Shown here piece after piece: positions 1-64,000 of a DNA stretch of 64,000 nt. The position numbers were made by a program, and so were the translations under genes. This DNA comes from Streptomyces spinosisporus (GTDB lineage Bacteria; Actinomycetota; Actinomycetes; Streptomycetales; Streptomycetaceae). The stretch spans positions 62,001-126,000 of the forward strand of contig NZ_JALDAX010000015.1 of assembly GCF_022698145.1 (NCBI RefSeq), read 5' to 3'. The notes beneath the pieces are model-generated. The model ran no database searches. It had not been told where the DNA came from and was given only the letters and a program-made list of their open reading frames with translations. Every line of letters begins with the position of its first letter. The first letter of the stretch is position 1.

Positions 1-94
1 GACGCGCTGGGTCACCCCGCAGGAGTTCCTGGCCCTCGACCCGATCTTCGAGGGCGACCGCGAGTTCTTCGAACGGATCCTGCCGGACCTGTGA
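1..94 (+). CDS. C-terminal fragment of an unidentified protein
   Basis: An open frame runs from the window edge to a TGA at 92-94 and encodes about 30 residues ending in FFERILPDL. The composition (acidic, with WVTPQEF and ALDP near the start) has the codon bias of a real Streptomyces gene. The tail resembles the end of a small globular enzyme, possibly a hydrolase, but it is too short to assign. It converges with the Ser/Thr kinase gene, whose stop lies about 10 bases away. The 5' part is outside the window. Confidence 0.5.
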   Translation, partial: TRWVTPQEFLALDPIFEGDREFFERILPDL

Positions 95-104
95 CGAGCC
101 AGGA

Positions 105-1478
105 CTACAGCCCCTGCGCCTGCTCCTGCCCTTGCGCGAGCCCTTGTTCGTGTACGACGCCCCGGTCGTGCCCGATCCCGCGCGCGGGACCCTGACAGCC
201 CTGGGCCGCCGCGATGCCGAGCGCCACGAGCAGCGTCACGACGACGAACACGAACAGCCGCTGGCGCAGCAGCCGCGGATTGGCCGGCCGTCGCCCCGTC
301 CCCGTCATCCTGGGCGCCGGACGCCCCGTACCACTGCGCGGGGCGGGCCGGTTGCCGGTGCCCGGACGGGCCGTGTTCCGCGCGGAGGGCGTGGGCCGCG
401 ATCCGGAGCGCTGCGAGGGCGCGGGACCGCCACGGGGGGCGCCGTTGCCCCGCGAGGGAGCCGCACCGCCCCGGACCTGGGACGAGGGCCCGCGGGAACC
501 GGTGGACGTACCCCGAGGCGCGGGACTTCCCGGGGGACCCTGCGGACGGCGGGGCTCGCGCTGCTGTTCCGGATAGGTCTCGGCGAGCCGCCCGGTGGGC
601 CGGTCCGCCTCACCGGCGCGGGGCGCGGGCGGCCGGGCGTCGGTCGGCCCCTGGGTCTCGCGGGCGGCGATCTCCTTGAGCCGCAGCGACAGTTGGAGGG
701 TGCTGGGCCGGTCCTCGGGGTCCTTCGCGAGACAGGCACGCAGTAGCGGAGCCAGCGCGTCCGGAACGCCGTGCAGCTGCGCCTCCTCGTGGACCACGCG
801 GTACAGCATCACCTCGGAGCTGCCGTGCCCGAAGGGCGAGTCGGCCATGGCGGCGTACGCCAGGGTCGCCCCGAGCGAGAACACGTCCGTGGCCGGGGTG
901 ACGGCGGCCCCGCGCACCTGCTCCGGCGCGAGGAAGCCGGGGGAGCCCACGGCAGTTCCGACGTGCGTCAGCGTGGACGCGCCGGTCGCCCAGGCGATGC
1001 CGAAGTCGATGATCCGCGGCCCCTTCGGGGACAGCAGGATGTTGGACGGCTTGAGGTCCCGGTGCACGACGCCCGCCTCGTGGACGGCCACGAGCCCCTC
1101 CGAGAGGGCGGCGCCCACGGCCGCGACGTCGGCCGCGCCGAGCGGCCCCCCGTCGGCCACCTTGTCGTGCAGCGAGGGCCCGGGCACGTACTGCGTGGCG
1201 AACCAGGGCCGGTCCGCCTCGAGATCGGCGGCGACGAGCCGCGCCGTGCAACCACCCCTGATCCGCCGCGCCGCCGAGACCTCACGCGCGAACCGCGACC
1301 GAAACTCCTGGTCCTCCGCCAGATCGGGCCGGATGACCTTCAGTGCGACGCGCTGCCCCTTCTTGTCGGAGCCCAGGTACACGACGCCCATCCCGCCCGC
1401 GCCGAGCCGCCTGTGAAGCCTGAACGAGCCGACGACACGCGGGTCCTCGCGCCTCAGGCGCATCATCGCCATCTTCAT
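105..1478 (-). CDS. Membrane-anchored Hanks-type serine/threonine protein kinase
   Basis: Predicted to phosphorylate Ser/Thr on unknown substrates from the inner face of the membrane. With GTG 1508 as residue 1, the Gly-rich loop GAGGMGVVYLG is near residue 37, VALKVI supplies the ATP-anchoring Lys (about 57), HRDLKPSN is at about 149-156, DFG at 168-170, and APEQV closes the activation segment. A Pro/Arg/Gly-rich linker of about 130 residues (low complexity) follows, then one transmembrane helix near the C-terminus and a short Gly/Gln-rich extracytoplasmic tail without PASTA repeats. The start is uncertain. GTG 1508 sits directly behind a TAAGCT -10-like hexamer (1509-1514), so I prefer ATG 1478; ATG 1472 and 1466 are also in frame. 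The missing PASTA domains argue against a PknB-type cell-wall sensor. Confidence 0.9.
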   Translation of the reverse strand: MKMAMMRLRREDPRVVGSFRLHRRLGAGGMGVVYLGSDKKGQRVALKVIRPDLAEDQEFRSRFAREVSAARRIRGGCTARLVAADLEADRPWFATQYVPGPSLHDKVADGGPLGAADVAAVGAALSEGLVAVHEAGVVHRDLKPSNILLSPKGPRIIDFGIAWATGASTLTHVGTAVGSPGFLAPEQVRGAAVTPATDVFSLGATLAYAAMADSPFGHGSSEVMLYRVVHEEAQLHGVPDALAPLLRACLAKDPEDRPSTLQLSLRLKEIAARETQGPTDARPPAPRAGEADRPTGRLAETYPEQQREPRRPQGPPGSPAPRGTSTGSRGPSSQVRGGAAPSRGNGAPRGGPAPSQRSGSRPTPSARNTARPGTGNRPAPRSGTGRPAPRMTGTGRRPANPRLLRQRLFVFVVVTLLVALGIAAAQGCQGPARGIGHDRGVVHEQGLAQGQEQAQGL

Positions 1479-1674
1479 CCCCGCTGCCCGGTCCGTGTGA
1501 CGTGGCACAGCTTACGTTTCCACGGCCGCCCGCGCGCAGAGGCCGCGCCCTCTCGGCCCGACGGATTGTCAGTGCCGGGTGCGAAACTTGAAGAGTGGTC
1601 AGGGAGCGCCTGAACTGGGGGACTTTGTCCCGCCCGTGATCCCAACCACCCACCGACGAAGGGGGATTGGACCC

Positions 1675-1950
1675 GTGAAGGGTGATCGCGTGGAGATAGT
1701 GGTGGACGCGGGGGACACGACCCGCACCTACGAGGTGGTGGCGAGCAGAGCGGGCCGCAGGGTGGAGACGGCGGTGCGCCGGGGCGTGGTGGAAGTGAGC
1801 GAAGTCACCCGCAGCGGCTCCGTGGTCCGCACGGCGCGTTTCATGGCGAACCGGGTCCTGGCCCTGGTCGAGCAGCCCATCCCCAGGGAGGACAGCTCGG
1901 AAAAGACCGGGCACACCGGGCGCCCCCTCGGGGAAGACCCTGAGACCTAG
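1675..1950 (+). CDS. Small conserved hypothetical protein, about 91 aa
   Basis: The frame is open from 1579, but GTG 1675 has a good ribosome-binding site (AAGGGGGA about 8 nt upstream) and I take it as the start. The product begins MKGDRVEIVVDAG and has alternating hydrophobic/charged beta-strand-like segments (TYEVVASRAGRRVETAVRRGVV is shortened here to TYEVVAS and VETAVRRGVVEV), followed by a polar, probably disordered tail rich in Glu, Ser and Gly. There is no signal peptide, membrane helix or catalytic motif. It is divergent from the kinase gene, with about 200 bp between the two starts. I do not recognise a function; a small RNA- or protein-binding beta fold is possible. Confidence 0.7.
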   Translation: MKGDRVEIVVDAGDTTRTYEVVASRAGRRVETAVRRGVVEVSEVTRSGSVVRTARFMANRVLALVEQPIPREDSSEKTGHTGRPLGEDPET

Positions 1951-2067
1951 GTCGCCGTCTCCACCCAGGGGAGTACGGACGGGCGCGATGCTCATCCTCC
2001 GGGAGGCCCGCCAATCGGTACGAGGGCATGACGTGCGGTTGGCCCCGGACGCCTAGATTTGAGGTCA

Positions 2068-2113
2068 AGCGGCGGGTGCAGCACTCGTCCCCCGAGGTCA
2101 GACACCCGCCGCT
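2068..2113 (+). promoter_or_regulatory. 5' stem-loop upstream of the small membrane protein gene
   Basis: AGCGGCGGGTG (2068-2078) and CACCCGCCGCT (2103-2113) form a perfect 11-bp inverted repeat around a 24-nt loop. A -10-like TAGATT lies at 2054-2059, with a weak TGACGT 19 bp further upstream, so a transcript would start about 7 nt later, at the foot of the hairpin. A role as mRNA 5'-end stabiliser or as terminator of the upstream gene is equally possible. Confidence 0.4.
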
Positions 2114-2148
2114 GCACACGACAACTGAGATCGGTCGGGAGAGGGACC

Positions 2149-2343
2149 ATGGCCCACACGGCACCGCGGACGATGATCCGCACACAGGAGCGGTACACGT
2201 TCCGCCGCCGCACGGGCCGCCGCCACCCCCTGGTGGCGACGCTGATGGCCCTTCCCCTGGCAGCCCTGCTCTTCTTCGTCTTCGACGGCTGGGAGACAGT
2301 GGCCACACAGGCGTCGTCCGTGGGTGTGATGCTGGGGCGCTGA
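2149..2343 (+). CDS. Small single-pass membrane protein, 64 aa
   Basis: ATG 2149 is preceded by GGGAGAGGG (2137-2145). The product has a basic N-terminus (YTFRRRTGRRHP), one hydrophobic helix (LVATLMALPLAALLFFVF, residues about 29-46), and a short tail ending VGVMLGR. The Arg-rich N-terminus predicts an N-in orientation. I do not recognise a named family; small proteins of this design are common in streptomycetes and often have no assigned role. It is followed by a strong stem-loop terminator, so it is probably transcribed alone. Confidence 0.65.
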   Translation: MAHTAPRTMIRTQERYTFRRRTGRRHPLVATLMALPLAALLFFVFDGWETVATQASSVGVMLGR

Positions 2344-2430
2344 GCGGCGACCCCAGGCCCGGAAGAGCGGTCCGGGCGGGGACATCCACCCATGAAACCC
2401 CGTGGGGACGGGGGTGCGGCGGACGGCAAA

Positions 2431-2464
2431 AATGCCGGCGCAGCTGGGGAGCTGCGCCGGCATT
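2431..2464. terminator. Strong factor-independent-type terminator hairpin
   Basis: A perfect 15-bp stem (AATGCCGGCGCAGCT and its complement) surrounds a GGGG loop, flanked by GGCAAA on the left and GCTTTTGCC on the right. It can act on transcripts in either direction and closes the small membrane protein gene ending at 2343. Confidence 0.85.
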
Positions 2465-2552
2465 GCTTTTGCCCTCGTACCCCCGACGGAGCCGCCGTCC
2501 GGGCACCGCCCCGCCTTACCCTCGTGGCAGAACCGCCGCCCCAGGGAGCCCC

Positions 2553-3497
2553 GTGACCACCACCCCCCTGCTCTCCGAGCTCACCGCCAGAGCCAAGGCC
2601 AGGGCGCATCCGCGCACGGACACCTGCCCCTGCACAGCGGCGACCCTCGCCGACCGTCCCGACGCCACCGTCGTGCGTCACGCGGACACCGTCGCCAAGG
2701 CCCACGCCCCGGGCACCCCCCTCGGCGACCTCGTCCCCCGCCTCGCCACTGCCACCCGCCTGCCCGGCATCCTCCTCGCCCCGCTCAGCCCGGCCCCCGT
2801 CGACCTGACCCCGCACGCCCGCCTCGTCACGTTCTGGCCCTACGGCACCCCCGTGGACCCGGACACCCCCGAAGCCGCCCCCTGGGAAGCCGCGGCCACC
2901 CTCCTCGCCCGCCTCCACCGCACCCCCGCCCCAACCCCCTTGCCTCCCATGCGAGGTCCGGCCAAGGCGGCCCGGGCCGTCACCCGCCTCACGGCGACGG
3001 GCCGCACCCACCCCGCCACGTCACCCGTCCTCAAGGCCTGGGCCGCCCTGCCCGCCTGGGCGCGGGACGAGGCCCCCATGCCGGACGACAGCACCCTCTG
3101 CCACGGTGACCTCCACCTCGGCCAGCTCGTCCGCCACCCCGCCCCCGACGGCCCCTGGCTGCTGATCGACGTGGACGACCTCGGCACCGGCGTCCCGTCC
3201 TGGGACCTGGCCCGCCCGGCCGCCTGGTACGCCTGCGGGCTCCTGCCACCCGACGAATGGACCCGCTTCCTCACCGCCTACCGCGCGGCCGGCGGTCCGG
3301 CCGTCCCCGCCGACGGCGACCCCTGGCCCGCCCTGGACATCCCGGCCCGCGCCCTCACGGTGCAGACGGCCGCCCGTGCCGTCGCCAAGGCCGTGGTGGA
3401 GGGCCGCCCGCTCGACGAGGTCGAGGTGTCCATGATCGACGCATGTGCCCGAATGACCTCGCTCCCGCCGGAGTTGAGCACGGGCTGTGCGAAGTAA
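2553..3497 (+). CDS. Aminoglycoside phosphotransferase-fold (APH/choline kinase-like) protein
   Basis: Predicted small-molecule kinase of the APH family, 314 aa; the substrate is unknown. GTG 2553 follows AGGGAG (2543-2548). The C-terminal lobe carries the catalytic loop LCHGDLHLGQLV (Brenner-type HGD; the usual Asn is replaced by Gln, as in a subset of the family) and the metal-binding segment LIDVDDLGTGVPSWDLARP. The N-lobe is short and proline-rich with a weak nucleotide-binding signature. The gene is probably housekeeping rather than a resistance gene. Codon use is extremely GC-rich, even by the standard of this window. Confidence 0.85.
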   Translation: MTTTPLLSELTARAKARAHPRTDTCPCTAATLADRPDATVVRHADTVAKAHAPGTPLGDLVPRLATATRLPGILLAPLSPAPVDLTPHARLVTFWPYGTPVDPDTPEAAPWEAAATLLARLHRTPAPTPLPPMRGPAKAARAVTRLTATGRTHPATSPVLKAWAALPAWARDEAPMPDDSTLCHGDLHLGQLVRHPAPDGPWLLIDVDDLGTGVPSWDLARPAAWYACGLLPPDEWTRFLTAYRAAGGPAVPADGDPWPALDIPARALTVQTAARAVAKAVVEGRPLDEVEVSMIDACARMTSLPPELSTGCAK

Positions 3498-3577
3498 GGT
3501 GCAACCGACCGCAGCCGGACAGAGTCTGTCCTGGCGAAACACGAAGCAGGACCGACCGGCGAGGAGTTGAGCCGACC

Positions 3578-3874
3578 ATGCAGTGTCCGAAGTGCCATGC
3601 GCCGATGCACACGTACAACCGCAACGGTGTTCAGATCGAGCAGTGCAGCGGCTGTCGTGGAATCTTTCTCGACTACGGCGAGCTGGAGGCGCTGACCCGT
3701 CTGGAGTCCCAGTGGAGCCAGCCCGCGCCGCCGCCCCCGGGCGCTCCGCAGGCGTACCCGGCCGCGCCCGCGCCCGCCTGGGGCGCCCCGCACGGTGGCC
3801 ACGGGGGCCACTACGGCGGCCACGGCGGCCACCACCGCCACAAGAGCTTCGGCCACATGCTGTTCTCCAGCTGA
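3578..3874 (+). CDS. zf-TFIIB-type zinc-ribbon protein with Gly/His-rich tail
   Basis: A 98-aa protein starting at ATG 3578 behind GAGGAG. The N-terminus MQCPKCHAPM...IEQCSGCRGIFLD holds two CxxC pairs that form a zinc ribbon of the TFIIB-like family, followed by the acidic helix YGELEALTRLES typical of that family. The second half is Pro/Ala-rich and ends in Gly-Gly-His repeats, which could bind Zn, Ni or Cu. The molecular role of the family is unknown. The gene is followed at once by a terminator and convergent tRNA genes. Confidence 0.85.
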   Translation: MQCPKCHAPMHTYNRNGVQIEQCSGCRGIFLDYGELEALTRLESQWSQPAPPPPGAPQAYPAAPAPAWGAPHGGHGGHYGGHGGHHRHKSFGHMLFSS

Positions 3875-3898
3875 CGCCGACGGCCACCGACGGACGAC

Positions 3899-3928
3899 GA
3901 AGCCCCCGGCCGCAGGGCCGGGGGCTTC
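3899..3928. terminator. Bidirectional terminator between zinc-ribbon gene and tRNA cluster
   Basis: A perfect 13-bp stem (GAAGCCCCCGGCC with its complement) has a GCAG loop. It lies between the plus-strand zinc-ribbon gene and the last minus-strand tRNA-Val and can serve both. Confidence 0.88.
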
Positions 3929-3934
3929 GGTGTG

Positions 3935-4006
3935 TGGACGATACTGGGATTGAACCAGTGACCTCTTCCGTGTCAGGGAAGCGCTCTCCCGCTGAGCTAA
4001 TCGTCC
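3935..4006 (-). tRNA. tRNA-Val(GAC), copy 3 of the cluster
   Basis: Read on the minus strand, a cloverleaf is present with acceptor GGACGAT/ATCGTCC, discriminator A, and anticodon stem CTTCC/GGAAG around the loop CTGACAC (anticodon GAC). 3' CCA is not encoded. The sequence is identical to the copy at 4136-4207. It is the last tRNA of the minus-strand cluster Gly-Cys-Val-Val-Val. Confidence 0.96.
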
Positions 4007-4040
4007 TCGGGACCACGAACCGCAGGTCGTGGGTGCTGCG

Positions 4041-4112
4041 TGCGCGATACTGGGATTGAACCAGTGACCTCTTCCGTGTCAGGGAAGCGCTCTCCCGCTG
4101 AGCTAATCGCGC
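4041..4112 (-). tRNA. tRNA-Val(GAC), copy 2 with a variant acceptor stem
   Basis: The body and GAC anticodon are the same as in the two flanking copies, but the acceptor stem is GCGCGAT/ATCGCGC instead of GGACGAT/ATCGTCC. Both changes are compensated on the opposite arm, so the fold is kept. CCA is not encoded. Confidence 0.96.
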
Positions 4113-4135
4113 GGGTGGAAGCCCTGGGGCTTCAG

Positions 4136-4207
4136 TGGACGATACTGGGATTGAACCAGTGACCTCTTCCGTGTCAGGGAAGCGCTCTCCCGCTGAGCTA
4201 ATCGTCC
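4136..4207 (-). tRNA. tRNA-Val(GAC), copy 1 of the cluster
   Basis: Cloverleaf with acceptor GGACGAT/ATCGTCC and anticodon loop CTGACAC (GAC); 72 nt without CCA. It is identical over its length to the copy at 3935-4006. It lies just downstream of tRNA-Cys on the same strand. Confidence 0.96.
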
Positions 4208-4208
4208 T

Positions 4209-4282
4209 TGGAGGTGGAGACGGGATTTGAACCCGTGTAGACGGCTTTGCAGGCCGTTGCCTCGCCTCTCGGCCACTCCACC
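4209..4282 (-). tRNA. tRNA-Cys(GCA), CCA encoded
   Basis: Acceptor GGTGGAG/CTCCACC, discriminator U, and a templated CCA end (complement of 4209-4211). Anticodon stem ACGGC/GCCGT encloses CTGCAAA, giving anticodon GCA. Unlike its neighbours it carries its own CCA. Confidence 0.96.
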
Positions 4283-4321
4283 AGGAGTGCAGGGGGTCGG
4301 GAAGATCCCCTCGATCCTTCG

Positions 4322-4394
4322 AGCGGACGACGAGGCTCGAACTCGCGACCTCAACCTTGGCAAGGTTGCGCTCTACCAACTGAGCTACGTCCGC
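4322..4394 (-). tRNA. tRNA-Gly(GCC)
   Basis: Acceptor GCGGACG/CGTCCGC, anticodon stem CAACC/GGTTG around TTGCCAA (anticodon GCC), T-loop GTTCGAG. It is the promoter-proximal member of the minus-strand cluster. CCA is not encoded. Confidence 0.96.
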
Positions 4395-4559
4395 CTGTCG
4401 TTTCGGTCCGCTCACGCGTCCCGGCGACGAGGTGAACTCTAGCGGATTCCGGAGCCAGTACAAAAACGCGTTTGCGCAGCGTGCTGCGCTGCACCTGCTC
4501 GGTGATGCGGCCGGGGCCGCCGAGGGGACACGGCCGGGTCACCTTCACGACACCCGCCC

Positions 4560-4565
4560 TAGACT
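4560..4565 (+). promoter_or_regulatory. -10 element of pabB, probable leaderless start
   Basis: TAGACT ends 7 nt before the GTG start at 4573, and no Shine-Dalgarno sequence is present. Transcription would begin at or next to the start codon. No convincing -35 hexamer is visible. Confidence 0.5.
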
Positions 4566-4572
4566 CGACAGC

Positions 4573-5613
4573 GTGCTCGACCTGCCACCTCTGGCCCGTT
4601 TCGGCGACCGTGTCGCCACCGGGCTCCTCGACGTCACCGGCGATCCGGCGGCCCTCGACTCCACCGGCTTCTGGGCCGTCGTGGCGGATTTCGAGGGCCG
4701 GTTGACATGCGCCCGCTTCCGGGACGTACGGGACGAGCGGGTGCCTCCGCCGGTGCCCGGCCGGTGGCGGGGACCGGCCGCCGGTGACTGGACGTCCTCG
4801 CTCGACCGCGCCGCGTACACGGCGGGCGTGCGGCGCATCCGTGAACTCATCGCGGCCGGTGAGGTCTACCAGGCGAACCTGTGCCGAGTGTTGTCCGCAC
4901 CCGTCCCGCCCGAGGCGGACGTGGACGCGCTGACCGCGCTGCTGGCGCGCGGCAACCCGGCGCCGTACGCAGGAACGATCCGGCTGCCCGGGCACGGTGT
5001 CGAGATCGCCACCGCCTCGCCCGAGCTGTTCCTGCGCCGCGCCGGGCGCGTCGTCGAGTCCGGGCCGATCAAGGGCACGGGCCGCACCGAGGCGGATCTG
5101 CTGGACAAGGACTACGCCGAGAACGTGATGATCGTGGACCTGGTCCGCAACGACATCGGGCGCGTCTGCGCCACCGGCAGCGTCACCGTCCCCGACCTGT
5201 GCGCCGTGGAGAAGCACCCCGGGCTCGTCCATCTCGTCTCCACGGTCCGCGGCGAGCTGCGCGCGGGCGCCGGCTGGCCCGAACTGCTCGACGCCGCCTT
5301 CCCGCCCGGCTCGGTCACCGGTGCTCCCAAGTCCAGCGCCCTGCGGATCATCGACGCGCTGGAGCGTGCACCGCGCGGTCCGTACTGCGGGGGCATCGGC
5401 TGGGTCGACGCCGACCGCGGGACGGCCGAGCTCGCCGTCGGCATCCGTACCTTCTGGATCGACCGCGCGGAGGGCGCTCTGCGCTTCGGCACAGGCGCCG
5501 GTATCACCTGGGGCTCCGACCCCGAGGCGGAGTGGCGCGAGACCGAGCTGAAGGCGTCCCGGCTGCTCGCGGTAGCGTCGGGGACGTACGAGGTGAGCGG
5601 CGCGGACTTGTGA
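4573..5613 (+). CDS. pabB: Aminodeoxychorismate synthase component I (chorismate-binding enzyme)
   Basis: Converts chorismate plus ammonia (from a PabA glutaminase encoded elsewhere) to 4-amino-4-deoxychorismate for p-aminobenzoate and folate synthesis. The 346-aa product is a short form lacking the N-terminal tryptophan-binding-like half of TrpE. The chorismate-binding core is clear: ASPELFL, GPIKGTGR, ENVMIVDLVRNDIGRV, HLVSTVRGEL, FPPGSVTGAPK and YCGGIGW. The Lys in PIKGT is the PabB marker (TrpE usually has Ala there) and argues against anthranilate synthase. GTG 4573 is preferred because the conserved N-terminus LDLPPLARFGDR starts here and a -10 box lies just upstream. The pabC gene follows after 11 bp and is probably co-transcribed. 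Confidence 0.9.
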   Translation: MLDLPPLARFGDRVATGLLDVTGDPAALDSTGFWAVVADFEGRLTCARFRDVRDERVPPPVPGRWRGPAAGDWTSSLDRAAYTAGVRRIRELIAAGEVYQANLCRVLSAPVPPEADVDALTALLARGNPAPYAGTIRLPGHGVEIATASPELFLRRAGRVVESGPIKGTGRTEADLLDKDYAENVMIVDLVRNDIGRVCATGSVTVPDLCAVEKHPGLVHLVSTVRGELRAGAGWPELLDAAFPPGSVTGAPKSSALRIIDALERAPRGPYCGGIGWVDADRGTAELAVGIRTFWIDRAEGALRFGTGAGITWGSDPEAEWRETELKASRLLAVASGTYEVSGADL

Positions 5614-5624
5614 GGTGGGCACCA

Positions 5625-6446
5625 GTGAAGATCTGGCTCGACGGCGGGCTGCAGGACATCGAGTCCGCCCGCGTCTCCGTCTTCGACCACGGACTGACCG
5701 TGGGCGACGGCATCTTCGAGACGGTGAAAGCGGTGGACGGCAGGCCGTTCGCGCTCACCAGGCACCTCGACCGGCTGACCCGTTCCGCGCGCGGCCTCGG
5801 CCTGCCCGACCCCGACCTCGACGAGGTGCGGCGCGCGTGCGCCGCCGTCCTCGACGCCAACCCGATGCCGTACGGACGGCTGCGCATCACGTACACCGGC
5901 GGTCACGGCCCGCTCGGCTCCGACCGCGGTGAGCACGGTCCGACGCTCGTGGTCGCCCTCGGCGAGGCCACCCGGCGCCCCGACTCCACGGCCGTGATCA
6001 CCGTCCCGTGGACCCGCAACGAACGCGGCGCCCTGACCGGCCTGAAGACGACCTCGTACGCCGAGAACGTCGTCGCACTCGCCCGCGCCCACCAACAGGG
6101 CGCGTCCGAGGCCCTGTTCGCGAACACGGCCGGGCAGCTGTGCGAGGGCACCGGCTCCAACGTCTTCGTCGTCCTCGACGGCGAGATCCACACGCCGCCC
6201 GTGGCCTCCGGCTGCCTCGCGGGCATCACGCGCGCGCTGGTCGTCGAGTGGACCGGCGCGAAGGAGACCGACCTGCCGCTGGACGTCCTGGAACGCGCGG
6301 ACGAGGTCTTCCTCACCTCCTCCCTGAGGGACATCCAGGCCGTGCACCGTGTCGACGGGCGCGAACTGCCGGGCACGCCCGGCCCGGTGACCGCCAAGGC
6401 CGTACGGGTCTCCGACGAGCGCTCGGCGGACGACCAAGATCCGTGA
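5625..6446 (+). CDS. pabC: 4-amino-4-deoxychorismate lyase (class IV PLP aminotransferase fold)
   Basis: Splits aminodeoxychorismate into p-aminobenzoate and pyruvate using PLP, the step after PabB. The 273-aa class IV fold shows IWLDGG and DHGLTVGDGIFETVKA at the N-terminus, the PLP-Lys segment GLKTTSYAENV (about residue 145), and the phosphate-binding CEGTGSNVFVV. GTG 5625 has the ribosome-binding site AGGTGGG; an alternative GTG at 5610 overlaps the pabB stop (GTGA). A branched-chain or D-amino-acid aminotransferase of the same fold cannot be excluded by motifs alone, but the pabB neighbour supports PabC. Confidence 0.88.
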   Translation: MKIWLDGGLQDIESARVSVFDHGLTVGDGIFETVKAVDGRPFALTRHLDRLTRSARGLGLPDPDLDEVRRACAAVLDANPMPYGRLRITYTGGHGPLGSDRGEHGPTLVVALGEATRRPDSTAVITVPWTRNERGALTGLKTTSYAENVVALARAHQQGASEALFANTAGQLCEGTGSNVFVVLDGEIHTPPVASGCLAGITRALVVEWTGAKETDLPLDVLERADEVFLTSSLRDIQAVHRVDGRELPGTPGPVTAKAVRVSDERSADDQDP

Positions 6447-6462
6447 GCGCCGGGAAAACAGG

Positions 6463-6491
6463 CTGACACGGTGGGGCACGGCGGGTAGAAC
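6463..6491 (+). promoter_or_regulatory. Promoter of the GNAT gene (CTGACA-17-TAGAAC), leaderless
   Basis: CTGACA at 6463-6468 and TAGAAC at 6486-6491 are spaced by 17 bp, a near-ideal sigma-70/HrdB layout. The ATG at 6499 lies 8 nt after the -10 box, so the transcript probably begins at or within 1-2 nt of the start codon. No ribosome-binding site is present. Confidence 0.6.
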
Positions 6492-6498
6492 TCCCCTG

Positions 6499-7323
6499 AT
6501 GACCACGACTCTGCGGCCGACCGAGCCGCTCCAGCGCGCCGCGGACGGGACCCGTTCGCGGCGCTACCAGGTGTGCGTGAACAGCCGCCCCGTCGGCACC
6601 GTCCGCCTCGGCACCGCGCCCCAGTTCCCGGACTCCGTGGCCCGCATCCTCGATCTGCGCATCGACGAACCGGACCGCCACCGGGGCCGGGGCACGGTGG
6701 CCGCGCTCGCCGCGGAGGAGGTGGCGCGCGGCTGGGGATGCCGGCAGATGGAGGCGCTCGTGCCCGGCGACGCCGGGGCCGCGCTGCGGCTCGCCGGTGC
6801 GCTCGGCTACGTCCACCGCAACCGCGGCATGGAGAAGCAGCTCGGCGACACCCCGCCCACCCTGCCGGCCGGCAGCGCGGGCCGCCCCATGACCGAGCCC
6901 GAGTTCGAGGAGTGGCTCGCGACCGAGAAGGAGGCCTACGCGCGCGTGTGGATCGAGCGGGGCGTCCCCGAGACCGATGCGCACGAGATGTCCCTCAGGA
7001 GCCACGCGACGCTCCTGCCGCAGGGCCTCGCCACCGAGGGCATGCGGTTCAGCGTGCTCGAACACGAGGGAACCCGGGTGGGCACCCTCTGGATCGCCCT
7101 GCCCGAGGACAAGGCCTACGTCTTCGATGTCCAGGCCTACGCGGCCCACCGCGGCCGCGGACACGGCCGTACGCTCATGCTCCTCGCGGAGACGCAGGCG
7201 ATCGAGGCCGGCCGGAGCGTCCTCGGGCTCAATGTGTTCGCGGGCAACACCCCGGCCGAGCGGCTGTACGAGTCACTCGGCTACGAGACGACGCGGTACG
7301 TCCTGTACAAGAACCTGCTCTGA
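6499..7323 (+). CDS. Tandem-GNAT N-acetyltransferase
   Basis: A 274-aa protein with two GNAT modules. The first (residues about 25-115) has an acetyl-CoA loop DRHRGRGTVAALAAEE. The second (about 130-274) has AAHRGRGHGRTLMLLAE followed by LGLNVFAGNTPAERLYESLGYE, a complete motif A/B. The C-terminal module therefore looks catalytic and the first less so. The acceptor substrate is unknown. It is convergent with the DsbA-like gene after a 22-bp gap and appears monocistronic behind its own promoter. Confidence 0.88.
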   Translation: MTTTLRPTEPLQRAADGTRSRRYQVCVNSRPVGTVRLGTAPQFPDSVARILDLRIDEPDRHRGRGTVAALAAEEVARGWGCRQMEALVPGDAGAALRLAGALGYVHRNRGMEKQLGDTPPTLPAGSAGRPMTEPEFEEWLATEKEAYARVWIERGVPETDAHEMSLRSHATLLPQGLATEGMRFSVLEHEGTRVGTLWIALPEDKAYVFDVQAYAAHRGRGHGRTLMLLAETQAIEAGRSVLGLNVFAGNTPAERLYESLGYETTRYVLYKNLL

Positions 7324-7345
7324 GACGCACGGGCCTGCTCCGGGC

Positions 7346-7867
7346 TCAGGCCCCCTCGGCCGTCAGCCGGTCCGCGATCTCCTCGATCCGCTCGCGCAGC
7401 CCCTCCTGGCTCTTGCTGCCGTCCAGGAGCTCTCCGCCGATGACGTACGTCGGCGTACCGGTCACGCCGATCGCCTTGCCCTCGGCCTGGTCGGCGTCGA
7501 CGATCAGGATGTGCCGCCCGTCGATCAGCGCGGTGTCGAACTCCTCGGCGTCGAGACCGAGTTCACCGGCCACCTCGACCAGGAAGGGTTCTCCCTCACG
7601 GTCCAGCTCCTCGACCCGCTCCAGCACGGCCTCGACGTACGGCCAGCCCTTGCCCTGCTCGAAGGCCTCCTCGGCGGCCTGCGCCGCGGCGAAGGCGTGC
7701 CGGTGCTTCTCCCGGGGGAAGTGCCGCAGCCGCAGCTCCAACCGGTCGCCGTAACGGTCGCGCAGTGCGCGCAGGTCCCGCAGGGCGCTGCGGCAGTCGG
7801 GGCACTGGAGCTCGCACCAGACCTCGAGAACGGGCACGGTGCGGGCGGCGGGGGAGGAGTCGTTCAT
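7346..7867 (-). CDS. Cytoplasmic DsbA-family thioredoxin-fold protein
   Basis: A 173-aa predicted thiol oxidoreductase or disulfide isomerase. The redox motif CPDC sits near residue 22 after a short beta strand (VPVLEVWCELQCPDC), then a helical insertion (HAFAAAQAAEEAFEQGKGW) and the cis-Pro segment GVTGTPTYVIGGELLDG typical of DsbA-like thioredoxin folds. There is no signal peptide or membrane helix, so it should act in the cytoplasm, as FrnE-like proteins do. ATG 7867 (MNDSSPAART) follows GGGAG; the frame is open further upstream, but those starts lack a ribosome-binding site. Confidence 0.85.
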   Translation of the reverse strand: MNDSSPAARTVPVLEVWCELQCPDCRSALRDLRALRDRYGDRLELRLRHFPREKHRHAFAAAQAAEEAFEQGKGWPYVEAVLERVEELDREGEPFLVEVAGELGLDAEEFDTALIDGRHILIVDADQAEGKAIGVTGTPTYVIGGELLDGSKSQEGLRERIEEIADRLTAEGA

Positions 7868-8028
7868 GGTCACAGTCTCCCAGCCCGGGCCCGCGACCGG
7901 CACCTACGGATGAGTCGACCCGGAGATGTCCCTGATGTCCGCCCGGACCATGGCCTCGCGGGGGCAGAGCGGTGCAGGATGGAAGGGACGAACTGCCCCT
8001 GCTCGACCGAGCCTGCCTGGAGGACCGG

Positions 8029-8472
8029 ATGATTGCCGAGACCGTCTGTTCCGCCGTCGCCGCGGCAGGCCTGGGCATCGCGGCGGTCACGGCGTACCGC
8101 AAGCGCTTCCTCTCCGCCGCCCGTCTCGCCGCGTACTCGCTCGTGCCCCTGGGCCTGGTGATGACCGGCACGGTCCAGTGGCTGGCGGACACCGCCTTCA
8201 GTCCGACGGCCTGGGCGGGCTTCGGCGTGCTCGGCGTCGCCTGGCTGCTGTTCTCCACCACCCGCGCGGTGGAGCGCCGCCGTGGCGGCACCCGCAAGGA
8301 GCGCAGGCAGGCCAGGGCCGCCGAGCGGCGCGAAGCGGTCGCCCCGACGGCCTCGGCGCCCTCCCTCGGCCAGGGGAGCCGTCCGGCCGGCAAGCCTGCG
8401 AGCGCGCCCCGCTCCGACTCCGCGGACGACTTCAGCGACATCGAGGCCATCCTGAAGAAGCACGGCATATGA
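8029..8472 (+). CDS. Small polytopic membrane protein with basic, disordered C-tail
   Basis: ATG 8029 follows TGGAGGACCGG. The 147-aa product has three hydrophobic stretches (residues about 5-22, 30-52 and 58-77), then a strongly basic segment (VERRRGGTRKERRQARAAERR) and a Ser/Pro/Ala-rich linker ending in the acidic helix DDFSDIEAILKKHGI. The C-terminal motif looks like a short docking helix. No function is recognised; conserved Streptomyces-type membrane protein. It is divergent from the DsbA-like gene with about 160 bp between starts. Confidence 0.75.
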   Translation: MIAETVCSAVAAAGLGIAAVTAYRKRFLSAARLAAYSLVPLGLVMTGTVQWLADTAFSPTAWAGFGVLGVAWLLFSTTRAVERRRGGTRKERRQARAAERREAVAPTASAPSLGQGSRPAGKPASAPRSDSADDFSDIEAILKKHGI

Positions 8473-8639
8473 CCGTCGCCGGGTGAGATCCGCCGCGGAC
8501 TGAAACGACACAGTGGATCAACGCTCTGCCGCGAAGCGATCACGACCAGTACCGGTCTGCGCGTAATCCGGAGAACTGCCGCTCAATCCGTGCGTGTTGA
8601 TCGCGCCGGACCTGCAGTCTGCGTCATCATCGCCGCGAG

Positions 8640-8792
8640 ATGCTGGACACGACACAGAGCGATGCCGCGCCGCCGAAGGACGAGCCGCGCGGATGCCTTT
8701 TCGCCCTTTCCCAGCCACCGCTGATGATCTTCCTTGCGGTGATCGGGTGTCTGCTCCTCATGGCTGCGCTGCACGACCTGCTGTTGCTGTGA
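8640..8792 (+). CDS. Short single-pass membrane peptide, 50 aa
   Basis: ATG 8640 to TGA 8792 encodes a polar N-terminus (MLDTTQSDAAPPKDEPRG) and one long hydrophobic helix (LMIFLAVIGCLLLMAALHDLLLL) reaching almost to the C-terminus, a tail-anchored design. Third-position GC bias is weaker than in neighbours, and the ribosome-binding site is poor (only CGAG upstream). It lies alone between two opposite-strand genes. A plausible real small protein, but conservation must decide. Confidence 0.45.
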   Translation: MLDTTQSDAAPPKDEPRGCLFALSQPPLMIFLAVIGCLLLMAALHDLLLL

Positions 8793-8861
8793 GCCGTACC
8801 CGTGGTCCTCGGCGTCACCCGCCGGGGACCACGTCGACAACCGACGCGCGCCGGCCGGGCG

Positions 8862-9422
8862 TCAGCCCGCCGCCTCCTTGCGCCGTGCCCGGTACGCCGC
8901 CACATGCAGACGGTTTCCGCAGGTGCGGCTGTCGCAGTACCGCCGCGAGCGGTTGCGGGAGAGATCGACGAAGGCACGCCGGCAGTCGGGGGCCTCGCAG
9001 CGCCGCAGCCGCTCCTGCTCACCGGCCACCACGAAGAACGCCAGCGCCATCCCGCAGTCGGCCGCGAGGTGATCGGCGACGGAGGCACCGGGCGCGAAGT
9101 AGTGCACATGCCAGTCGTAGCCGTCGTGGTCCGTGAGCCGCGGGGTGGTGCCCGCGGCGGCGACGAGCTCGTTGATCTGCCCGGCCGCGCTTCGGGCGTC
9201 CGGCGCCGCGAAGACCGAGGCGAAACGGCCGCGGATCTTCCGCACGGCCGACAGATCGAAGTCCGAGAGCGTCCCGACGTCGCTGATCTCGTGGCTCTGT
9301 ACGAATTCCTCGAGAGCCGCGACGTCCGGCAGCCCGTCCGGCGCCGCGTTGTCCTCCGGCGCGGTGTTCACCAGATCCACCACCGTGTCGAGCGCGCACC
9401 GGGTGTCGTGGGTGATGAGCAC
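8862..9422 (-). CDS. CGNR zinc-finger / ABATE-domain regulator-like protein
   Basis: A 186-aa protein with an N-terminal ABATE domain (residues about 1-130) and a C-terminal CGNR zinc finger, RRCEAPDCRRAFVD...RYCDSRTCGNRLHVAAYRAR. Four Cys arranged CX4C...CX4C can bind Zn, and the final CGNR motif names the family. Proteins of this architecture are thought to be stress-linked transcription regulators. GTG 9422 has AGGGAG about 7 nt upstream. The neighbouring intergenic region holds the degenerate GC-rich repeat tract. Confidence 0.88.
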   Translation of the reverse strand: MLITHDTRCALDTVVDLVNTAPEDNAAPDGLPDVAALEEFVQSHEISDVGTLSDFDLSAVRKIRGRFASVFAAPDARSAAGQINELVAAAGTTPRLTDHDGYDWHVHYFAPGASVADHLAADCGMALAFFVVAGEQERLRRCEAPDCRRAFVDLSRNRSRRYCDSRTCGNRLHVAAYRARRKEAAG

Positions 9423-9599
9423 GTTCAGCTCCCTGGCCTGGGGGTCGGGCGGGCGCCCGCCTCATGCTGGCCGATGGTAGTGGCTCGGCACAATGCTGCG
9501 GGCGGTCGTGCCGCACGGTGGGCCCGCGACTCCGCCGCCGTGAACTCGTCGGCAGAGGGCCCGCAGTGACTCCGCCGTCGGGAGCTCGTCGGCAGCGGG

Positions 9600-9920
9600 C
9601 CCGCGCACACTGGCGGCGCCCCGCTCACTCCGGCACGGCCCCCGCGCGCCCGGCACGACCCCGGGCACCCCGGCGCCACCCCCGCACACACCGGCGCCGC
9701 CTCGCCACCCCGGCACCTCGGCGCCGCCCCGCCCACCCCGGCATCGCCCCGCGCGCCCTGGCGCCACCCCCGAGCACCCGGCGCGACCCCCCCCACACGC
9801 CGACGCCGCCCCGCCACCCCGGCACCCCGGCGTCGCCCCACGCGCCCCGGCACCGCCCCCGCCCACCCCGGCGCGGTCCCGTCCACCCCGGCGCCACCCC
9901 CGCACACACCTGCGCCGCCC
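9600..9920. repeat. Degenerate CCCCGGCRCC-type GC-rich repeat tract in a gene-free gap
   Basis: The 604-base gap 9423-10026 carries no credible gene. Its core (about 9600-9920) is an imperfect short-period array built from words such as CACCCCGGCGCCACCCCCG and CGCCCCGGCACC, repeated some 20 times with variable spacing. It is almost purely C/G plus A, with C on the plus strand. A tandem pair near 9540 and 9570 (gactccgccg..gagctcgtcggcag..gggcccgc) precedes it. All long frames across it are low-complexity artefacts. Confidence 0.75.
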
Positions 9921-10026
9921 CGTGACGAAGCCGCGGTGGCGGCGCTGGTGCGTACCGTATGCAGTTGTTCTGGCCCGAGCCGTCACCCCGAGTCGACGGC
10001 GCCGGGCGGCTTCGAGGTGCCTCGCC

Positions 10027-10440
10027 CTAGCTCTCCGCCAGGATGTGCGACAGCTCCTGATCCAGATCGAAATGCCGGTGTTCCGTGCCGGGAGGCACGG
10101 CGGCGTCTGTTCGCTTCAGGAAGGACTCCAGCGCCCGCGCCGGGGCTTCGAGCAGTGCCTCGCCCTCGGGAGAGCTCAGGGCGATGCACACGACCCCCTG
10201 ACCGTGACTGCGCGACGGCCAGACGCGGACGTCGCCGGTGCCGGTCGGCCGGTGGAGGCCTTCCGCGAGGAGGTCGCGGGCGAACACCCACTCGACGGTC
10301 TCCTCGGCTCCGGTGTGGAAGGTGGCGTGCACGGCGTAGGGGTCGGCCGTGTCGTACCGCAGGCCTGCGGGGACAGGCAGGGAGGACTCGCTCGACACAA
10401 CGAGGCGCAGGTGCAGCTCGCAGCTGACCGTGGTGTTCAT
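10027..10440 (-). CDS. ssgB: Sporulation-specific cell division activator SsgB
   Basis: A 137-aa SALP-family protein, the exact length expected for SsgB. It localises in aerial hyphae with SsgA and positions and tethers FtsZ at future sporulation septa. The N-terminus MNTTVSCELHLRLVV, the core LRYDTADPYAVHATFHTG, and WVFARDLLAEGL are very close to what I recall for S. coelicolor SsgB (SCO1541), one of the most conserved streptomycete proteins. ATG 10440 is the only sensible start; the ribosome-binding site is weak. It is monocistronic with about 200 bp to the divergent PGPGW gene. A possible stress/development sigma promoter lies upstream. Confidence 0.97.
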   Translation of the reverse strand: MNTTVSCELHLRLVVSSESSLPVPAGLRYDTADPYAVHATFHTGAEETVEWVFARDLLAEGLHRPTGTGDVRVWPSRSHGQGVVCIALSSPEGEALLEAPARALESFLKRTDAAVPPGTEHRHFDLDQELSHILAES

Positions 10441-10501
10441 AAGCGCCAGGGCCTTTCGCTCAGTGTGCGCTCGGGGATTCGCACGTCGGCGAAATCGACA
10501 T

Positions 10502-10525
10502 GCCACCTACGGTGCCGTTGTAAAC
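10502..10525 (-). promoter_or_regulatory. Candidate sigma-H/sigma-B-type promoter of ssgB
   Basis: On the minus strand GTTT (complement of 10522-10525) is followed after 14 nt by GGTGGC (complement of 10502-10507), resembling the GTTT-N14-16-GGGTAT layout of the Streptomyces stress/development sigma factors. ssgB is reported to depend on sigma-H, which fits. The -10 half is a poor match, so this is tentative. Confidence 0.35.
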
Positions 10526-10627
10526 CCCTCTGAGTGTTTTGCGTGTCTTTACGTAACTCTTCCGGCCGAGAGCATCTTCGCGCGGTACGGCCATTCCGGT
10601 GACTGGGTCCCGCCGCACAAAGCAAGG

Positions 10628-10633
10628 TAAAGT
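10628..10633 (+). promoter_or_regulatory. -10 element TAAAGT of the PGPGW gene
   Basis: TAAAGT lies 8 nt upstream of ATG 10642 with no ribosome-binding site between, again suggesting a leaderless mRNA. No good -35 is seen. Confidence 0.4.
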
Positions 10634-10641
10634 TTGGCCGT

Positions 10642-11145
10642 ATGAATACGGGGAGTAGCGGTACCGAGGGCGGGGCGGGCGAGATCGCCGTGGCACCAGA
10701 CGAGTCGACGCCGGACGCGGCGGACACGCATGAGGCGAGCAAGGCGAACGAGGCCGATGCGCACGGCGAGCAGGGGCTCGGCTCCAGGGCGCCCGCGTTC
10801 ATCAAGAGGCGTCGCGCGCTGCATCTGAGCTGGCAGGTCGGCGTCTTCGTCGTCGGGCTCGCGGTCGTGGCCGCCGGCATCGTCATGCTGCCGCTGCCCG
10901 GGCCCGGCTGGGTCGTGATCTTCGGCGGCATGGCCATCTGGGCGACCGAGTTCGTCTGGGCCCAGCTGGTCCTGCGGTGGACGAAGCGCAAGGTCACCGA
11001 GGCGGCTCAAAAGGCCCTCGACCCCAAGGTGCGCCGGCGCAACATCACGCTCACGGTGATCGGCCTCGTGATCGTGGGCGTCCTGATCGGCATCTACCTC
11101 TGGAAGTTCGGCGTCGTGATGCCGTGGAAGATCAAGGACCAGTGA
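10642..11145 (+). CDS. TIGR02611-type PGPGW transmembrane protein
   Basis: A 167-aa membrane protein. After a polar, acidic N-terminal 50 residues comes a helix (WQVGVFVVGLAVVAAGIVML), the signature LPLPGPGWVVIFGGMAIWATEF that names the PGPGW family, and a third hydrophobic segment (NITLTVIGLVIVGVLIGIYLW). Two or three membrane passes are expected. The cellular role is unknown. It is divergent from ssgB and followed by tRNA-Val(CAC). Confidence 0.88.
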   Translation: MNTGSSGTEGGAGEIAVAPDESTPDAADTHEASKANEADAHGEQGLGSRAPAFIKRRRALHLSWQVGVFVVGLAVVAAGIVMLPLPGPGWVVIFGGMAIWATEFVWAQLVLRWTKRKVTEAAQKALDPKVRRRNITLTVIGLVIVGVLIGIYLWKFGVVMPWKIKDQ

Positions 11146-11236
11146 TCCGTCCCCGGCGGGGTGCCGTGGCCGTTCGACGCGGGTTCGCGCTGGTCACGGG
11201 CACCCCCTGACATGGGGTAATCTTCTTCCTGCGCCC

Positions 11237-11308
11237 GGGCGATTAGCTCAGTGGGAGAGCGCTTCGTTCACACCGAAGAGGTCACTGGTTCGAACCCAGT
11301 ATCGCCCA
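11237..11308 (+). tRNA. tRNA-Val(CAC), first copy
   Basis: Acceptor GGGCGAT/ATCGCCC, discriminator A, and anticodon stem CTTCG/CGAAG around TTCACAC give anticodon CAC; 72 nt, no encoded CCA. It is identical over the full length to the copy at 21326-21397 in the same orientation. Confidence 0.97.
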
Positions 11309-11316
11309 CCCGGACC

Positions 11317-11348
11317 GACGGCCCGTCTGCGAGAGCAGGCGGGCCGTC
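11317..11348 (+). terminator. Terminator of tRNA-Val(CAC) copy 1
   Basis: GACGGCCCGTCTGC pairs with GCAGGCGGGCCGTC around a GAGA tetraloop; 14 bp with one T-G wobble. It begins 9 nt after the tRNA. Confidence 0.85.
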
Positions 11349-11662
11349 GTCGTTCGCAAGCACCTCCTGCGGGCCCGGGCCCGGCCTTTCCGGGCCGGCC
11401 GCTCCGCCGGGCTGCGACCGGGCAACTTCCTTGTACGGGCCATCAGTTGGCGTTCGACCCGTCGGCCCCTTGAGCCTCACCTGCGGCAACACCGATGGTT
11501 CGACGCTCTCTCCCCAGGTGCGCCGTCGCCTCGCCGCCTCGGCCCGCGAGAAATTCCTGTCCGAATCGTTGACGCACCCCTGGGTCCTCCGTAGCTTGTG
11601 CCAGCAAGCGCTTACTTGAAACGATTCATGCAGGTGGCAACGATGCCGGGGAGGACCCGACT
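11349..11662 (+). other. Gene-free upstream region of the sugar-import operon
   Basis: This 314-base gap contains no credible gene. It holds the operator-like dyads at 11606-11628 and the ribosome-binding site GGGGAGG (about 11648-11654) of the binding-protein gene. A candidate promoter probably lies just upstream of or across the operators, but no clear -35/-10 pair can be singled out. Confidence 0.6.
11606..11628 (+). promoter_or_regulatory. Paired LacI-family-type operator half-sites
   Basis: AAGCGCTT (11606-11613) is a perfect palindrome, and TGAAACGATTCA (11617-11628) is palindromic in 5 of 6 base pairs around a central CG. Both match the typical shape of LacI/CcpA-class operators. They lie about 35-57 bp upstream of the GTG of the solute-binding protein. 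No LacI gene is in the window, so the repressor would act in trans. Confidence 0.55.
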
Positions 11663-12952
11663 GTGGGAACCAGCAGGAATGTCGAGAGGCGAACGATCCT
11701 GAAGGCCGCCGGGGCCTCGGCGGCCGCCCTGGGGCTGGCGGCGACGACGGGGTGCGGGGGCGACAGCGGCACATCGGCCGACGGGACGGTGACGATCCGT
11801 TACTCGTGGTGGGGGGCTGACGAGCGGGCCAAGAAGATCAACCGGACCATCGCGCTCTTCGAGAAGAAGTATCCGAAGATCAAGGTGAAGACGGACTTCC
11901 AGGACTATGTGTCTTTCTGGGAGAAGTTCCAGACGCAGGCGTCGGGAGGAAATCCGCCGGACGTTTTCCAAAACGCCGTCACTTTCCTTAGGAAGTACGA
12001 CAAGAGAAGCATTCTGCTGGACCTTCGGTCGCAGATCGAAGCGGGCAATCTGCACCTCGACAAGTTCCGAGCGGGCGTCACCGAGGTCGGTGAGGTGGAC
12101 GGCAAGCAGCTCGCCGTGCCGGTCGGCTCCAACACCATGGCGCTGGTCATCGACAAGAAGGTCTTCGAGAAGGCGGGCGTCGAGCCGGAGACCGGCTGGA
12201 CCTGGGACGAGTACTTCAAGGCGCTGAAGACGATCCACGACAGGACCAAGGTGCCGGGGGACACGGGCTACTTCAGCATCATGTACCTGTACGACCTCTA
12301 CCTCAGGCAGAACGGAAAGGCGTTCTACACCAAGGACGGACTCGGTTTCGACAAGGCCGATCTGACGGAGTGGTGGCAGGACGGCTACAACCGGGTGAAG
12401 GCGGGGCTCGTCACCGACCCCAAGATCGTGGCCCAGGACCGGCCCAAGTCCTCGCTCTCCGCCGGGCACGGCGCCTCGGAATTCACCTGGGACAACTTCA
12501 CCGTCCGCTACTCGGCCGAGGGCGACAGCGAGTACGGGCTCGCGCCGATCCCCACCATGGACGGCAAGCACACCGGCCAGTACCTCGCCTCCCTGATGCT
12601 GAGCGCCTCCGCGCGCACCTCGCACCCCAAGGAGGTTGCCCAGTTCATCGACTTCATGGTCCACGACCCCGAGGTCGGAAAGATCATGGGCTACGACCGC
12701 GGCATCCTCGCCTCCTCCGAGCAGTACGAGGCCTTCAAGCCGACGGACGCGGTGAACAAGGAGATCGCGCAGTACGAGGCCGACACCGCCAAGGCCGGCG
12801 TCCTCGGAGCGATCACCCGGCACCCCTCGGGCGCCGACACGATCGAGGCCTCCTTCCTGCGCATCGGCGGCGACCTGGGCCTCGGCAAGGTCAGGACCTC
12901 CGACGCGGTGAAGCAGTTCTTCGACGAGGCACAGGCCGCCTTCCAGGCCTGA
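11663..12952 (+). CDS. Sugar ABC transporter substrate-binding lipoprotein
   Basis: A 429-aa family 1 extracellular solute-binding protein that should capture an oligosaccharide outside the cell. The N-terminus has twin Arg (VERRTILKAAG) and a hydrophobic run ending LAATTGC, with Cys31 as probable lipidation site, so a Tat-exported lipoprotein is likely. The mature part shows the family pattern IRYSWWGADERAKK, FEKKYPKIKV and SGGNPPDVFQ. GTG 11663 follows GGGGAGG. It is the first gene of a five-gene unit with two permeases, DUF624 and a PL26-type lyase, which suggests pectin-derived (rhamnogalacturonan) oligosaccharides as ligand. No ATPase is encoded locally; the shared MsiK ATPase of streptomycetes could energise it. 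Confidence 0.93.
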   Translation: MGTSRNVERRTILKAAGASAAALGLAATTGCGGDSGTSADGTVTIRYSWWGADERAKKINRTIALFEKKYPKIKVKTDFQDYVSFWEKFQTQASGGNPPDVFQNAVTFLRKYDKRSILLDLRSQIEAGNLHLDKFRAGVTEVGEVDGKQLAVPVGSNTMALVIDKKVFEKAGVEPETGWTWDEYFKALKTIHDRTKVPGDTGYFSIMYLYDLYLRQNGKAFYTKDGLGFDKADLTEWWQDGYNRVKAGLVTDPKIVAQDRPKSSLSAGHGASEFTWDNFTVRYSAEGDSEYGLAPIPTMDGKHTGQYLASLMLSASARTSHPKEVAQFIDFMVHDPEVGKIMGYDRGILASSEQYEAFKPTDAVNKEIAQYEADTAKAGVLGAITRHPSGADTIEASFLRIGGDLGLGKVRTSDAVKQFFDEAQAAFQA

Positions 12953-12983
12953 CCGGACCCGACGGAACCGATGGGGAAGCACC

Positions 12984-13949
12984 GTGACGCTCGTCAAGGA
13001 CTCACCACCCGCCACCCGCAGGGCCCGCCCCACCGCCCTGGCCGCCGTCAAACGGCGGGGCCGCCGGGAGAACCTGGCCGGCTATCTCTTCATGTCCCCG
13101 TGGATCGCGGGCTTTTTGCTCCTGACCGCGGGCCCCATGGTCGCCTCGCTCTACTTCGCGTTCACCGACTACAACCTCTTCAACACCCCGAAGTGGATCG
13201 GTCTCGACAATTTCACCCGGATGTTCGACGACCCGCGGTGGCAGAAGTCGGTCGAGGTGACGGCCAAGTACGTCGTCATCGGCACGCCCCTGAAGCTGCT
13301 GCTCGCCCTTGGCGTCGCCCTGCTGCTCGCCCAGAGCAGACGCGGACAGGCCTTCTACCGGGCCGCGTTCTACGCCCCCTCGCTCATCGGCGCGAGCGTC
13401 TCCGTCGCCTTCGTCTGGCGCTCGCTCTTCTCCGACGACGCCGTCGTCGACCGTACGATGTCGGTCTTCGGCCTGCACGTCGGCGGCTGGGTCGGCAACC
13501 CCGACTGGATCCTCTACTGCCTGGTCGCGCTCACCGTCTGGCAGTTCGGCGCACCGATGGTCATCTTCCTCGCCGGGCTGAAGCAGGTGCCGAAGGAGCT
13601 GTACGAGGCCGCCGAGCTGGACGGCGCCGGTGCCTTCCGCACGTTCTGGAGCGTCACGCTGCCGATGATCTCGCCGGTGCTGTTCTTCAACGTCCTGCTG
13701 GAGACCATCCACTCGTTCCAGATCTTCGGCTCGGCCTATGTCGTCTCCAACACGTACTGCGGTCCGGCCGACGCCACGCTCGTCTACACCTGCTACCTCT
13801 ACCAGCAGGGCTTCAAGAACGCCCAGATGGGCTTCGCCTCCGCGATGGCCTGGATGCTGCTGCTGGCCGTGGCCCTGGTGACCGCCGTCCTGTTCTGGTC
13901 GCAGAAGAAGTGGGTGCACTACGAGAACGACGCGGAGGGCGTCCGATGA
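12984..13949 (+). CDS. Sugar ABC transporter permease, MalF/UgpA type
   Basis: A 321-aa inner-membrane permease with six predicted helices. The N-terminal region RRENLAGYLFMSPWIAGFLLLTAGP is typical of the binding-protein-dependent sugar permeases, and the ATPase-contacting EAA loop reads EAAELDGAGAFRTFWSVTLP. GTG 12984 is preceded by GGGGAAG. The gap to the binding-protein gene is only 31 bp, and the stop overlaps the next start (ATGA). Confidence 0.93.
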   Translation: MTLVKDSPPATRRARPTALAAVKRRGRRENLAGYLFMSPWIAGFLLLTAGPMVASLYFAFTDYNLFNTPKWIGLDNFTRMFDDPRWQKSVEVTAKYVVIGTPLKLLLALGVALLLAQSRRGQAFYRAAFYAPSLIGASVSVAFVWRSLFSDDAVVDRTMSVFGLHVGGWVGNPDWILYCLVALTVWQFGAPMVIFLAGLKQVPKELYEAAELDGAGAFRTFWSVTLPMISPVLFFNVLLETIHSFQIFGSAYVVSNTYCGPADATLVYTCYLYQQGFKNAQMGFASAMAWMLLLAVALVTAVLFWSQKKWVHYENDAEGVR

Positions 13950-14836
13950 GCGCGACCACCACCGAACCGGTCACCACCACCGAGCGCCCGGTCCCGGGCC
14001 GCAGGCGGACGGGCTCGCTCGTCTGGCACATCGGCTCGCTGCTGATCCTGGCGGTCGTCCTCTACCCCGTGTTCTGGGTGATCGGCGCGTCGTTCAAGCC
14101 GAGCAAGGACATCGTCAACAGCCTGCAGCTGTTCCCCGGCCACCCGATCCTCGACAACTTCAGGGGTCTCGCGGACGGCATCGCCGACATCTCGATCTGG
14201 ACCTTCTTCCAGAACTCCCTGCTCTACGCGGGTGGCGCCGTCGTCGGCATCCTCCTGTCCTGCTCGCTGACGGCGTACGCCTTCGCCAAGATCCGCTTCA
14301 CGGGCCGCAACCTGCTGTTCTCGCTGATGATCGGCACACTCCTGCTGCCGTACCACGTGCTGCTGATCCCGCAGTACGTGATGTTCCAGAAGCTGGAGCT
14401 CATCAACACCTATGTGCCGCTGCTGCTGGGCAAGTACCTGGCCACCGAGGCCTTCTTCGTCTTCCTCATGGTGCAGTTCATGCGCAACCTGCCCAGGGAG
14501 CTGGACGAGGCGGCGCGCATCGACGGCTGCGGGCACTTCCGGATCTACTGGTCGATCGTGCTGCCGCTGTGCCGGCCCGCGCTCATCACCAGCGCCATCT
14601 TCACCTTCATCAACGCCTGGAACGACTTCATGGGCCCGTTGATCTACCTCAACGAGCCGGGCAAGTACACCGTCTCCCTCGGCATGATGATGTTCCGCGA
14701 CTCCGACGGCGTCGCCGCCAACTACGGCGGGCTCATCGCGATGTCCCTGGTCGCGCTGCTGCCCGTGCTGCTGTTCTTCCTCGCCTTCCAGCGCTATCTG
14801 ATCGACGGAATGGCGACCTCCGGACTGAAGGGCTGA
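13946..14836 (+). CDS. Sugar ABC transporter permease, MalG/UgpE type
   Basis: The second, heterodimer-partner permease (296 aa). ATG 13946 overlaps the previous stop by 4 bp, so translation is coupled. Six helices are predicted (first IGSLLILAVVLYPVFWVIGA), and the EAA loop is DEAARIDGCGHFRIYWSIVLP. The C-terminus QRYLIDGMATSGLKG is the usual end of this family. It pairs with the upstream permease and would need an external ATPase. Confidence 0.93.
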   Translation: MSATTTEPVTTTERPVPGRRRTGSLVWHIGSLLILAVVLYPVFWVIGASFKPSKDIVNSLQLFPGHPILDNFRGLADGIADISIWTFFQNSLLYAGGAVVGILLSCSLTAYAFAKIRFTGRNLLFSLMIGTLLLPYHVLLIPQYVMFQKLELINTYVPLLLGKYLATEAFFVFLMVQFMRNLPRELDEAARIDGCGHFRIYWSIVLPLCRPALITSAIFTFINAWNDFMGPLIYLNEPGKYTVSLGMMMFRDSDGVAANYGGLIAMSLVALLPVLLFFLAFQRYLIDGMATSGLKG

Positions 14837-14846
14837 GGCGGTCACC

Positions 14847-15437
14847 ATGGCCGATGCGCGGGTGAAGGGACGCAAGGAGTCGGTGTTCGCGGAGCGGTTC
14901 GGCGTCTTCGCCGAGTGTCTGCTCACCGGGGTGTGGATCGCAGTGGCCTCGCTCGGCGTGGTGACCGGCCCGGCGGCGTTCGCCGCGGGGGCGCGGCATC
15001 TGCGCCGCCGTACGGCCCACGAGGGCGGCGGGTGGCGGGAGTTCGTGGGGGACTTCCGCTCGGCCGTGCGGGGCGGCTGGGCCGTCGGGCTCGCCGGATG
15101 GGCCGCGGCCGGCCTGGCCTGGGTGGACATCCAGGCGGTGCGCGCCGGGCTGCCCGGGGGACCGCTCGTCGGGGCCGTCGGACTCTTCGCGCTGATCGGG
15201 CTCGCCGTGGCCGGACTGCGCGCGACGGCGCTCTGGAAGCCGGGCGCCCGCTGGCGGGACGTGCTCGCCGCGGCAGGCCGGCGTACCGTCCTCGACCCCG
15301 CCGGGTCCTTCCTGCTGGTCGGCGGAGTGGGCCTCGTCGTCTGCTCCGCCCTGCTCGTCGCGCCGCTCGCGGTTCCCGTCCTGGGAGCCGTCGCGGCGGC
15401 GGCCGTCGCCGTGGAGGAGCGCCACCGGCGCCGCTGA
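14847..15437 (+). CDS. YesL/DUF624-family membrane protein
   Basis: A 196-aa protein with about four or five hydrophobic helices (for example LLTGVWIAVASLGVVTGPAAFAAG, GWAVGLAGWAAAGLAWV, LVGAVGLFALIGLAVAGL). The first helix plus the G-P-A-x-x-A turn is typical of DUF624, named after B. subtilis YesL. In Bacillus yesL lies in the rhamnogalacturonan utilisation cluster, as here beside a sugar importer and a YetA-like lyase. The biochemical role is unknown; a transport accessory is likely. It starts 10 bp after the permease stop. Confidence 0.82.
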   Translation: MADARVKGRKESVFAERFGVFAECLLTGVWIAVASLGVVTGPAAFAAGARHLRRRTAHEGGGWREFVGDFRSAVRGGWAVGLAGWAAAGLAWVDIQAVRAGLPGGPLVGAVGLFALIGLAVAGLRATALWKPGARWRDVLAAAGRRTVLDPAGSFLLVGGVGLVVCSALLVAPLAVPVLGAVAAAAVAVEERHRRR

Positions 15438-15487
15438 CGGGCGCCGTCCCGCGCCAGGCGGACGCCGCGAGCGCCGCGCCTGTGCTT

Positions 15488-15520
15488 GTACCTGTCACGT
15501 CTGTATCTGTCATGTACCTG
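15488..15520 (+). promoter_or_regulatory. Direct-repeat element upstream of the lyase gene
   Basis: GTACCTG occurs at 15488-15494 and 15514-15520, and CTGTCACGT (15492-15500) recurs as CTGTCATGT (15507-15515). This AT-richer 33-bp patch sits in the only sizeable gap (137 bp) of the operon, about 55-85 bp before the lyase start. It may be a separate promoter/operator allowing independent lyase expression. Confidence 0.35.
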
Positions 15521-15573
15521 ACCAATACACGCCGGAAAGACCTTGCCTCACGGAAAGGAAAGGCCGAGCTCTC

Positions 15574-18312
15574 ATGTCTCCCATCTCCCGCAGGTCCCTT
15601 CTCAGGGCGGCCGCCGTCGCCGGAGCCGCAGCACCGTTCAGCCGGGCGCTCGGCGCCGAGGACGCGCAGGCCGCGCCCGGAACCGAGGCCGCAGGCGCCG
15701 ATCCCGTGACCCTGGACTGGCTGGAGGACGGTGGCCTGGGTGCCGCGCCGGGCTCCACCGTCGGTGTGCCGTGGCCGAAGGGCGCGTACCGGCCGGACCA
15801 GACCTTCGCGCTCACCGACGCGGACGGCAGGGCCGTGCCGGTGCAGTCGTGGCCGCTCGCGTACTGGCCCGACGGCTCCCTCAAGTGGTCGGCCCACGCG
15901 GTGAGTTCGGGCTCCGGCAAACTGACCCTCGCCGCCGGTGACGCCGCCGCCCCCGACAACAAGGTCACCGTCGACAGCAGCGGCGGCACCATCGACGTCT
16001 CCACCGGCGTCATCACCGTGAGCATCGGCAAGAACGGCTCCACGCTCATCAGGTCCGTCACCCGCGGTGCGGCCGAGATCGCCAGGAACGGCCGGCTGGT
16101 CCTCATCCGCCAGCCCGAGATCGAGGACGAGGACCAGGGCACGGTCAGGACCGAGCGCTTCGACGGCGCGATCTCGGACGTCACCGTCGAACAGGACGGG
16201 CCGGTGCGCGCGGTGGTCCGCATCGACGGCAAGCACCGCAAGGGCGGCCGGAGTTGGCTGCCGTTCTCCATCCGGCTGTACTTCTACGCCGGTGCCGACT
16301 CCTTCCGCATGGTGCACACCATCACCTACGACGGCACACAGGAGCCGGGCCGGGCGAGCGGTGACTTCATCCGCGGGCTGGGCGTGCGCTTCACCGTGCC
16401 GATGCGGGACGAGCCGTACGACCGGCACATCCGGATCGGCGGCGAGGGCACCGGACTGCTGCGCGAGGCCGTCCAGGGCATCACCGGTCTGCGCCGCGAC
16501 CCGGGCGCGGCCGTGCAGGCGGCGCAGTACGCGGGCCGGAAGCTGCCCGATCCGTCCACCTGGGACCAGCGGGTCACCACCCGCCTCCCGTACATCCCCG
16601 AGTGGGGCGACTACACCCTCTCCCAGCTCTCCGCCGATGGCTTCACGCTGCGCAAGCGCACCGAGAAGGGGTACGGCTGGATCGGCGCGGGCGGCGGCAG
16701 ACGGGCCTCCGGCTTCGGCTACGTCGGCGGTGTGAGCGGCGGACTCTCCTTCGGACTGCGCGACTTCTGGGAGAAGTACCCGGCGCAGCTCGACATCCGC
16801 GACGCCCACACCGACGCGGCCGAGGTCACCCTCTGGCTCTGGTCGCCCGAGGCGCAGCCCATGGACCTGCGCTTCTACCACGACGGCATGGGCCAGGACA
16901 CGTACACGAAGCAGCTCGAAGGCCTGGAGATCACCTACGAGGACTACGAGCCGGAGTTCGGCACCCCCTACGGCATCGCCCGCACCTCCGAACTCCTCTT
17001 CTGGGCCAACGAGTCGACGCCCTCCCCGGAGGCCCTGGCCCAACAGGTCGAGGCCGTACGGGTGTTGCCGCAGCTCGCCGCCCCGCCGAGGCAGCTCATC
17101 AAGGCGAAGGTGTTCGGGCCGGGCCTGTACTCCGAGCCCGACCGCTCCACCCCCGCCAAGGCGAGGATCGAGGACCACCTCGACTTCCTCTTCACCTACT
17201 ACAAGGGCCAGGTGGAGCAACGCCGTTGGTACGGCTTCTGGGACTACGGCGACTTCATGCACACCTACGACACCGTGCGCCACCAGTGGCGGTACGACAT
17301 CGGCGGCTACGCCTGGGACAACTCCGAGCTCTCGCCCGACCTCTGGCTCTGGTTCGCCTACCTCCGCTCCGGACGCGCGGACATCTTCCGCTTCGCCGAG
17401 GCGCTCACCCGGCACACCGGCGAGGTCGACGTCTACCACCTGGGCGACTGGGCGGGGCTCGGTACCCGGCACGGCGTGCAGCACTACGCCGACAGCGCCA
17501 AGCAGCAGCGCATCGCCAACACCACCTACCGGCGCTACTACTACTTCCTCACCGCGGACGAACGCGTCGGCGACCTCATGCACGCCAACGTCGACTCCGA
17601 CGAGACCTTCCTGGTCCTCGACCCGCTGCGCAAGGTGCGCACCGACCCCTACACGCCGGACCGGCACGCCCTGTCGATCGGGTTCGGCACGGACTGGAGC
17701 GGTCTGGTGTCGGCGTGGCTGACCGAGTGGGAGCGCAAGGGGCTCAAGTGGGAGAAGGCCAGGGCGCGGGTGTTGTCGACGATGAAGGGCATCGCCGCCC
17801 AGCCCAACGGCTTCGTGCAGGGCAGCGGGCTCTACGACCTGGACACCGGCGAGTTCGCGACCGCCGACCAGCCCGTGGTCTCCGTGTCCCACCTGTCCGC
17901 CGTCTTCGGCCTGGGCGAACTGTGCGCCGAGCTCATCGACCTCGTCGACATGCCGAAGTTCAACGAGGCGTACCTCGACTACTGCCGCTACTTCAACGCC
18001 ACCAAGGCCGAGCAGGCGGCGCGCTACGGCACCGACTTCGGTTCCCTGCTGCTCTTCCAGGGCCACTCGCGCCTCGACGCCTACGCCGCCGTCCGGACCG
18101 GCGACGCGAAGCTCGCCACGCGCGCGTGGACGAAGTTCTACGACTCCGACGGCTACAAGGAGTCCTCGCCGTGGACGACGCAGAAGCTGAGCGGCCCGGT
18201 CGCCCTCGTCGCGGGCGAGGAGGCCGCGTGGGTGTCGTCCAACGACACCGCGCTGTACGGCCTCGCCGCCATCGAGAACCTGGCTCTTCTCGGCGACAGG
18301 ATGCCGTCGTAG
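15574..18312 (+). CDS. Tat-exported exo-rhamnogalacturonan lyase-like protein (PcRGLX/YetA family, PL26-type)
   Basis: A 912-aa predicted secreted polysaccharide lyase acting on the rhamnogalacturonan I backbone of pectin. The N-terminus MSPISRRSLLRAAAVAG is a Tat signal peptide. The first mature region (VTLDWLEDGG, GSTVGVPWPKGAY, VQSWPLAYWPDGSLKWSAHAV) matches what I know as the PcRGLX/YetA N-terminal RIFT-barrel domain. A beta-rich middle section follows, and an alpha-barrel-like C-terminal part is rich in Trp and Tyr (WYGFWDYGDFMHTYD, WDNSELSPDLWLWFAYLRSGR, DWAGLGTRHGVQHYADS) with several candidate catalytic His/Tyr. Length agrees with family members. ATG 15574 follows GGAAAGG. It closes the ABC importer / YesL operon, exactly the partners found around yetA in Bacillus. 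Confidence 0.82.
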   Translation: MSPISRRSLLRAAAVAGAAAPFSRALGAEDAQAAPGTEAAGADPVTLDWLEDGGLGAAPGSTVGVPWPKGAYRPDQTFALTDADGRAVPVQSWPLAYWPDGSLKWSAHAVSSGSGKLTLAAGDAAAPDNKVTVDSSGGTIDVSTGVITVSIGKNGSTLIRSVTRGAAEIARNGRLVLIRQPEIEDEDQGTVRTERFDGAISDVTVEQDGPVRAVVRIDGKHRKGGRSWLPFSIRLYFYAGADSFRMVHTITYDGTQEPGRASGDFIRGLGVRFTVPMRDEPYDRHIRIGGEGTGLLREAVQGITGLRRDPGAAVQAAQYAGRKLPDPSTWDQRVTTRLPYIPEWGDYTLSQLSADGFTLRKRTEKGYGWIGAGGGRRASGFGYVGGVSGGLSFGLRDFWEKYPAQLDIRDAHTDAAEVTLWLWSPEAQPMDLRFYHDGMGQDTYTKQLEGLEITYEDYEPEFGTPYGIARTSELLFWANESTPSPEALAQQVEAVRVLPQLAAPPRQLIKAKVFGPGLYSEPDRSTPAKARIEDHLDFLFTYYKGQVEQRRWYGFWDYGDFMHTYDTVRHQWRYDIGGYAWDNSELSPDLWLWFAYLRSGRADIFRFAEALTRHTGEVDVYHLGDWAGLGTRHGVQHYADSAKQQRIANTTYRRYYYFLTADERVGDLMHANVDSDETFLVLDPLRKVRTDPYTPDRHALSIGFGTDWSGLVSAWLTEWERKGLKWEKARARVLSTMKGIAAQPNGFVQGSGLYDLDTGEFATADQPVVSVSHLSAVFGLGELCAELIDLVDMPKFNEAYLDYCRYFNATKAEQAARYGTDFGSLLLFQGHSRLDAYAAVRTGDAKLATRAWTKFYDSDGYKESSPWTTQKLSGPVALVAGEEAAWVSSNDTALYGLAAIENLALLGDRMPS

Positions 18313-18316
18313 GCGG

Positions 18317-18349
18317 GCCGGCCGATGCCGTCGTGGTCGGTCGGCCGGC
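18317..18349. terminator. Terminator between lyase gene and convergent membrane-protein gene
   Basis: GCCGGCCGA (18317-18325) pairs perfectly with TCGGCCGGC (18341-18349) across a 15-nt loop. It lies in the 43-bp gap between two convergent genes. Confidence 0.6.
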
Positions 18350-18355
18350 GAGGGG

Positions 18356-20737
18356 CTAGCTCATCCTCCCCAGGACCTCCCGCACCCGCCGGACGTCCCG
18401 GATGCGCTGCTCGTACGTCGCGCCGAGCGCGAGCAGCAGGGATCCGGCGAGGGCGGGAACCACCCAGCCGGGGAGCGCGCCGGCCACCCGGACCAGGGGC
18501 GGGGCGAGTTCGTGCAGCGTGTCGAGGACGAGCACCCAGCCGCCGAGCACGAGGGGCGCGCGGAGGCGGTGCCGGGCGCCCAGCAGGGTGAGCAGCAGGG
18601 CCGCCGCGGCCAGCAGCAGCGGGCGCGTCGACTGCGCGTCGTTCCAGGCCGCGGCCAGGCTCGGCAGCAGGGTCGCGGCGAGACCCGGACCGTACGCCGT
18701 CCAGGACGAGGCCTGCGGGTCGCGGTGCCTGCGCCACGCGCCGACGCACAGCGCCGGGACCGTGGCGGGGAGCGTGTACGCCTCGACGACACCGACGTCC
18801 CAGGCCGCCAGGCGCACCCAACTGGCCAGCAGGAACAGGGCGGCGGCCGCGTACCCGACAGAGCGCCGGTCGGGGCGTACGGCCGTGCCCGCCGCGATCA
18901 CCGCGCACAGGGCCAGCACCAGGGCGAGCATCGGCGGGTCGGTGAGCGCGAGGCCGACGGCGAGCAGCCCGGCGGCGGCTCCCGTGATCTCGACCGGCAC
19001 GCGCGCGTGCACCGCCGCCGGGCGAGCGGCGACCAGGGCGGCGACCGCCGGAACCACGAGGACCAGCAGCGCCGTGTGCGGCAGCGACCAGCCGGCGGCC
19101 GCACCGGTGGCGCACGCGAGCGCGGAGCCGTACACGAGCGCGGCGGGTGCGGTGACGGGCGCGAGGTGCGGCCGCGTCGAGGCGGCCGCGAACACTGCCG
19201 TCAGCGCGGACAGCACCGCGACAGTGGCCGTCTGGGACGGCAGGGAGAGGAAGACCAGCGGAAGCGAGCCGCCCAGGGCGAGCGCGGTGGTCGTCGTGGG
19301 CAGGAAGCGGACGGACGCCGCAGCGAGGGCCGCGCCGACGGCCGCCCCCTGCAGCAACAGGCCTGCCGCATAGGGCAGTTCGAAGGCCGCCGGCAACGCC
19401 ATGAGAGTGGCCCAGGCCAGGTACGTCGCACCGAGCGCGGCCCACGGCCGTCGCGTCTCGGCTCGCGCCAGGAGCGCCAGTACGGCCGCGACGGTCACCG
19501 GACCCAGGAGCAGCTGCCAGGTGTGCGGTGCCCACGGCACGTGGACGCTCACCGCGGCACGCGTGTCGGACGGCGCACCGGACCACGGCTGCACGGCCCA
19601 GCCGAGCGGACCCAGCAGCGAGAGCAGGACCAGCGGCAGCGCACACGCGACGGCGGCCGCCTGCACGGCGCCGGACGCCTGGACGACACCGCGCCGCACG
19701 GGCTCGGGGAGCCGCATCCGTACGGCCGTCGACAGGGCGACACCGCAGGCCAGACAAGCCGGCACCGTCCACTCCTCGGGCAGCGACGCCCGCAGCACGC
19801 CACCGGACGCCGTGACCAGGAGCAGACCGCCGGCGACGGCGTTGCCCGTCGCCACGGCCCGGCTCGGCAGCCGCCATGCGGCGCCCAGCGCCATCGCCGC
19901 CGCGAGGAGGAGGAGCGCCGCCGCACGGGCGGCGGCGCTCGGGCCGGCTGCACCCCAGGAGAGCCAGCCGGCCGCCAGTACGCCCCAGGACCCCGTGCCG
20001 TACGCGCCGATCACGGCGAGAACGCGTACGGGCCCGGCGGTCACCCGGAGCGCCACAACTGCGTCGAGCCCGGCCGTCACGAGCAGTGCGGCCGTGACCC
20101 CGTGAGGAACCGCGGACGCCCAGATCGCCCAGAACACCAGCGGGAGTTGGGCCGCGGCCAGCGCGGCGGGCAACGGCAGCCGCAGCTCGGCCACGCGAGG
20201 CAGCCGCCCGTACGCCGCCCACAGCCCCGCCAGCAGCGCCGAGGCGAGCGCCGTGTATCCCGCGCCGTCCGCCTCCGTGACGGCGACCCGGTGCAGCGCG
20301 TACGCGTCCAGCACCGTCAGCGCCAGCCCCAGGCCCGCCACCGACTCGGCCGTCGAACGCAGCCCGCGACGCAGCAGCGGCACCGGCGCGAAGAGCGCGG
20401 CCGATGTGATCGCGGCCAGCACGAGTGCCCGTCCGCCGATGCCCAGGTGACCCCAGCTGACCAGCGTGAACACCGCTGCCGCGAGGGTGAGCAGAACGCC
20501 GCCGAGCAGAAGGAGGACGTTCTGCACGCCGCGTGCGGTCGCCTCCGGGCGGGGCGGGCCGAGGGGTGCCTGTCGTGCCGTGCCTGCCGTGCCGGGCCGA
20601 GCGGGAGGCGCGATCGGCTGCAGCGCGGCGACGAGCCACGCGCGACGGTGCAGCAACTGGGCCCGGCGGGCGTCCAGTTGCCGGAGCTCGGCATCGAGGA
20701 GCCGCAACTCCTCGGCCGGAGGCGGAACATGCGTCAT
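18356..20737 (-). CDS. Very large polytopic membrane protein (SCO7613-C-terminal-domain type)
   Basis: About 793 aa, composed almost wholly of Ala/Leu/Val-rich helices, with some 20-25 predicted membrane passes after a short N-terminal coiled-coil (LRLLDAELRQLDARRAQLLHRR). I recognise it as resembling the streptomycete membrane proteins named after SCO7613; the molecular function is unknown. No enzyme motif is visible, only Arg-rich cytoplasmic loops. ATG 20737 (MTHVPPPAEEL) is chosen because the conserved N-terminus starts there; an in-frame ATG at 20773 lies upstream, and neither has a good ribosome-binding site. It is convergent with the lyase gene and divergent from the SRPBCC gene. Confidence 0.75.
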   Translation of the reverse strand: MTHVPPPAEELRLLDAELRQLDARRAQLLHRRAWLVAALQPIAPPARPGTAGTARQAPLGPPRPEATARGVQNVLLLLGGVLLTLAAAVFTLVSWGHLGIGGRALVLAAITSAALFAPVPLLRRGLRSTAESVAGLGLALTVLDAYALHRVAVTEADGAGYTALASALLAGLWAAYGRLPRVAELRLPLPAALAAAQLPLVFWAIWASAVPHGVTAALLVTAGLDAVVALRVTAGPVRVLAVIGAYGTGSWGVLAAGWLSWGAAGPSAAARAAALLLLAAAMALGAAWRLPSRAVATGNAVAGGLLLVTASGGVLRASLPEEWTVPACLACGVALSTAVRMRLPEPVRRGVVQASGAVQAAAVACALPLVLLSLLGPLGWAVQPWSGAPSDTRAAVSVHVPWAPHTWQLLLGPVTVAAVLALLARAETRRPWAALGATYLAWATLMALPAAFELPYAAGLLLQGAAVGAALAAASVRFLPTTTTALALGGSLPLVFLSLPSQTATVAVLSALTAVFAAASTRPHLAPVTAPAALVYGSALACATGAAAGWSLPHTALLVLVVPAVAALVAARPAAVHARVPVEITGAAAGLLAVGLALTDPPMLALVLALCAVIAAGTAVRPDRRSVGYAAAALFLLASWVRLAAWDVGVVEAYTLPATVPALCVGAWRRHRDPQASSWTAYGPGLAATLLPSLAAAWNDAQSTRPLLLAAAALLLTLLGARHRLRAPLVLGGWVLVLDTLHELAPPLVRVAGALPGWVVPALAGSLLLALGATYEQRIRDVRRVREVLGRMS

Positions 20738-20839
20738 GCCAGGGAGTGTGGTGCGGGTCACGTCACGCGACATGAGTGCGCGTACTCAGAACGTACTCAG
20801 TTCCCGGCGAAACGGCCTGCGTACGGGCAGACTTCCGGC

Positions 20840-21286
20840 ATGGACTGGACGCACTACCGCTTCCGCAGTCTCTGGACCCTGTCCGCCCCACCCGCGATCG
20901 TCTACGAGGCGCTGGAGCGCGCCGAGGAGTACCCCCGGTGGTGGCCCCAGGTGCGGGAGGTGACCCGGCTCGACGACACCACCGGCATCATCCGGATCCG
21001 CTCCCTCCTGCCGTACGACCTGCGCTTCACCGCCCGCGAGACGCGCCGCGACCGGGCCGCCGGCGTCCTGGAGATCGCCATGTCCGGCGACATCGACGGC
21101 TGGGCGCGCTGGACGATCACCGCCGCCGGCACCGGCACCCTCGCCCGCTACGAGCAGGTCGTCGACGTGCACAAGCCGCTGCTCAGGCGGTTCGCCGTGC
21201 CGGGACGGCCGGTGTTCCGCGCCAACCACCGGCTGATGATGCGGGCGGGGCGAAGGGGCCTGGCCGCTCACCTGGAAGCGGTTTGA
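20840..21286 (+). CDS. SRPBCC (START-like / polyketide cyclase-type) protein
   Basis: A 148-aa protein with the helix-grip fold pattern: an N-terminal strand HYRFRSLWTLSAPPAIVYEALERAEEYPRWWPQV, repeated beta strands (IIRIRSLLPYDLRFTARETRR), and a C-terminal helix (VFRANHRLMMRAGRRGLAAHLEAV). These proteins bind a hydrophobic ligand in a central cavity; the ligand is unknown. ATG 20840 is the only reasonable start; no ribosome-binding site is seen. tRNA-Val(CAC) copy 2 follows after 39 bp. Confidence 0.85.
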   Translation: MDWTHYRFRSLWTLSAPPAIVYEALERAEEYPRWWPQVREVTRLDDTTGIIRIRSLLPYDLRFTARETRRDRAAGVLEIAMSGDIDGWARWTITAAGTGTLARYEQVVDVHKPLLRRFAVPGRPVFRANHRLMMRAGRRGLAAHLEAV

Positions 21287-21325
21287 TGCGGGCCCGCGAA
21301 GACCTGTATTGTTCAGTCCGTTCCC

Positions 21326-21397
21326 GGGCGATTAGCTCAGTGGGAGAGCGCTTCGTTCACACCGAAGAGGTCACTGGTTCGAACCCAGTATCGCCCA
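21326..21397 (+). tRNA. tRNA-Val(CAC), second identical copy
   Basis: Identical in all 72 nt to 11237-11308 (acceptor GGGCGAT/ATCGCCC, anticodon CAC). Including flanks the exact direct repeat is about 77 bp. The two genes bracket about 10 kb. Confidence 0.97.
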
Positions 21398-21404
21398 CCG
21401 GGTG

Positions 21405-21434
21405 AAGGCCGGTCCGCAGCTGCGGACCGGCCTT
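21405..21434. terminator. Terminator of tRNA-Val(CAC) copy 2
   Basis: A perfect 14-bp stem of AAGGCCGGTCCGCA and its complement has a GC dinucleotide centre, followed by TTTGTC. It also lies 16 bp before the end of the convergent exonuclease gene and may serve both strands. Confidence 0.88.
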
Positions 21435-21450
21435 TGTCATGCCGCCGCTG

Positions 21451-22176
21451 TCACGCTGCCGTCGGCAGGTCCGGTCGTAGCGGCCACTCCGTGTGGACGA
21501 TCTCCGGGGTGCCGCTCTTGGTGAACCACGCCTGCAGGCCGCGTGCCTGGGCGGCGTGCCAGGTCGTCTGCAGGGTGTGCAGTTCGGCGGGGGAGAGGCG
21601 TTCGAGGCGCGCGGCGAACCGGCGCCCGATGGCCCGTACGAGATCCAGCGAGGCCAGGGCGTCCGCGGCCGCGTCGTGCGCGCCCTCCAGGCTGACGTCG
21701 TAGTGCGCGCACAGGTCCGTCAGGGTGCGGCGGCCCTTGCGGTAGCGGTCGAGGTGCTTGTCGAGGACGCGCGGATCGAGGACGAGCAGCGCCGACGCCT
21801 CGAACCAGCGGTCGAGCGAGGAGGCGCGATGGCGGCGCAACTCGCGGTCCAGCAGCGTCAGATCGAAGGGCGCGTTCATCACGACCAGCGGGCGGGCCAT
21901 CGCCGCCTGTTCGGCCAGTTCCTCCGCTATCTCGTACATCACCGGCGCCGGCCAGCGGCCGTTGCGCGCCAGGTGCTCGTCCGTCAGCCCGTGCACCGCC
22001 GTCGCCGCCTCCGGCACCGGCACACCCGGGTTGACCAGCCAGCGGATCACCCGGGGCCGCAGGCCCGGGGCGTCCTGGACGACGACGGCCGCCGACACGA
22101 TCCGGTCGGTCTCGACGTCGACGCCCGTGGTCTCCGTGTCGAAGGCCGCGAGGGGCCCTTCGTACCAGCACGTCAT
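21451..22176 (-). CDS. DnaQ-like DEDDh 3'-5' exonuclease
   Basis: A 241-aa predicted 3'-5' exonuclease of the DNA polymerase III epsilon/RNase T superfamily. Exo I is AAFDTETTGVD (Asp13 and Glu15), Exo II lies in VVMNAPFDLTLLDREL, and Exo III is GAHDAAADALA with the catalytic His, making a complete DEDDh set. A C-terminal extension (LHTLQTTWHAAQARGLQAWF) is typical of the actinobacterial form. ATG 22176 follows GAGGAG. It is divergent from the DUF4365 gene with about 170 bp between starts, which suggests but does not prove a shared nucleic-acid function. Confidence 0.93.
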   Translation of the reverse strand: MTCWYEGPLAAFDTETTGVDVETDRIVSAAVVVQDAPGLRPRVIRWLVNPGVPVPEAATAVHGLTDEHLARNGRWPAPVMYEIAEELAEQAAMARPLVVMNAPFDLTLLDRELRRHRASSLDRWFEASALLVLDPRVLDKHLDRYRKGRRTLTDLCAHYDVSLEGAHDAAADALASLDLVRAIGRRFAARLERLSPAELHTLQTTWHAAQARGLQAWFTKSGTPEIVHTEWPLRPDLPTAA

Positions 22177-22345
22177 GTCTGCACAACTCCTCGTTCACCC
22201 ACGGCAGCTGACGTCCCGTCTTCTGCCCGTTTGGTGATACCCGGGCTGTTTGCGACGTACGCCGGAAGGACACAACAGGAGTGCGGGTCTTTGCAGTTCA
22301 GCGGCCCGCTGCGGGGAAACACTTGGCTTGGAAGGCTGTTTGGTC

Positions 22346-22912
22346 ATGGCGATAGCGCAGCCCGAGCGGGGCGGGCTGCTGCCCGAACGCACGGGCCCCC
22401 TTCGCGGCACACTCGCCACCACCGCCTGCATGGAGACACTGCAGGTGGGCTATCTGCACGCGGTCGCCGCGGCGGCCGGCTGCTCGCTGTCGCAACCATT
22501 CCCGGACAACGGCATCGACTGGCACGTCAGTCACGGCTCGCCCGGACACACGGTCGACGACGAGGTCACCATCAAGGTGCAGCTCAAGTGCACGTACCAG
22601 GTCCCGCCGAACCCACCGGGCCGCTTCTTCTCCTTCACGCTCGACAACGACCATCTGCGCAAGCTCGCGCGCACCCCCGTGTCGGTGCACAAGATCCTGG
22701 TCGTGATGCTCGTCCCGCGCGCCCAGGACGACTGGCTGCGCGCCAGCCACGACCGGCTGGATCTGAGGCACTGCTGCTACTGGGTCAACCTCGCCGGGCA
22801 CCCGATCACCGGCCGTACCCGCACCACCGTGCGGATACCGACCTCACGCATCTTCGACGACCGAGCGCTCTGCGAGATCATGACGCGGGTCGGGACGGGA
22901 GGCAGACCATGA
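22346..22912 (+). CDS. DUF4365-domain protein (nuclease-like)
   Basis: A 188-aa protein starting at ATG 22346 behind GGAAGG. The core [22 protein letters not shown], then [11 protein letters not shown] and [16 protein letters not shown], matches DUF4365. An Asp in GIDW and a Gln-x-Lys in VQLK are arranged as in PD-(D/E)XK nucleases, a superfamily I believe DUF4365 belongs to. C-terminal strands ([27 protein letters not shown]) complete the domain. The substrate is unknown. The stop overlaps the next gene's start by 4 bp (ATGA), so the two are one translational unit. Confidence 0.8.
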
Positions 22913-24141
22913 CGCACCGCCTTCTGGAGGAGCCCGTCCGGCCGGTGCGGCCGCACCCCGACGACATCGCCGCCGCCTGGCACCGTCCGCCCCAGCCCGA
23001 CCAGGTCGACCCCGCCGTGCTCGGCGCCCTGCTGCACCGGCACGGCTGGCGGCGCCGCGGCGGCGCGTCCGGACGCTACGGCCGCTGGACGCCGCCCGGC
23101 CCCGGAGGCGGCGGGACCAGCCTGCTCGTGCCCGAGAGTCGCGCCTTCCCCGACAGCGACGACCTGCTCGGCGAGGCGCTGCAGGCCCTCACCCGCAGCG
23201 GCACCCCGTCCGCGCGCGAGGTGCTGATCGGGCTCGCCGTGCCCAGCGACGAGATCCGCTGGTGGCGGGAGGCTCCCAGCGGGCCCGCCGACTCCGTGCC
23301 ATGGAACGTGGAGGCACAACTGCGCGCCGCCGCCCGCCAGATGCTGCTCGCCGGGGCGCTCGCCACGCGCGCGCGTGCGGGCTACTACGGCGCCCGGCAC
23401 CGTCGCGCCGCCGCCGCGCTGCTGGAGCACGTCCTCGTGGGACCGGCCGCCGCGGACGGCCGCCTCACCGCCTTCGTGCCGCTGGACACGGGACGGACGC
23501 TCGCCGTACGGCTCCACCAGGCGCTCTACGCCGCCCGCGAGGCCGTCGACTACCAGCGCGCGACCGGCGGCATGGACGCCTTCGACGGCGCCGTCGAGGC
23601 GGGCGTGAGCCGCGAGCTCACCGAAGCGCTGATCGCCCTCGTGCGCGGCACCGAGGGAGCCAGGATCGGGGTCGAGTGGGCACCGTCCGCCGGAGTGCCC
23701 GAGAACTGCGCGGCGGGTGTCGAGCCGGTGGAGTTCTCACCGGGCGACCTGCCCGCGCTGCGCGAGGCGGGAGAGCGCTATCTGCGCGAGGAGCCGCCCG
23801 TGCCCGTCCGGATCACCGGCACCGTGGTGCGGATGCGCAGACCGGGCCCGCGGTGCGAGGGCAGCATACGGCTGCGGGTGATCGCGGGCGCCGAGATCCC
23901 GCAGGTGCGGATCACCCTGGACGAGGAGGACTACCGCATCGCCGGGCACGCCCACCTCGTGGGACTCCCGGTGCGGCTGCACGGGCAGCTGGAGTCCCGG
24001 GGCGGCTTCCGGCGGCTGACCGGGGCCTGCGGGGTCGCGCCGGTCCAGGTGGAGGAGGCCGAGCGGGACCGGCTGATGAAGTCGCTGCAGGAGAACCTCG
24101 ACTTCTTCGAGGAGGCGTGCAGCGGGGACGACTGCGACTGA
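22909..24141 (+). CDS. Uncharacterised partner of the DUF4365 protein, 410 aa
   Basis: ATG 22909 overlaps the DUF4365 stop. Regions seen: a proline-rich N-terminus, a winged-helix-like stretch ([28 protein letters not shown]), a hydrophilic helical middle ([28 protein letters not shown] is split as [12 protein letters not shown] and [15 protein letters not shown]), and a beta-rich C-terminal domain ([65 protein letters not shown]) that looks like an OB- or SH3-type barrel. It ends in an acidic Cys-containing tail. There is no signal peptide or membrane helix. I do not recognise the family; the coupling to a nuclease-like protein suggests a nucleic-acid role. Confidence 0.7.
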
Positions 24142-24278
24142 AGACGACTGCCACTGAACCCGCAGCGATCTTCGCAAGAGGTGACCGTTTCGCGGTCGGC
24201 GGGTCGGGGTCGGTACGATCCCCTATTGCGCGCGCTCCTGGTATGGCGCCGCACCCCACCTGCAGTCAGGAGAGACCG

Positions 24279-26255
<1,977 letters not shown>

Positions 26256-26268
26256 TCCACGGCTCGTC

Positions 26269-26303
26269 GAAGGCCCCCGGGAGCTCAGCCCCCGGGGGCC
26301 TTC
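26269..26303. terminator. Terminator shared by thrS and the K+ channel gene
   Basis: GAAGGCCCCCGGG (26269-26281) pairs with CCCGGGGGCCTTC (26291-26303) around a short loop. It overlaps the stop codon of the convergent channel gene. Confidence 0.8.
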
Positions 26304-26940
26304 ACTCGTCGTCCCGGGAGAAGCTCTGCAGCAGCCACGAGGCGAAGGTGCCGGTGACCGCACCGAGCAGGGCGAGACCGATGCCCATCATCCCGACCGC
26401 GATCAGCCGGCCCAGCGGCGTCACCGGGACGATGTCGCCGTAGCCGACGGTGGCGAGGGTCGCGCAGGTCCACCAGACCGCGTCGCCGAAGGTGCGCATC
26501 GTGGCGTCGGGCGCCCCGCGCTCCTGCTGGAAGACCGCGAGCGCGCCGGTGAAGCCCAGCAGCACGGTGGACAGCCCGGCGTACACGATCACGCGCGCGT
26601 GCAGCGCGAGCTTCGGTCTGCCGTGGCGGCGCTGCACGGCCTCGTAGAGCCTGACGACCCGCAGCGGCCGCAGCAGCGGCAGCACCAGAACCACCGTGTC
26701 CAGCAGATGCGTCCGCACGAAGCGCAGCCGCTGCCCGCTCAGCCTCCAGCGGACCGCGTAGTCGACGCCGAACAGCGCCCAGGCGGTCAGCAGCAGCGCG
26801 AGACCCAGGTCGCGCCAGACGTCGTGGAGACCGGGGGCCAGAACCAGGACCGCGTACGAGGCGAGGTAGACCATCGACGCGATCGCGAGCGGCACTTCCG
26901 TGCGCTGCTCCCAGCGGGCCACACGACTGTCATCGTCCAC
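26302..26940 (-). CDS. Potassium channel family protein (ion_trans_2 pore)
   Basis: A 212-aa membrane protein with about four or five helices, a basic loop (LRPLRVVRLYEAVQRRHGRPK) like a degenerate voltage-sensor segment, and the pore region DAVWWTCATLATVGYGDIVPVTPLGR with the K+ selectivity filter TVGYGD. The C-terminus is short, with no RCK domain. GTG 26940 (VDDDSRVARWEQ) is chosen by fit to the family; no ribosome-binding site is seen. Divergent from the HIT gene and convergent with thrS. Confidence 0.9.
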   Translation of the reverse strand: MDDDSRVARWEQRTEVPLAIASMVYLASYAVLVLAPGLHDVWRDLGLALLLTAWALFGVDYAVRWRLSGQRLRFVRTHLLDTVVLVLPLLRPLRVVRLYEAVQRRHGRPKLALHARVIVYAGLSTVLLGFTGALAVFQQERGAPDATMRTFGDAVWWTCATLATVGYGDIVPVTPLGRLIAVGMMGIGLALLGAVTGTFASWLLQSFSRDDE

Positions 26941-27006
26941 GGGCCCAGCTTGGCCCGCCGCACGGTTCGCACAACCCCGCCGACACGCTCCGAACGGGCG
27001 ACGCCA

Positions 27007-27012
27007 TATGCT
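27007..27012 (+). promoter_or_regulatory. -10 element TATGCT of the HIT gene, leaderless start
   Basis: TATGCT lies 7 nt before ATG 27020 and overlaps the only other nearby in-frame ATG (27008), which supports 27020 as the leaderless start. Confidence 0.5.
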
Positions 27013-27019
27013 GCACTGC

Positions 27020-27568
27020 ATGACGAGTGAGCCGGAGCAGCAGTTGGGAGTGGGGACGCAGGACGCCTTCCAGCGTCTGTGGACGCCCCACCGGATGGCC
27101 TACATCCAGGGCGAGAACAAGCCGACCGGCCCCGGTGCCGGCGACGGCTGCCCCTTCTGCTCCATCCCGGCCAAGTCCGACGAGGACGGCCTGGTCGTCC
27201 GCCGTGGTGAGCAGGTCTACGCCGTGCTCAACCTCTACCCGTACAACGGCGGCCACCTCATGGTCGTGCCCTACCGCCATGTCGCCGACTACACGGACCT
27301 CACCGACGAGGAGACCGCCGAGCTCGCCACCCTGACCAAGCAGGCGATGACGGCGCTGCGCACCGCCTCCGGGGCGCACGGCTTCAACATCGGCATGAAC
27401 CAGGGCACCGTCGCGGGGGCGGGCATCGCGGCCCATCTGCACCAGCACATCGTCCCGCGCTGGGGCGGCGACACGAACTTCATGCCGGTCGTCGGGCACA
27501 CGCGCGTGCTGCCGCAGCTGCTGGCGGACACCCGGAAGATGCTGGCGGAGGCCTGGCCCACGGCGTGA
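27020..27568 (+). CDS. HIT-domain nucleotide hydrolase/phosphorylase (Ap4A phosphorylase-like)
   Basis: A 182-aa HIT protein. A CxxC pair (DGCPFCSIP) precedes the HIT fold; the segment VLNLYPYNGGHLMVVPYRHV and the catalytic triad AHLHQHIVPRW (HxHxH) are intact. In M. tuberculosis the homologue in the same position (Rv2613c, between thrS and pgsA) is a diadenosine tetraphosphate phosphorylase, so this protein probably degrades Ap4A. Here the block is interrupted before pgsA by two reverse-strand genes. The start is supported by the -10 box just upstream. Confidence 0.9.
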   Translation: MTSEPEQQLGVGTQDAFQRLWTPHRMAYIQGENKPTGPGAGDGCPFCSIPAKSDEDGLVVRRGEQVYAVLNLYPYNGGHLMVVPYRHVADYTDLTDEETAELATLTKQAMTALRTASGAHGFNIGMNQGTVAGAGIAAHLHQHIVPRWGGDTNFMPVVGHTRVLPQLLADTRKMLAEAWPTA

Positions 27569-27586
27569 CGGCGGGACGGCGGACCC

Positions 27587-27606
27587 CCGGGGGCTCTCGC
27601 CCCCGG
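27587..27606. terminator. Terminator between HIT gene and convergent membrane-protein gene
   Basis: CCGGGGGC pairs perfectly with GCCCCCGG around a TCTC loop, in the 49-bp gap between two convergent genes. Confidence 0.7.
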
Positions 27607-27617
27607 AGTACGTGCGC

Positions 27618-29279
27618 CTAGGCGTCGTAGACGTCGGCCTTGCTGGGCGAGGCGTCCTGCACCGCTGTCGACAGGAACGCCGACCTCGTGCCGAACTTCT
27701 CGGTGTTCACGCCGTTCTCCTCCAGCACCCGTATCGCCGCGGCGTGCACGACCCGCAGCACCGGGGTGGCGGCCCGCAGGGCGTCGTCGGCCATGAAGCG
27801 GTGGCGCCAGGGCTGGTCGGCCCAGGCGTGCCGCAGGCCGAACGGCTCGGGCAGGGCTATCGTGCCGCCGAGCCAGTTCAGCAGCGGGGGATACCAGCTG
27901 ATCGGGGCGCGGACGGCGAGGCGGACCACCTCGTCGGTGTTGACCAGCGGCAGGTTCACCTTGCGGGTCTCCCACGGCTTGAAGGACTTCTGGACCTCCT
28001 TCGTCGGCGCCTCGGGCTTGCCGGTGAACAGGCCGTTGACCGGGCCGAGCGCATGGCCGGTCACCTCGATCCGCAGCGTCTCGTGCAGCACGGTCACCGT
28101 GATCATCATCGTGATGATCAACTGCCCGTCCCACAGCGTCCACTGCACGCCCAGATAGTGCCGGTCGCCCGCGCCGAACTGCTGCTTGTTGCAGATGTCC
28201 TGTATCGCGTGGGTCTTGATCTGGAACGCCTCCACGTCCGTGCCCTCGGGACGGGACACCGCCTTCGCGCTCTCCGCGATCGGCGTGACGATCCAGTGCC
28301 GTATGGAGGGCTTCGGGAAGCCGCCGGTGTTCAGCGTGTTCCGCTCCAGCATGCGCAGCTGGTCGTGGATCGCGCGGATGACGTCCCAGCTGCGGAACGG
28401 GTGGATCTCGCGCGAGGGATCGGCCGGCACCAGATCCTCCGCGAGCTGCCAGCTGCCCCAGCGGGTGCCCATGCCGAGGATGCCCTTGGGCCCGGCGTAG
28501 AACACGGAGTTGGACTGCTGCTCGGCGGCGAGCTTGGCCAGCGACTGGCGCAGCTGGTCCGCCTTGGTCTCGCCCGGGCTGGTCGGCACCGCCTCGGGCA
28601 CCTTCGCGCCGACGCTGCTGCCGGCGAGCAGACTGTCCCAGCGCCCGCGCAGATCCTTCGCCGTGCGCTCGCAGATCTGCTTCGCCCAGAACCAGCCGAT
28701 GACCGGCATCACGACGCACGCACGCGCGTACCACGCCCAGAACCCCGTGAAGGGCATCCGGATCAGGAAGATCACGGCGAGCGCGCCCACCGCCACCAGC
28801 AGCGTCGTCGCCAGCGCGCCGGCGCGCTTGTCGTCGCGCTTGGCCACAGTCGTACGGATCGAGAAGATCAGCAGCCACACGAGCAGTCCGGGCAGGAACA
28901 GCAGACCGCACAGCACCATGACGACGGTCAGGTAATTGTCCCTGTCCTTGCGGATGTTGTTCGCCGCCAGGGCGTGCTCGACGACGACCTGCGGCTCGGC
29001 GCCGAAGGACTGGATGAGCGGCTTGCGGCCGGGGCCCAGCATGCGGTCGACCACCGCCCGGGAGTAGGCCTCACCGAGGTTGGGCCGGAATATCCTGCCC
29101 CACTTCCGACCCGGCTTGAGCGTGGTCTGATGCCATTCGTTGTCGGCCTTCTTGATGTCCGCGACCGGGTTGTCCCGGTAGGACGCCGAGGCCAGCGCGA
29201 ACGTCGCCGTCTGGTCCCCGTCGCTCGTGCGCGGCACCTGGGGTCCGAAGATGTCCCCGTAGCCGCTCTCAACGGTCAT
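27618..29279 (-). CDS. Uncharacterised membrane protein, about 553 aa
   Basis: After a polar N-terminal 120 residues there are two to four hydrophobic helices (YLTVVMVLCGLLFLPGLLVWLLIF, ALATTLLVAVGALAVIFLI, WYARACVVMPVIGWFWA), then a long hydrophilic domain with a further short hydrophobic strand (WDGQLIITMMITVTVLHETLRIEVTG shortened: LIITMMITVTVLH). No enzymatic motif or known domain is recognised. ATG 29279 (MTVESGYGD) lies behind GGGGGCGGGA; ATG 29291 is also possible. It runs on the minus strand inside the otherwise plus-strand thrS-pgsA block, downstream of the EF-G-like gene, and could be co-transcribed with it across a 243-bp gap that holds no gene. Confidence 0.7.
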   Translation of the reverse strand: MTVESGYGDIFGPQVPRTSDGDQTATFALASASYRDNPVADIKKADNEWHQTTLKPGRKWGRIFRPNLGEAYSRAVVDRMLGPGRKPLIQSFGAEPQVVVEHALAANNIRKDRDNYLTVVMVLCGLLFLPGLLVWLLIFSIRTTVAKRDDKRAGALATTLLVAVGALAVIFLIRMPFTGFWAWYARACVVMPVIGWFWAKQICERTAKDLRGRWDSLLAGSSVGAKVPEAVPTSPGETKADQLRQSLAKLAAEQQSNSVFYAGPKGILGMGTRWGSWQLAEDLVPADPSREIHPFRSWDVIRAIHDQLRMLERNTLNTGGFPKPSIRHWIVTPIAESAKAVSRPEGTDVEAFQIKTHAIQDICNKQQFGAGDRHYLGVQWTLWDGQLIITMMITVTVLHETLRIEVTGHALGPVNGLFTGKPEAPTKEVQKSFKPWETRKVNLPLVNTDEVVRLAVRAPISWYPPLLNWLGGTIALPEPFGLRHAWADQPWRHRFMADDALRAATPVLRVVHAAAIRVLEENGVNTEKFGTRSAFLSTAVQDASPSKADVYDA

Positions 29280-29522
29280 TCCCGCCCCCATCGCCGCCCG
29301 GCACCGCCCTTAGCGGCTCTTCCCGACTTCCTTGCCCCGCACACCTGTTGATCAGGCCGGGCGGCGGATCCGCGCCGACTTGATCACGTCATCAGCGTAT
29401 CCCCGGGCACCGACATCCGTCGGCGGACGGCCGAAGGCACCTTCTTCTTGCCCGTTCGCCTCCGGGGCGCCGACGCGGAGGGGAGCGTTCCGCACCGGCG
29501 ACCCGGACGCGCCCGGCGCCAA

Positions 29523-31721
29523 CTACGAAGCGGCGCGCGCCTCTTCACGAATCCTTTCCGCGATCTGGGCCGGCATCGGCTCGTGCCGTGCGTAGCTGCG
29601 GTTGAAGCGTGCGGTGCCGTGCGAGAGGGAGCGCAGGTCCACGGCGTAGCGCCCGATCTCGATCTCGGGCACCTCGGCGCGCACCAACGTCCGCCCGCCG
29701 CTGGTCTGTTCCGTGCCCAGCACCCGGCCGCGCCGCCCGGACAGATCGCTCATGACCGCGCCCACGTAGTCGTCGCCGACCAGGATGCTCACCTCGGCCA
29801 CCGGCTCCAGCAGATGGATCTTCGCGTCGGACGCCGCCTCCCGCAGCGCCAGCGCCCCGGCCGTCTGGAAGGCCGCGTCCGAGGAGTCCACGGAGTGCGC
29901 CTTGCCGTCGAGCAGCGTCACCCGTACGTCGATCAGCGGGTAGCCGGCCGCAACTCCCTTGGCCGCCTGGGCCTTCACGCCCTTCTCGACCGACGGGATG
30001 AACTGCCGCGGCACCGCGCCGCCGACGACCTTGTCCACGAACTCGATGCCCGAGCCGCCCGGCAGCGGCTCCACCTCGATCTCACAGATCGCGAACTGGC
30101 CGTGCCCGCCCGACTGCTTCACATGGCGCCCGCGCCCCGCCGACTTCCCGGCGAACGTCTCCCGCAGGGACACCTTGTGGGGTACGACGTCGACCTGGAC
30201 GCCGTAGCGGCTGCGCAGCCGCTCCAGGGCCACGTCCGCGTGCGCCTCGCCCAGGCACCACAGCACCACCTGGTGGGTGTCCTGGTTCTGCTCCAGGCGC
30301 ATGGTCGGATCCTCGGCGACCAGCCGGGACAGCCCCTGCGAGAGCTTGTCCTCGTCCGCCTTGCTGTGCGCCTCGATGGCGAGCGGCAGCAGCGGGTCGG
30401 GCATCTCCCACGGCTCCATGAGCAGCGGGTCGTCCTTGGCCGAGAGGGTGTCGCCGGTCTCCGCGCGGCCCAGCTTCGCCACGCACACGAGATCTCCCGC
30501 GATCGCGTGCGTCACCGGGCGCTGCGTCTTGCCGAAGGGGGTGGACAGCGCTCCGATGCGCTCGTCGACGTCGTGGTCCTCGTGCCCGCGGTCGGCCATG
30601 CCGTGTCCGGAGACGTGCACGGTCTCGTCGGGCCGCAGGGTGCCGGAGAAGACACGGACCAGCGAGACCCGCCCGACATAGGGGTCGGAGGACGTCTTGA
30701 CGACCTCGGCGACCAGCGGGCCGTCCGTGTCGCAGGCCTTGATCTCGCGCGGCTTGCCGTCGATGGTGGTGACCCCCGGAGTGGGGTGCTCGAAGGGCGT
30801 CGGGAAACCACCCGTGACGAGCTCGAGCAGTTCGATCGTGCCCAGCCCCTGGCGGGCGCCCTCGGCCGCGGGGGCGGCGGCCAGGACGGGGAAGAAGACC
30901 CCGCGCGCGACGGCCCGCTCCAGGTCCTCGACGAGCGTCTTGAAGTCGATCTGCTCGCCGCCCAGATAGCGGTCCATGAGGGTCTCGTCCTCGCTCTCCG
31001 AGATGATCCCCTCGATCAGCCGGTTGCGGGCGTCCTCGATCTGCGGCAGCTGGTCCTCGCCCGGCTCGGACTCCTTGCGCTCTCCGGACGAGTAGTCGAA
31101 CAGCTTCTGCGACAGCAGCCCGATCAGGCCCGTCACGGGCGCGTGCCCGTCGGGCCCCTGCGGGCCGTGCAGCGGCAGATACAGCGGGAGTACGGCGTCG
31201 GGGTCGTCCCCGCCGAACGCCTCGGCGCAGACCTGCGTCATCTGCTCGAAGTCGGCGCGGGCGGATTCCAGATGCGTGATCACGATCGCCCGTGGCATGC
31301 CGACGGCGGCGCACTCCTCCCACACCATGCGCGTCGAGCCGTCCACCCCGTCCGAGGCCGAGACGACGAAAAGGGCCGCGTCCGCCGCTCGCAGACCGGC
31401 CCTCAGTTCTCCGACGAAGTCGGCGTATCCGGGGGTGTCGAGGACATTGACCTTGATGCCGTCCCATTCGACCGGTACCAGGGAGAGCTGCACCGAGCGG
31501 TTCTGCCGGTGCTCGATCTCGTCGTAGTCGGAAACGGTGCCGCCGTCCTCCACGCGGCCCGCCCGGTTCACTGCCCCCGCGGTCAGCGCGAGAGCCTCCA
31601 CCAAAGTCGTCTTGCCCGATCCGGAGTGGCCGACCAGCACCACATTCCGTACGGACGCGGGGTGGTCGGCCGCTGTAGCCCTGCCGGCGGCTCCGGGGTG
31701 TGCGCTTGCCTTGTCGCCCAT
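29523..31721 (-). CDS. Elongation factor G-like protein (EF-G2 type) with altered GTPase motifs
   Basis: A 732-aa protein with full-length EF-G architecture: G domain (P-loop GHSGSGKTT at about 31-39), domain II, and domains III-V (HVKQSGGHGQFAICEIEVEP, GAVPRQFIPSVEKGV, a C-terminal EVPEIEIGRYAVDLRSLSHGTARF with the SxGRG-like region). Key residues differ from translocase EF-G: the G3 motif is DTPGY (Tyr for the catalytic His), and the G4 position reads THLE instead of NKxD. This matches the EF-G2 paralogues of actinobacteria, whose role is unclear. ATG 31721 follows GGGAGG. Confidence 0.88.
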   Translation of the reverse strand: MGDKASAHPGAAGRATAADHPASVRNVVLVGHSGSGKTTLVEALALTAGAVNRAGRVEDGGTVSDYDEIEHRQNRSVQLSLVPVEWDGIKVNVLDTPGYADFVGELRAGLRAADAALFVVSASDGVDGSTRMVWEECAAVGMPRAIVITHLESARADFEQMTQVCAEAFGGDDPDAVLPLYLPLHGPQGPDGHAPVTGLIGLLSQKLFDYSSGERKESEPGEDQLPQIEDARNRLIEGIISESEDETLMDRYLGGEQIDFKTLVEDLERAVARGVFFPVLAAAPAAEGARQGLGTIELLELVTGGFPTPFEHPTPGVTTIDGKPREIKACDTDGPLVAEVVKTSSDPYVGRVSLVRVFSGTLRPDETVHVSGHGMADRGHEDHDVDERIGALSTPFGKTQRPVTHAIAGDLVCVAKLGRAETGDTLSAKDDPLLMEPWEMPDPLLPLAIEAHSKADEDKLSQGLSRLVAEDPTMRLEQNQDTHQVVLWCLGEAHADVALERLRSRYGVQVDVVPHKVSLRETFAGKSAGRGRHVKQSGGHGQFAICEIEVEPLPGGSGIEFVDKVVGGAVPRQFIPSVEKGVKAQAAKGVAAGYPLIDVRVTLLDGKAHSVDSSDAAFQTAGALALREAASDAKIHLLEPVAEVSILVGDDYVGAVMSDLSGRRGRVLGTEQTSGGRTLVRAEVPEIEIGRYAVDLRSLSHGTARFNRSYARHEPMPAQIAERIREEARAAS

Positions 31722-31996
31722 GGCCTTGCCTCCCGTGCACGGTGAGGTCTCTGTGGGCGCGGGCATGCCGGGCCGCGTGCGGTGGCGGCTCCGATGACGC
31801 CCGCGGTTCTTCGAGCTTTCCACTCCCGTCACGGTGCGTCCATACGACGGACGCGATCGCGCCGTTACCCGGATGCCTTCAGGCCGTGACAGTGGGGTCC
31901 GGGTGCCCGGCCGTCGCACACGCGCGCGCGTGGCTACGATGGGCCAGCCGGTGGCCAGCAGGGGCCGAGCCGGCCACACTGAACGTCGGGAAGGCC

Positions 31997-32677
31997 ATGC
32001 TGAACAAGTACGCGCGTGCATTCTTCACGCGTGTCCTCACACCGTTCGCCGCGTTTCTGATCCGCCGGGGCGTCAGCCCGGACGCGGTCACGCTCATCGG
32101 TACCGCCGGCGTGATGGCGGGCGCGCTGGTCTTCTACCCCATGGGCGAGTTCTTCTGGGGCACGGTCGTCATCACGCTGTTCGTCTTCTCCGACCTGGTC
32201 GACGGCAACATGGCCCGCCAGCTGGGCCGCTCCAGCCGCTGGGGTGCCTTCCTGGACTCCACCCTCGACCGGGTCGCCGACGGCGCCATCTTCGGCGGCT
32301 TCGCCCTCTGGTACGCGGGAGGCGGCGACGACCTCGTCCTGTGCGCGGTCTCCATCTTCTGCCTGGCCAGCGGCCAGGTGGTGTCGTACACCAAGGCCCG
32401 CGGGGAGTCGATCGGTCTGCCGGTCGCCGTCAACGGCCTGGTCGAGCGCGCCGAGCGCCTGGTCATCTCGCTGGTCGCGGCCGGGTTCGCCGGACTGCAC
32501 AAGTTCGGGGTGCCGGGCATCCAGTACCTGCTGCCCGTCGCCCTGTGGATCGTCGCCGTGGGCAGCCTGGTCACGCTGATCCAGCGGGTCGTCACCGTGC
32601 GCCGCGAGTCGGCGGAGGCGGAAGCCGCGGCGGCCGAGCCGCACAACGCCTCCCAGGGGAGCGAGGCGGCGAAGTGA
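31997..32677 (+). CDS. pgsA: CDP-alcohol phosphatidyltransferase (phosphatidylinositol phosphate synthase type)
   Basis: A 226-aa inner-membrane enzyme that joins CDP-diacylglycerol to an inositol phosphate acceptor, the first step of phosphatidylinositol synthesis in actinobacteria. The CDP-alcohol motif is intact: DLVDGNMARQLGRSSRWG plus AFLDSTLDRVADG (DxxDG..AR..G...D...D). About six helices are predicted. ATG 31997 follows GGGAAGG. The gene starts a translationally coupled operon with the acyltransferase and pimA. The 275-bp gap upstream holds no gene. Confidence 0.92.
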   Translation: MLNKYARAFFTRVLTPFAAFLIRRGVSPDAVTLIGTAGVMAGALVFYPMGEFFWGTVVITLFVFSDLVDGNMARQLGRSSRWGAFLDSTLDRVADGAIFGGFALWYAGGGDDLVLCAVSIFCLASGQVVSYTKARGESIGLPVAVNGLVERAERLVISLVAAGFAGLHKFGVPGIQYLLPVALWIVAVGSLVTLIQRVVTVRRESAEAEAAAAEPHNASQGSEAAK

Positions 32678-33600
32678 GCGCTCGCGACCAGCTGACGGAC
32701 ACGCTGTACGGGCTCGGCTGGGGCACCGTGAAGAAGCTCCCCGAGCCGGTCGCCGTGCGGCTCGGCCGGACCATCGCCGACCTCGCCTGGAAGCGGCGCG
32801 GCAAGGGTGTACGGCGTCTGGAGAGCAACTACGCGCGCGTGCTGCCCGACGCGAGCCCCGAGCGGCTCGCCGAGCTCTCGCGCGCGGGCATGCGCTCGTA
32901 CCTGCGCTACTGGATGGAGTCCTTCCGGCTGCCCGCCTGGAGCGCCGAGCGCATAAAGAGCGGCTTCGACCCCAAGGACGTCCACTTCCTCACCGACGGC
33001 ATCGCCTCCGACAAGGGCGTCATTCTGGCGCTGCCCCACATGGCCAACTGGGACCTGGCCGGTGCCTGGGTCACCACCGAGCTGGAGACGCCCTTCACCA
33101 CGGTCGCCGAGCGCCTCAAGCCCGAGACGCTCTACGACCGCTTCGTCGCCTACCGCGAGGGCCTCGGCATGGAGGTCCTGCCGCACAGCGGCGGCAGCGC
33201 CTTCGGCACGCTGGCCCGGCGGCTGCGCGACGGCGGGCTTGTCTGCCTGGTCGCCGAGCGCGATCTGTCGACCTCGGGCGTCGAGGTCCAGTTCTTCGGC
33301 GAGGCGACCCGGATGCCGGCCGGGCCGGCGCTGCTCGCCCAGCAGACCGGCGCGCTGCTCCTGCCGGTCACGCTCTGGTACGACGACTCGCCCGTGATGC
33401 AGGGCCGCGTGCATCCCCCGGTCGAGGTGCCCGAGACAGGCAGCCGGGCCGAAAAGACGTCTGTCATGACACAGGCGCTGGCCGATGCCTTCGCCTCGGG
33501 GATCGCAGACCATCCGGAGGACTGGCACATGCTGCAGCGCCTGTGGCTCAAGGACCTCGAGCCGCGACCAGCCGACGGTGCGGCCGGGGAGCGGCCGTGA
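32674..33600 (+). CDS. Phosphatidylinositol mannoside acyltransferase (LpxL/HtrB-like)
   Basis: A 308-aa membrane-associated acyltransferase that should acylate the mannose of PIM1/PIM2, as mycobacterial PatA does. The HX4D motif is HMANWD (about residue 115), followed by the glycerol-acyltransferase-type blocks VAERLKPETLYDRFVAYREGLGMEVLPHSGG and LVAERDLSTSGVEVQFFG. GTG 32674 overlaps the pgsA stop (GTGA), and its own stop overlaps the pimA start in the same way. The three genes form one coupled unit. Confidence 0.92.
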   Translation: MSARDQLTDTLYGLGWGTVKKLPEPVAVRLGRTIADLAWKRRGKGVRRLESNYARVLPDASPERLAELSRAGMRSYLRYWMESFRLPAWSAERIKSGFDPKDVHFLTDGIASDKGVILALPHMANWDLAGAWVTTELETPFTTVAERLKPETLYDRFVAYREGLGMEVLPHSGGSAFGTLARRLRDGGLVCLVAERDLSTSGVEVQFFGEATRMPAGPALLAQQTGALLLPVTLWYDDSPVMQGRVHPPVEVPETGSRAEKTSVMTQALADAFASGIADHPEDWHMLQRLWLKDLEPRPADGAAGERP

Positions 33601-34772
33601 GGATCGGCATCGTCTGCCCGTACTCCTGGGACGTGCCGGGCGGCGTCCAGTTCCACATCCGCGACCTCGCCGAGTACTTCATCCGCCTCGGCCACGAGGT
33701 CTCCGTGCTGGCTCCCGCCGACGACGACACGCCCCTGCCGCCGTACGTCGTCTCGGCCGGACGCGCCGTCCCGGTGCCCTACAACGGCTCGGTGGCGCGG
33801 CTGAACTTCGGCTTCCTGTCGGCGGCCCGGGTGCGCCGCTGGCTGCACGACGGCGCGTTCGACGTCATCCACATCCACGAGCCGACCTCGCCGTCGCTGG
33901 GCCTGCTGACCTGCTGGGCGGCGCAGGGCCCGATCGTCGCCACGTTCCACACCTCCAACCCCCGCTCCCGCGCGATGATCGCCGCATACGCGATCCTCCA
34001 GGCTGCCCTGGAGAAAATCAGCGCCCGGATCGCGGTGAGCGAGTACGCCCGCCGCACGCTGGTGGAGCACCTGGGCGGCGACGCGGTGGTCATCCCGAAC
34101 GGCGTCGACGTGGACTTCTTCGCGCGGGCCGAGCCCAGGCCCGAGTGGCAGGGCGACACCATCGGCTTCATCGGCCGTATCGACGAGCCCCGCAAGGGAC
34201 TGCCGGTGTTGATGAAGGCCCTGCCGAAGATCCTCGCCGAGCGGCCCGGCACCCGGCTTCTGGTGGCCGGACGCGGCGACGAGGAGGAAGCGGTCGAGTC
34301 GCTGCCCGCCGAACTGCGCCCCCGGGTCGAGTTCCTCGGCATGATCAGCGACGAGGACAAGGCCCGTCTCCTGCGCAGCGTCGATCTGTACGTGGCGCCC
34401 AACACCGGCGGCGAGAGCTTCGGGATCATCCTGGTCGAGGCGATGTCGGCGGGAGCACCGGTCCTGGCCTCGGACCTGGACGCCTTCGCGCAGGTGCTGG
34501 ACCAGGGCGCGGCGGGCGAACTGTTCACCAACGAGGACCCGAACGCGCTGGCCGAGGCCGCACTCCGCCTGCTGGCGGATCCGACCCGCCGCGCCGAACT
34601 GCGCGAGCGGGGCAGCCTGCACGTACGCCGCTTCGACTGGTCGACCGTCGGCGCCGACATCCTCTCGGTGTACGAGACGGTCACGACGGGCGCAGCAGCG
34701 GTGGCAGCCGCGGACGACGACCGGGGCGCGGGTCCGGGGTTGCGGGCTCGGTTGCGGTTGGCGCGGGACTAA
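33597..34772 (+). CDS. pimA: GDP-mannose:phosphatidylinositol alpha-mannosyltransferase
   Basis: A 391-aa GT4-family glycosyltransferase that adds the first mannose to phosphatidylinositol. The N-terminal Rossmann half has CPYSWDVPGGVQFHIRDLAEYF and the basic/membrane-contacting loop NPRSRAMIAAYA. The C-terminal half has IGFIGRIDEPRKGLPVLM and the donor-binding E-X7-E segment ESFGIILVEAMSAG. GTG 33597 overlaps the acyltransferase stop (GTGA). The last 25 residues are a Gly/Arg-rich tail lying in a locally duplicated stretch of DNA. Confidence 0.93.
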   Translation: MRIGIVCPYSWDVPGGVQFHIRDLAEYFIRLGHEVSVLAPADDDTPLPPYVVSAGRAVPVPYNGSVARLNFGFLSAARVRRWLHDGAFDVIHIHEPTSPSLGLLTCWAAQGPIVATFHTSNPRSRAMIAAYAILQAALEKISARIAVSEYARRTLVEHLGGDAVVIPNGVDVDFFARAEPRPEWQGDTIGFIGRIDEPRKGLPVLMKALPKILAERPGTRLLVAGRGDEEEAVESLPAELRPRVEFLGMISDEDKARLLRSVDLYVAPNTGGESFGIILVEAMSAGAPVLASDLDAFAQVLDQGAAGELFTNEDPNALAEAALRLLADPTRRAELRERGSLHVRRFDWSTVGADILSVYETVTTGAAAVAAADDDRGAGPGLRARLRLARD

Positions 34773-34774
34773 GT

Positions 34775-34868
34775 GGGCTGCGTCCGGGCTCGGGTGCGGC
34801 GGTAGCTGGCGCGGGGCTGACGGGCTGCGTTCGGGCTCGGGTGCAGCGGTAACGTGTGCGCCCGTGAC
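34775..34868 (+). repeat. Tandem 47-bp duplication across the promoter of the LemA-like gene
   Basis: 34775-34821 and 34822-34868 are two adjacent copies; 28 of the first 30 positions agree (both begin GGGCTGCGT and continue CGGGCTCGGGTGC). A third, more diverged copy appears to lie in the 3' end of pimA. The second copy has acquired the -10-like TAACGT (34850-34855), 8 nt before the GTG at 34864. Confidence 0.75.
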
Positions 34869-35409
34869 CCCCACCCTGATCTGGACCCTCGTCGTCCTCG
34901 CCGCCATCGGCCTGTATCTGAGCTGGACGGCGGGCCGGCTCGACCGGCTGCACGCCAGGATCGACGCCGCCCGCGCGGCGCTCGACGCGCAGCTGCTGCG
35001 CAGGGCCTCCGTGGCGCAGGAGGTCGCCACCTCGGGCGTGCTGGACCCGGCCGCCTCGATCGTCCTGTACGAGGCCGCGCACGGGGCGCGGCAGGCCGAG
35101 GAGGAGCAGCGGGAGGTCGCGGAGAGCGAGCTGAGCCAGGCCCTGCGGGCCGTGTTCGCGGAGGCGCAGCAGGTGGACGCGGTACGCGACGCCCCCGGCG
35201 GGGACGAGGCGGCCCGCGAGCTCACCGAGGCGGTACGCCGCGTCCCGATGGCCCGCCGCTTCCACAACGACGCGGTGGGCGCCGCCCGCCGACTCCGCGG
35301 CCACCGCAAGGTCCGCTGGTTCCACCTCGCCGGCCACGCCCCCTTCCCCATGGCCTTCGAAATGGACGACGAGCCTCCGTCGGCGTTGGCGGAGCGGGCC
35401 ACCGCGTAG
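34864..35409 (+). CDS. LemA-like single-pass membrane protein
   Basis: A 181-aa protein with an N-terminal membrane helix (IWTLVVLAAIGLYLSWTAG), a long coiled-coil (RLDRLHARIDAARAALDAQLLRR), and a C-terminal segment RRFHNDAVGAARRLRGHRKVRWFHLAGH that resembles the end of LemA domains. The function of the family is unknown. GTG 34864 has a TAACGT box 8 nt upstream and no ribosome-binding site, so it may be leaderless. It sits between pimA and pdxS in a position that in mycobacteria holds unrelated genes. Confidence 0.7.
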   Translation: MTPTLIWTLVVLAAIGLYLSWTAGRLDRLHARIDAARAALDAQLLRRASVAQEVATSGVLDPAASIVLYEAAHGARQAEEEQREVAESELSQALRAVFAEAQQVDAVRDAPGGDEAARELTEAVRRVPMARRFHNDAVGAARRLRGHRKVRWFHLAGHAPFPMAFEMDDEPPSALAERATA

Positions 35410-35526
35410 GGGCTGGGGCCGGCCCCAAAACGATCCACCGCCTCCCCATTGGCCCTTGCAGTGGACTGCCCCCCTCACGTTTCCTCGGTGTTTGCAGAAA
35501 CCCTCTTTCACTCAGTGAGGTCACCC

Positions 35527-36438
35527 GTGTCCAGCACGCTCTCCGAAAACCAGGCCCCCGAGACCGGCACCGCGCGCGTGAAGCGCGGAATGGCCGAGCA
35601 GCTCAAGGGTGGCGTGATCATGGATGTCGTCACGCCGGAGCAGGCGAAGATCGCGGAAGACGCGGGCGCCGTCGCCGTCATGGCCCTGGAGCGCGTCCCG
35701 GCCGACATCCGCAAGGACGGCGGCGTGGCCCGGATGTCCGACCCGGACATGATCGACGGCATCATCAACGCCGTCTCCATCCCCGTCATGGCCAAGTCCC
35801 GCATCGGCCACTTCGTCGAGGCCCAGGTGCTGCAGTCCCTCGGCGTCGACTACATCGACGAGTCCGAGGTCCTCACCCCCGCCGACGAGGTCAACCACTC
35901 CGACAAGTGGGCGTTCACCACCCCCTTCGTCTGCGGCGCCACCAACCTCGGCGAGGCCCTGCGCCGTATCGCCGAGGGCGCCGCCATGATCCGCTCCAAG
36001 GGCGAGGCCGGCACCGGCAACGTCGTCGAGGCCGTCCGCCACCTGCGCCAGATCAAGAACGAGATCGCCCGCCTGCGCGGCTACGATAACCACGAGCTGT
36101 ACGCCGCCGCCAAGGAGCTGCGCGCCCCGTACGAGCTGGTCAAGGAGGTCGCCGAGCTGGGCAAGCTCCCGGTCGTCCTGTTCTCCGCCGGCGGCGTCGC
36201 CACCCCCGCCGACGCCGCGCTCATGCGCCAGCTCGGCGCCGAGGGCGTCTTCGTCGGCTCCGGCATCTTCAAGTCCGGCGACCCGGCCAAGCGTGCCGCC
36301 GCCATCGTGAAGGCCACCACCTTCTACGACGACCCCAAGATCATCGCGGACGCGTCCCGCAACCTCGGCGAGGCCATGGTCGGCATCAACATCGACACCC
36401 TCCCCGAGACCGAGCGCTACGCCGAGCGCGGCTGGTAA
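35527..36438 (+). CDS. pdxS: Pyridoxal 5'-phosphate synthase, synthase subunit PdxS
   Basis: Condenses ribose 5-phosphate, glyceraldehyde 3-phosphate and ammonia to PLP in the cytoplasm, in a 12-mer bound by PdxT. The 303-aa TIM barrel shows [20 protein letters not shown], the substrate-binding Lys in [12 protein letters not shown], the second active Lys in [14 protein letters not shown], and a phosphate-binding C-terminal [15 protein letters not shown] 35527 is preceded by GTGAGG. pdxT follows 8 bp downstream. Confidence 0.97.
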
Positions 36439-36446
36439 GCACCTCG

Positions 36447-37058
36447 ATGAGCACACAAGCCCCTGTCATAGGCGTCCTGGCCCTCCAGGGCGACGTACGG
36501 GAGCACCTCGTCGCCCTGGCCGCGGCCGACGCCGTGGCCAGGGCGGTGCGGCGCCCCGAGGAACTCGCCGGGATCGACGGCCTCGTCATCCCCGGCGGCG
36601 AGTCCACCACGATCTCCAAACTGGCCGTCCTGTTCGGCGTGATGGAGCCCCTACGCGCGCGCGTGCACGACGGTATGCCCGTGTACGGCACCTGCGCGGG
36701 CATGATCATGCTCGCCGACAAGATCCTCGACCCGCGCTCGGGCCAGGAGACGGTCGGCGGCATCGACATGATCGTGCGCCGCAACGCCTTCGGACGTCAG
36801 AACGAGTCCTTCGAGGCGGCGGTCGACGTGAAGGGCGTCGAGGGCGCTCCCGTGGAGGGCGTCTTCATCCGCGCCCCCTGGGTGGAGTCCGTGGGCGCCG
36901 AGGCCGAGGTGCTCGCCGAGCACGGCGGCCACATCGTCGCGGTCCGCCAGGGCAACGCGCTCGCCACGTCGTTCCACCCGGAACTGACCGGCGACCACCG
37001 CGTGCACGCGCTCTTTGTCGACATGGTGCGCGGCAACCGGGCGGCGGAGTCCTTGTAG
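36447..37058 (+). CDS. pdxT: Pyridoxal 5'-phosphate synthase, glutaminase subunit PdxT
   Basis: A 203-aa class I-type glutaminase that feeds ammonia to PdxS. Motifs: [22 protein letters not shown], nucleophile Cys in [11 protein letters not shown], and the His-Glu pair in [12 protein letters not shown] 36447 is 8 bp after the pdxS stop, so the two are co-transcribed and produced in matching amounts. Confidence 0.96.
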
Positions 37059-37107
37059 GATCTCAGGCGTTGGTTGTTCTGATGAGTTACGCGAAGGAGA
37101 CAGGCAG

Positions 37108-37860
37108 ATGTCCGGCCACTCTAAATGGGCTACGACGAAGCACAAGAAGGCCGTGATCGATGCCAAGCGCGGCAAGCTCTTCGCGAAGCTGATCAAGAAC
37201 ATCGAGGTCGCGGCCCGCATGGGCGGTGTCGACCTCGACGGCAACCCGACGCTCTACGACGCCGTCCAGAAGGCCAAGAAGCAGTCGGTCCCGAACAAGA
37301 ACATCGACTCCGCGATCAAGCGCGGCGGCGGCCTCGAAGCCGGCGGCGCCGACTACGAGACGATCATGTACGAGGGCTACGGCCCGAACGGCGTCGCGGT
37401 GCTGATCGAGTGCCTCACCGACAACCGCAACCGCGCCGCCTCCGACGTCCGCGTCGCCATGACCCGCAACGGCGGCTCGATGGCCGACCCGGGCTCAGTG
37501 TCGTACCTCTTCAACCGCAAGGGCGTCGTCATCGTCCCCAAGGGCGAGCTGACCGAGGACGACGTCCTCGGCGCCGTCCTGGACGCGGGCGCCGAGGAGG
37601 TCAACGACCTCGGCGAGTCCTTCGAGGTGCTCAGCGAGGCCACCGACCTGGTCGCCGTCCGCACCTCCCTCCAGGAGGCCGGGATCGACTACGACTCCGC
37701 CGAGGCCAACTTCGTCCCGACCATGCAGGTCGAGCTGGACGAGGAGGGCGCCAAGAAGATCTTCAAGCTGATCGACGCGCTCGAGGACAGCGACGACGTG
37801 CAGAACGTCTTCGCCAACTTCGACGTCAGCGACGAGGTCATGGAGAAGGTCGACGCGTAG
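37108..37860 (+). CDS. yebC: YebC/PmpR family protein (TACO1-type transcription/translation factor)
   Basis: A 250-aa protein starting [22 protein letters not shown], the hallmark of the family, with [22 protein letters not shown] and [18 protein letters not shown]. Members act as DNA-binding regulators or ribosome-associated factors that relieve stalling at proline-rich stretches. ATG 37108 follows GAAGGAGAC. In actinobacteria it stands before ruvCAB, as here. A strong terminator follows at 37885. Confidence 0.95.
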
Positions 37861-37884
37861 CGCTCCCGCGAGTCGAGCGGTTCC

Positions 37885-37919
37885 GGCGGGCCGGATGGGA
37901 CACGTCCCACCGGCCCGCC
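37885..37919 (+). terminator. Terminator downstream of yebC
   Basis: GGCGGGCCGGATGGGA pairs with TCCCACCGGCCCGCC around CACG, with one or two irregular positions; followed by GTTGTTG. It separates yebC from ruvC. Confidence 0.85.
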
Positions 37920-37981
37920 GTTGTTGTCGGTGGCAGCGGATAGCCTGGCGTGAAGTCAAAGATCACCGAGGGGAGGAGCGC

Positions 37982-38530
37982 GTGAGGGTACTCGGGGTGG
38001 ACCCCGGACTGACGCGCTGCGGCGTGGGCGTCGTCGAGGGGGTCGCGGGCCGGCCGCTCACCATGGTCGACGTCGGTGTCGTACGCACGCCCGTGGACGC
38101 CGAGTTGGGCCTGCGCCTCGTCGCCATCGAGCAGGGCATCGAGCAGTGGCTGGACGAGCACCGCCCCGAAGTCGTCGCGGTGGAGCGGGTGTTCAGCCAG
38201 CACAACGTCCGCACGGTGATGGGCACCGCCCAGGCCAGCGCCGTTGCCACCCTGTGCGCCGCCCGGCGCGGCATCCCCGTCGCCCTGCACACCCCGAGCG
38301 AGGTCAAGGCCGCTGTCACCGGCAGCGGCCGAGCCGACAAGGCCCAGGTCGGCGCCATGGTCACCCGCCTGCTCCGGCTCGACGCACCCCCGAAGCCGGC
38401 CGACGCCGCCGACGCCCTCGCCCTCGCCATCTGCCACATCTGGCGCGCCCCCGCCCAGAACCGGCTCCAGCAGGCCGTCGCCCTGCACGCAGCCAGGGCA
38501 TCAGCACCGTCGAAAGGCCGTAGCTCATGA
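37982..38530 (+). CDS. ruvC: Holliday junction resolvase RuvC
   Basis: A 182-aa endonuclease that cuts Holliday junctions as a dimer together with RuvAB. The acidic catalytic set is visible: [14 protein letters not shown] (Asp), [12 protein letters not shown] (Glu), and [15 protein letters not shown] (Asp pair), plus the Lys-rich loop [21 protein letters not shown] 37982 has GGGGAGGAG upstream. A -10-like TAGCCT is at 37941-37946. No GAAC-N4-GTTC LexA box was seen upstream. The stop overlaps ruvA (ATGA). Confidence 0.97.
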
Positions 38531-39132
38531 TCGCGTTCGTCAGCGGCCCGGTCGCGGCCCTCGCCCCCGACTCCGCGGTGGTCGAGGTCGGCGGGATCGG
38601 CATCGCGGTCCAGTGCGCCCCCAACACGCTCTCCGGGCTGCGCCTGGGCCAGCAGACCAAGCTGGCCACCTCCCTGGTCGTCAGGGAGGACTCACTGACC
38701 CTGTACGGCTTCGCGGACGACGACGAGCGCCAGGTCTTCGAGCTGCTGCAGACGGCCAGCGGCGTCGGCCCCCGCCTCGCGCAGGCGATGCTGGCCGTCC
38801 ACAGCCCGGACGCCCTGCGCCGGGCCGTCGCCACCGGCGACGAGAAGGCCCTCACCGCCGTCCCCGGCATCGGCAAGAAGGGCGCCCAGAAGCTGCTCCT
38901 CGAGCTCAAGGACCGCCTCGGCGAGCCGATCGGCGCCCCCGCGGTCGGCGCCCCGGTCACCTCGGGCTGGCGGGACCAGCTGCACGCCGCCCTGATCGGC
39001 CTCGGGTACGCCACCCGGGAGGCCGACGAGGCCGTCTCCGCCGTGGCACCGCAGGCCGAGGCGGCCGGGGGGACCCCCCAGGTCGGCCAGCTCCTGAAGG
39101 CGGCCCTGCAGACCCTCAACCGCGCCCGCTGA
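38527..39132 (+). CDS. ruvA: Holliday junction branch-migration protein RuvA
   Basis: A 201-aa junction-binding protein. The N-terminal OB domain starts [25 protein letters not shown]; two helix-hairpin-helix motifs ([40 protein letters not shown]) bind DNA; the C-terminal three-helix domain that contacts RuvB begins at about 150. ATG 38527 overlaps the ruvC stop. Confidence 0.97.
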
Positions 39133-39162
39133 CCCCTGCGCCACGCCAGCTAGGAGACCTTC

Positions 39163-40233
<1,071 letters not shown>

Positions 40234-40291
40234 TGCCTTTGTGACAGCGTGGGCATTGGCCGGGCCAGGAACCCAGGTGCCATGCTGAACG

Positions 40292-40321
40292 TTGTTCCAG
40301 GCGCGCGGACTCGCTTAGACT
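40292..40321 (+). promoter_or_regulatory. Candidate yajC promoter (TTGTTC-18-TAGACT)
   Basis: TTGTTC at 40292-40297 and TAGACT at 40316-40321 are 18 bp apart. A start near 40328 would leave an 80-nt leader carrying the small hairpin CCGCCG-TTGT-CGGCGG before the GTG at 40409. Confidence 0.5.
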
Positions 40322-40408
40322 CCGCCGATGCCGCCGTTGTCGGCGGTATACATACCCCCATCCATCAGGCCGCTCCCCATCGCGGTCGTGCGAAGGAAAA
40401 TCCGTCCC

Positions 40409-40930
40409 GTGAATATCACCGTGCTCCTCCCGTTCATCGTGCTCATCGGGGCCATGTTCCTCATGACCCGCTCCGCCAAGCGCAAGCAGGCGCAGGCCGC
40501 CCAGATGCGCAACGAGCTGCAGCCCGGCAGTGGCATCCGCACGATCGGGGGCATGTACGCGACGGTCAAGGAGGTCAACGAGGACACGGTCCTCCTCGAC
40601 GCCGGCCCGGGCGTCGAGCTCCTCTTCGCGAAGAACGCCATCGGTTCCGTGCTCACGGACGACGAGTACAACCGCATCGTGCACGGCATCGAGCACGACC
40701 TGAAGTCCGACACCGACGTGGTCCCGGACGACGCCTCCTCCCTCACCGAGACCGACGACTCCGCCGACGAAGCTGCCGCCGCCTCCGACGACAAGTCCGT
40801 CGACCTCGGCAAGAAGGACGCGCCCGAGGAGCCGGCCGACGACACCGCGGCCGCCGAGGCCAAGACGGCCGCCGAGGCAAAGTCGGACGCAGAGCCGAAG
40901 AAGACCGACGGCGACTCCGAAGCGAAGTAG
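40409..40930 (+). CDS. yajC: Preprotein translocase subunit YajC
   Basis: A 173-aa accessory of the SecDF complex. One N-terminal membrane helix (VLLPFIVLIGAMFLMT), then the basic KRKQAQAAQMRNELQPG and the conserved domain GSGIRTIGGMYATVKEVNEDTVLLDAGPGVEL. An unusually long acidic Ala/Asp/Lys/Glu tail (about 75 residues) follows, as is common in streptomycetes. GTG 40409 follows GAAGGAAAA. A strong hairpin lies between it and secD. Confidence 0.93.
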   Translation: MNITVLLPFIVLIGAMFLMTRSAKRKQAQAAQMRNELQPGSGIRTIGGMYATVKEVNEDTVLLDAGPGVELLFAKNAIGSVLTDDEYNRIVHGIEHDLKSDTDVVPDDASSLTETDDSADEAAAASDDKSVDLGKKDAPEEPADDTAAAEAKTAAEAKSDAEPKKTDGDSEAK

Positions 40931-40936
40931 GAGTGC

Positions 40937-40971
40937 TCCGGGGCGCGCGGTCCAGCACCGCGCGCCCCGGA
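40937..40971. terminator. Strong hairpin between yajC and secD
   Basis: TCCGGGGCGCGCGGT pairs over 15 bp, without mismatch, with ACCGCGCGCCCCGGA around CCAGC. It begins 7 nt after the yajC stop. There is no T-run, so it may act as a partial terminator or processing site tuning yajC against secDF. Confidence 0.8.
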
Positions 40972-41062
40972 ACACGCCCAGCTCGCAGCGGATCCCGACA
41001 CCATGTCATGGCCGCCCCGCCCCTGACCCGGTGCGCAGCGGCCCGAGAGGGAGTACGAGAAG

Positions 41063-42832
41063 GTGGCAGCACCTAAGAGGGGCCGGAGCGGGAGCGCCCA
41101 GAGCAAGCCGTGGCGCCCGTTGGGCTTCATTCTGATCGCCATCGTGGCGCTCACCGGGGGAATGTTCGCCTCCGGGCACAACACCCCCCGTCTCGGCATC
41201 GACCTGGCCGGCGGTACGAGCATCACGCTGCGGGCGGTCGCCGAGCCGGGCCAGGAGTCCGCGATCAACAAGACCAACATGGACACCGCGGTCGACATCA
41301 TGAACCGCCGTGTCAATGGTCTTGGCGTCTCGGAGGCCGAGGTTCAGACCCAGGGCAACAAGAACATCATCGTCAACATCCCCAAGGGCACGAACTCCAA
41401 GGAAGCGCGGCAGCAGGTGGGCACCACCGCCAAGCTGTACTTCCGCCCGGTGCTCGCCACCGAGGTCTCCGGCGGCGCCGCCACGGCCACCCCGTCGCCG
41501 AGCGCCTCCAGCAGCGCCTCGGACAAGGCCACCGACAAGGCCACGGACAAGGCGACCGACAAGTCGACCTCGTCCTCCTCCGCCACTCCGTCGGCCACCG
41601 CCACCTCGCAGGGCCGCGCCGTCACCGACGCCCTGAAGGCCGACGCGACGCCGAGCGCCTCCGCGAGCTCGAAGGCCTCCTCCAGCGCCTCGCCGTCCGC
41701 GAGCAGCAGCTCCGACGACAGCACCAGCAAGCTCCAGGCGCAGTACGCCGCCCTGGACTGCACCAAGAAGTCCGTCCGCGCCACGGCCGGCAAGGGCGCC
41801 AAGCCCACCGACTCCACCGTCGCCTGCGGCCAGAACTCGCAGAAGCAGTGGCAGAAGTACATCCTCGGCCCCGCCGAGGTCGACGGCACCGACGTGAAGA
41901 AGGCCCAGGCGGTCTTCAACACGCAGACCGCGGCCGGCTGGACCGTCACCATGGACTTCACCGGCAAGGGTGCCAAGAAGTTCGCCGACATCACCGGCAA
42001 GCTGGCGCAGAACCAGTCCCCGCAGAACCAGTTCGCGATCGTCCTCGACGGCGAGGTCGTCTCCGACCCGTACGTCAAGCAGGCGCTGACCGGCGGCAAC
42101 GCGGAGATCTCCGGCAGCTTCACCCAGGAAGAGGCCCAGGGCCTCGCCAACATGCTGTCCTACGGCGCCCTGCCGCTGTCCTTCAAGGAGGACAGCGTCA
42201 CCACGGTGACCGCCGCGCTCGGCGGCGAGCAGCTGCACGCCGGTCTGATCGCGGGCGCGATCGGCCTCGCGCTGGTCGTCCTGTACCTGCTGGTCTTCTA
42301 CCGGGGCCTGTCGGTCATCGCCATCCCCTCGCTGATGGTCTCGGCGATCCTTACGTACGTGATCATGTCGCTGCTCGGCCCGACCATCGGCTTCGCGCTG
42401 AACCTGCCGGCCGTCTGCGGTGCCATCGTGGCGATCGGTATCACGGCGGACTCGTTCATCGTGTTCTTCGAACGCATCCGGGACGAGATCCGTGAGGGCC
42501 GCTCGCTGCGCCCGGCCGTCGAGCGGGCCTGGCCGCGCGCCCGGCGCACCATCCTGGTCTCCGACTTCGTGTCGTTCCTCGCCGCCGCGGTGCTGTTCAT
42601 CGTCACCGTCGGCAAGGTCCAGGGCTTCGCGTTCACGCTCGGTCTGACCACCGTGCTCGACGTCGTGGTGGTCTTCCTGTTCACCAAGCCGCTCATGACC
42701 ATCCTCGCCCGCCGTAAGTTCTTCGCGAGCGGTCACAAGTGGTCCGGCCTCGATCCGAAGGCCCTGGGCGCCAAGCCACCGTTGCGCCGCACCCGCCGTC
42801 CGCACGCCCCCGTCGACCCGAAGGAGGCGTGA
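41063..42832 (+). CDS. secD: Protein translocase subunit SecD with a long Ser/Ala/Asp-rich insert
   Basis: A 589-aa membrane protein that uses the proton-motive force to pull secreted proteins through SecYEG. TM1 (PLGFILIAIVALTGGMFASG) is followed by DLAGGTSITLRAVAEPG, the periplasmic P1 domain, and five C-terminal helices, with TM4 region VCGAIVAIGITADSFIVFFERIRDEI containing the family's conserved Asp. Between residues about 137 and 225 an extracytoplasmic low-complexity insert holds repeated DKAT units and Ser/Ala/Pro/Thr runs. GTG 41063 has GAGGGAG and GAGAAGG upstream. The start of secF is 2 bp after the stop. Confidence 0.96.
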   Translation: MAAPKRGRSGSAQSKPWRPLGFILIAIVALTGGMFASGHNTPRLGIDLAGGTSITLRAVAEPGQESAINKTNMDTAVDIMNRRVNGLGVSEAEVQTQGNKNIIVNIPKGTNSKEARQQVGTTAKLYFRPVLATEVSGGAATATPSPSASSSASDKATDKATDKATDKSTSSSSATPSATATSQGRAVTDALKADATPSASASSKASSSASPSASSSSDDSTSKLQAQYAALDCTKKSVRATAGKGAKPTDSTVACGQNSQKQWQKYILGPAEVDGTDVKKAQAVFNTQTAAGWTVTMDFTGKGAKKFADITGKLAQNQSPQNQFAIVLDGEVVSDPYVKQALTGGNAEISGSFTQEEAQGLANMLSYGALPLSFKEDSVTTVTAALGGEQLHAGLIAGAIGLALVVLYLLVFYRGLSVIAIPSLMVSAILTYVIMSLLGPTIGFALNLPAVCGAIVAIGITADSFIVFFERIRDEIREGRSLRPAVERAWPRARRTILVSDFVSFLAAAVLFIVTVGKVQGFAFTLGLTTVLDVVVVFLFTKPLMTILARRKFFASGHKWSGLDPKALGAKPPLRRTRRPHAPVDPKEA

Positions 42833-42833
42833 G

Positions 42834-43979
42834 ATGTCGAAAATCGGCAGCATCGGCGCCCGACTGCACCGCGGCGAGGTCGGCTACGACTTCGTCGGCA
42901 ACCGCAAGATCTGGTACGGCATCTCGATCCTGATCACCATCACGGCCATCCTCGGGCTGGCGGTGCGGGGCCTGAACATGGGCATCGAGTTCCAGGGCGG
43001 TGCCGTCTTCACGACGCCGAAGCACGTCTCCACCTCGGTCACCTCCGCCGAGGAGTACGCGGAGGACGCGTCCGGTCACGACGCGATCGTCCAGAAGCTC
43101 GGCGACGGCAGCCTGCGCATCCAGATCGCCGGTATCGACACCGACAAGTCGGACGCGATCAAGGACAAGCTCGCCCAGGAGATGAAGGTCGACTCCGAGA
43201 GCATCAACGCCGACCTTGTCGGCCCGAGCTGGGGTGACCAGATCGCCGACAAGGCCTGGCAGGGCCTGGGCATCTTCATGGTGCTCGTGGTGATCTACCT
43301 GGCGATCGCCTTCGAGTGGCGCATGGCGCTCGCCGCGCTCGTCGCGCTGATCCACGACATCACCATCACCACCGGCATCTACGCCCTCGTGGGCTTCGAG
43401 GTCACGCCGGGCACGGTGATCGGTCTGCTGACGATCCTCGGTTACTCGCTCTACGACACGGTCGTCGTCTTCGACAGCCTCAAGGAGCAGACGAAGGACA
43501 TCACCAAGCAGACCAGGTGGACCTACAGCGACATCGCCAACCGGTCGATCAACAGCACCCTGGTGCGGTCCATCAACACCACCGTGGTGGCGCTGCTGCC
43601 GGTCGCGGGCCTGCTGTTCATCGGTGGCGGCTTCCTCGGCGCGGGCATGCTCAACGACATCTCGCTGTCGCTGTTCGTCGGCCTCGCGGCCGGTGCGTAC
43701 TCCTCGATCTTCATCGCCACGCCGCTCGTCGCCGACCTCAAGGAGCGCGAGCCGCAGATGAAGGCGCTGAAGAAGCGCGTGCTCGCCAAGCGGGCGCAGG
43801 CCGCGGCCCAGGGCACGCAGGTGCAGCCCGAGACCGTGGACGAGTCGTACGACGAGCCCGAGGACGCCGCTCCCGCGGTGGTGGGTCCGCGCAATCAGCC
43901 CGCGTCCCGCACCACTGCGCGCAACCAGCCCTCGTCGCGCAACCGCGGCCGTGGGCGTCCCTCGGGGAAGCGCCGATGA
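42834..43979 (+). CDS. secF: Protein translocase subunit SecF
   Basis: A 381-aa partner of SecD with six helices. Recognisable parts are RKIWYGISILITITAILGLAVRGLNMGIEFQGG (TM1 plus the conserved G-I-E/D-F-x-G-G), EWRMALAALVALIHDITITTGIYALVGFEVTPGTVIGLLTILGYSLYDTVVVFD, and a basic, disordered C-tail (here quoted only in outline). ATG 42834 is 1 bp after the secD stop; its stop overlaps apt (ATGA). Confidence 0.95.
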   Translation: MSKIGSIGARLHRGEVGYDFVGNRKIWYGISILITITAILGLAVRGLNMGIEFQGGAVFTTPKHVSTSVTSAEEYAEDASGHDAIVQKLGDGSLRIQIAGIDTDKSDAIKDKLAQEMKVDSESINADLVGPSWGDQIADKAWQGLGIFMVLVVIYLAIAFEWRMALAALVALIHDITITTGIYALVGFEVTPGTVIGLLTILGYSLYDTVVVFDSLKEQTKDITKQTRWTYSDIANRSINSTLVRSINTTVVALLPVAGLLFIGGGFLGAGMLNDISLSLFVGLAAGAYSSIFIATPLVADLKEREPQMKALKKRVLAKRAQAAAQGTQVQPETVDESYDEPEDAAPAVVGPRNQPASRTTARNQPSSRNRGRGRPSGKRR

Positions 43980-44515
43980 CCGGCATCGAGGAGCTGCTGC
44001 TCAGCCGTATCCGTGATGTGGCCGACTACCCGGAGCCGGGGGTGATGTTCAAGGACATCACCCCGCTCCTGGCGGACCCGGCGGCCTTCACGGCGCTCAC
44101 GGACGCGCTCGCCGCGGTCGCCGAGCGCACGGGCGCCACCAAGGTCGTGGGCCTCGAGGCGCGCGGGTTCATCCTCGGCGCCCCGGTCGCCGTGCGGGCG
44201 GGCCTCGGCTTCATCCCCGTGCGCAAGGCGGGCAAGCTCCCCGGGGCCACGCTCGGTCAGGCGTACGAGCTGGAGTACGGCTCGGCGGAGATCGAGGTGC
44301 ACGCCGAGGACCTCTCCGCCGACGACCGCGTCCTGATCGTCGACGACGTCCTCGCCACCGGCGGCACCGCCGAGGCCTCCATCCAGCTGATCCGCCGCGC
44401 GGGCGCCGAGGTCGCGGGCCTCGCGGTCCTGATGGAACTGGGCTTCCTGTCCGGCCGCACCCGCCTACAGCCCACCCTCGCCGACGCCCCCCTGGAGTCC
44501 CTCCTCGTGGTCTGA
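43976..44515 (+). CDS. apt: Adenine phosphoribosyltransferase
   Basis: A 179-aa purine salvage enzyme making AMP from adenine and PRPP. Motifs: DYPEPGVMFKDITPLL, VGLEARGFILGAPVA, VRKAGKLPGAT, and the PRPP-binding loop VLIVDDVLATGGTA. ATG 43976 overlaps the secF stop by 4 bp, so it is translationally coupled to the export genes. The secDF-apt-relA order is conserved in actinobacteria. Confidence 0.96.
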   Translation: MTGIEELLLSRIRDVADYPEPGVMFKDITPLLADPAAFTALTDALAAVAERTGATKVVGLEARGFILGAPVAVRAGLGFIPVRKAGKLPGATLGQAYELEYGSAEIEVHAEDLSADDRVLIVDDVLATGGTAEASIQLIRRAGAEVAGLAVLMELGFLSGRTRLQPTLADAPLESLLVV

Positions 44516-44530
44516 CCCCCACACCTCTCC

Positions 44531-44568
44531 GCGAACGGCCGCCCCGACCCACGGGAGCGGCCGTTCGC
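44531..44568 (+). terminator. Terminator downstream of apt
   Basis: GCGAACGGCCGC pairs with GCGGCCGTTCGC over 12 bp, extended by CCC/GGG with a bulge. It lies 16 nt after the apt stop and ends the secDF-apt transcript. Confidence 0.85.
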
Positions 44569-44569
44569 A

Positions 44570-45240
44570 CGTGCTACGAGACCCACCCTCCGGCCCACCG
44601 ACAAGCCGGACGCGCCGACAGCCGCCATCGCCCGCACCCGGCACGCCCGTCCGCGAGGGCGGCAAGCTTCACCGCCCGCACCCGGCGCGCTTCCCTGGCC
44701 GGTCCCCGGCGAGGTTCCTCCGCCCGCACCCGGCCGGTTCCTCCGCCCGTAGGCGACACGCTTCACTGCTCGCACCGGCGTGCTTCCCTGGCCGGTCCCC
44801 GGCGAGGTTCCTCCGCCGGTACCCGGCCGGTCTCCTCCCCTCGCACCCGGCGCGGCCATCCGCGAGGGCGACACGCTTCACCGCGCGCACCGGCGCGCTT
44901 CCCTGGCCAGTCCCCGGCGAGGTTCCTCCGCCCGCACCCGGCCGGTCTCCTCCACCCGCACCCGGCACGCCCCTCCGCGAGGGCGGCACGCCTCCCCACC
45001 GGCACCGGCGTTCCCCCTTCGCAGGCACCGGCACGCTTCACCGCCCGCACCCAGCCTTCTCCCCTCGCCCGCACCCGGCACGCCCCTCCGCGAGGGCGGT
45101 ACGCCGCACCGTCGGCACCCGGCCGGTCCCCTCCGCCCGCACCCGGCACGCCCCCGGCACCCCCGTGCCGCATCCCCCGTCACCCACCGGACACCCCCGC
45201 ATCCCCCCGAATCCCCCAAAAATCCCCCTCCCGGAATCCC
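44570..45240. repeat. Composite degenerate repeat array between apt and relA
   Basis: This 0.7-kb stretch has no credible gene. Two interleaved words recur at roughly 90-120-bp intervals. One is CACCCGGCACGCCCCTCCG followed by CGAGGGCGG (near 44636, 44843, 44960, 45073), and contains the mini-hairpin CCCTC-CGC-GAGGG. The other is CTTCCCTGGCCGGTCCCCGG plus CGAGGTTCCTCCG (near 44689, 44781, 44900). Open frames on both strands are repeat artefacts. It may contain regulatory sequence for relA, but no promoter is clear apart from a weak TACCAT at 45315-45320. Confidence 0.75.
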
Positions 45241-45371
45241 GCGAAAGCCTCTCGTGTTTCTCCGGTGGACGGGCCTCACATCGGCCTGAAGGCGATCCTG
45301 GGGGCCAGGATCGCTACCATGGGGTCTCCGGAGCCTGACCGGGGGACCCGGATCGCGCACGAGGAGTCCTC

Positions 45372-47930
<2,559 letters not shown>

Positions 47931-47946
47931 CAGAGCCGTACGCACG

Positions 47947-47982
47947 AGAAGGGGCCCGTACCTCGCGGTACGGGCCCCTTCT
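47947..47982. terminator. Bidirectional terminator between relA and the DUF349 gene
   Basis: AGAAGGGGCCCGTACC pairs perfectly over 16 bp with its complement around TCGC. It lies between convergent genes, giving A- and T-rich edges on each side. Confidence 0.92.
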
Positions 47983-47996
47983 GCACGACTCGGGTG

Positions 47997-49226
47997 TCAG
48001 CCGCCGAACTCCTGCAGACCCTTCAGCGCCTGGTCCAGCAGGGCCTGGCGGCCCTCCAGCTCACGCTCCAGCTTGTCGGCCTTGGCGTTGTTGCCCTGGG
48101 CGCGCGCCTGCTCGATCTGGCCCTTGAGCTTGTCCACGGCCGCCTGCAGCTGCCCGGTCAGACCCTCGGCACGCGCGCGTGCCTCCGGGTTCGTCCGGCG
48201 CCACTCGGCCTCCTCGGCCTCCTGGATGGCCCGCTCCACGGCGTGCATCCGGCCCTCGACCTTGGGACGGGCGTCCCGCGGCACATGACCGATGGCCTCC
48301 CAGCGCTCGTTGACCGAGCGGAAGGCGGCCCGCGCCGCCTTCAGGTCCGTCACCGGGAGGATCTTCTCGGCCTCCCCGGCCAGCTCCTCCTTGAGCTTCA
48401 GGTTCTCCGACTGCTCCGCGTCACGCTCCGCGAAGACCGAGCTGCGGGCCGCGAAGAAGATGTCCTGGGCGCCGCGGAAGCGGTTCCACAGATCGTCCTC
48501 GTGCTCGCGCTGGGCGCGGCCCGCGGCCTTCCACTCCGCCATCAGCTCGCGGTAGCGCGCGGCGGTGGGACCCCACTCCGTCGAACCGGACAGGGCCTCG
48601 GCCTCCGAGACCAGCCGCTCCTTGATCTTGCGGGCCTCCTCGCGCTGCGCGTCCAGCGCCGCGAAGTGCGCCTTGCGCCGCTTGGAGAACGCCGAGCGGG
48701 CGTGCGAGAAGCGGTGCCACAGCTCGTCGTCCGACTTGCGGTCCAGGCGCGGCAGGCTCTTCCAGGTGTCCACCAGTGCGCGCAGCCGCTCGCCGGCCGC
48801 CCGCCACTGGTCGGACTGCGCCAGCTGCTCCGCCTCGTTGACCAGGTCCTCCTTGGCGTGCCTGGCCTCGTCGGACTGCTTGGCGCGCTGCTGCTTGCGC
48901 TCCTCGCGGCGCGCCTCGACCGTCTCGACCAGCTTGTCCAGGCGGGTGCGCAGGGCGGCCAGGTCGCCGACCGCATGATGCGCGTCGACCTGCTCGCGGA
49001 TGTGATCGATCGCCGTCTGTGCGTCCTTCGCGGACAGGTCGGTGGTCTTCACTCGCTTCTCGAGGAGGCCGATCTCGACAACCAGGCCCTCGTACTTGCG
49101 CTCGAAGTAGGCCAGCGCCTCCTCGGGGGAGCCGGCCTGCCAGGAACCGACGACCTGCTCGCCGTCGGCCGTACGCACGTACACGGTCCCCGTCTCGTCG
49201 ACGCGTCCCCACGGGTCGCTGCTCAC
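47997..49226 (-). CDS. DUF349-repeat coiled-coil protein
   Basis: A 409-aa, very hydrophilic, all-helical protein. About three DUF349 repeats are visible, each with a W-x3-G/A-x-x-R pattern (SDQWRAAGERLRALVDTWKSL, SGSTEWGPTAARYRELMAEWKAAG split in two, LWNRFRGAQDIFF), followed by a C-terminal coiled-coil. DUF349 proteins are uncharacterised; some bind ribosomes or nucleic acids. GTG 49226 has GGAGGAG upstream. It is adjacent to relA and convergent with it, a pairing I also recall for S. coelicolor. Confidence 0.88.
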   Translation of the reverse strand: MSSDPWGRVDETGTVYVRTADGEQVVGSWQAGSPEEALAYFERKYEGLVVEIGLLEKRVKTTDLSAKDAQTAIDHIREQVDAHHAVGDLAALRTRLDKLVETVEARREERKQQRAKQSDEARHAKEDLVNEAEQLAQSDQWRAAGERLRALVDTWKSLPRLDRKSDDELWHRFSHARSAFSKRRKAHFAALDAQREEARKIKERLVSEAEALSGSTEWGPTAARYRELMAEWKAAGRAQREHEDDLWNRFRGAQDIFFAARSSVFAERDAEQSENLKLKEELAGEAEKILPVTDLKAARAAFRSVNERWEAIGHVPRDARPKVEGRMHAVERAIQEAEEAEWRRTNPEARARAEGLTGQLQAAVDKLKGQIEQARAQGNNAKADKLERELEGRQALLDQALKGLQEFGG

Positions 49227-49361
49227 AGCGCCTCCTCCACATGATGCCTGTGAGGGGCTTCAGCTCCCCCGGGCATCGTCCACAGTTTCGTCACGGCCAA
49301 CATAGGCGACCGGCGGGTTGCCTGTCCGCATCCCGCGCGACCGAAATTTCGCACTTGACGT

Positions 49362-50216
49362 TCAGGACTTCGTGACCGTCGCCTTGTTGATCACGACGGT
49401 CGCGTTGGGCGCCGTATTGCCGGTCGTCGGGTCCGCGGCCTGCGCTCCTGCCTTCGCGATCTTCTGCAGGACCTTCATGCCGTCCTTGGAGATCGTGCCG
49501 AACGGGGTGTAGTCGGGCGGCAGCGGGCTGTCCTGGTACACGAGGAAGAACTGGCTGCCGCCGGTGTCGCGGCCCTTCTTGGTCTGCGGGTTGTACTGGT
49601 TGGCCATGGCGACCGTGCCGGCCGGGTACACCTGGCCCTTGAGGCTCTTGTCCTTCAGGTTCTCGTCCGGGATGGTGTAGCCCGGTCCGCCGGTGCCGGT
49701 GCCCGTCGGGTCGCCGCACTGGAGCACGTAGATCCCCTGGGGGACCAGTCGGTGGCACTTGGTGTGGTCCAAGTAGCCCTTGCCGACAAGGAAGTTGAAG
49801 GAGTTGACGGTGTGCGGCGCGGCCGACGCCTTCAGCGCGATGCTTATGTCCCCGCAGGTCGTGTCGAGGTCCATCGTGTACTTCGCCGACTTGTCGATGG
49901 TCATCGCCGGCTCCTTCTTCCAGCTCAGCTTCTTCACCGAGCCCTTGGCCGGCTTGGCGCACGGGTCCGGTGCCTTGCTGGTGGCGGCGGCGCTCGGGGT
50001 CGTCTGCGAGCTCGCGTTGGCCTTGTCGTCGCTCTTGTCGTCCTTGAGCACGCCGGTCGTGTAGAGCGCCAGGCTGCCGATCAGGACCACGCCGAGCACC
50101 GACGCGATCACCGAATTGCGCATCTTCGCCTTGCGCCGCGCAGCCGTACGCCGCTGCTGCTGCCGCAAGAACTTCTCCCGCGCGAGCTGGCGCTTGCGCT
50201 GTTCCTGGGTGACCAC
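49362..50216 (-). CDS. Membrane-anchored cyclophilin-type peptidyl-prolyl isomerase
   Basis: A 284-aa protein with a basic cytoplasmic N-terminus (RKRQLAREKFLRQQQRRTAARRK is paraphrased as an Arg/Lys/Gln-rich stretch), one membrane helix (SVIASVLGVVLIGSLALYTTG), a Ser/Thr/Asp linker and an extracytoplasmic cyclophilin domain (residues about 105-284). Core motifs are HRLVPQGIYVLQCGDPTGTG and GSQFFLVYQD, with APHTVNSFNFLV. It likely assists folding of exported proteins. GTG 50216 follows GAGGAGAG. Confidence 0.93.
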   Translation of the reverse strand: MVTQEQRKRQLAREKFLRQQQRRTAARRKAKMRNSVIASVLGVVLIGSLALYTTGVLKDDKSDDKANASSQTTPSAAATSKAPDPCAKPAKGSVKKLSWKKEPAMTIDKSAKYTMDLDTTCGDISIALKASAAPHTVNSFNFLVGKGYLDHTKCHRLVPQGIYVLQCGDPTGTGTGGPGYTIPDENLKDKSLKGQVYPAGTVAMANQYNPQTKKGRDTGGSQFFLVYQDSPLPPDYTPFGTISKDGMKVLQKIAKAGAQAADPTTGNTAPNATVVINKATVTKS

Positions 50217-50331
50217 CGGGTTCTCTCCTCATGCGTCTCGTACGTCGACTGGGACGCGTGCGTCTTGTGAGCCGACCGCCTGCGTGTGCCCCGTACCGTA
50301 TATGGGTTCGCTGAGGATTCGGCAGCGCCGG

Positions 50332-50337
50332 TAGGCT
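50332..50337 (+). promoter_or_regulatory. -10 element TAGGCT of the hydrolase-hisS unit
   Basis: TAGGCT lies about 50 nt before the preferred GTG at 50387; no clear -35 is seen at the ideal distance. It lies in the divergent promoter region shared with the cyclophilin gene. Confidence 0.35.
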
Positions 50338-50386
50338 CTGACAGCAGCTGTAGCCGTCTGTGACCGACACACAACGAAGGACGATC

Positions 50387-51094
50387 GTGCTCATTGCCGG
50401 GTTCCCCGCCGGGGCCTGGGGGACGAACTGTTATCTCGTCGCCCCCGCCGCCGGTGAGGAGTGCGTGATCATCGACCCCGGCCACCAGGCCACCGAAGGA
50501 GTCGAGGAAGCGCTCAGGAAGCATCGGCTCAAGCCCGTCGCCGTCGTCCTCACCCACGGCCACATCGACCATGTGGCCTCGGTCGTCCCGGTGTGCGGCG
50601 CACACGACGTACCGGCGTGGATCCACCCCGAGGACCGCTACATGATGAGCGACCCGGAGAAGGCGCTCGGCCGCTCCATCGGCATGCCGCTGATGGGCGA
50701 GCTGACGGTGGGGGAGCCCGACGACGTCGAGGAGCTGGCCGACGGCGCGCGGCTGGCGCTCGCGGGGCTCGAGTTCTCCGTCGCGCACGCGCCCGGCCAT
50801 ACCAAGGGGTCGGTGACCTTCCGGATGCCCGAGACGACCGAGATCCCGTCGGTCTTCTTCTCCGGGGATCTGCTCTTCGCCGGCTCCATCGGACGCACCG
50901 ACCTGCCCGGCGGCGATATGGCCGAGATGCTCGACTCGCTGGGCCGTGTGTGCCTGCCGCTCGACGACTCGACCGTGGTGCTGTCCGGCCACGGCCCCCA
51001 GACGACCATCGGCCAGGAGCGCGCCACCAACCCGTATCTGCGGCAGGTGGCCGCCGGCCAGGGAGCCCAGCCCGCTCCCCGACGAGGAATGTGA
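50387..51094 (+). CDS. Metallo-beta-lactamase-fold hydrolase (glyoxalase II-like)
   Basis: A 235-aa zinc hydrolase, probably a thioesterase of the glyoxalase II type; the substrate is unknown. Motifs are [13 protein letters not shown] (HxHxDH), [29 protein letters not shown], and the final His in [14 protein letters not shown] 50387 has GAAGGA 5-6 nt upstream; GTG 50360 is an in-frame alternative without a site. Position between ppi and hisS is conserved in mycobacteria (Rv2581c). Confidence 0.9.
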
Positions 51095-51105
51095 CGAGAC
51101 CTTCC

Positions 51106-52368
51106 GTGAGCACCTTCAAGGCCCCCAAGGGCACGTACGACCTGATCCCGCCGGACAGCGCCAAGTACCTGGCCGTCCGCGACGCGATCGCCGCGCCCCT
51201 GCGCAACTCCGGCTACGGCTACATCGAGACGCCCGGCTTCGAGAGCGTCGAGCTCTTCGCGCGCGGCGTCGGTGAGTCCACCGACATCGTGACCAAGGAG
51301 ATGTACGCCTTCGAGACCAAGGGCGGCGACAAGCTGGCGCTGCGCCCCGAGGGCACCGCGTCCGTGCTGCGCGCCGCGCTGGAGGCCAACCTCCACAAGG
51401 CGGGCAACCTGCCGGTCAAGCTCTGGTACTCCGGCTCGTACTACCGCTACGAGCGCCCGCAGAAGGGCCGCTACAGGCACTTCTCGCAGGTCGGCGCCGA
51501 GGCGATCGGCGCGGAGGACCCGGCACTGGACGCCGAGCTGATCATCCTGGCCGACCAGGCCTACCGCTCGCTGGGCCTGCGCGACTTCCGGATCCTGCTC
51601 AACAGCCTGGGCGACAAGGAGTGCCGTCCCGTCTACCGCGCGGCGCTGCAGGACTTCCTGCGCGGCCTGGACCTGGACGAGGACACGCTGCGCCGCGCGG
51701 AGATCAACCCGCTGCGCGTCCTGGACGACAAGCGCGACGCCGTCCAGAAGCAGCTGGGCGACGCCCCGCTGCTGCGTGACTACCTGTGCGACGCCTGCAA
51801 GGCGTACCACGAGGAGGTCCGTGAGCTGATCACGGCGGCGGGCGTGGTCTTCGAGGACGACCCCAAGCTGGTGCGCGGCCTCGACTACTACACCCGCACG
51901 ACCTTCGAGTTCGTCCACGACGGTCTGGGCTCGCAGTCCGCGGTGGGCGGCGGCGGCCGCTACGACGGCCTCTCCGAGATGATCGGCGGCCCCGCGCTGC
52001 CGTCCGTCGGCTGGGCCCTCGGCGTGGACCGCACGGTCCTGGCGCTTGAGGCGGAGGGCGTCGAGCTCGAACTGCCCTCCACGACCAGCGTGTTCGCGGT
52101 CCCGCTCGGCGAGGAGGCGCGCCGCGTCCTGTTCGGCAAGGTCACCGAGCTGCGCAAGCTCGGCATCGCGGCCGACTTCTCCTACGGCGCCAAGGGCCTC
52201 AAGGGCGCGATGAAGAACGCCAACCGCAGCGGCGCCCGCTACACGATCGTGGCCGGCGAACGCGACCTCACCGAGGGCGTCGTCCAGCTCAAGGACATGG
52301 AGTCCGGCGAGCAGACGGCGGTCGGCGTGAACGAGATCGTGGCCGAGCTGGAGTCCCGGCTCGGCTAG
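51106..52368 (+). CDS. hisS: Histidine-tRNA ligase
   Basis: A 420-aa class II synthetase. Motif 1 region [13 protein letters not shown], motif 2 [12 protein letters not shown] with [14 protein letters not shown], the histidine-specific motif [23 protein letters not shown], and motif 3 [11 protein letters not shown] are complete, followed by the anticodon-binding domain. GTG 51106 ([12 protein letters not shown]) is preferred; GTG 51091 overlapping the preceding stop is possible. Co-transcribed with the hydrolase gene. Confidence 0.96.
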
Positions 52369-52378
52369 ACGTCCCAGG

Positions 52379-52406
52379 GGCGCCGGCCATGCGCGTGGCC
52401 GGCGCC
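52379..52406. terminator. Terminator between hisS and the response-regulator gene
   Basis: GGCGCCGGCCA (52379-52389) pairs perfectly with TGGCCGGCGCC (52396-52406), followed by TTTG. It lies between convergent genes. Confidence 0.88.
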
Positions 52407-52410
52407 TTTG

Positions 52411-53037
52411 TCATGGGTCGAGCAGCCCGTGGCGCATGGCGCTGGTGACGGCCGCGGTGCGGTCGTCGACGCCCAACTTGCCGAAGGCGCGCAGGAGATG
52501 GGTCTTCACGGTCGACTCGCCGATGAAGAGCCGGCGGCCGATCTCCGCGTTGGTGCAGCCCTCCGCCACCAGCCGCAGCACGGCCGTCTCCCGCTCCGAG
52601 AGGCGCGGCCGCTCCGGCCGGGTGCGCAGCTGGTCGACCAGGCGGGCCGCCACCGAGGGGGCGAGCACCGTCTCGCCGCGGGCTGCCGCCCGTACCGCCT
52701 CCGCCAGTTCGGCACGCGGCATGTCCTTGAGCAGATAGCCCGCGGCTCCGGCCTCGACCGCCCGCAGGATGTCGCGGTCCGTCTCGTACGTCGTCAGGAC
52801 GATCACCCGGCACGGCAGCCCCGCCTCGCCCATCCGCACGATCGAGTCGACGCCCCCGCCGCCCGGCATGCGCAGATCCATGAGCACGATGTCGGGCCGC
52901 AGTTCGGCCGCCAGCGCCTCCGCCCGCGGCCCGCTCTCCGCATCGGCGACCACCTCCAGGTCCGGCTCGGCACTGAGCATCGCCCGCAGCCCCTCCCGTA
53001 CGACGGGATGGTCGTCGGCGAGGACGATCCGGATCAC
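52411..53037 (-). CDS. NarL/LuxR-type response regulator
   Basis: A 208-aa regulator with a receiver domain (VLADDHPVVREG; phospho-Asp in DIVLMDLRMPG; VLTTYETD; Lys in GYLLKDMPR) and a C-terminal LuxR helix-turn-helix (LSERETAVLRLVAEG, IGRRLFIGESTVKTHLLRAFGKLGV). GTG 53037 overlaps the stop of the kinase gene (GTGA) and has GAGGAG upstream. It probably controls the linked ABC exporter in response to membrane or antibiotic stress. Confidence 0.95.
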   Translation of the reverse strand: MIRIVLADDHPVVREGLRAMLSAEPDLEVVADAESGPRAEALAAELRPDIVLMDLRMPGGGGVDSIVRMGEAGLPCRVIVLTTYETDRDILRAVEAGAAGYLLKDMPRAELAEAVRAAARGETVLAPSVAARLVDQLRTRPERPRLSERETAVLRLVAEGCTNAEIGRRLFIGESTVKTHLLRAFGKLGVDDRTAAVTSAMRHGLLDP

Positions 53038-54269
53038 GATGAGCTCCTCAACGGCGCTACGGGGGATGCGGGCGACGCAGGCGGTGCGGGCGACACGGGC
53101 AGCCGGACGGTCACCGTCGTGCCGTCGCCCGGTGTGCTGCGGATCCGCGCCGTCCCGCCGACCTCGGTGGCCCGGGCACGCAGCCCGGCAAGACCGTAAC
53201 CGACGCTGGGGGCGCCCGGGTCGAAGCCGCAGCCGTCGTCCCGTACGGACACGGTGAGCGTGTCGTCGCGGTACGTCAGCGCGATGCCGACGGAGGCCGA
53301 ACTCCCCGCGTGCTTGCGGGCGTTCGACAGGGCCTCCTGGCAGGCGCGCAGTGCCACCACCTCGGGGGCGGCGGGCAGCGGGCGCACCGGACCGGTCACC
53401 TCCAGCGTGGCCCCGTGCCGGGTGGCGAGCCGGCGCAGCGCGTCCGGCAGGGACGAGCCGTCGAGGTCGGCGGGCGCGGCGCCGGCGACCAGGGCACGGG
53501 CCTCGGCGAGGTTCTGCCGGGCCGTCTCGTCCATGAGGGCCAGATGCCGGCGGGCCTGCGGGACGTCGTCGTCGAGCTCCGCCTCCACCGCCTGGATCAG
53601 CATCAGCACACTGGTGAAGCCCTGCGCGAGGGTGTCATGGATCTCCCGGGCCATGCGCTCGCGCTCGGCCAGCGCCCCGTGCGCGGCGGACAGACGCGAG
53701 ATCTCGTGGCGGCTCGCGTCCAGTTCCGCGATCAGCGCGGCCCGCTCCTGGCTCTGGTCGATGATCCGGATCACCCAGGTGCCGACGGCCACCGAGAAGA
53801 CCAGACTGACCACGGCGAACAGCCCGTTGAAGAAGACCTCCTGCTCGCCGGGCCACCACAGCAGCGCCCAGCCCACCACCGGCACCACGTTGATCACGGC
53901 CACGAGTGTGATCGCCCACCGCATGCGCAGGGTCATGAAGCACTGGGGGACGAGCGCGAAGGTCATGACCCGCGTCTCGCCGACCAGGATCGCCGAGGGC
54001 AGGAACAGGGCCGTCATCGCGAGGAGATAGAGCAACGCCTGCCGCTCGGGCGGGGGATCGCCCCGCAGCAGGGGCCGCCCCACCCACACGTACAGGGGGA
54101 TCAACGGCAGCAGCAGCGCCGCCGCGGTGAGCCGGACCGGCCACCCCGGCTGTCCCGTGCCGAGCACGAACGCCAGGGTGGCCAGCCAGATCAGCGCGAA
54201 ATAGGTGTCCCAGAGCCGGAAGGACCGGTCCCAGGTGTAGGCACCTACGGCGGGTGCCCGCCCGCTCAT
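53034..54269 (-). CDS. HisKA_3-type sensor histidine kinase, membrane-embedded
   Basis: A 411-aa kinase with about five or six N-terminal helices forming a DesK-like sensor (LIWLATLAFVLGTG, LLYLLAMTALFLPSAILVG, FNGLFAVVSLVFSVAVGTWVI), then the dimerisation helix with phospho-His in ERMAREIHDTLAQGF and an ATPase domain (ALSNARKHAG, VRDDGCGFDP, GYGLAGLRARATE). The C-terminus is a Pro/Ala/Ser tail. ATG 54269 overlaps the permease stop (ATGA). It partners the adjacent response regulator. Confidence 0.94.
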   Translation of the reverse strand: MSGRAPAVGAYTWDRSFRLWDTYFALIWLATLAFVLGTGQPGWPVRLTAAALLLPLIPLYVWVGRPLLRGDPPPERQALLYLLAMTALFLPSAILVGETRVMTFALVPQCFMTLRMRWAITLVAVINVVPVVGWALLWWPGEQEVFFNGLFAVVSLVFSVAVGTWVIRIIDQSQERAALIAELDASRHEISRLSAAHGALAERERMAREIHDTLAQGFTSVLMLIQAVEAELDDDVPQARRHLALMDETARQNLAEARALVAGAAPADLDGSSLPDALRRLATRHGATLEVTGPVRPLPAAPEVVALRACQEALSNARKHAGSSASVGIALTYRDDTLTVSVRDDGCGFDPGAPSVGYGLAGLRARATEVGGTARIRSTPGDGTTVTVRLPVSPAPPASPASPVAPLRSSS

Positions 54270-55111
54270 CCGTCGCGCCGGTTCTTCCACCGGAAGGTCA
54301 GCAGACACAGCACCAATCCTCCGACGCACCACGCCCCGAGCACCAGCGCCACCTTGCCGAACTCCCAACTGCCCGTCTGCTCGAGGATGTGAGCCGAGTC
54401 CGGCAGGAACACCCCGCGCAGTCCCTGGCACATCCACTTCAGCGGGAACAGCGCCCCGATGTTCAGCATCCAGTCGGGGATGGTGTCGATCGCGATGTAC
54501 ACGCCCGAGATGAACTGCAGGACCAGGAAGGGCAGGACGACGACGGAGGTCGCGCTCTTGCCGGACTTGGGCACCGAGCTGATCGCGATGCCGAGCAGGG
54601 CGCACGCCGTCAGACCGAGGACGAAGATCCAGGCCAGGTCGAACCAGTCGGTCGCGTCCGAGGGCAGATCCACGTCGTAGACGGTGGTGCCGACGAGCAG
54701 CAGGATCGCCGTCTCCAGCAGGCCGGTGAACAGAACCAGCCAGATCTTGCCGAGGAAGTACGCGGCCGGCGGCATCGGTGTCCCGCGCAGCCGGCGCAGC
54801 ACCTTCTCGTCCCGCTCGATGGCGATGGAGATGCCGAGCGACTGGAAGCTCGTCGACATGATGCCGGCCGCCATCATCGCCGGGACGTACAGCTGCGAGG
54901 CGGTGATGCCCGCGCCCTCCACGTCGTCGCTGAAGATCGACGCGAACAGGAACAGGAACACCACCGGGAACGCGAACGTGAACACCACCTGGTCGCGCTG
55001 CCGGAAGAACTGCCTGATCTCCAGGGCGCCCCGACCGAGGCCCAGCCCCCATGCCCCGGGCAGCCGCACGGTGTCCGGCCCGGTCCTGGTCTCCACGGCG
55101 GTCGTGGTCAT
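54266..55111 (-). CDS. ABC-2 type exporter permease
   Basis: A 281-aa membrane protein with six helices (VVFTFAFPVVFLFLFASIF, VLFTGLLETAILLLVGTTV, VVVLPFLVLQFISGVYI, ALVLGAWCVGGLVLCLLTF among them) and the conserved RDEKVLRRLRGTPMPP cytoplasmic loop of ABC-2 permeases. ATG 55111 overlaps the ATPase stop by 4 bp. It forms a drug- or lipid-type exporter with the ATPase. Confidence 0.93.
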   Translation of the reverse strand: MTTTAVETRTGPDTVRLPGAWGLGLGRGALEIRQFFRQRDQVVFTFAFPVVFLFLFASIFSDDVEGAGITASQLYVPAMMAAGIMSTSFQSLGISIAIERDEKVLRRLRGTPMPPAAYFLGKIWLVLFTGLLETAILLLVGTTVYDVDLPSDATDWFDLAWIFVLGLTACALLGIAISSVPKSGKSATSVVVLPFLVLQFISGVYIAIDTIPDWMLNIGALFPLKWMCQGLRGVFLPDSAHILEQTGSWEFGKVALVLGAWCVGGLVLCLLTFRWKNRRDG

Positions 55112-55974
55112 CGCGCGTCCTCCTGTCCGGTCAGCCGGAGGTAGACGTCCTCCAGCGTGGGGCGGCTCACCCTCAGGCCGGGGATCTCGCTGTCGAAGCG
55201 GTGCATCAGCTCGGCGACCGTCCTGGTCGGGGTGTCCGTGCGCTCGGTGCGGGTGGTGCCGTCCCGCTCGGTCCACTCGACCGTGGCGTCCGTGCCGTAC
55301 CGCTCCCGCAGCGCCGCGGGCTCGCCCGTGGCGACGACCCGCCCCCGGGCCACCACGGCGAGCCGGTCGGCGAGGGCCTCCGCCTCCTCCAGGTAGTGCG
55401 TGGTCAGCAGGATCGTCGTGCCCTCGTCGGCGAGCAGCCTGATCAGCTCCCAGAACTGCCGGCGGGCCGCCGGGTCGTAACCGGTCGTCGGCTCGTCCAG
55501 GAGCAGCAGGTCGGGGCCGCCGATCACCCCGAGGGCCACGTCGAGCCGCCTGCGCTGGCCGCCCGACAGCGCCTTGATGCGACTGCCCGCCTTGGCCTGA
55601 AGGCCCACCAGGCCGATGACCTCCTCGGGGTCGCGCGGGCGCGGGTAGTAGCGCGCGAAATGCCGTACGGTCTCGCCGACCGTCAACTCGGCGGGTGCCG
55701 ATTCGTCCTGCCAGACGATTCCCACACGGGACCTCCACGCGCGCGTGCCGGCCGCCGGATCGGACCCGAGCACCGACACCTCGCCCGCGTCCCGGCTGCG
55801 GTTGCCCTGGAGGATCTCCACCGTGGTGCTCTTGCCCGCGCCATTGGGTCCCAGCAGGCCGAACACCTCGCCCGGGCGGATCTCGAGATCGATGCCGTCC
55901 ACCGCGGTCACGTCCCCGTACTGCTTGCGCAGCCCCCGTACGTCCACCGCGAGTTCGTTCGCGTGTGTTGTCAT
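55108..55974 (-). CDS. ABC exporter ATP-binding protein
   Basis: A 288-aa ATPase. Walker A is GLLGPNGAGKSTT, signature KALSGGQRRRLDVALG, Walker B LLLLDEPTTGYDP, and the switch His lies in LTTHYLEEAEALADR. A C-terminal regulatory extension (about residues 225-288) resembles DrrA-type drug exporters. ATG 55974 (MTTHANELAV) is chosen; longer in-frame starts are unsupported. First gene of the overlapping ATPase-permease-kinase-regulator operon. Confidence 0.94.
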   Translation of the reverse strand: MTTHANELAVDVRGLRKQYGDVTAVDGIDLEIRPGEVFGLLGPNGAGKSTTVEILQGNRSRDAGEVSVLGSDPAAGTRAWRSRVGIVWQDESAPAELTVGETVRHFARYYPRPRDPEEVIGLVGLQAKAGSRIKALSGGQRRRLDVALGVIGGPDLLLLDEPTTGYDPAARRQFWELIRLLADEGTTILLTTHYLEEAEALADRLAVVARGRVVATGEPAALRERYGTDATVEWTERDGTTRTERTDTPTRTVAELMHRFDSEIPGLRVSRPTLEDVYLRLTGQEDAR

Positions 55975-56119
55975 GCACCCAGGGTCGGCCGGAACCGAAC
56001 GCTCAGGAACGACCGTGCGTACTTCCTTATGTCCACCGAACGGTGGACGCGGGGTCGAGTGCGGCACAATGGCCCCTGCCCGAAGAAGGTCCCACTCTCA
56101 AGCAGACGGAATCGGCGTG

Positions 56120-56776
56120 ATGAGCAAGACCACAGTCAAAGACGTGTCCACCGAGCCCGCTCCGGGACCCGACTCGGCCGGACCACGGACGGCGGGCGGC
56201 AGCCGTGCCCTGGCCCTGCTGCTGGTGATCACGGGCGCGGCCGGTCTGCTCGCCGCATGGGTCATCACGATCGACAAGAACAAGATCCTCGAGGCCAAGG
56301 TCGCGGGCAAGACGTTCACCCCGGGCTGCAGCCTCAACCCCGTGGTCTCCTGCGGCAACGTGATGGAGTCCAAGCAGGCCGCCGTCTTCGGCTTCCCCAA
56401 CCCGATGCTCGGCCTGGTCTGCTACGGCATCGTCATCTGCGTCGGCATGAGCCTGCTCGCCCGCGCCCGCTACCCGCGCTGGTACTGGCTCACCTTCAAC
56501 TTCGGCACCCTCTTCGGCGTGGGCTTCTGCACCTGGCTGCAGTTCCAGTCCCTGTACCGGATCAACGCGCTGTGCCTGTGGTGCTCGCTGGCCTGGGTCG
56601 CGACGATCACCATGTTCTGGTACGTCACCTCGTTCAACATCCGCAACGGCTTCCTGCCCTCCCCGCGCTGGCTGAAGAGCTTCTTCGGCGAGTTCACCTG
56701 GGTCGTGCCCGTGCTGCACGTCGGCATCATCGGCATGCTCGTCCTGACCCGCTGGTGGGACTTCTGGACCAGCTGA
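56120..56776 (+). CDS. Vitamin K epoxide reductase (VKOR) family protein
   Basis: A 218-aa membrane protein with about five helices that would reoxidise DsbA-like partners using a quinone. Features: a first helix [20 protein letters not shown], the loop cysteines [18 protein letters not shown], and the CxxC-type redox site in [15 protein letters not shown] 56120 is used; GTG 56117 is also in frame. Alone between the exporter operon (divergent) and rarA. Confidence 0.9.
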
Positions 56777-56819
56777 CCGGGCTTCTGCAGGGCCCGGACG
56801 CGTTGTCAGTGCGGTGAAT

Positions 56820-56825
56820 TAGGGT
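56820..56825 (+). promoter_or_regulatory. -10 element TAGGGT of rarA, leaderless start
   Basis: TAGGGT ends 7 nt before the GTG at 56833 and no ribosome-binding site intervenes. Confidence 0.45.
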
Positions 56826-56832
56826 TCTTGAC

Positions 56833-58188
56833 GTGGAGCCCGACCTGTTCACCGCCGCCGCAGAAGAACGCCAGGAGAAGGATCCGGCTGGAAGCCCCCT
56901 GGCCGTGCGGATGCGCCCGCGCACCCTCGACGAGGTCGTGGGCCAGCAGCATCTGCTCAAACCGGGCTCGCCCCTGCGCAGACTCGTCGGCGAGGGCGCC
57001 GGCGGACCCGCCGGACCGTCCTCGGTGATCCTCTGGGGCCCGCCCGGCACCGGCAAGACGACCCTGGCCTACGTCGTCTCCAAGGCCACCAACAAGCGCT
57101 TCGTCGAGCTGTCGGCGATCACCGCGGGCGTCAAGGAGGTCCGCGCTGTCATCGACGGCGCCCGCCGCGCCACCGGTGGGTACGGCCAGGAGACCGTCCT
57201 CTTCCTCGACGAGATCCACCGCTTCAGCAAGGCCCAGCAGGACTCCCTGCTGCCCGCGGTCGAGAACCGCTGGGTGACCCTGATCGCGGCGACGACGGAG
57301 AACCCGTACTTCTCGGTGATCTCCCCGCTGCTGTCCCGCTCCCTCCTGCTCACCCTCGAACCCCTCACCGACGACGACATCAGAGGACTGCTGAAGCGGG
57401 CGCTCGGCGACGAGCGGGGCCTGAAGGACGCGGTCACCCTCCCCGAGGACACCGAGGACCACCTTCTGCGCATCGCCGGCGGCGACGCACGCCGCGCCCT
57501 GACCGCACTGGAGGCGGCGGCCGGCGCCGCCCTGGACAAGGGTGAGACGGAGATCTCCCTGACGACGCTGGAGGAGACGGTCGACCGGGCGGCGGTGAAG
57601 TACGACCGCGACGGCGACCAGCACTACGACGTCGCCAGCGCCCTCATCAAGTCCATCCGCGGCTCGGACGTGGATGCCGCGCTGCACTACCTGGCCCGCA
57701 TGATCGAGGCCGGCGAGGACCCCCGCTTCATCGCCCGCCGCCTGATGATCTCGGCGAGCGAGGACATCGGCCTCGCCGATCCCAACGCACTGCCGATCGC
57801 GGTCGCCGCCGCCCAGGCCGTCGCCATGATCGGCTTCCCCGAGGCCGCCCTCACCCTCAGCCACGCCACCATCGCCCTCGCCCTGGCCCCCAAGTCCAAC
57901 TCCGCGACGACGGCGATCGGGGCCGCCCTGGAGGACGTGAAGAAGGGACTGGCCGGCCAGGTGCCGCCCCATCTGCGCGACGGTCACTACAAGGGCGCCG
58001 CCAAGCTCGGCCACGCGCAGGGATACGTGTATCCGCACGACCTGGCCGAGGGCATCGCCGAGCAGCAGTATGCCCCGGACGCCCTCAAGGACCGCGAGTA
58101 CTACACGCCGAGCAGACACGGCGCGGAGGCAAGATACGCGGACGCGGTGGAGTGGACCAGGAAGCACCTCGGTCGCAGACGGTCCTGA
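56833..58188 (+). CDS. rarA: Replication-associated recombination protein A (MgsA/WRNIP1-like AAA+ ATPase)
   Basis: A 451-aa AAA+ protein acting at stalled replication forks, probably with [26 protein letters not shown] begins the conserved region; Walker [12 protein letters not shown], Walker [13 protein letters not shown], sensor 1 [13 protein letters not shown], sensor 2 near [12 protein letters not shown]; the C-terminal tetramerisation region includes [29 protein letters not shown] (quoted here in part: [17 protein letters not shown]). GTG 56833 fits both the family N-terminus and the -10 box. Confidence 0.94.
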
Positions 58189-58489
58189 GCACCCTGTAGA
58201 CTTCGCCGAAGTGCCGAGTCCCGTGCCGTCAGAGCGGGTCATCCGGCCGGAGCCCCCAGGGGTTCCAGGAGCGTCGCGCACCGTCGAACGGTGTCGCGGG
58301 CAGCCCACCACCACCCGTCCCAGGACGGGAGAGGTCGGTGGGCCACTCGCGTGCTGCACGTATGTGCCCAGACCAGGGGAGCGGCTGCCCACCGAAGTCC
58401 AGCAGGACGAGGAGGGATTCCCCGGCTGCGGATGCGACCTCCCTTAACCCTGACAAGCCGAAGAAACTTCAGAGAAGAGACTAAAGACA
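58189..58489 (+). promoter_or_regulatory. Structured 0.3-kb leader of rpsD
   Basis: This 301-base stretch has no gene. A -10-like TAGACT at 58197-58202 would give a leader of about 280 nt. It can fold CACCG/CGGTG (58279-58283 with 58289-58293, extended by GCG/CGC), and a nested structure in which CCCACC (58304-58309) pairs with GGTGGG (58337-58342), enclosing CCCGTCC/GGACGGG (58314-58320 with 58323-58329). The ribosome-binding site (AGAGAAGAG) is close to the GTG. S4 is a known autoregulator in other bacteria, so this may be its target. Confidence 0.5.
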
Positions 58490-59104
58490 GTGGCGAACCA
58501 GTCCCGCCCCAAGGTCAAGAAGTCGCGTGCCCTCGGCATCGCGCTGACCCCGAAGGCCGTCAAGTACTTCGAGGCCCGTCCCTACCCGCCGGGTGAGCAC
58601 GGCCGCGGCCGCAAGCAGAACTCGGACTACAAGGTCCGTCTGCTCGAGAAGCAGCGTCTGCGCGCGCAGTACGACGTGTCCGAGCGCCAGCTCGTCCGCG
58701 CCTACGAGCGTGCCTCCAAGGTCCAGGGCAAGACCGGCGAGGCCCTGATCATCGAGCTCGAGCGCCGTCTCGACGCCCTGGTCCTGCGTTCGGGCATCGC
58801 CCGCACCATCTACCAGGCCCGTCAGATGGTCGTGCACGGCCACATCGAGGTCAACGGCCAGAAGGTCGACAAGCCCTCCTTCCGCGTCCGTCCCGACGAC
58901 GTCGTGATGGTCCGCGAGCGCAGCCGTGAGAAGACCCTCTTCTCCATCGCCCGCGAGGGCGGCTTCGCCCCCGAGGGCGAGACCCCGCGCTACCTCCAGG
59001 TGAACCTCAAGGCCCTGGCATTCCGCCTGGACCGTGAGCCGAACCGCAAGGAGATCCCGGTGATCTGCGACGAGCAGCTCGTCGTCGAGTACTACGCCCG
59101 CTGA
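58490..59104 (+). CDS. rpsD: 30S ribosomal protein S4
   Basis: A 204-aa primary 16S rRNA-binding protein and small-subunit assembly initiator. It begins [16 protein letters not shown], with [26 protein letters not shown] and the S4 RNA-binding domain [27 protein letters not shown]. The four-Cys zinc motif found at the N-terminus of many bacterial S4 proteins is absent, so this is the zinc-independent (C-minus) form. It is not part of the alpha ribosomal operon; it stands alone behind a long leader. GTG 58490. Confidence 0.97.
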
Positions 59105-59135
59105 TCACCAGCAGGCGGTAGCACCACGCACCACC

Positions 59136-61289
59136 TCAGCCCGCCGTCTCCCCGCCCTTACGGGCGCGGGAGGCGGCGGGTTCGTGCATGCCGGCACCCG
59201 CCGACGGGTGCCGGACCACCTCCCGCGGCGACGGCACGGCCTGCAGCGGCCGCTCCAGCGCCCGCGAGACGGCCGCCTCCCGCACCAGCCGTTCCCCCTC
59301 CGCCACGCACTCCTCGTAGCGTGCGTCGCCGAGGAGCTCCCGGGCCGTCGCCTCGCACAGCTCGTGCGGGGCGTTGTAGTGCGCCGAGCCGAACAGCGGC
59401 AGGCCCACCGACGGCCACATCCTCGCCGCCGCGCCCTGCAGCACCGCCGCCTCCGCCGCATCGCCCTGCGCGACCGTGACCAGCGCCAGCAGCTCCACCG
59501 CCAGCACCGAGCCGAGCAGATCGTGGAAGGCATGGGCGCCGGTCAGGCATTCGGCCAGCAGGGCGCGCGCCCGCGCCAGATCGCCCTCCGCCCAAGCCGC
59601 GTACGCCAGGACGTACAACGCGTAGCCCCGGGTCCACCGCTCGCCGTGGTCCTCGCACACCCGCCGTACGTCCTCGCACAGCCGTACCGCGTCCGGCAGA
59701 TCGCTCTGGAACGCGCGCGTCATCGCCAGCTCCACCTGGCACATCAGGACATTGCTGTTGAGCTCGCCGATCTCCTGGTAGCGGTCCAGCGCCGAGCGCA
59801 GCAGCCGCTCGGCGCGCGCCATGTCGTCGCTGACCAGGGCCAGGCATCCGGCGCGGTGCTCCGCGTACGCCACCGCCGTGGGGTCGCCGGAGAGCTCCGC
59901 CTCCTCCCGGCACTCCTGCAGTGCGGCCAGCGCGGGCACCGTGTCGCCCTGGAGGATCGCCACATAGCCGAGCACCCACAGGGCCTTCAGCCGGGACTGC
60001 TCGTGCCCGGCGTCGAGGCGCACCACCTGCTCCAGCCAGTGCCGCCCCTCCGACAGCCGCCCGCAGCCCGCCCAGTGGAACCAGAGCGAGCCCGCGAGGT
60101 ACTGGCCCAGATGCGCCTCCTCCGGCTCGTCGAGACAGTGCTCCAGAGCACTGCGCAGATTCGGCAGCTCCGCCTCCACGCGCGCGGCCACCTCCGCCTG
60201 GCGCGGCGAGAACCAGTCCAGCTCGCACCAGGTGGCAAGGCCCAGATACCAGTCGCGGTGGCGCCGCCGCAGCCGGGCCGCGTCCCCTGTCGCCTCCAGC
60301 CACTCGGCGCCGTACGCACGCACCGTGTCCAGCATCCGGTAGCGCACGCCCGCCGGTGTCTCCTCGCGTGCGACCACCGACTGCGCGAGCAGTTCGGTGA
60401 GCACGTCCAGGACGTCGTCGGCCTTCAGGCCGTGCCCGCCGCAGACGTACTCGGCGGCCTCCAGGTCGAACCGTCCGGCGAACACCGACAGCCGCGACCA
60501 CAGCAACCGCTCCCGGGGAGTGCACAGTTCATGGCTCCAGCCGATGGCCAGGCGCAGGGTCCGATGGCGGGGCAGCGCAGTGCGCTCGCTGCCGGTCAGC
60601 AGCCGGAAGCGGTCGTCCAGGCGCTGCAGCAGCTGCGCGGGGGACAGCGCCCGCAGCCGCCCCGCGGCCAGCTCGATCGCCAGCGGGATCCCGTCCAGGC
60701 GCCGGCACACCTCGCGCACGTCCGGGCCGTCCGCGACCGCCGGCTGCTGTTCCGCCGCCCGGTCCAGCAGCAGTTCGACCGCCTCGTCCTCGCCCAGCGG
60801 CGCCAGCGGGAAGACCCGCTCGCCCGCCACGCCCAGCGGCCGGCGCCCCACCGCGAGCACCCTCAGCCCGGGCACCTGCCGCAGCAACTCGTCCACCAGC
60901 GCGGCACACGACTCCACCAGATGCTCGAACCCGTCCAGGACGAGCAGCAGTTGGCGGTCGGCGAGATGCGCGCGCAGCATCTCGAGGGGCGCCCGCGTCG
61001 TGTGGTCCGTCAGCCCCAGCGCCTCCACGACCGCGTAGTCCACGAACTCCGGATCGTGCACCGGCGCCAGCTCGACGCGCCAGACCCCGTCCCGCGGCGC
61101 GCACCGTGCGGCGGCCCGGGCCGCGAGCCGCGACTTGCCGACCCCGCCCGCGCCCGTCACCGTCACCAGACGTCCGGCGTCAAGCACCTGCGCCAGCCCG
61201 GAGAGTTCGGCCGATCGCCCCACGAACGCGTTGAGTTCCAGAGGCAGATTGCCGTCCGCGAGGCCCCCGCCGGGTTGATGGTTCCGCAT
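59136..61289 (-). CDS. P-loop NTPase/TPR regulator-like protein without a visible DNA-binding domain
   Basis: A 717-aa STAND-type protein. The N-terminus PLELNAFVGRSAELSGL leads into the NTPase (Walker A TGAGGVGKSRLA, Walker B QLLLVLDGFEHL, VLAVGRRPLGVAGE, GIPLAIELAAGRLRALS), a winged-helix region (HRTLRLAIGWSHELCTPRERLLWSRL is summarised as WSHELCTPRERLLWSRLSVF), and a long TPR array (residues about 380-690). It ends in a short tail PSPREVVRHPSAG without the LuxR helix-turn-helix that related regulators carry, and no BTAD or OmpR domain stands at the N-terminus. ATG 61289 has TACGCT 9 nt upstream and no ribosome-binding site, so it may be leaderless. Confidence 0.85.
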   Translation of the reverse strand: MRNHQPGGGLADGNLPLELNAFVGRSAELSGLAQVLDAGRLVTVTGAGGVGKSRLAARAAARCAPRDGVWRVELAPVHDPEFVDYAVVEALGLTDHTTRAPLEMLRAHLADRQLLLVLDGFEHLVESCAALVDELLRQVPGLRVLAVGRRPLGVAGERVFPLAPLGEDEAVELLLDRAAEQQPAVADGPDVREVCRRLDGIPLAIELAAGRLRALSPAQLLQRLDDRFRLLTGSERTALPRHRTLRLAIGWSHELCTPRERLLWSRLSVFAGRFDLEAAEYVCGGHGLKADDVLDVLTELLAQSVVAREETPAGVRYRMLDTVRAYGAEWLEATGDAARLRRRHRDWYLGLATWCELDWFSPRQAEVAARVEAELPNLRSALEHCLDEPEEAHLGQYLAGSLWFHWAGCGRLSEGRHWLEQVVRLDAGHEQSRLKALWVLGYVAILQGDTVPALAALQECREEAELSGDPTAVAYAEHRAGCLALVSDDMARAERLLRSALDRYQEIGELNSNVLMCQVELAMTRAFQSDLPDAVRLCEDVRRVCEDHGERWTRGYALYVLAYAAWAEGDLARARALLAECLTGAHAFHDLLGSVLAVELLALVTVAQGDAAEAAVLQGAAARMWPSVGLPLFGSAHYNAPHELCEATARELLGDARYEECVAEGERLVREAAVSRALERPLQAVPSPREVVRHPSAGAGMHEPAASRARKGGETAG

Positions 61290-61290
61290 G

Positions 61291-61328
61291 GAATACGGAG
61301 CGTACTGAACCGTATTCACTCCGTACAA
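61291..61328 (-). promoter_or_regulatory. Promoter with operator-like dyads of the STAND-protein gene
   Basis: On the minus strand TTGTAC (complement of 61323-61328) and TACGCT (complement of 61299-61304) are 18 bp apart, 9 nt from the ATG. Two inverted repeats overlap this promoter: GAATACGG (61291-61298) with CCGTATTC (61310-61317), and ACGGAG (61295-61300) with CTCCGT (61319-61324). A dimeric regulator probably binds here. Confidence 0.5.
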
Positions 61329-61450
61329 TCGCTTCACGCGACCCGGCAGCGCGCGCGGGTAATCCGGTGCGGAGCTTCGTCCCCGGCGCGATAGGCTCGG
61401 GTCCATTGCTTTTCGATGTTCAGACACGTTTCAGGGAGCGGGTGCGCGAG

Positions 61451-61906
61451 GTGTCCGGTGGAGAAGTGGCCGGAATCCTGGTGGCCGTCTTCTGGGCGAT
61501 CCTGGTCTCCTTCCTCGCCGTGGCGCTGGCAAGGGTGGCCCAGACGCTCAGGGCGACCACCAAGCTGGTCGCGGACGTGACCGACCAGGCCGTCCCGCTG
61601 CTGGCCGACGCCTCCGCCGCGGTGCGCTCCGCGCAGACCCAGATCGACCGGGTCGACGCGATCGCCACCGACGTCCAGGAGGTCACGTCGAACGCGTCGG
61701 CGCTGTCCACCACCGTCGCCTCCACGTTCGGCGGCCCGCTGGTCAAGGTCGCGGCCTTCGGCTACGGCGTCCGCCGCGCCCTGGGCGGCCGCAAGGACGG
61801 TGCGCCCGCAGGGGCGCCGAAGAGCACCGTGATCGTCGGCCGCACCGTCCCGGCCGGGCGACGTCAGAAGCCGAAGCGGGGGAACGACTCGGGGAAGAGG
61901 GACTGA
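61451..61906 (+). CDS. DUF948-type membrane-anchored coiled-coil protein
   Basis: A 151-aa protein: MSGGEVAGILVAVFWAILVSFLAVALARVAQTLR gives one N-terminal helix (residues about 6-26), then a helical segment with VADVTDQAVPLLADASAAVRSAQTQ resembling DUF948/methyl-accepting-type coiled coils, and a basic tail (KPKRGNDSGKRD). The function is unknown. GTG 61451 is preferred; GTG 61442 is only 3 nt from AGGGAG. A TAGGCT box at 61392-61397 may be the promoter. It precedes the DUF6167-type gene by 7 bp. Confidence 0.8.
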   Translation: MSGGEVAGILVAVFWAILVSFLAVALARVAQTLRATTKLVADVTDQAVPLLADASAAVRSAQTQIDRVDAIATDVQEVTSNASALSTTVASTFGGPLVKVAAFGYGVRRALGGRKDGAPAGAPKSTVIVGRTVPAGRRQKPKRGNDSGKRD

Positions 61907-61913
61907 GCGAGAG

Positions 61914-62267
61914 ATGTTCCGCCGTACCTTCTGGTTCACCACGGGCGTCGCCGCCGGCGTGTGGGCCACCACCAAGGTCAACCGCAAGCTGAAGCAGCTG
62001 ACCCCCGAGAACCTCGCCGCGGCCGCCGCCCACAAGGCGATCGACGCCGGCCACCGGCTCAAGGACCGGGCGGTCGGCTTCGCGCTGGACGTACGCGAGA
62101 ACATGGCGCAGCGGGAGGAGGAGCTGGGGGAGGCCCTCGGCATCAACACCGCCCCCGAACTCCCCGCAGTCCGGCGGTACGCCGCCATCGAGAACCGCAA
62201 CACCCCGAAGTACGTCGAGGGTTCGACGTACCAGACGTACTCGTACAACCGGAATGAGGACCACTGA
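61914..62267 (+). CDS. Small DUF6167-type protein
   Basis: A 117-aa protein starting [42 protein letters not shown] (quoted in part): a short hydrophobic N-terminal helix, then a charged amphipathic region, ending in a Tyr/Thr-rich tail ([18 protein letters not shown]). I believe it matches DUF6167. ATG 61914 follows GAGCGAGAG. Its stop overlaps the alaS start by one base (TGATG), so the three genes 61451-alaS form one operon. Confidence 0.75.
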
Positions 62268-64000
62268 TGGAGTCGGCCGAGATTCGCCGCCGCTGGCTGA
62301 GCTTCTTCGAGGAGCGCGGGCACACCGTCGTCCCTTCGGCGTCGCTCATCGCGGACGACCCGACTCTGCTCCTCGTCCCGGCCGGCATGGTGCCCTTCAA
62401 GCCCTACTTCCTGGGTGAGGTCAAGCCGCCCTTCGACCGCGCCACCAGCGTCCAGAAGTGCGTGCGCACGCCGGACATCGAAGAGGTCGGCAAGACCACC
62501 CGGCACGGCACCTTCTTCCAGATGTGCGGCAACTTCTCCTTCGGCGACTACTTCAAGGAAGGCGCCATCACCTACGCCTGGGAGCTGCTCACCAGCCCCC
62601 AGGACAAGGGCGGTTACGGCCTGGAGCCGGAGAAGCTCTGGATCACCGTCTACCAGGACGACGACGAGGCCGAGCGCATCTGGCACGAGGTCGTCGGCGT
62701 GCCGAAGGAGCGCATCCAGCGCCTCGGCATGAAGGACAACTACTGGTCCATGGGCGTCCCCGGCCCCTGCGGCCCCTGCTCCGAGATCAACTACGACCGC
62801 GGCCCCGAGTTCGGCGCCGAGGGCGGCCCCGCCGTCAACGACGAGCGGTACGTGGAGATCTGGAATCTCGTCTTCATGCAGTACGAGCGCGGCGAGGGCA
62901 TCGGCAAGGACAACTTCGAGATCCTCGGGGAGCTGCCGAGCAAGAACATCGACACGGGCCTCGGCCTGGAGCGCCTCGCCATGATTCTGCAGGGCGTGCA
63001 GAACATGTACGAGATCGACACCTCCATGGCCGTCATCAAGAAGGCCACCGAGCTGACCGGCGTGCACTACGGCGCCGCCCACGCCTCCGACGTCTCCCTG
63101 CGCGTCGTCACCGACCACATGCGCACGTCCGTCATGCTCATCGGCGACGGCGTCACCCCCGGCAACGAGGGCCGCGGCTATGTGCTGCGCCGCATCATGC
63201 GCCGCGCCATCCGCAACATGCGCCTGCTCGGCGCCACCGGCCCGGTCGTCCTCGACCTCATCGACACCGTGATCGGCATGATGGGCCAGCAGTACCCCGA
63301 GCTGATCACCGACCGCGAGCGCATCGAGAAGGTCGCCGTCGCCGAGGAGAACGCCTTCCTCAAGACGCTGAAGGCCGGCACCAACATCCTCGACACCGCC
63401 GTCTCCGAGACCAAGGCCGCGGGCTCCGCGGTGCTGCCCGGCGACAAGGCGTTCCTGCTCCACGACACCTGGGGCTTCCCGATCGACCTCACCCTCGAAA
63501 TGGCCGCCGAACAGGGCCTGTCGGTGGACGAGGACGGCTTCCGCCGCCTGATGAAGGAGCAGCGGGAGCGCGCCAAGGCCGACGCCCAGGCCAAGAAGAC
63601 CGGGCACGCCGGCGCCGGCGCCTACCGCGAGATCGCCGACAGGACCGGCGAGACCGAGTTCATCGGCTACAGCGAGACCGAGGGCGAGTCCACCATCGTC
63701 GGCATCCTCGTCGACGGCGCCTCCTCCCCGGCCGCCACCGAGGGCGACGAGGTCGAGATCGTCCTCGACCGCACCCCCTTCTACGCCGAGGGCGGCGGCC
63801 AGATCGGCGACACCGGCCGGATCAAGGCCGACTCCGGTGCCGTCATCGAGGTCCGCGACTGCCAGAAGCCGGTCCCCGGCGTCTACGTCCACAAGGGCGT
63901 CGTCCAGGTCGGCGAGGTCACCGTCGGCGCCAAGGCCCACGCCTCCATCGACGGCCGCCGCCGCAAGGCCATCGCCCGCGCCCACTCCGCCACGCACCTC
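62267..64000 (+). CDS. alaS: Alanine-tRNA ligase, 5' part (cut by window end)
   Basis: The first 578 codons are present with no stop; the usual length is near 890. The N-terminus [48 protein letters not shown] (motif 1-2 region), [43 protein letters not shown], and [14 protein letters not shown] (motif 3) cover the aminoacylation core. [13 protein letters not shown] belongs to the editing domain, and the sequence ends inside HSATHL, the first zinc/editing His motif. ATG 62267 overlaps the preceding stop. Confidence 0.97.

Follow-up and report, generated by a model that had tools for sequence, protein, structure and literature searches.

Here, we describe an RNA structure newly recognised in the predicted 5' leader of the rpsD mRNA within a 64,000-nt stretch of Streptomyces spinosisporus DNA (the window); it consists of a 5' hairpin and, after it, a five-helix junction. 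An autogenous S4 leader fits best with near-invariant leader letters, a lone ribosomal gene and the sole S4 of the genome. We consider it probable that S4 binds this leader and feeds back on its own synthesis, a reading drawn from gene association, the sole-S4 link and precedent.

A 301-nt spacer on the + strand (58189-58489) separates the rarA stop codon from the rpsD GTG start at 58490 and holds, from 5' to 3', a TAGACT -10 box by the rarA stop, the 5' hairpin, the five-helix junction (58268-58442) and a short spacer leading to the rpsD GTG (Table 1). By protein comparison, the window S4 is missing the four N-terminal cysteines of Cys4 S4 (protein P0001). Eighty Streptomyces loci were chosen by S4 protein similarity, and their rarA-rpsD spacers were aligned with that of the window (n=81); rarA lies upstream of rpsD in all 80 loci fetched, with rarA-rpsD gaps of 277-471 nt.

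The -10 consensus of S. lividans is reported as TAnnnT (PMC8079986), and with a permissive pattern 88 of 93 loci (a raw count) have a TAnnnT element at 60-118 nt before P1; with a stricter pattern, 39 of 93 do. No TTGACA-type -35 element stands beside TAGACT, and a sigma-70 scan returned no promoter pair. The best explanation is a start predicted from the -10 box at ~58209, which would give rpsD a leader of about 280 nt, and the conserved box argues against a transcription start near 58490.

Table 1. Features of the rarA-rpsD spacer and its flanking genes in the window.
Feature	Positions	Strand	Details
rarA stop codon TGA	58186-58188	+	ORF list; rarA ORF is 56833-58188
-10 box TAGACT	58197-58202	+	TAnnnT pattern; predicted transcription start ~58209
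P0, 5' hairpin	58211-58248	+	GUCCCG 58218-58223 pairs with 58235-58240 (CGGGAC), plus outer base helix
P0b, variable hairpin between P0 and P1	58249-58266	+	Consensus fold
P1 5' strand GGAG-C-GUCGC, junction-closing helix	58268-58277	+	Pairs with 58434-58442
P2 hairpin GCACCG/CGGUGU	58278-58294	+	58278-58283 pairs with 58289-58294; UCGAA loop
P3 and P3a, length-variable tip	58295-58351	+	P3 58295-58300/58346-58351; P3a 58303-58312/58333-58343
P4, short hairpin GCAC/GUGC	58356-58367	+	98.9% of cells paired
P5 with inner helices P5a, P5b	58368-58430	+	Conserved CGGCU 58382-58386 on 5' side of internal loop
P1 3' strand GCGACCUCC	58434-58442	+	Pairs with 58268-58277
AGCCG, conserved spacer motif	58456-58460	+	Candidate pseudoknot partner of CGGCU 58382-58386
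rpsD, ribosomal protein S4, Cys-less type, 204 aa	58490-59104	+	GTG start; Pfam PF00163, PF01479

In the consensus fold, P1 closes the five-helix junction and P2, P3, P4 and P5 branch off from it. Across the 81 Streptomyces sequences, majority identity (block means) is 0.96-0.98 at 58266-58312, 58333-58390 and 58414-58444, with means of 0.65 and 0.71 in two length-variable tips and 0.76 in the spacer before rpsD. The six core pairs of P0 are retained in 83-86 of 86 rows around a loop of variable length (the window copy has one mismatch), and P0b is weakly conserved (mean majority identity 0.65 at 58251-58265). The bulged CACCG/CGGTG hairpin of the initial annotation is real and corresponds to P2, with a short UCGAA loop in place of the bulge, and the nested two-helix element described there is P3/P3a, 58295-58312 with 58333-58351. 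A constitutive structural leader that acts in mRNA stability, RNase processing or ribosome standby without a feedback ligand would also be compatible with a hairpin that immediately follows the predicted start and with a structure that is long and GC-rich; such a leader is unlikely, since the near-invariant junction and loop letters (0.96-0.98) exceed the needs of a generic stem.

Comparative evidence for the leader structure is much stronger than single-sequence folding, which gives a modest z of -2.21 (2 of 100 shuffles equal or better). Alignment A2, which was fitted to the structure, comprises 93 hand-chosen loci from five Streptomycetaceae genera, all matching a covariance model of the leader core. 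In its 92 distinct rows, 97.2% of cells are paired and both sides have changed at 31 of 55 pairs; the covariation score is 0.186, compared to 0.094 when shuffled and 0.023-0.053 when partners are slid by 1-3 columns. Counted on a tree of the rpsD coding sequence, which is independent of the leader, A2 contains 67 pairing-preserving double changes at 30 of 55 pairs, against a mean of 3.4 and a maximum of 11 for random re-pairing of the same columns. Because A2 was structure-fitted, the count was redone on a sequence-only MAFFT alignment, in which P5a and P5b are poorly aligned, yielding 31 double changes against a re-paired control mean of 3.8 and maximum of 13.

Pairing extends to 99.9% of cells in P1 and 99.4% in P2, where 2 of 6 pairs show double changes. 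On A2, double changes occur at 11 of 16 pairs in P3/P3a, 9 of 12 in P5, 2 of 4 in P5a, 4 of 4 in P5b and 1 of 4 in P4 (0 in P4 on the sequence-only alignment). RNAalifold on A2 recovers P1, P2, P3 and P3a, and does not recover P5 as modelled. The initial annotation had named covariation among aligned leaders as the check on its stems, and the refuting outcome, no covariation, did not arise: the 67 and 31 double changes stand above their controls. Against this, an R-scape-like simulation test over all column pairs found 0 significant pairs. Restricted to the proposed pairs, the same type of test found 9 of 55 significant. Compensatory changes far in excess of controls on two alignments led us to reject a chance structure, and they make chance or DNA-level conservation without RNA structure extremely improbable, even though a single-sequence z of just -2.21 and the non-significant all-pairs test would accord with it.

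The covariance model was searched in 150 Streptomycetaceae genomes and in a class-wide sample of 296. The leader is not specific to Streptomyces, as had first been suggested: it is present in 75 of the 150 genomes, each with a single match, from 5 of 17 genera; of these, 19 are among the 38 genomes of the window's own genus in that sample and the others belong to four further Streptomycetaceae genera. In the class-wide sample, 17 of 296 genomes matched, all from the window's own genus, in a search that scored just 9 candidates per genome, so that weak relatives could be missed. Plain DNA matching detected the leader in 25 of 61 Streptomyces, of which three short, weak matches (L103-L105) were excluded from use. 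Among non-matching loci, filter-off model searches found no full leader element, and the two weak hits, in L176 and L177, are confined to P1.

Rfam 15 gave no match at gathering score in the whole window and none up to E 5 in 57500-59500; a known Rfam family was rejected, with weak P35, miRNA and snoRNA hits falling far under their gathering scores. The rpsD start lies 35-49 nt downstream of the leader in 92 of 93 loci, and the exception, L133, is at a contig end. The proposal of a long structured leader before rpsD is confirmed in the form of a covarying element that accompanies rpsD and has no Rfam 15 entry matching it.

A terminator scan of the leader found nothing terminator-like on the + strand, which makes translational control more likely than attenuation. 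The same result bears on a separate trans-acting small RNA transcribed between rarA and rpsD, for which the leader's own promoter-like box could be read as support; with no + strand terminator-like site between leader and rpsD, a spacing to the rpsD start codon fixed at 35-49 nt and, inside that spacer, a conserved motif, this is very unlikely. Under S4 autoregulation, transcription from the TAGACT promoter would yield an rpsD mRNA with the leader, and surplus S4 that is not absorbed by 16S rRNA would bind the five-helix junction. The S4-bound RNA, possibly with AGCC(G) in a pseudoknot on the P5 loop, would then impede 30S loading at rpsD and lower S4 synthesis.

The candidate pseudoknot involves AGCC, the sole 4-mer present in 92 of 92 spacers (AGCCG in 75 of 92). 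AGCC(G) could pair with the conserved CGGCU in the loop of P5, and such a candidate pseudoknot would draw the junction near the ribosome site. Complementarity of AGCC to CGGCU is conserved, with TGGCT in three rows, two of which have AGCCA. The fifth, outer pair is C-G in 73 rows, C-A in 14, T-A in 2, C-T in 1 and T-G in 1, and the C-A mismatch in 14 rows means that covariation gives the pseudoknot no support. The AGCC stretch also resembles an iron-box half (GGTGAGCC) of related loci, so its conservation could be partly historical. An anti-Shine-Dalgarno role for the P1 3' strand (ACCUCC) was considered and dropped, as by eye it suits ATG-type leaders and not the weak ribosome site of the window.

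Mimicry of the S4 site of 16S rRNA by sequence was rejected as not above chance in a k-mer comparison with the 16S 5' domain of a relative (G013), with 18 shared 7-mers vs 13.0 expected (p 0.14), 5 shared 8-mers vs 3.3 (p 0.27) and no shared 9-mers; this counts against the S4 reading. In 16S, the h18 region likewise contains the pentamers CGGCU and AGCCG, which may be coincidence.

The leader occurs solely where the Cys-less S4 is the only S4 found. Of the 150 Streptomycetaceae genomes, 0 have both the leader and a Cys4 S4, 75 have only the leader, 56 only a Cys4 S4 and 19 neither. Cys4 S4 is thus found in 0 of 75 genomes with the leader and 56 of 75 without it (Fisher p 8e-25, shared descent ignored), and the leader in 0 of 56 genomes with Cys4 S4 and 75 of 94 without. 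Leader loci occupy about four places on the rpsD tree, so that the p value overstates the independent evidence for the exclusion; the distribution may have come about by transfer, by replacement or by repeated loss. In some leader-less genomes, a second S4 carries the Cys4 motif; in G159, it lies within an rpsM-rpsK-rpsD-rpoA operon.

Upstream of rpsD, all 28 leader-less Streptomycetaceae loci of a first set (L176-L202, L204) have an iron-box-like palindrome 13-39 nt before the gene, matching a DtxR/IdeR-type iron-box consensus at 15-18 of 19 positions. Such a palindrome was also found before rpsD in 11 of 14 loci of other families (range L217-L230) and in 16 of 20 loci of a second set. The best match in all 130 leader loci examined is at most 12 of 19, and 1 of 1000 shuffles reached 15. 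The site is mostly located between rpsD and a divergent gene, which in L176 has a DUF2470 domain; in L202 it lies directly between rarA and rpsD. Its sequence and position suggest iron control of the Cys-less S4, of the divergent gene, or of both.

These sites make a metal signal conceivable for the leader as well, and a large multi-helix junction with near-invariant loops is riboswitch-like. A cis-regulatory RNA for rpsD that senses a signal other than S4 (another ribosomal protein, a metal or a metabolite) is nonetheless rather unlikely, as the leader precedes rpsD alone (92 of 93 loci) and never a transport or biosynthesis gene, and ribosomal leaders usually stand before a lone ribosomal gene.

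Other conserved sequences were observed upstream of rpsD. A second conserved stretch, up to 330 nt upstream of rpsD and antisense to the start of the divergent gene, has TACTCT-like promoter letters at its head and occurs in L176-L180, L182-L184, L187, L188, L190, L193, L194, L233, L235, L236, L240, L242 and L250. L233, which has no iron box and has apparently lost the start codon of the divergent gene, still carries the stretch. Eighteen of these 19 loci are from genomes without a detected Cys4 S4 (the exception is L250, of G200). The stretch is a candidate second rpsD leader. L219 and L221 (family f13), which have no iron box, have in common GTGCAGCCCG...CGCTGCAC in the 300 nt before rpsD, which may represent yet another kind of leader. 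L232 (G068) and L234 (G074), both without a Cys4 S4, have neither an iron box nor the five-helix leader before rpsD.

Two resemblances were noted by eye between window positions 58428-58460 and L176-L202. The conserved spacer (GGUGAGCC/AAGCCG) resembles an iron-box half, and the P1 3' strand (AUGCGACCUCC) resembles the reversed start region of the divergent gene (ATGCGATCTCC). Both lie about as far from rpsD as their counterparts do, so the iron-box/divergent-gene region may be where the leader originated. A possible history, which we hold with less than even confidence, is that the lone Cys-less S4 was at first a spare, responsive to iron, for the metal-binding S4 of the alpha operon, under a DtxR/IdeR-type box shared with the divergent DUF2470 gene. 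Once a streptomycete lineage had lost the alpha-operon S4, the spare would have become the only S4, and an autoregulatory RNA leader would have taken over its control from an iron repressor (the five-helix leader in some lineages, the second antisense stretch in others). If true, this would be a natural swap from transcriptional to RNA control upstream of one and the same ribosomal gene. The Cys4 S4 of bacteria may bind an iron-sulfur cluster; our literature search for such a cluster in Cys4 S4 found no support.

The E. coli alpha-operon S4 pseudoknot (Rfam Alpha_RBS) sits before rpsM and governs an operon. The window leader would likewise provide S4 control via a leader, possibly with a pseudoknot near the ribosome site, and differs in its lone rpsD, its sequence and topology, and its lack of a match to an Rfam model. 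In B. subtilis, rpsD is also a lone gene. The B. subtilis/Firmicutes rpsD leader and the Fusobacteriales S4 motif, which are S4-bound or predicted to be so, would share S4 binding with the window leader. S4 leaders are known in other phyla, and a GUAA rRNA-like motif is common to those of Firmicutes and Fusobacteriales (PMC7247131). By sequence reading, GUAA is not present in 58204-58489; the window leader instead has a five-helix junction closed by the conserved P1. Predicted S4 leaders were found by covariation in Bacteroidia, Clostridia and Flavobacteria (Eckert and Weinberg, 2020; PMC7247131), and those of Bacteroidia and Flavobacteria are hairpins before rpsD-rpoA-rplQ, unlike the junction of the window.

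The available part of the table of Eckert and Weinberg (2020; PMC7247131) includes no actinobacterial S4 leader, and that of an S. lividans cis-element table includes no rpsD leader. A study of 50 genomes, including S. avermitilis, reports 30 ribosomal leader candidates and names rpsJ in its available text (PMC11109978); one of the 30 may be the leader described here. Within the literature searched, no earlier S4 leader is named for actinobacteria, so that the present one would be the first; its architecture differs from those of known S4 leaders. Like the window S4, the C- (metal-independent) ribosomal protein paralogues include an S4 without the Cys4 site (PMC3087516). Zur sites near S4 paralogues were sought and none found, according to the available part of that study (PMC3087516), whereas the control found here would be exerted by an RNA leader, with an iron-box-like site in its place in related loci. 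The present loci thus offer a lead on the question of S4-paralogue regulation raised there (PMC3087516), and the division of loci into those with an iron-box-like site and those with an RNA leader is relevant to how a ribosomal protein that serves as a backup turns into the essential one.
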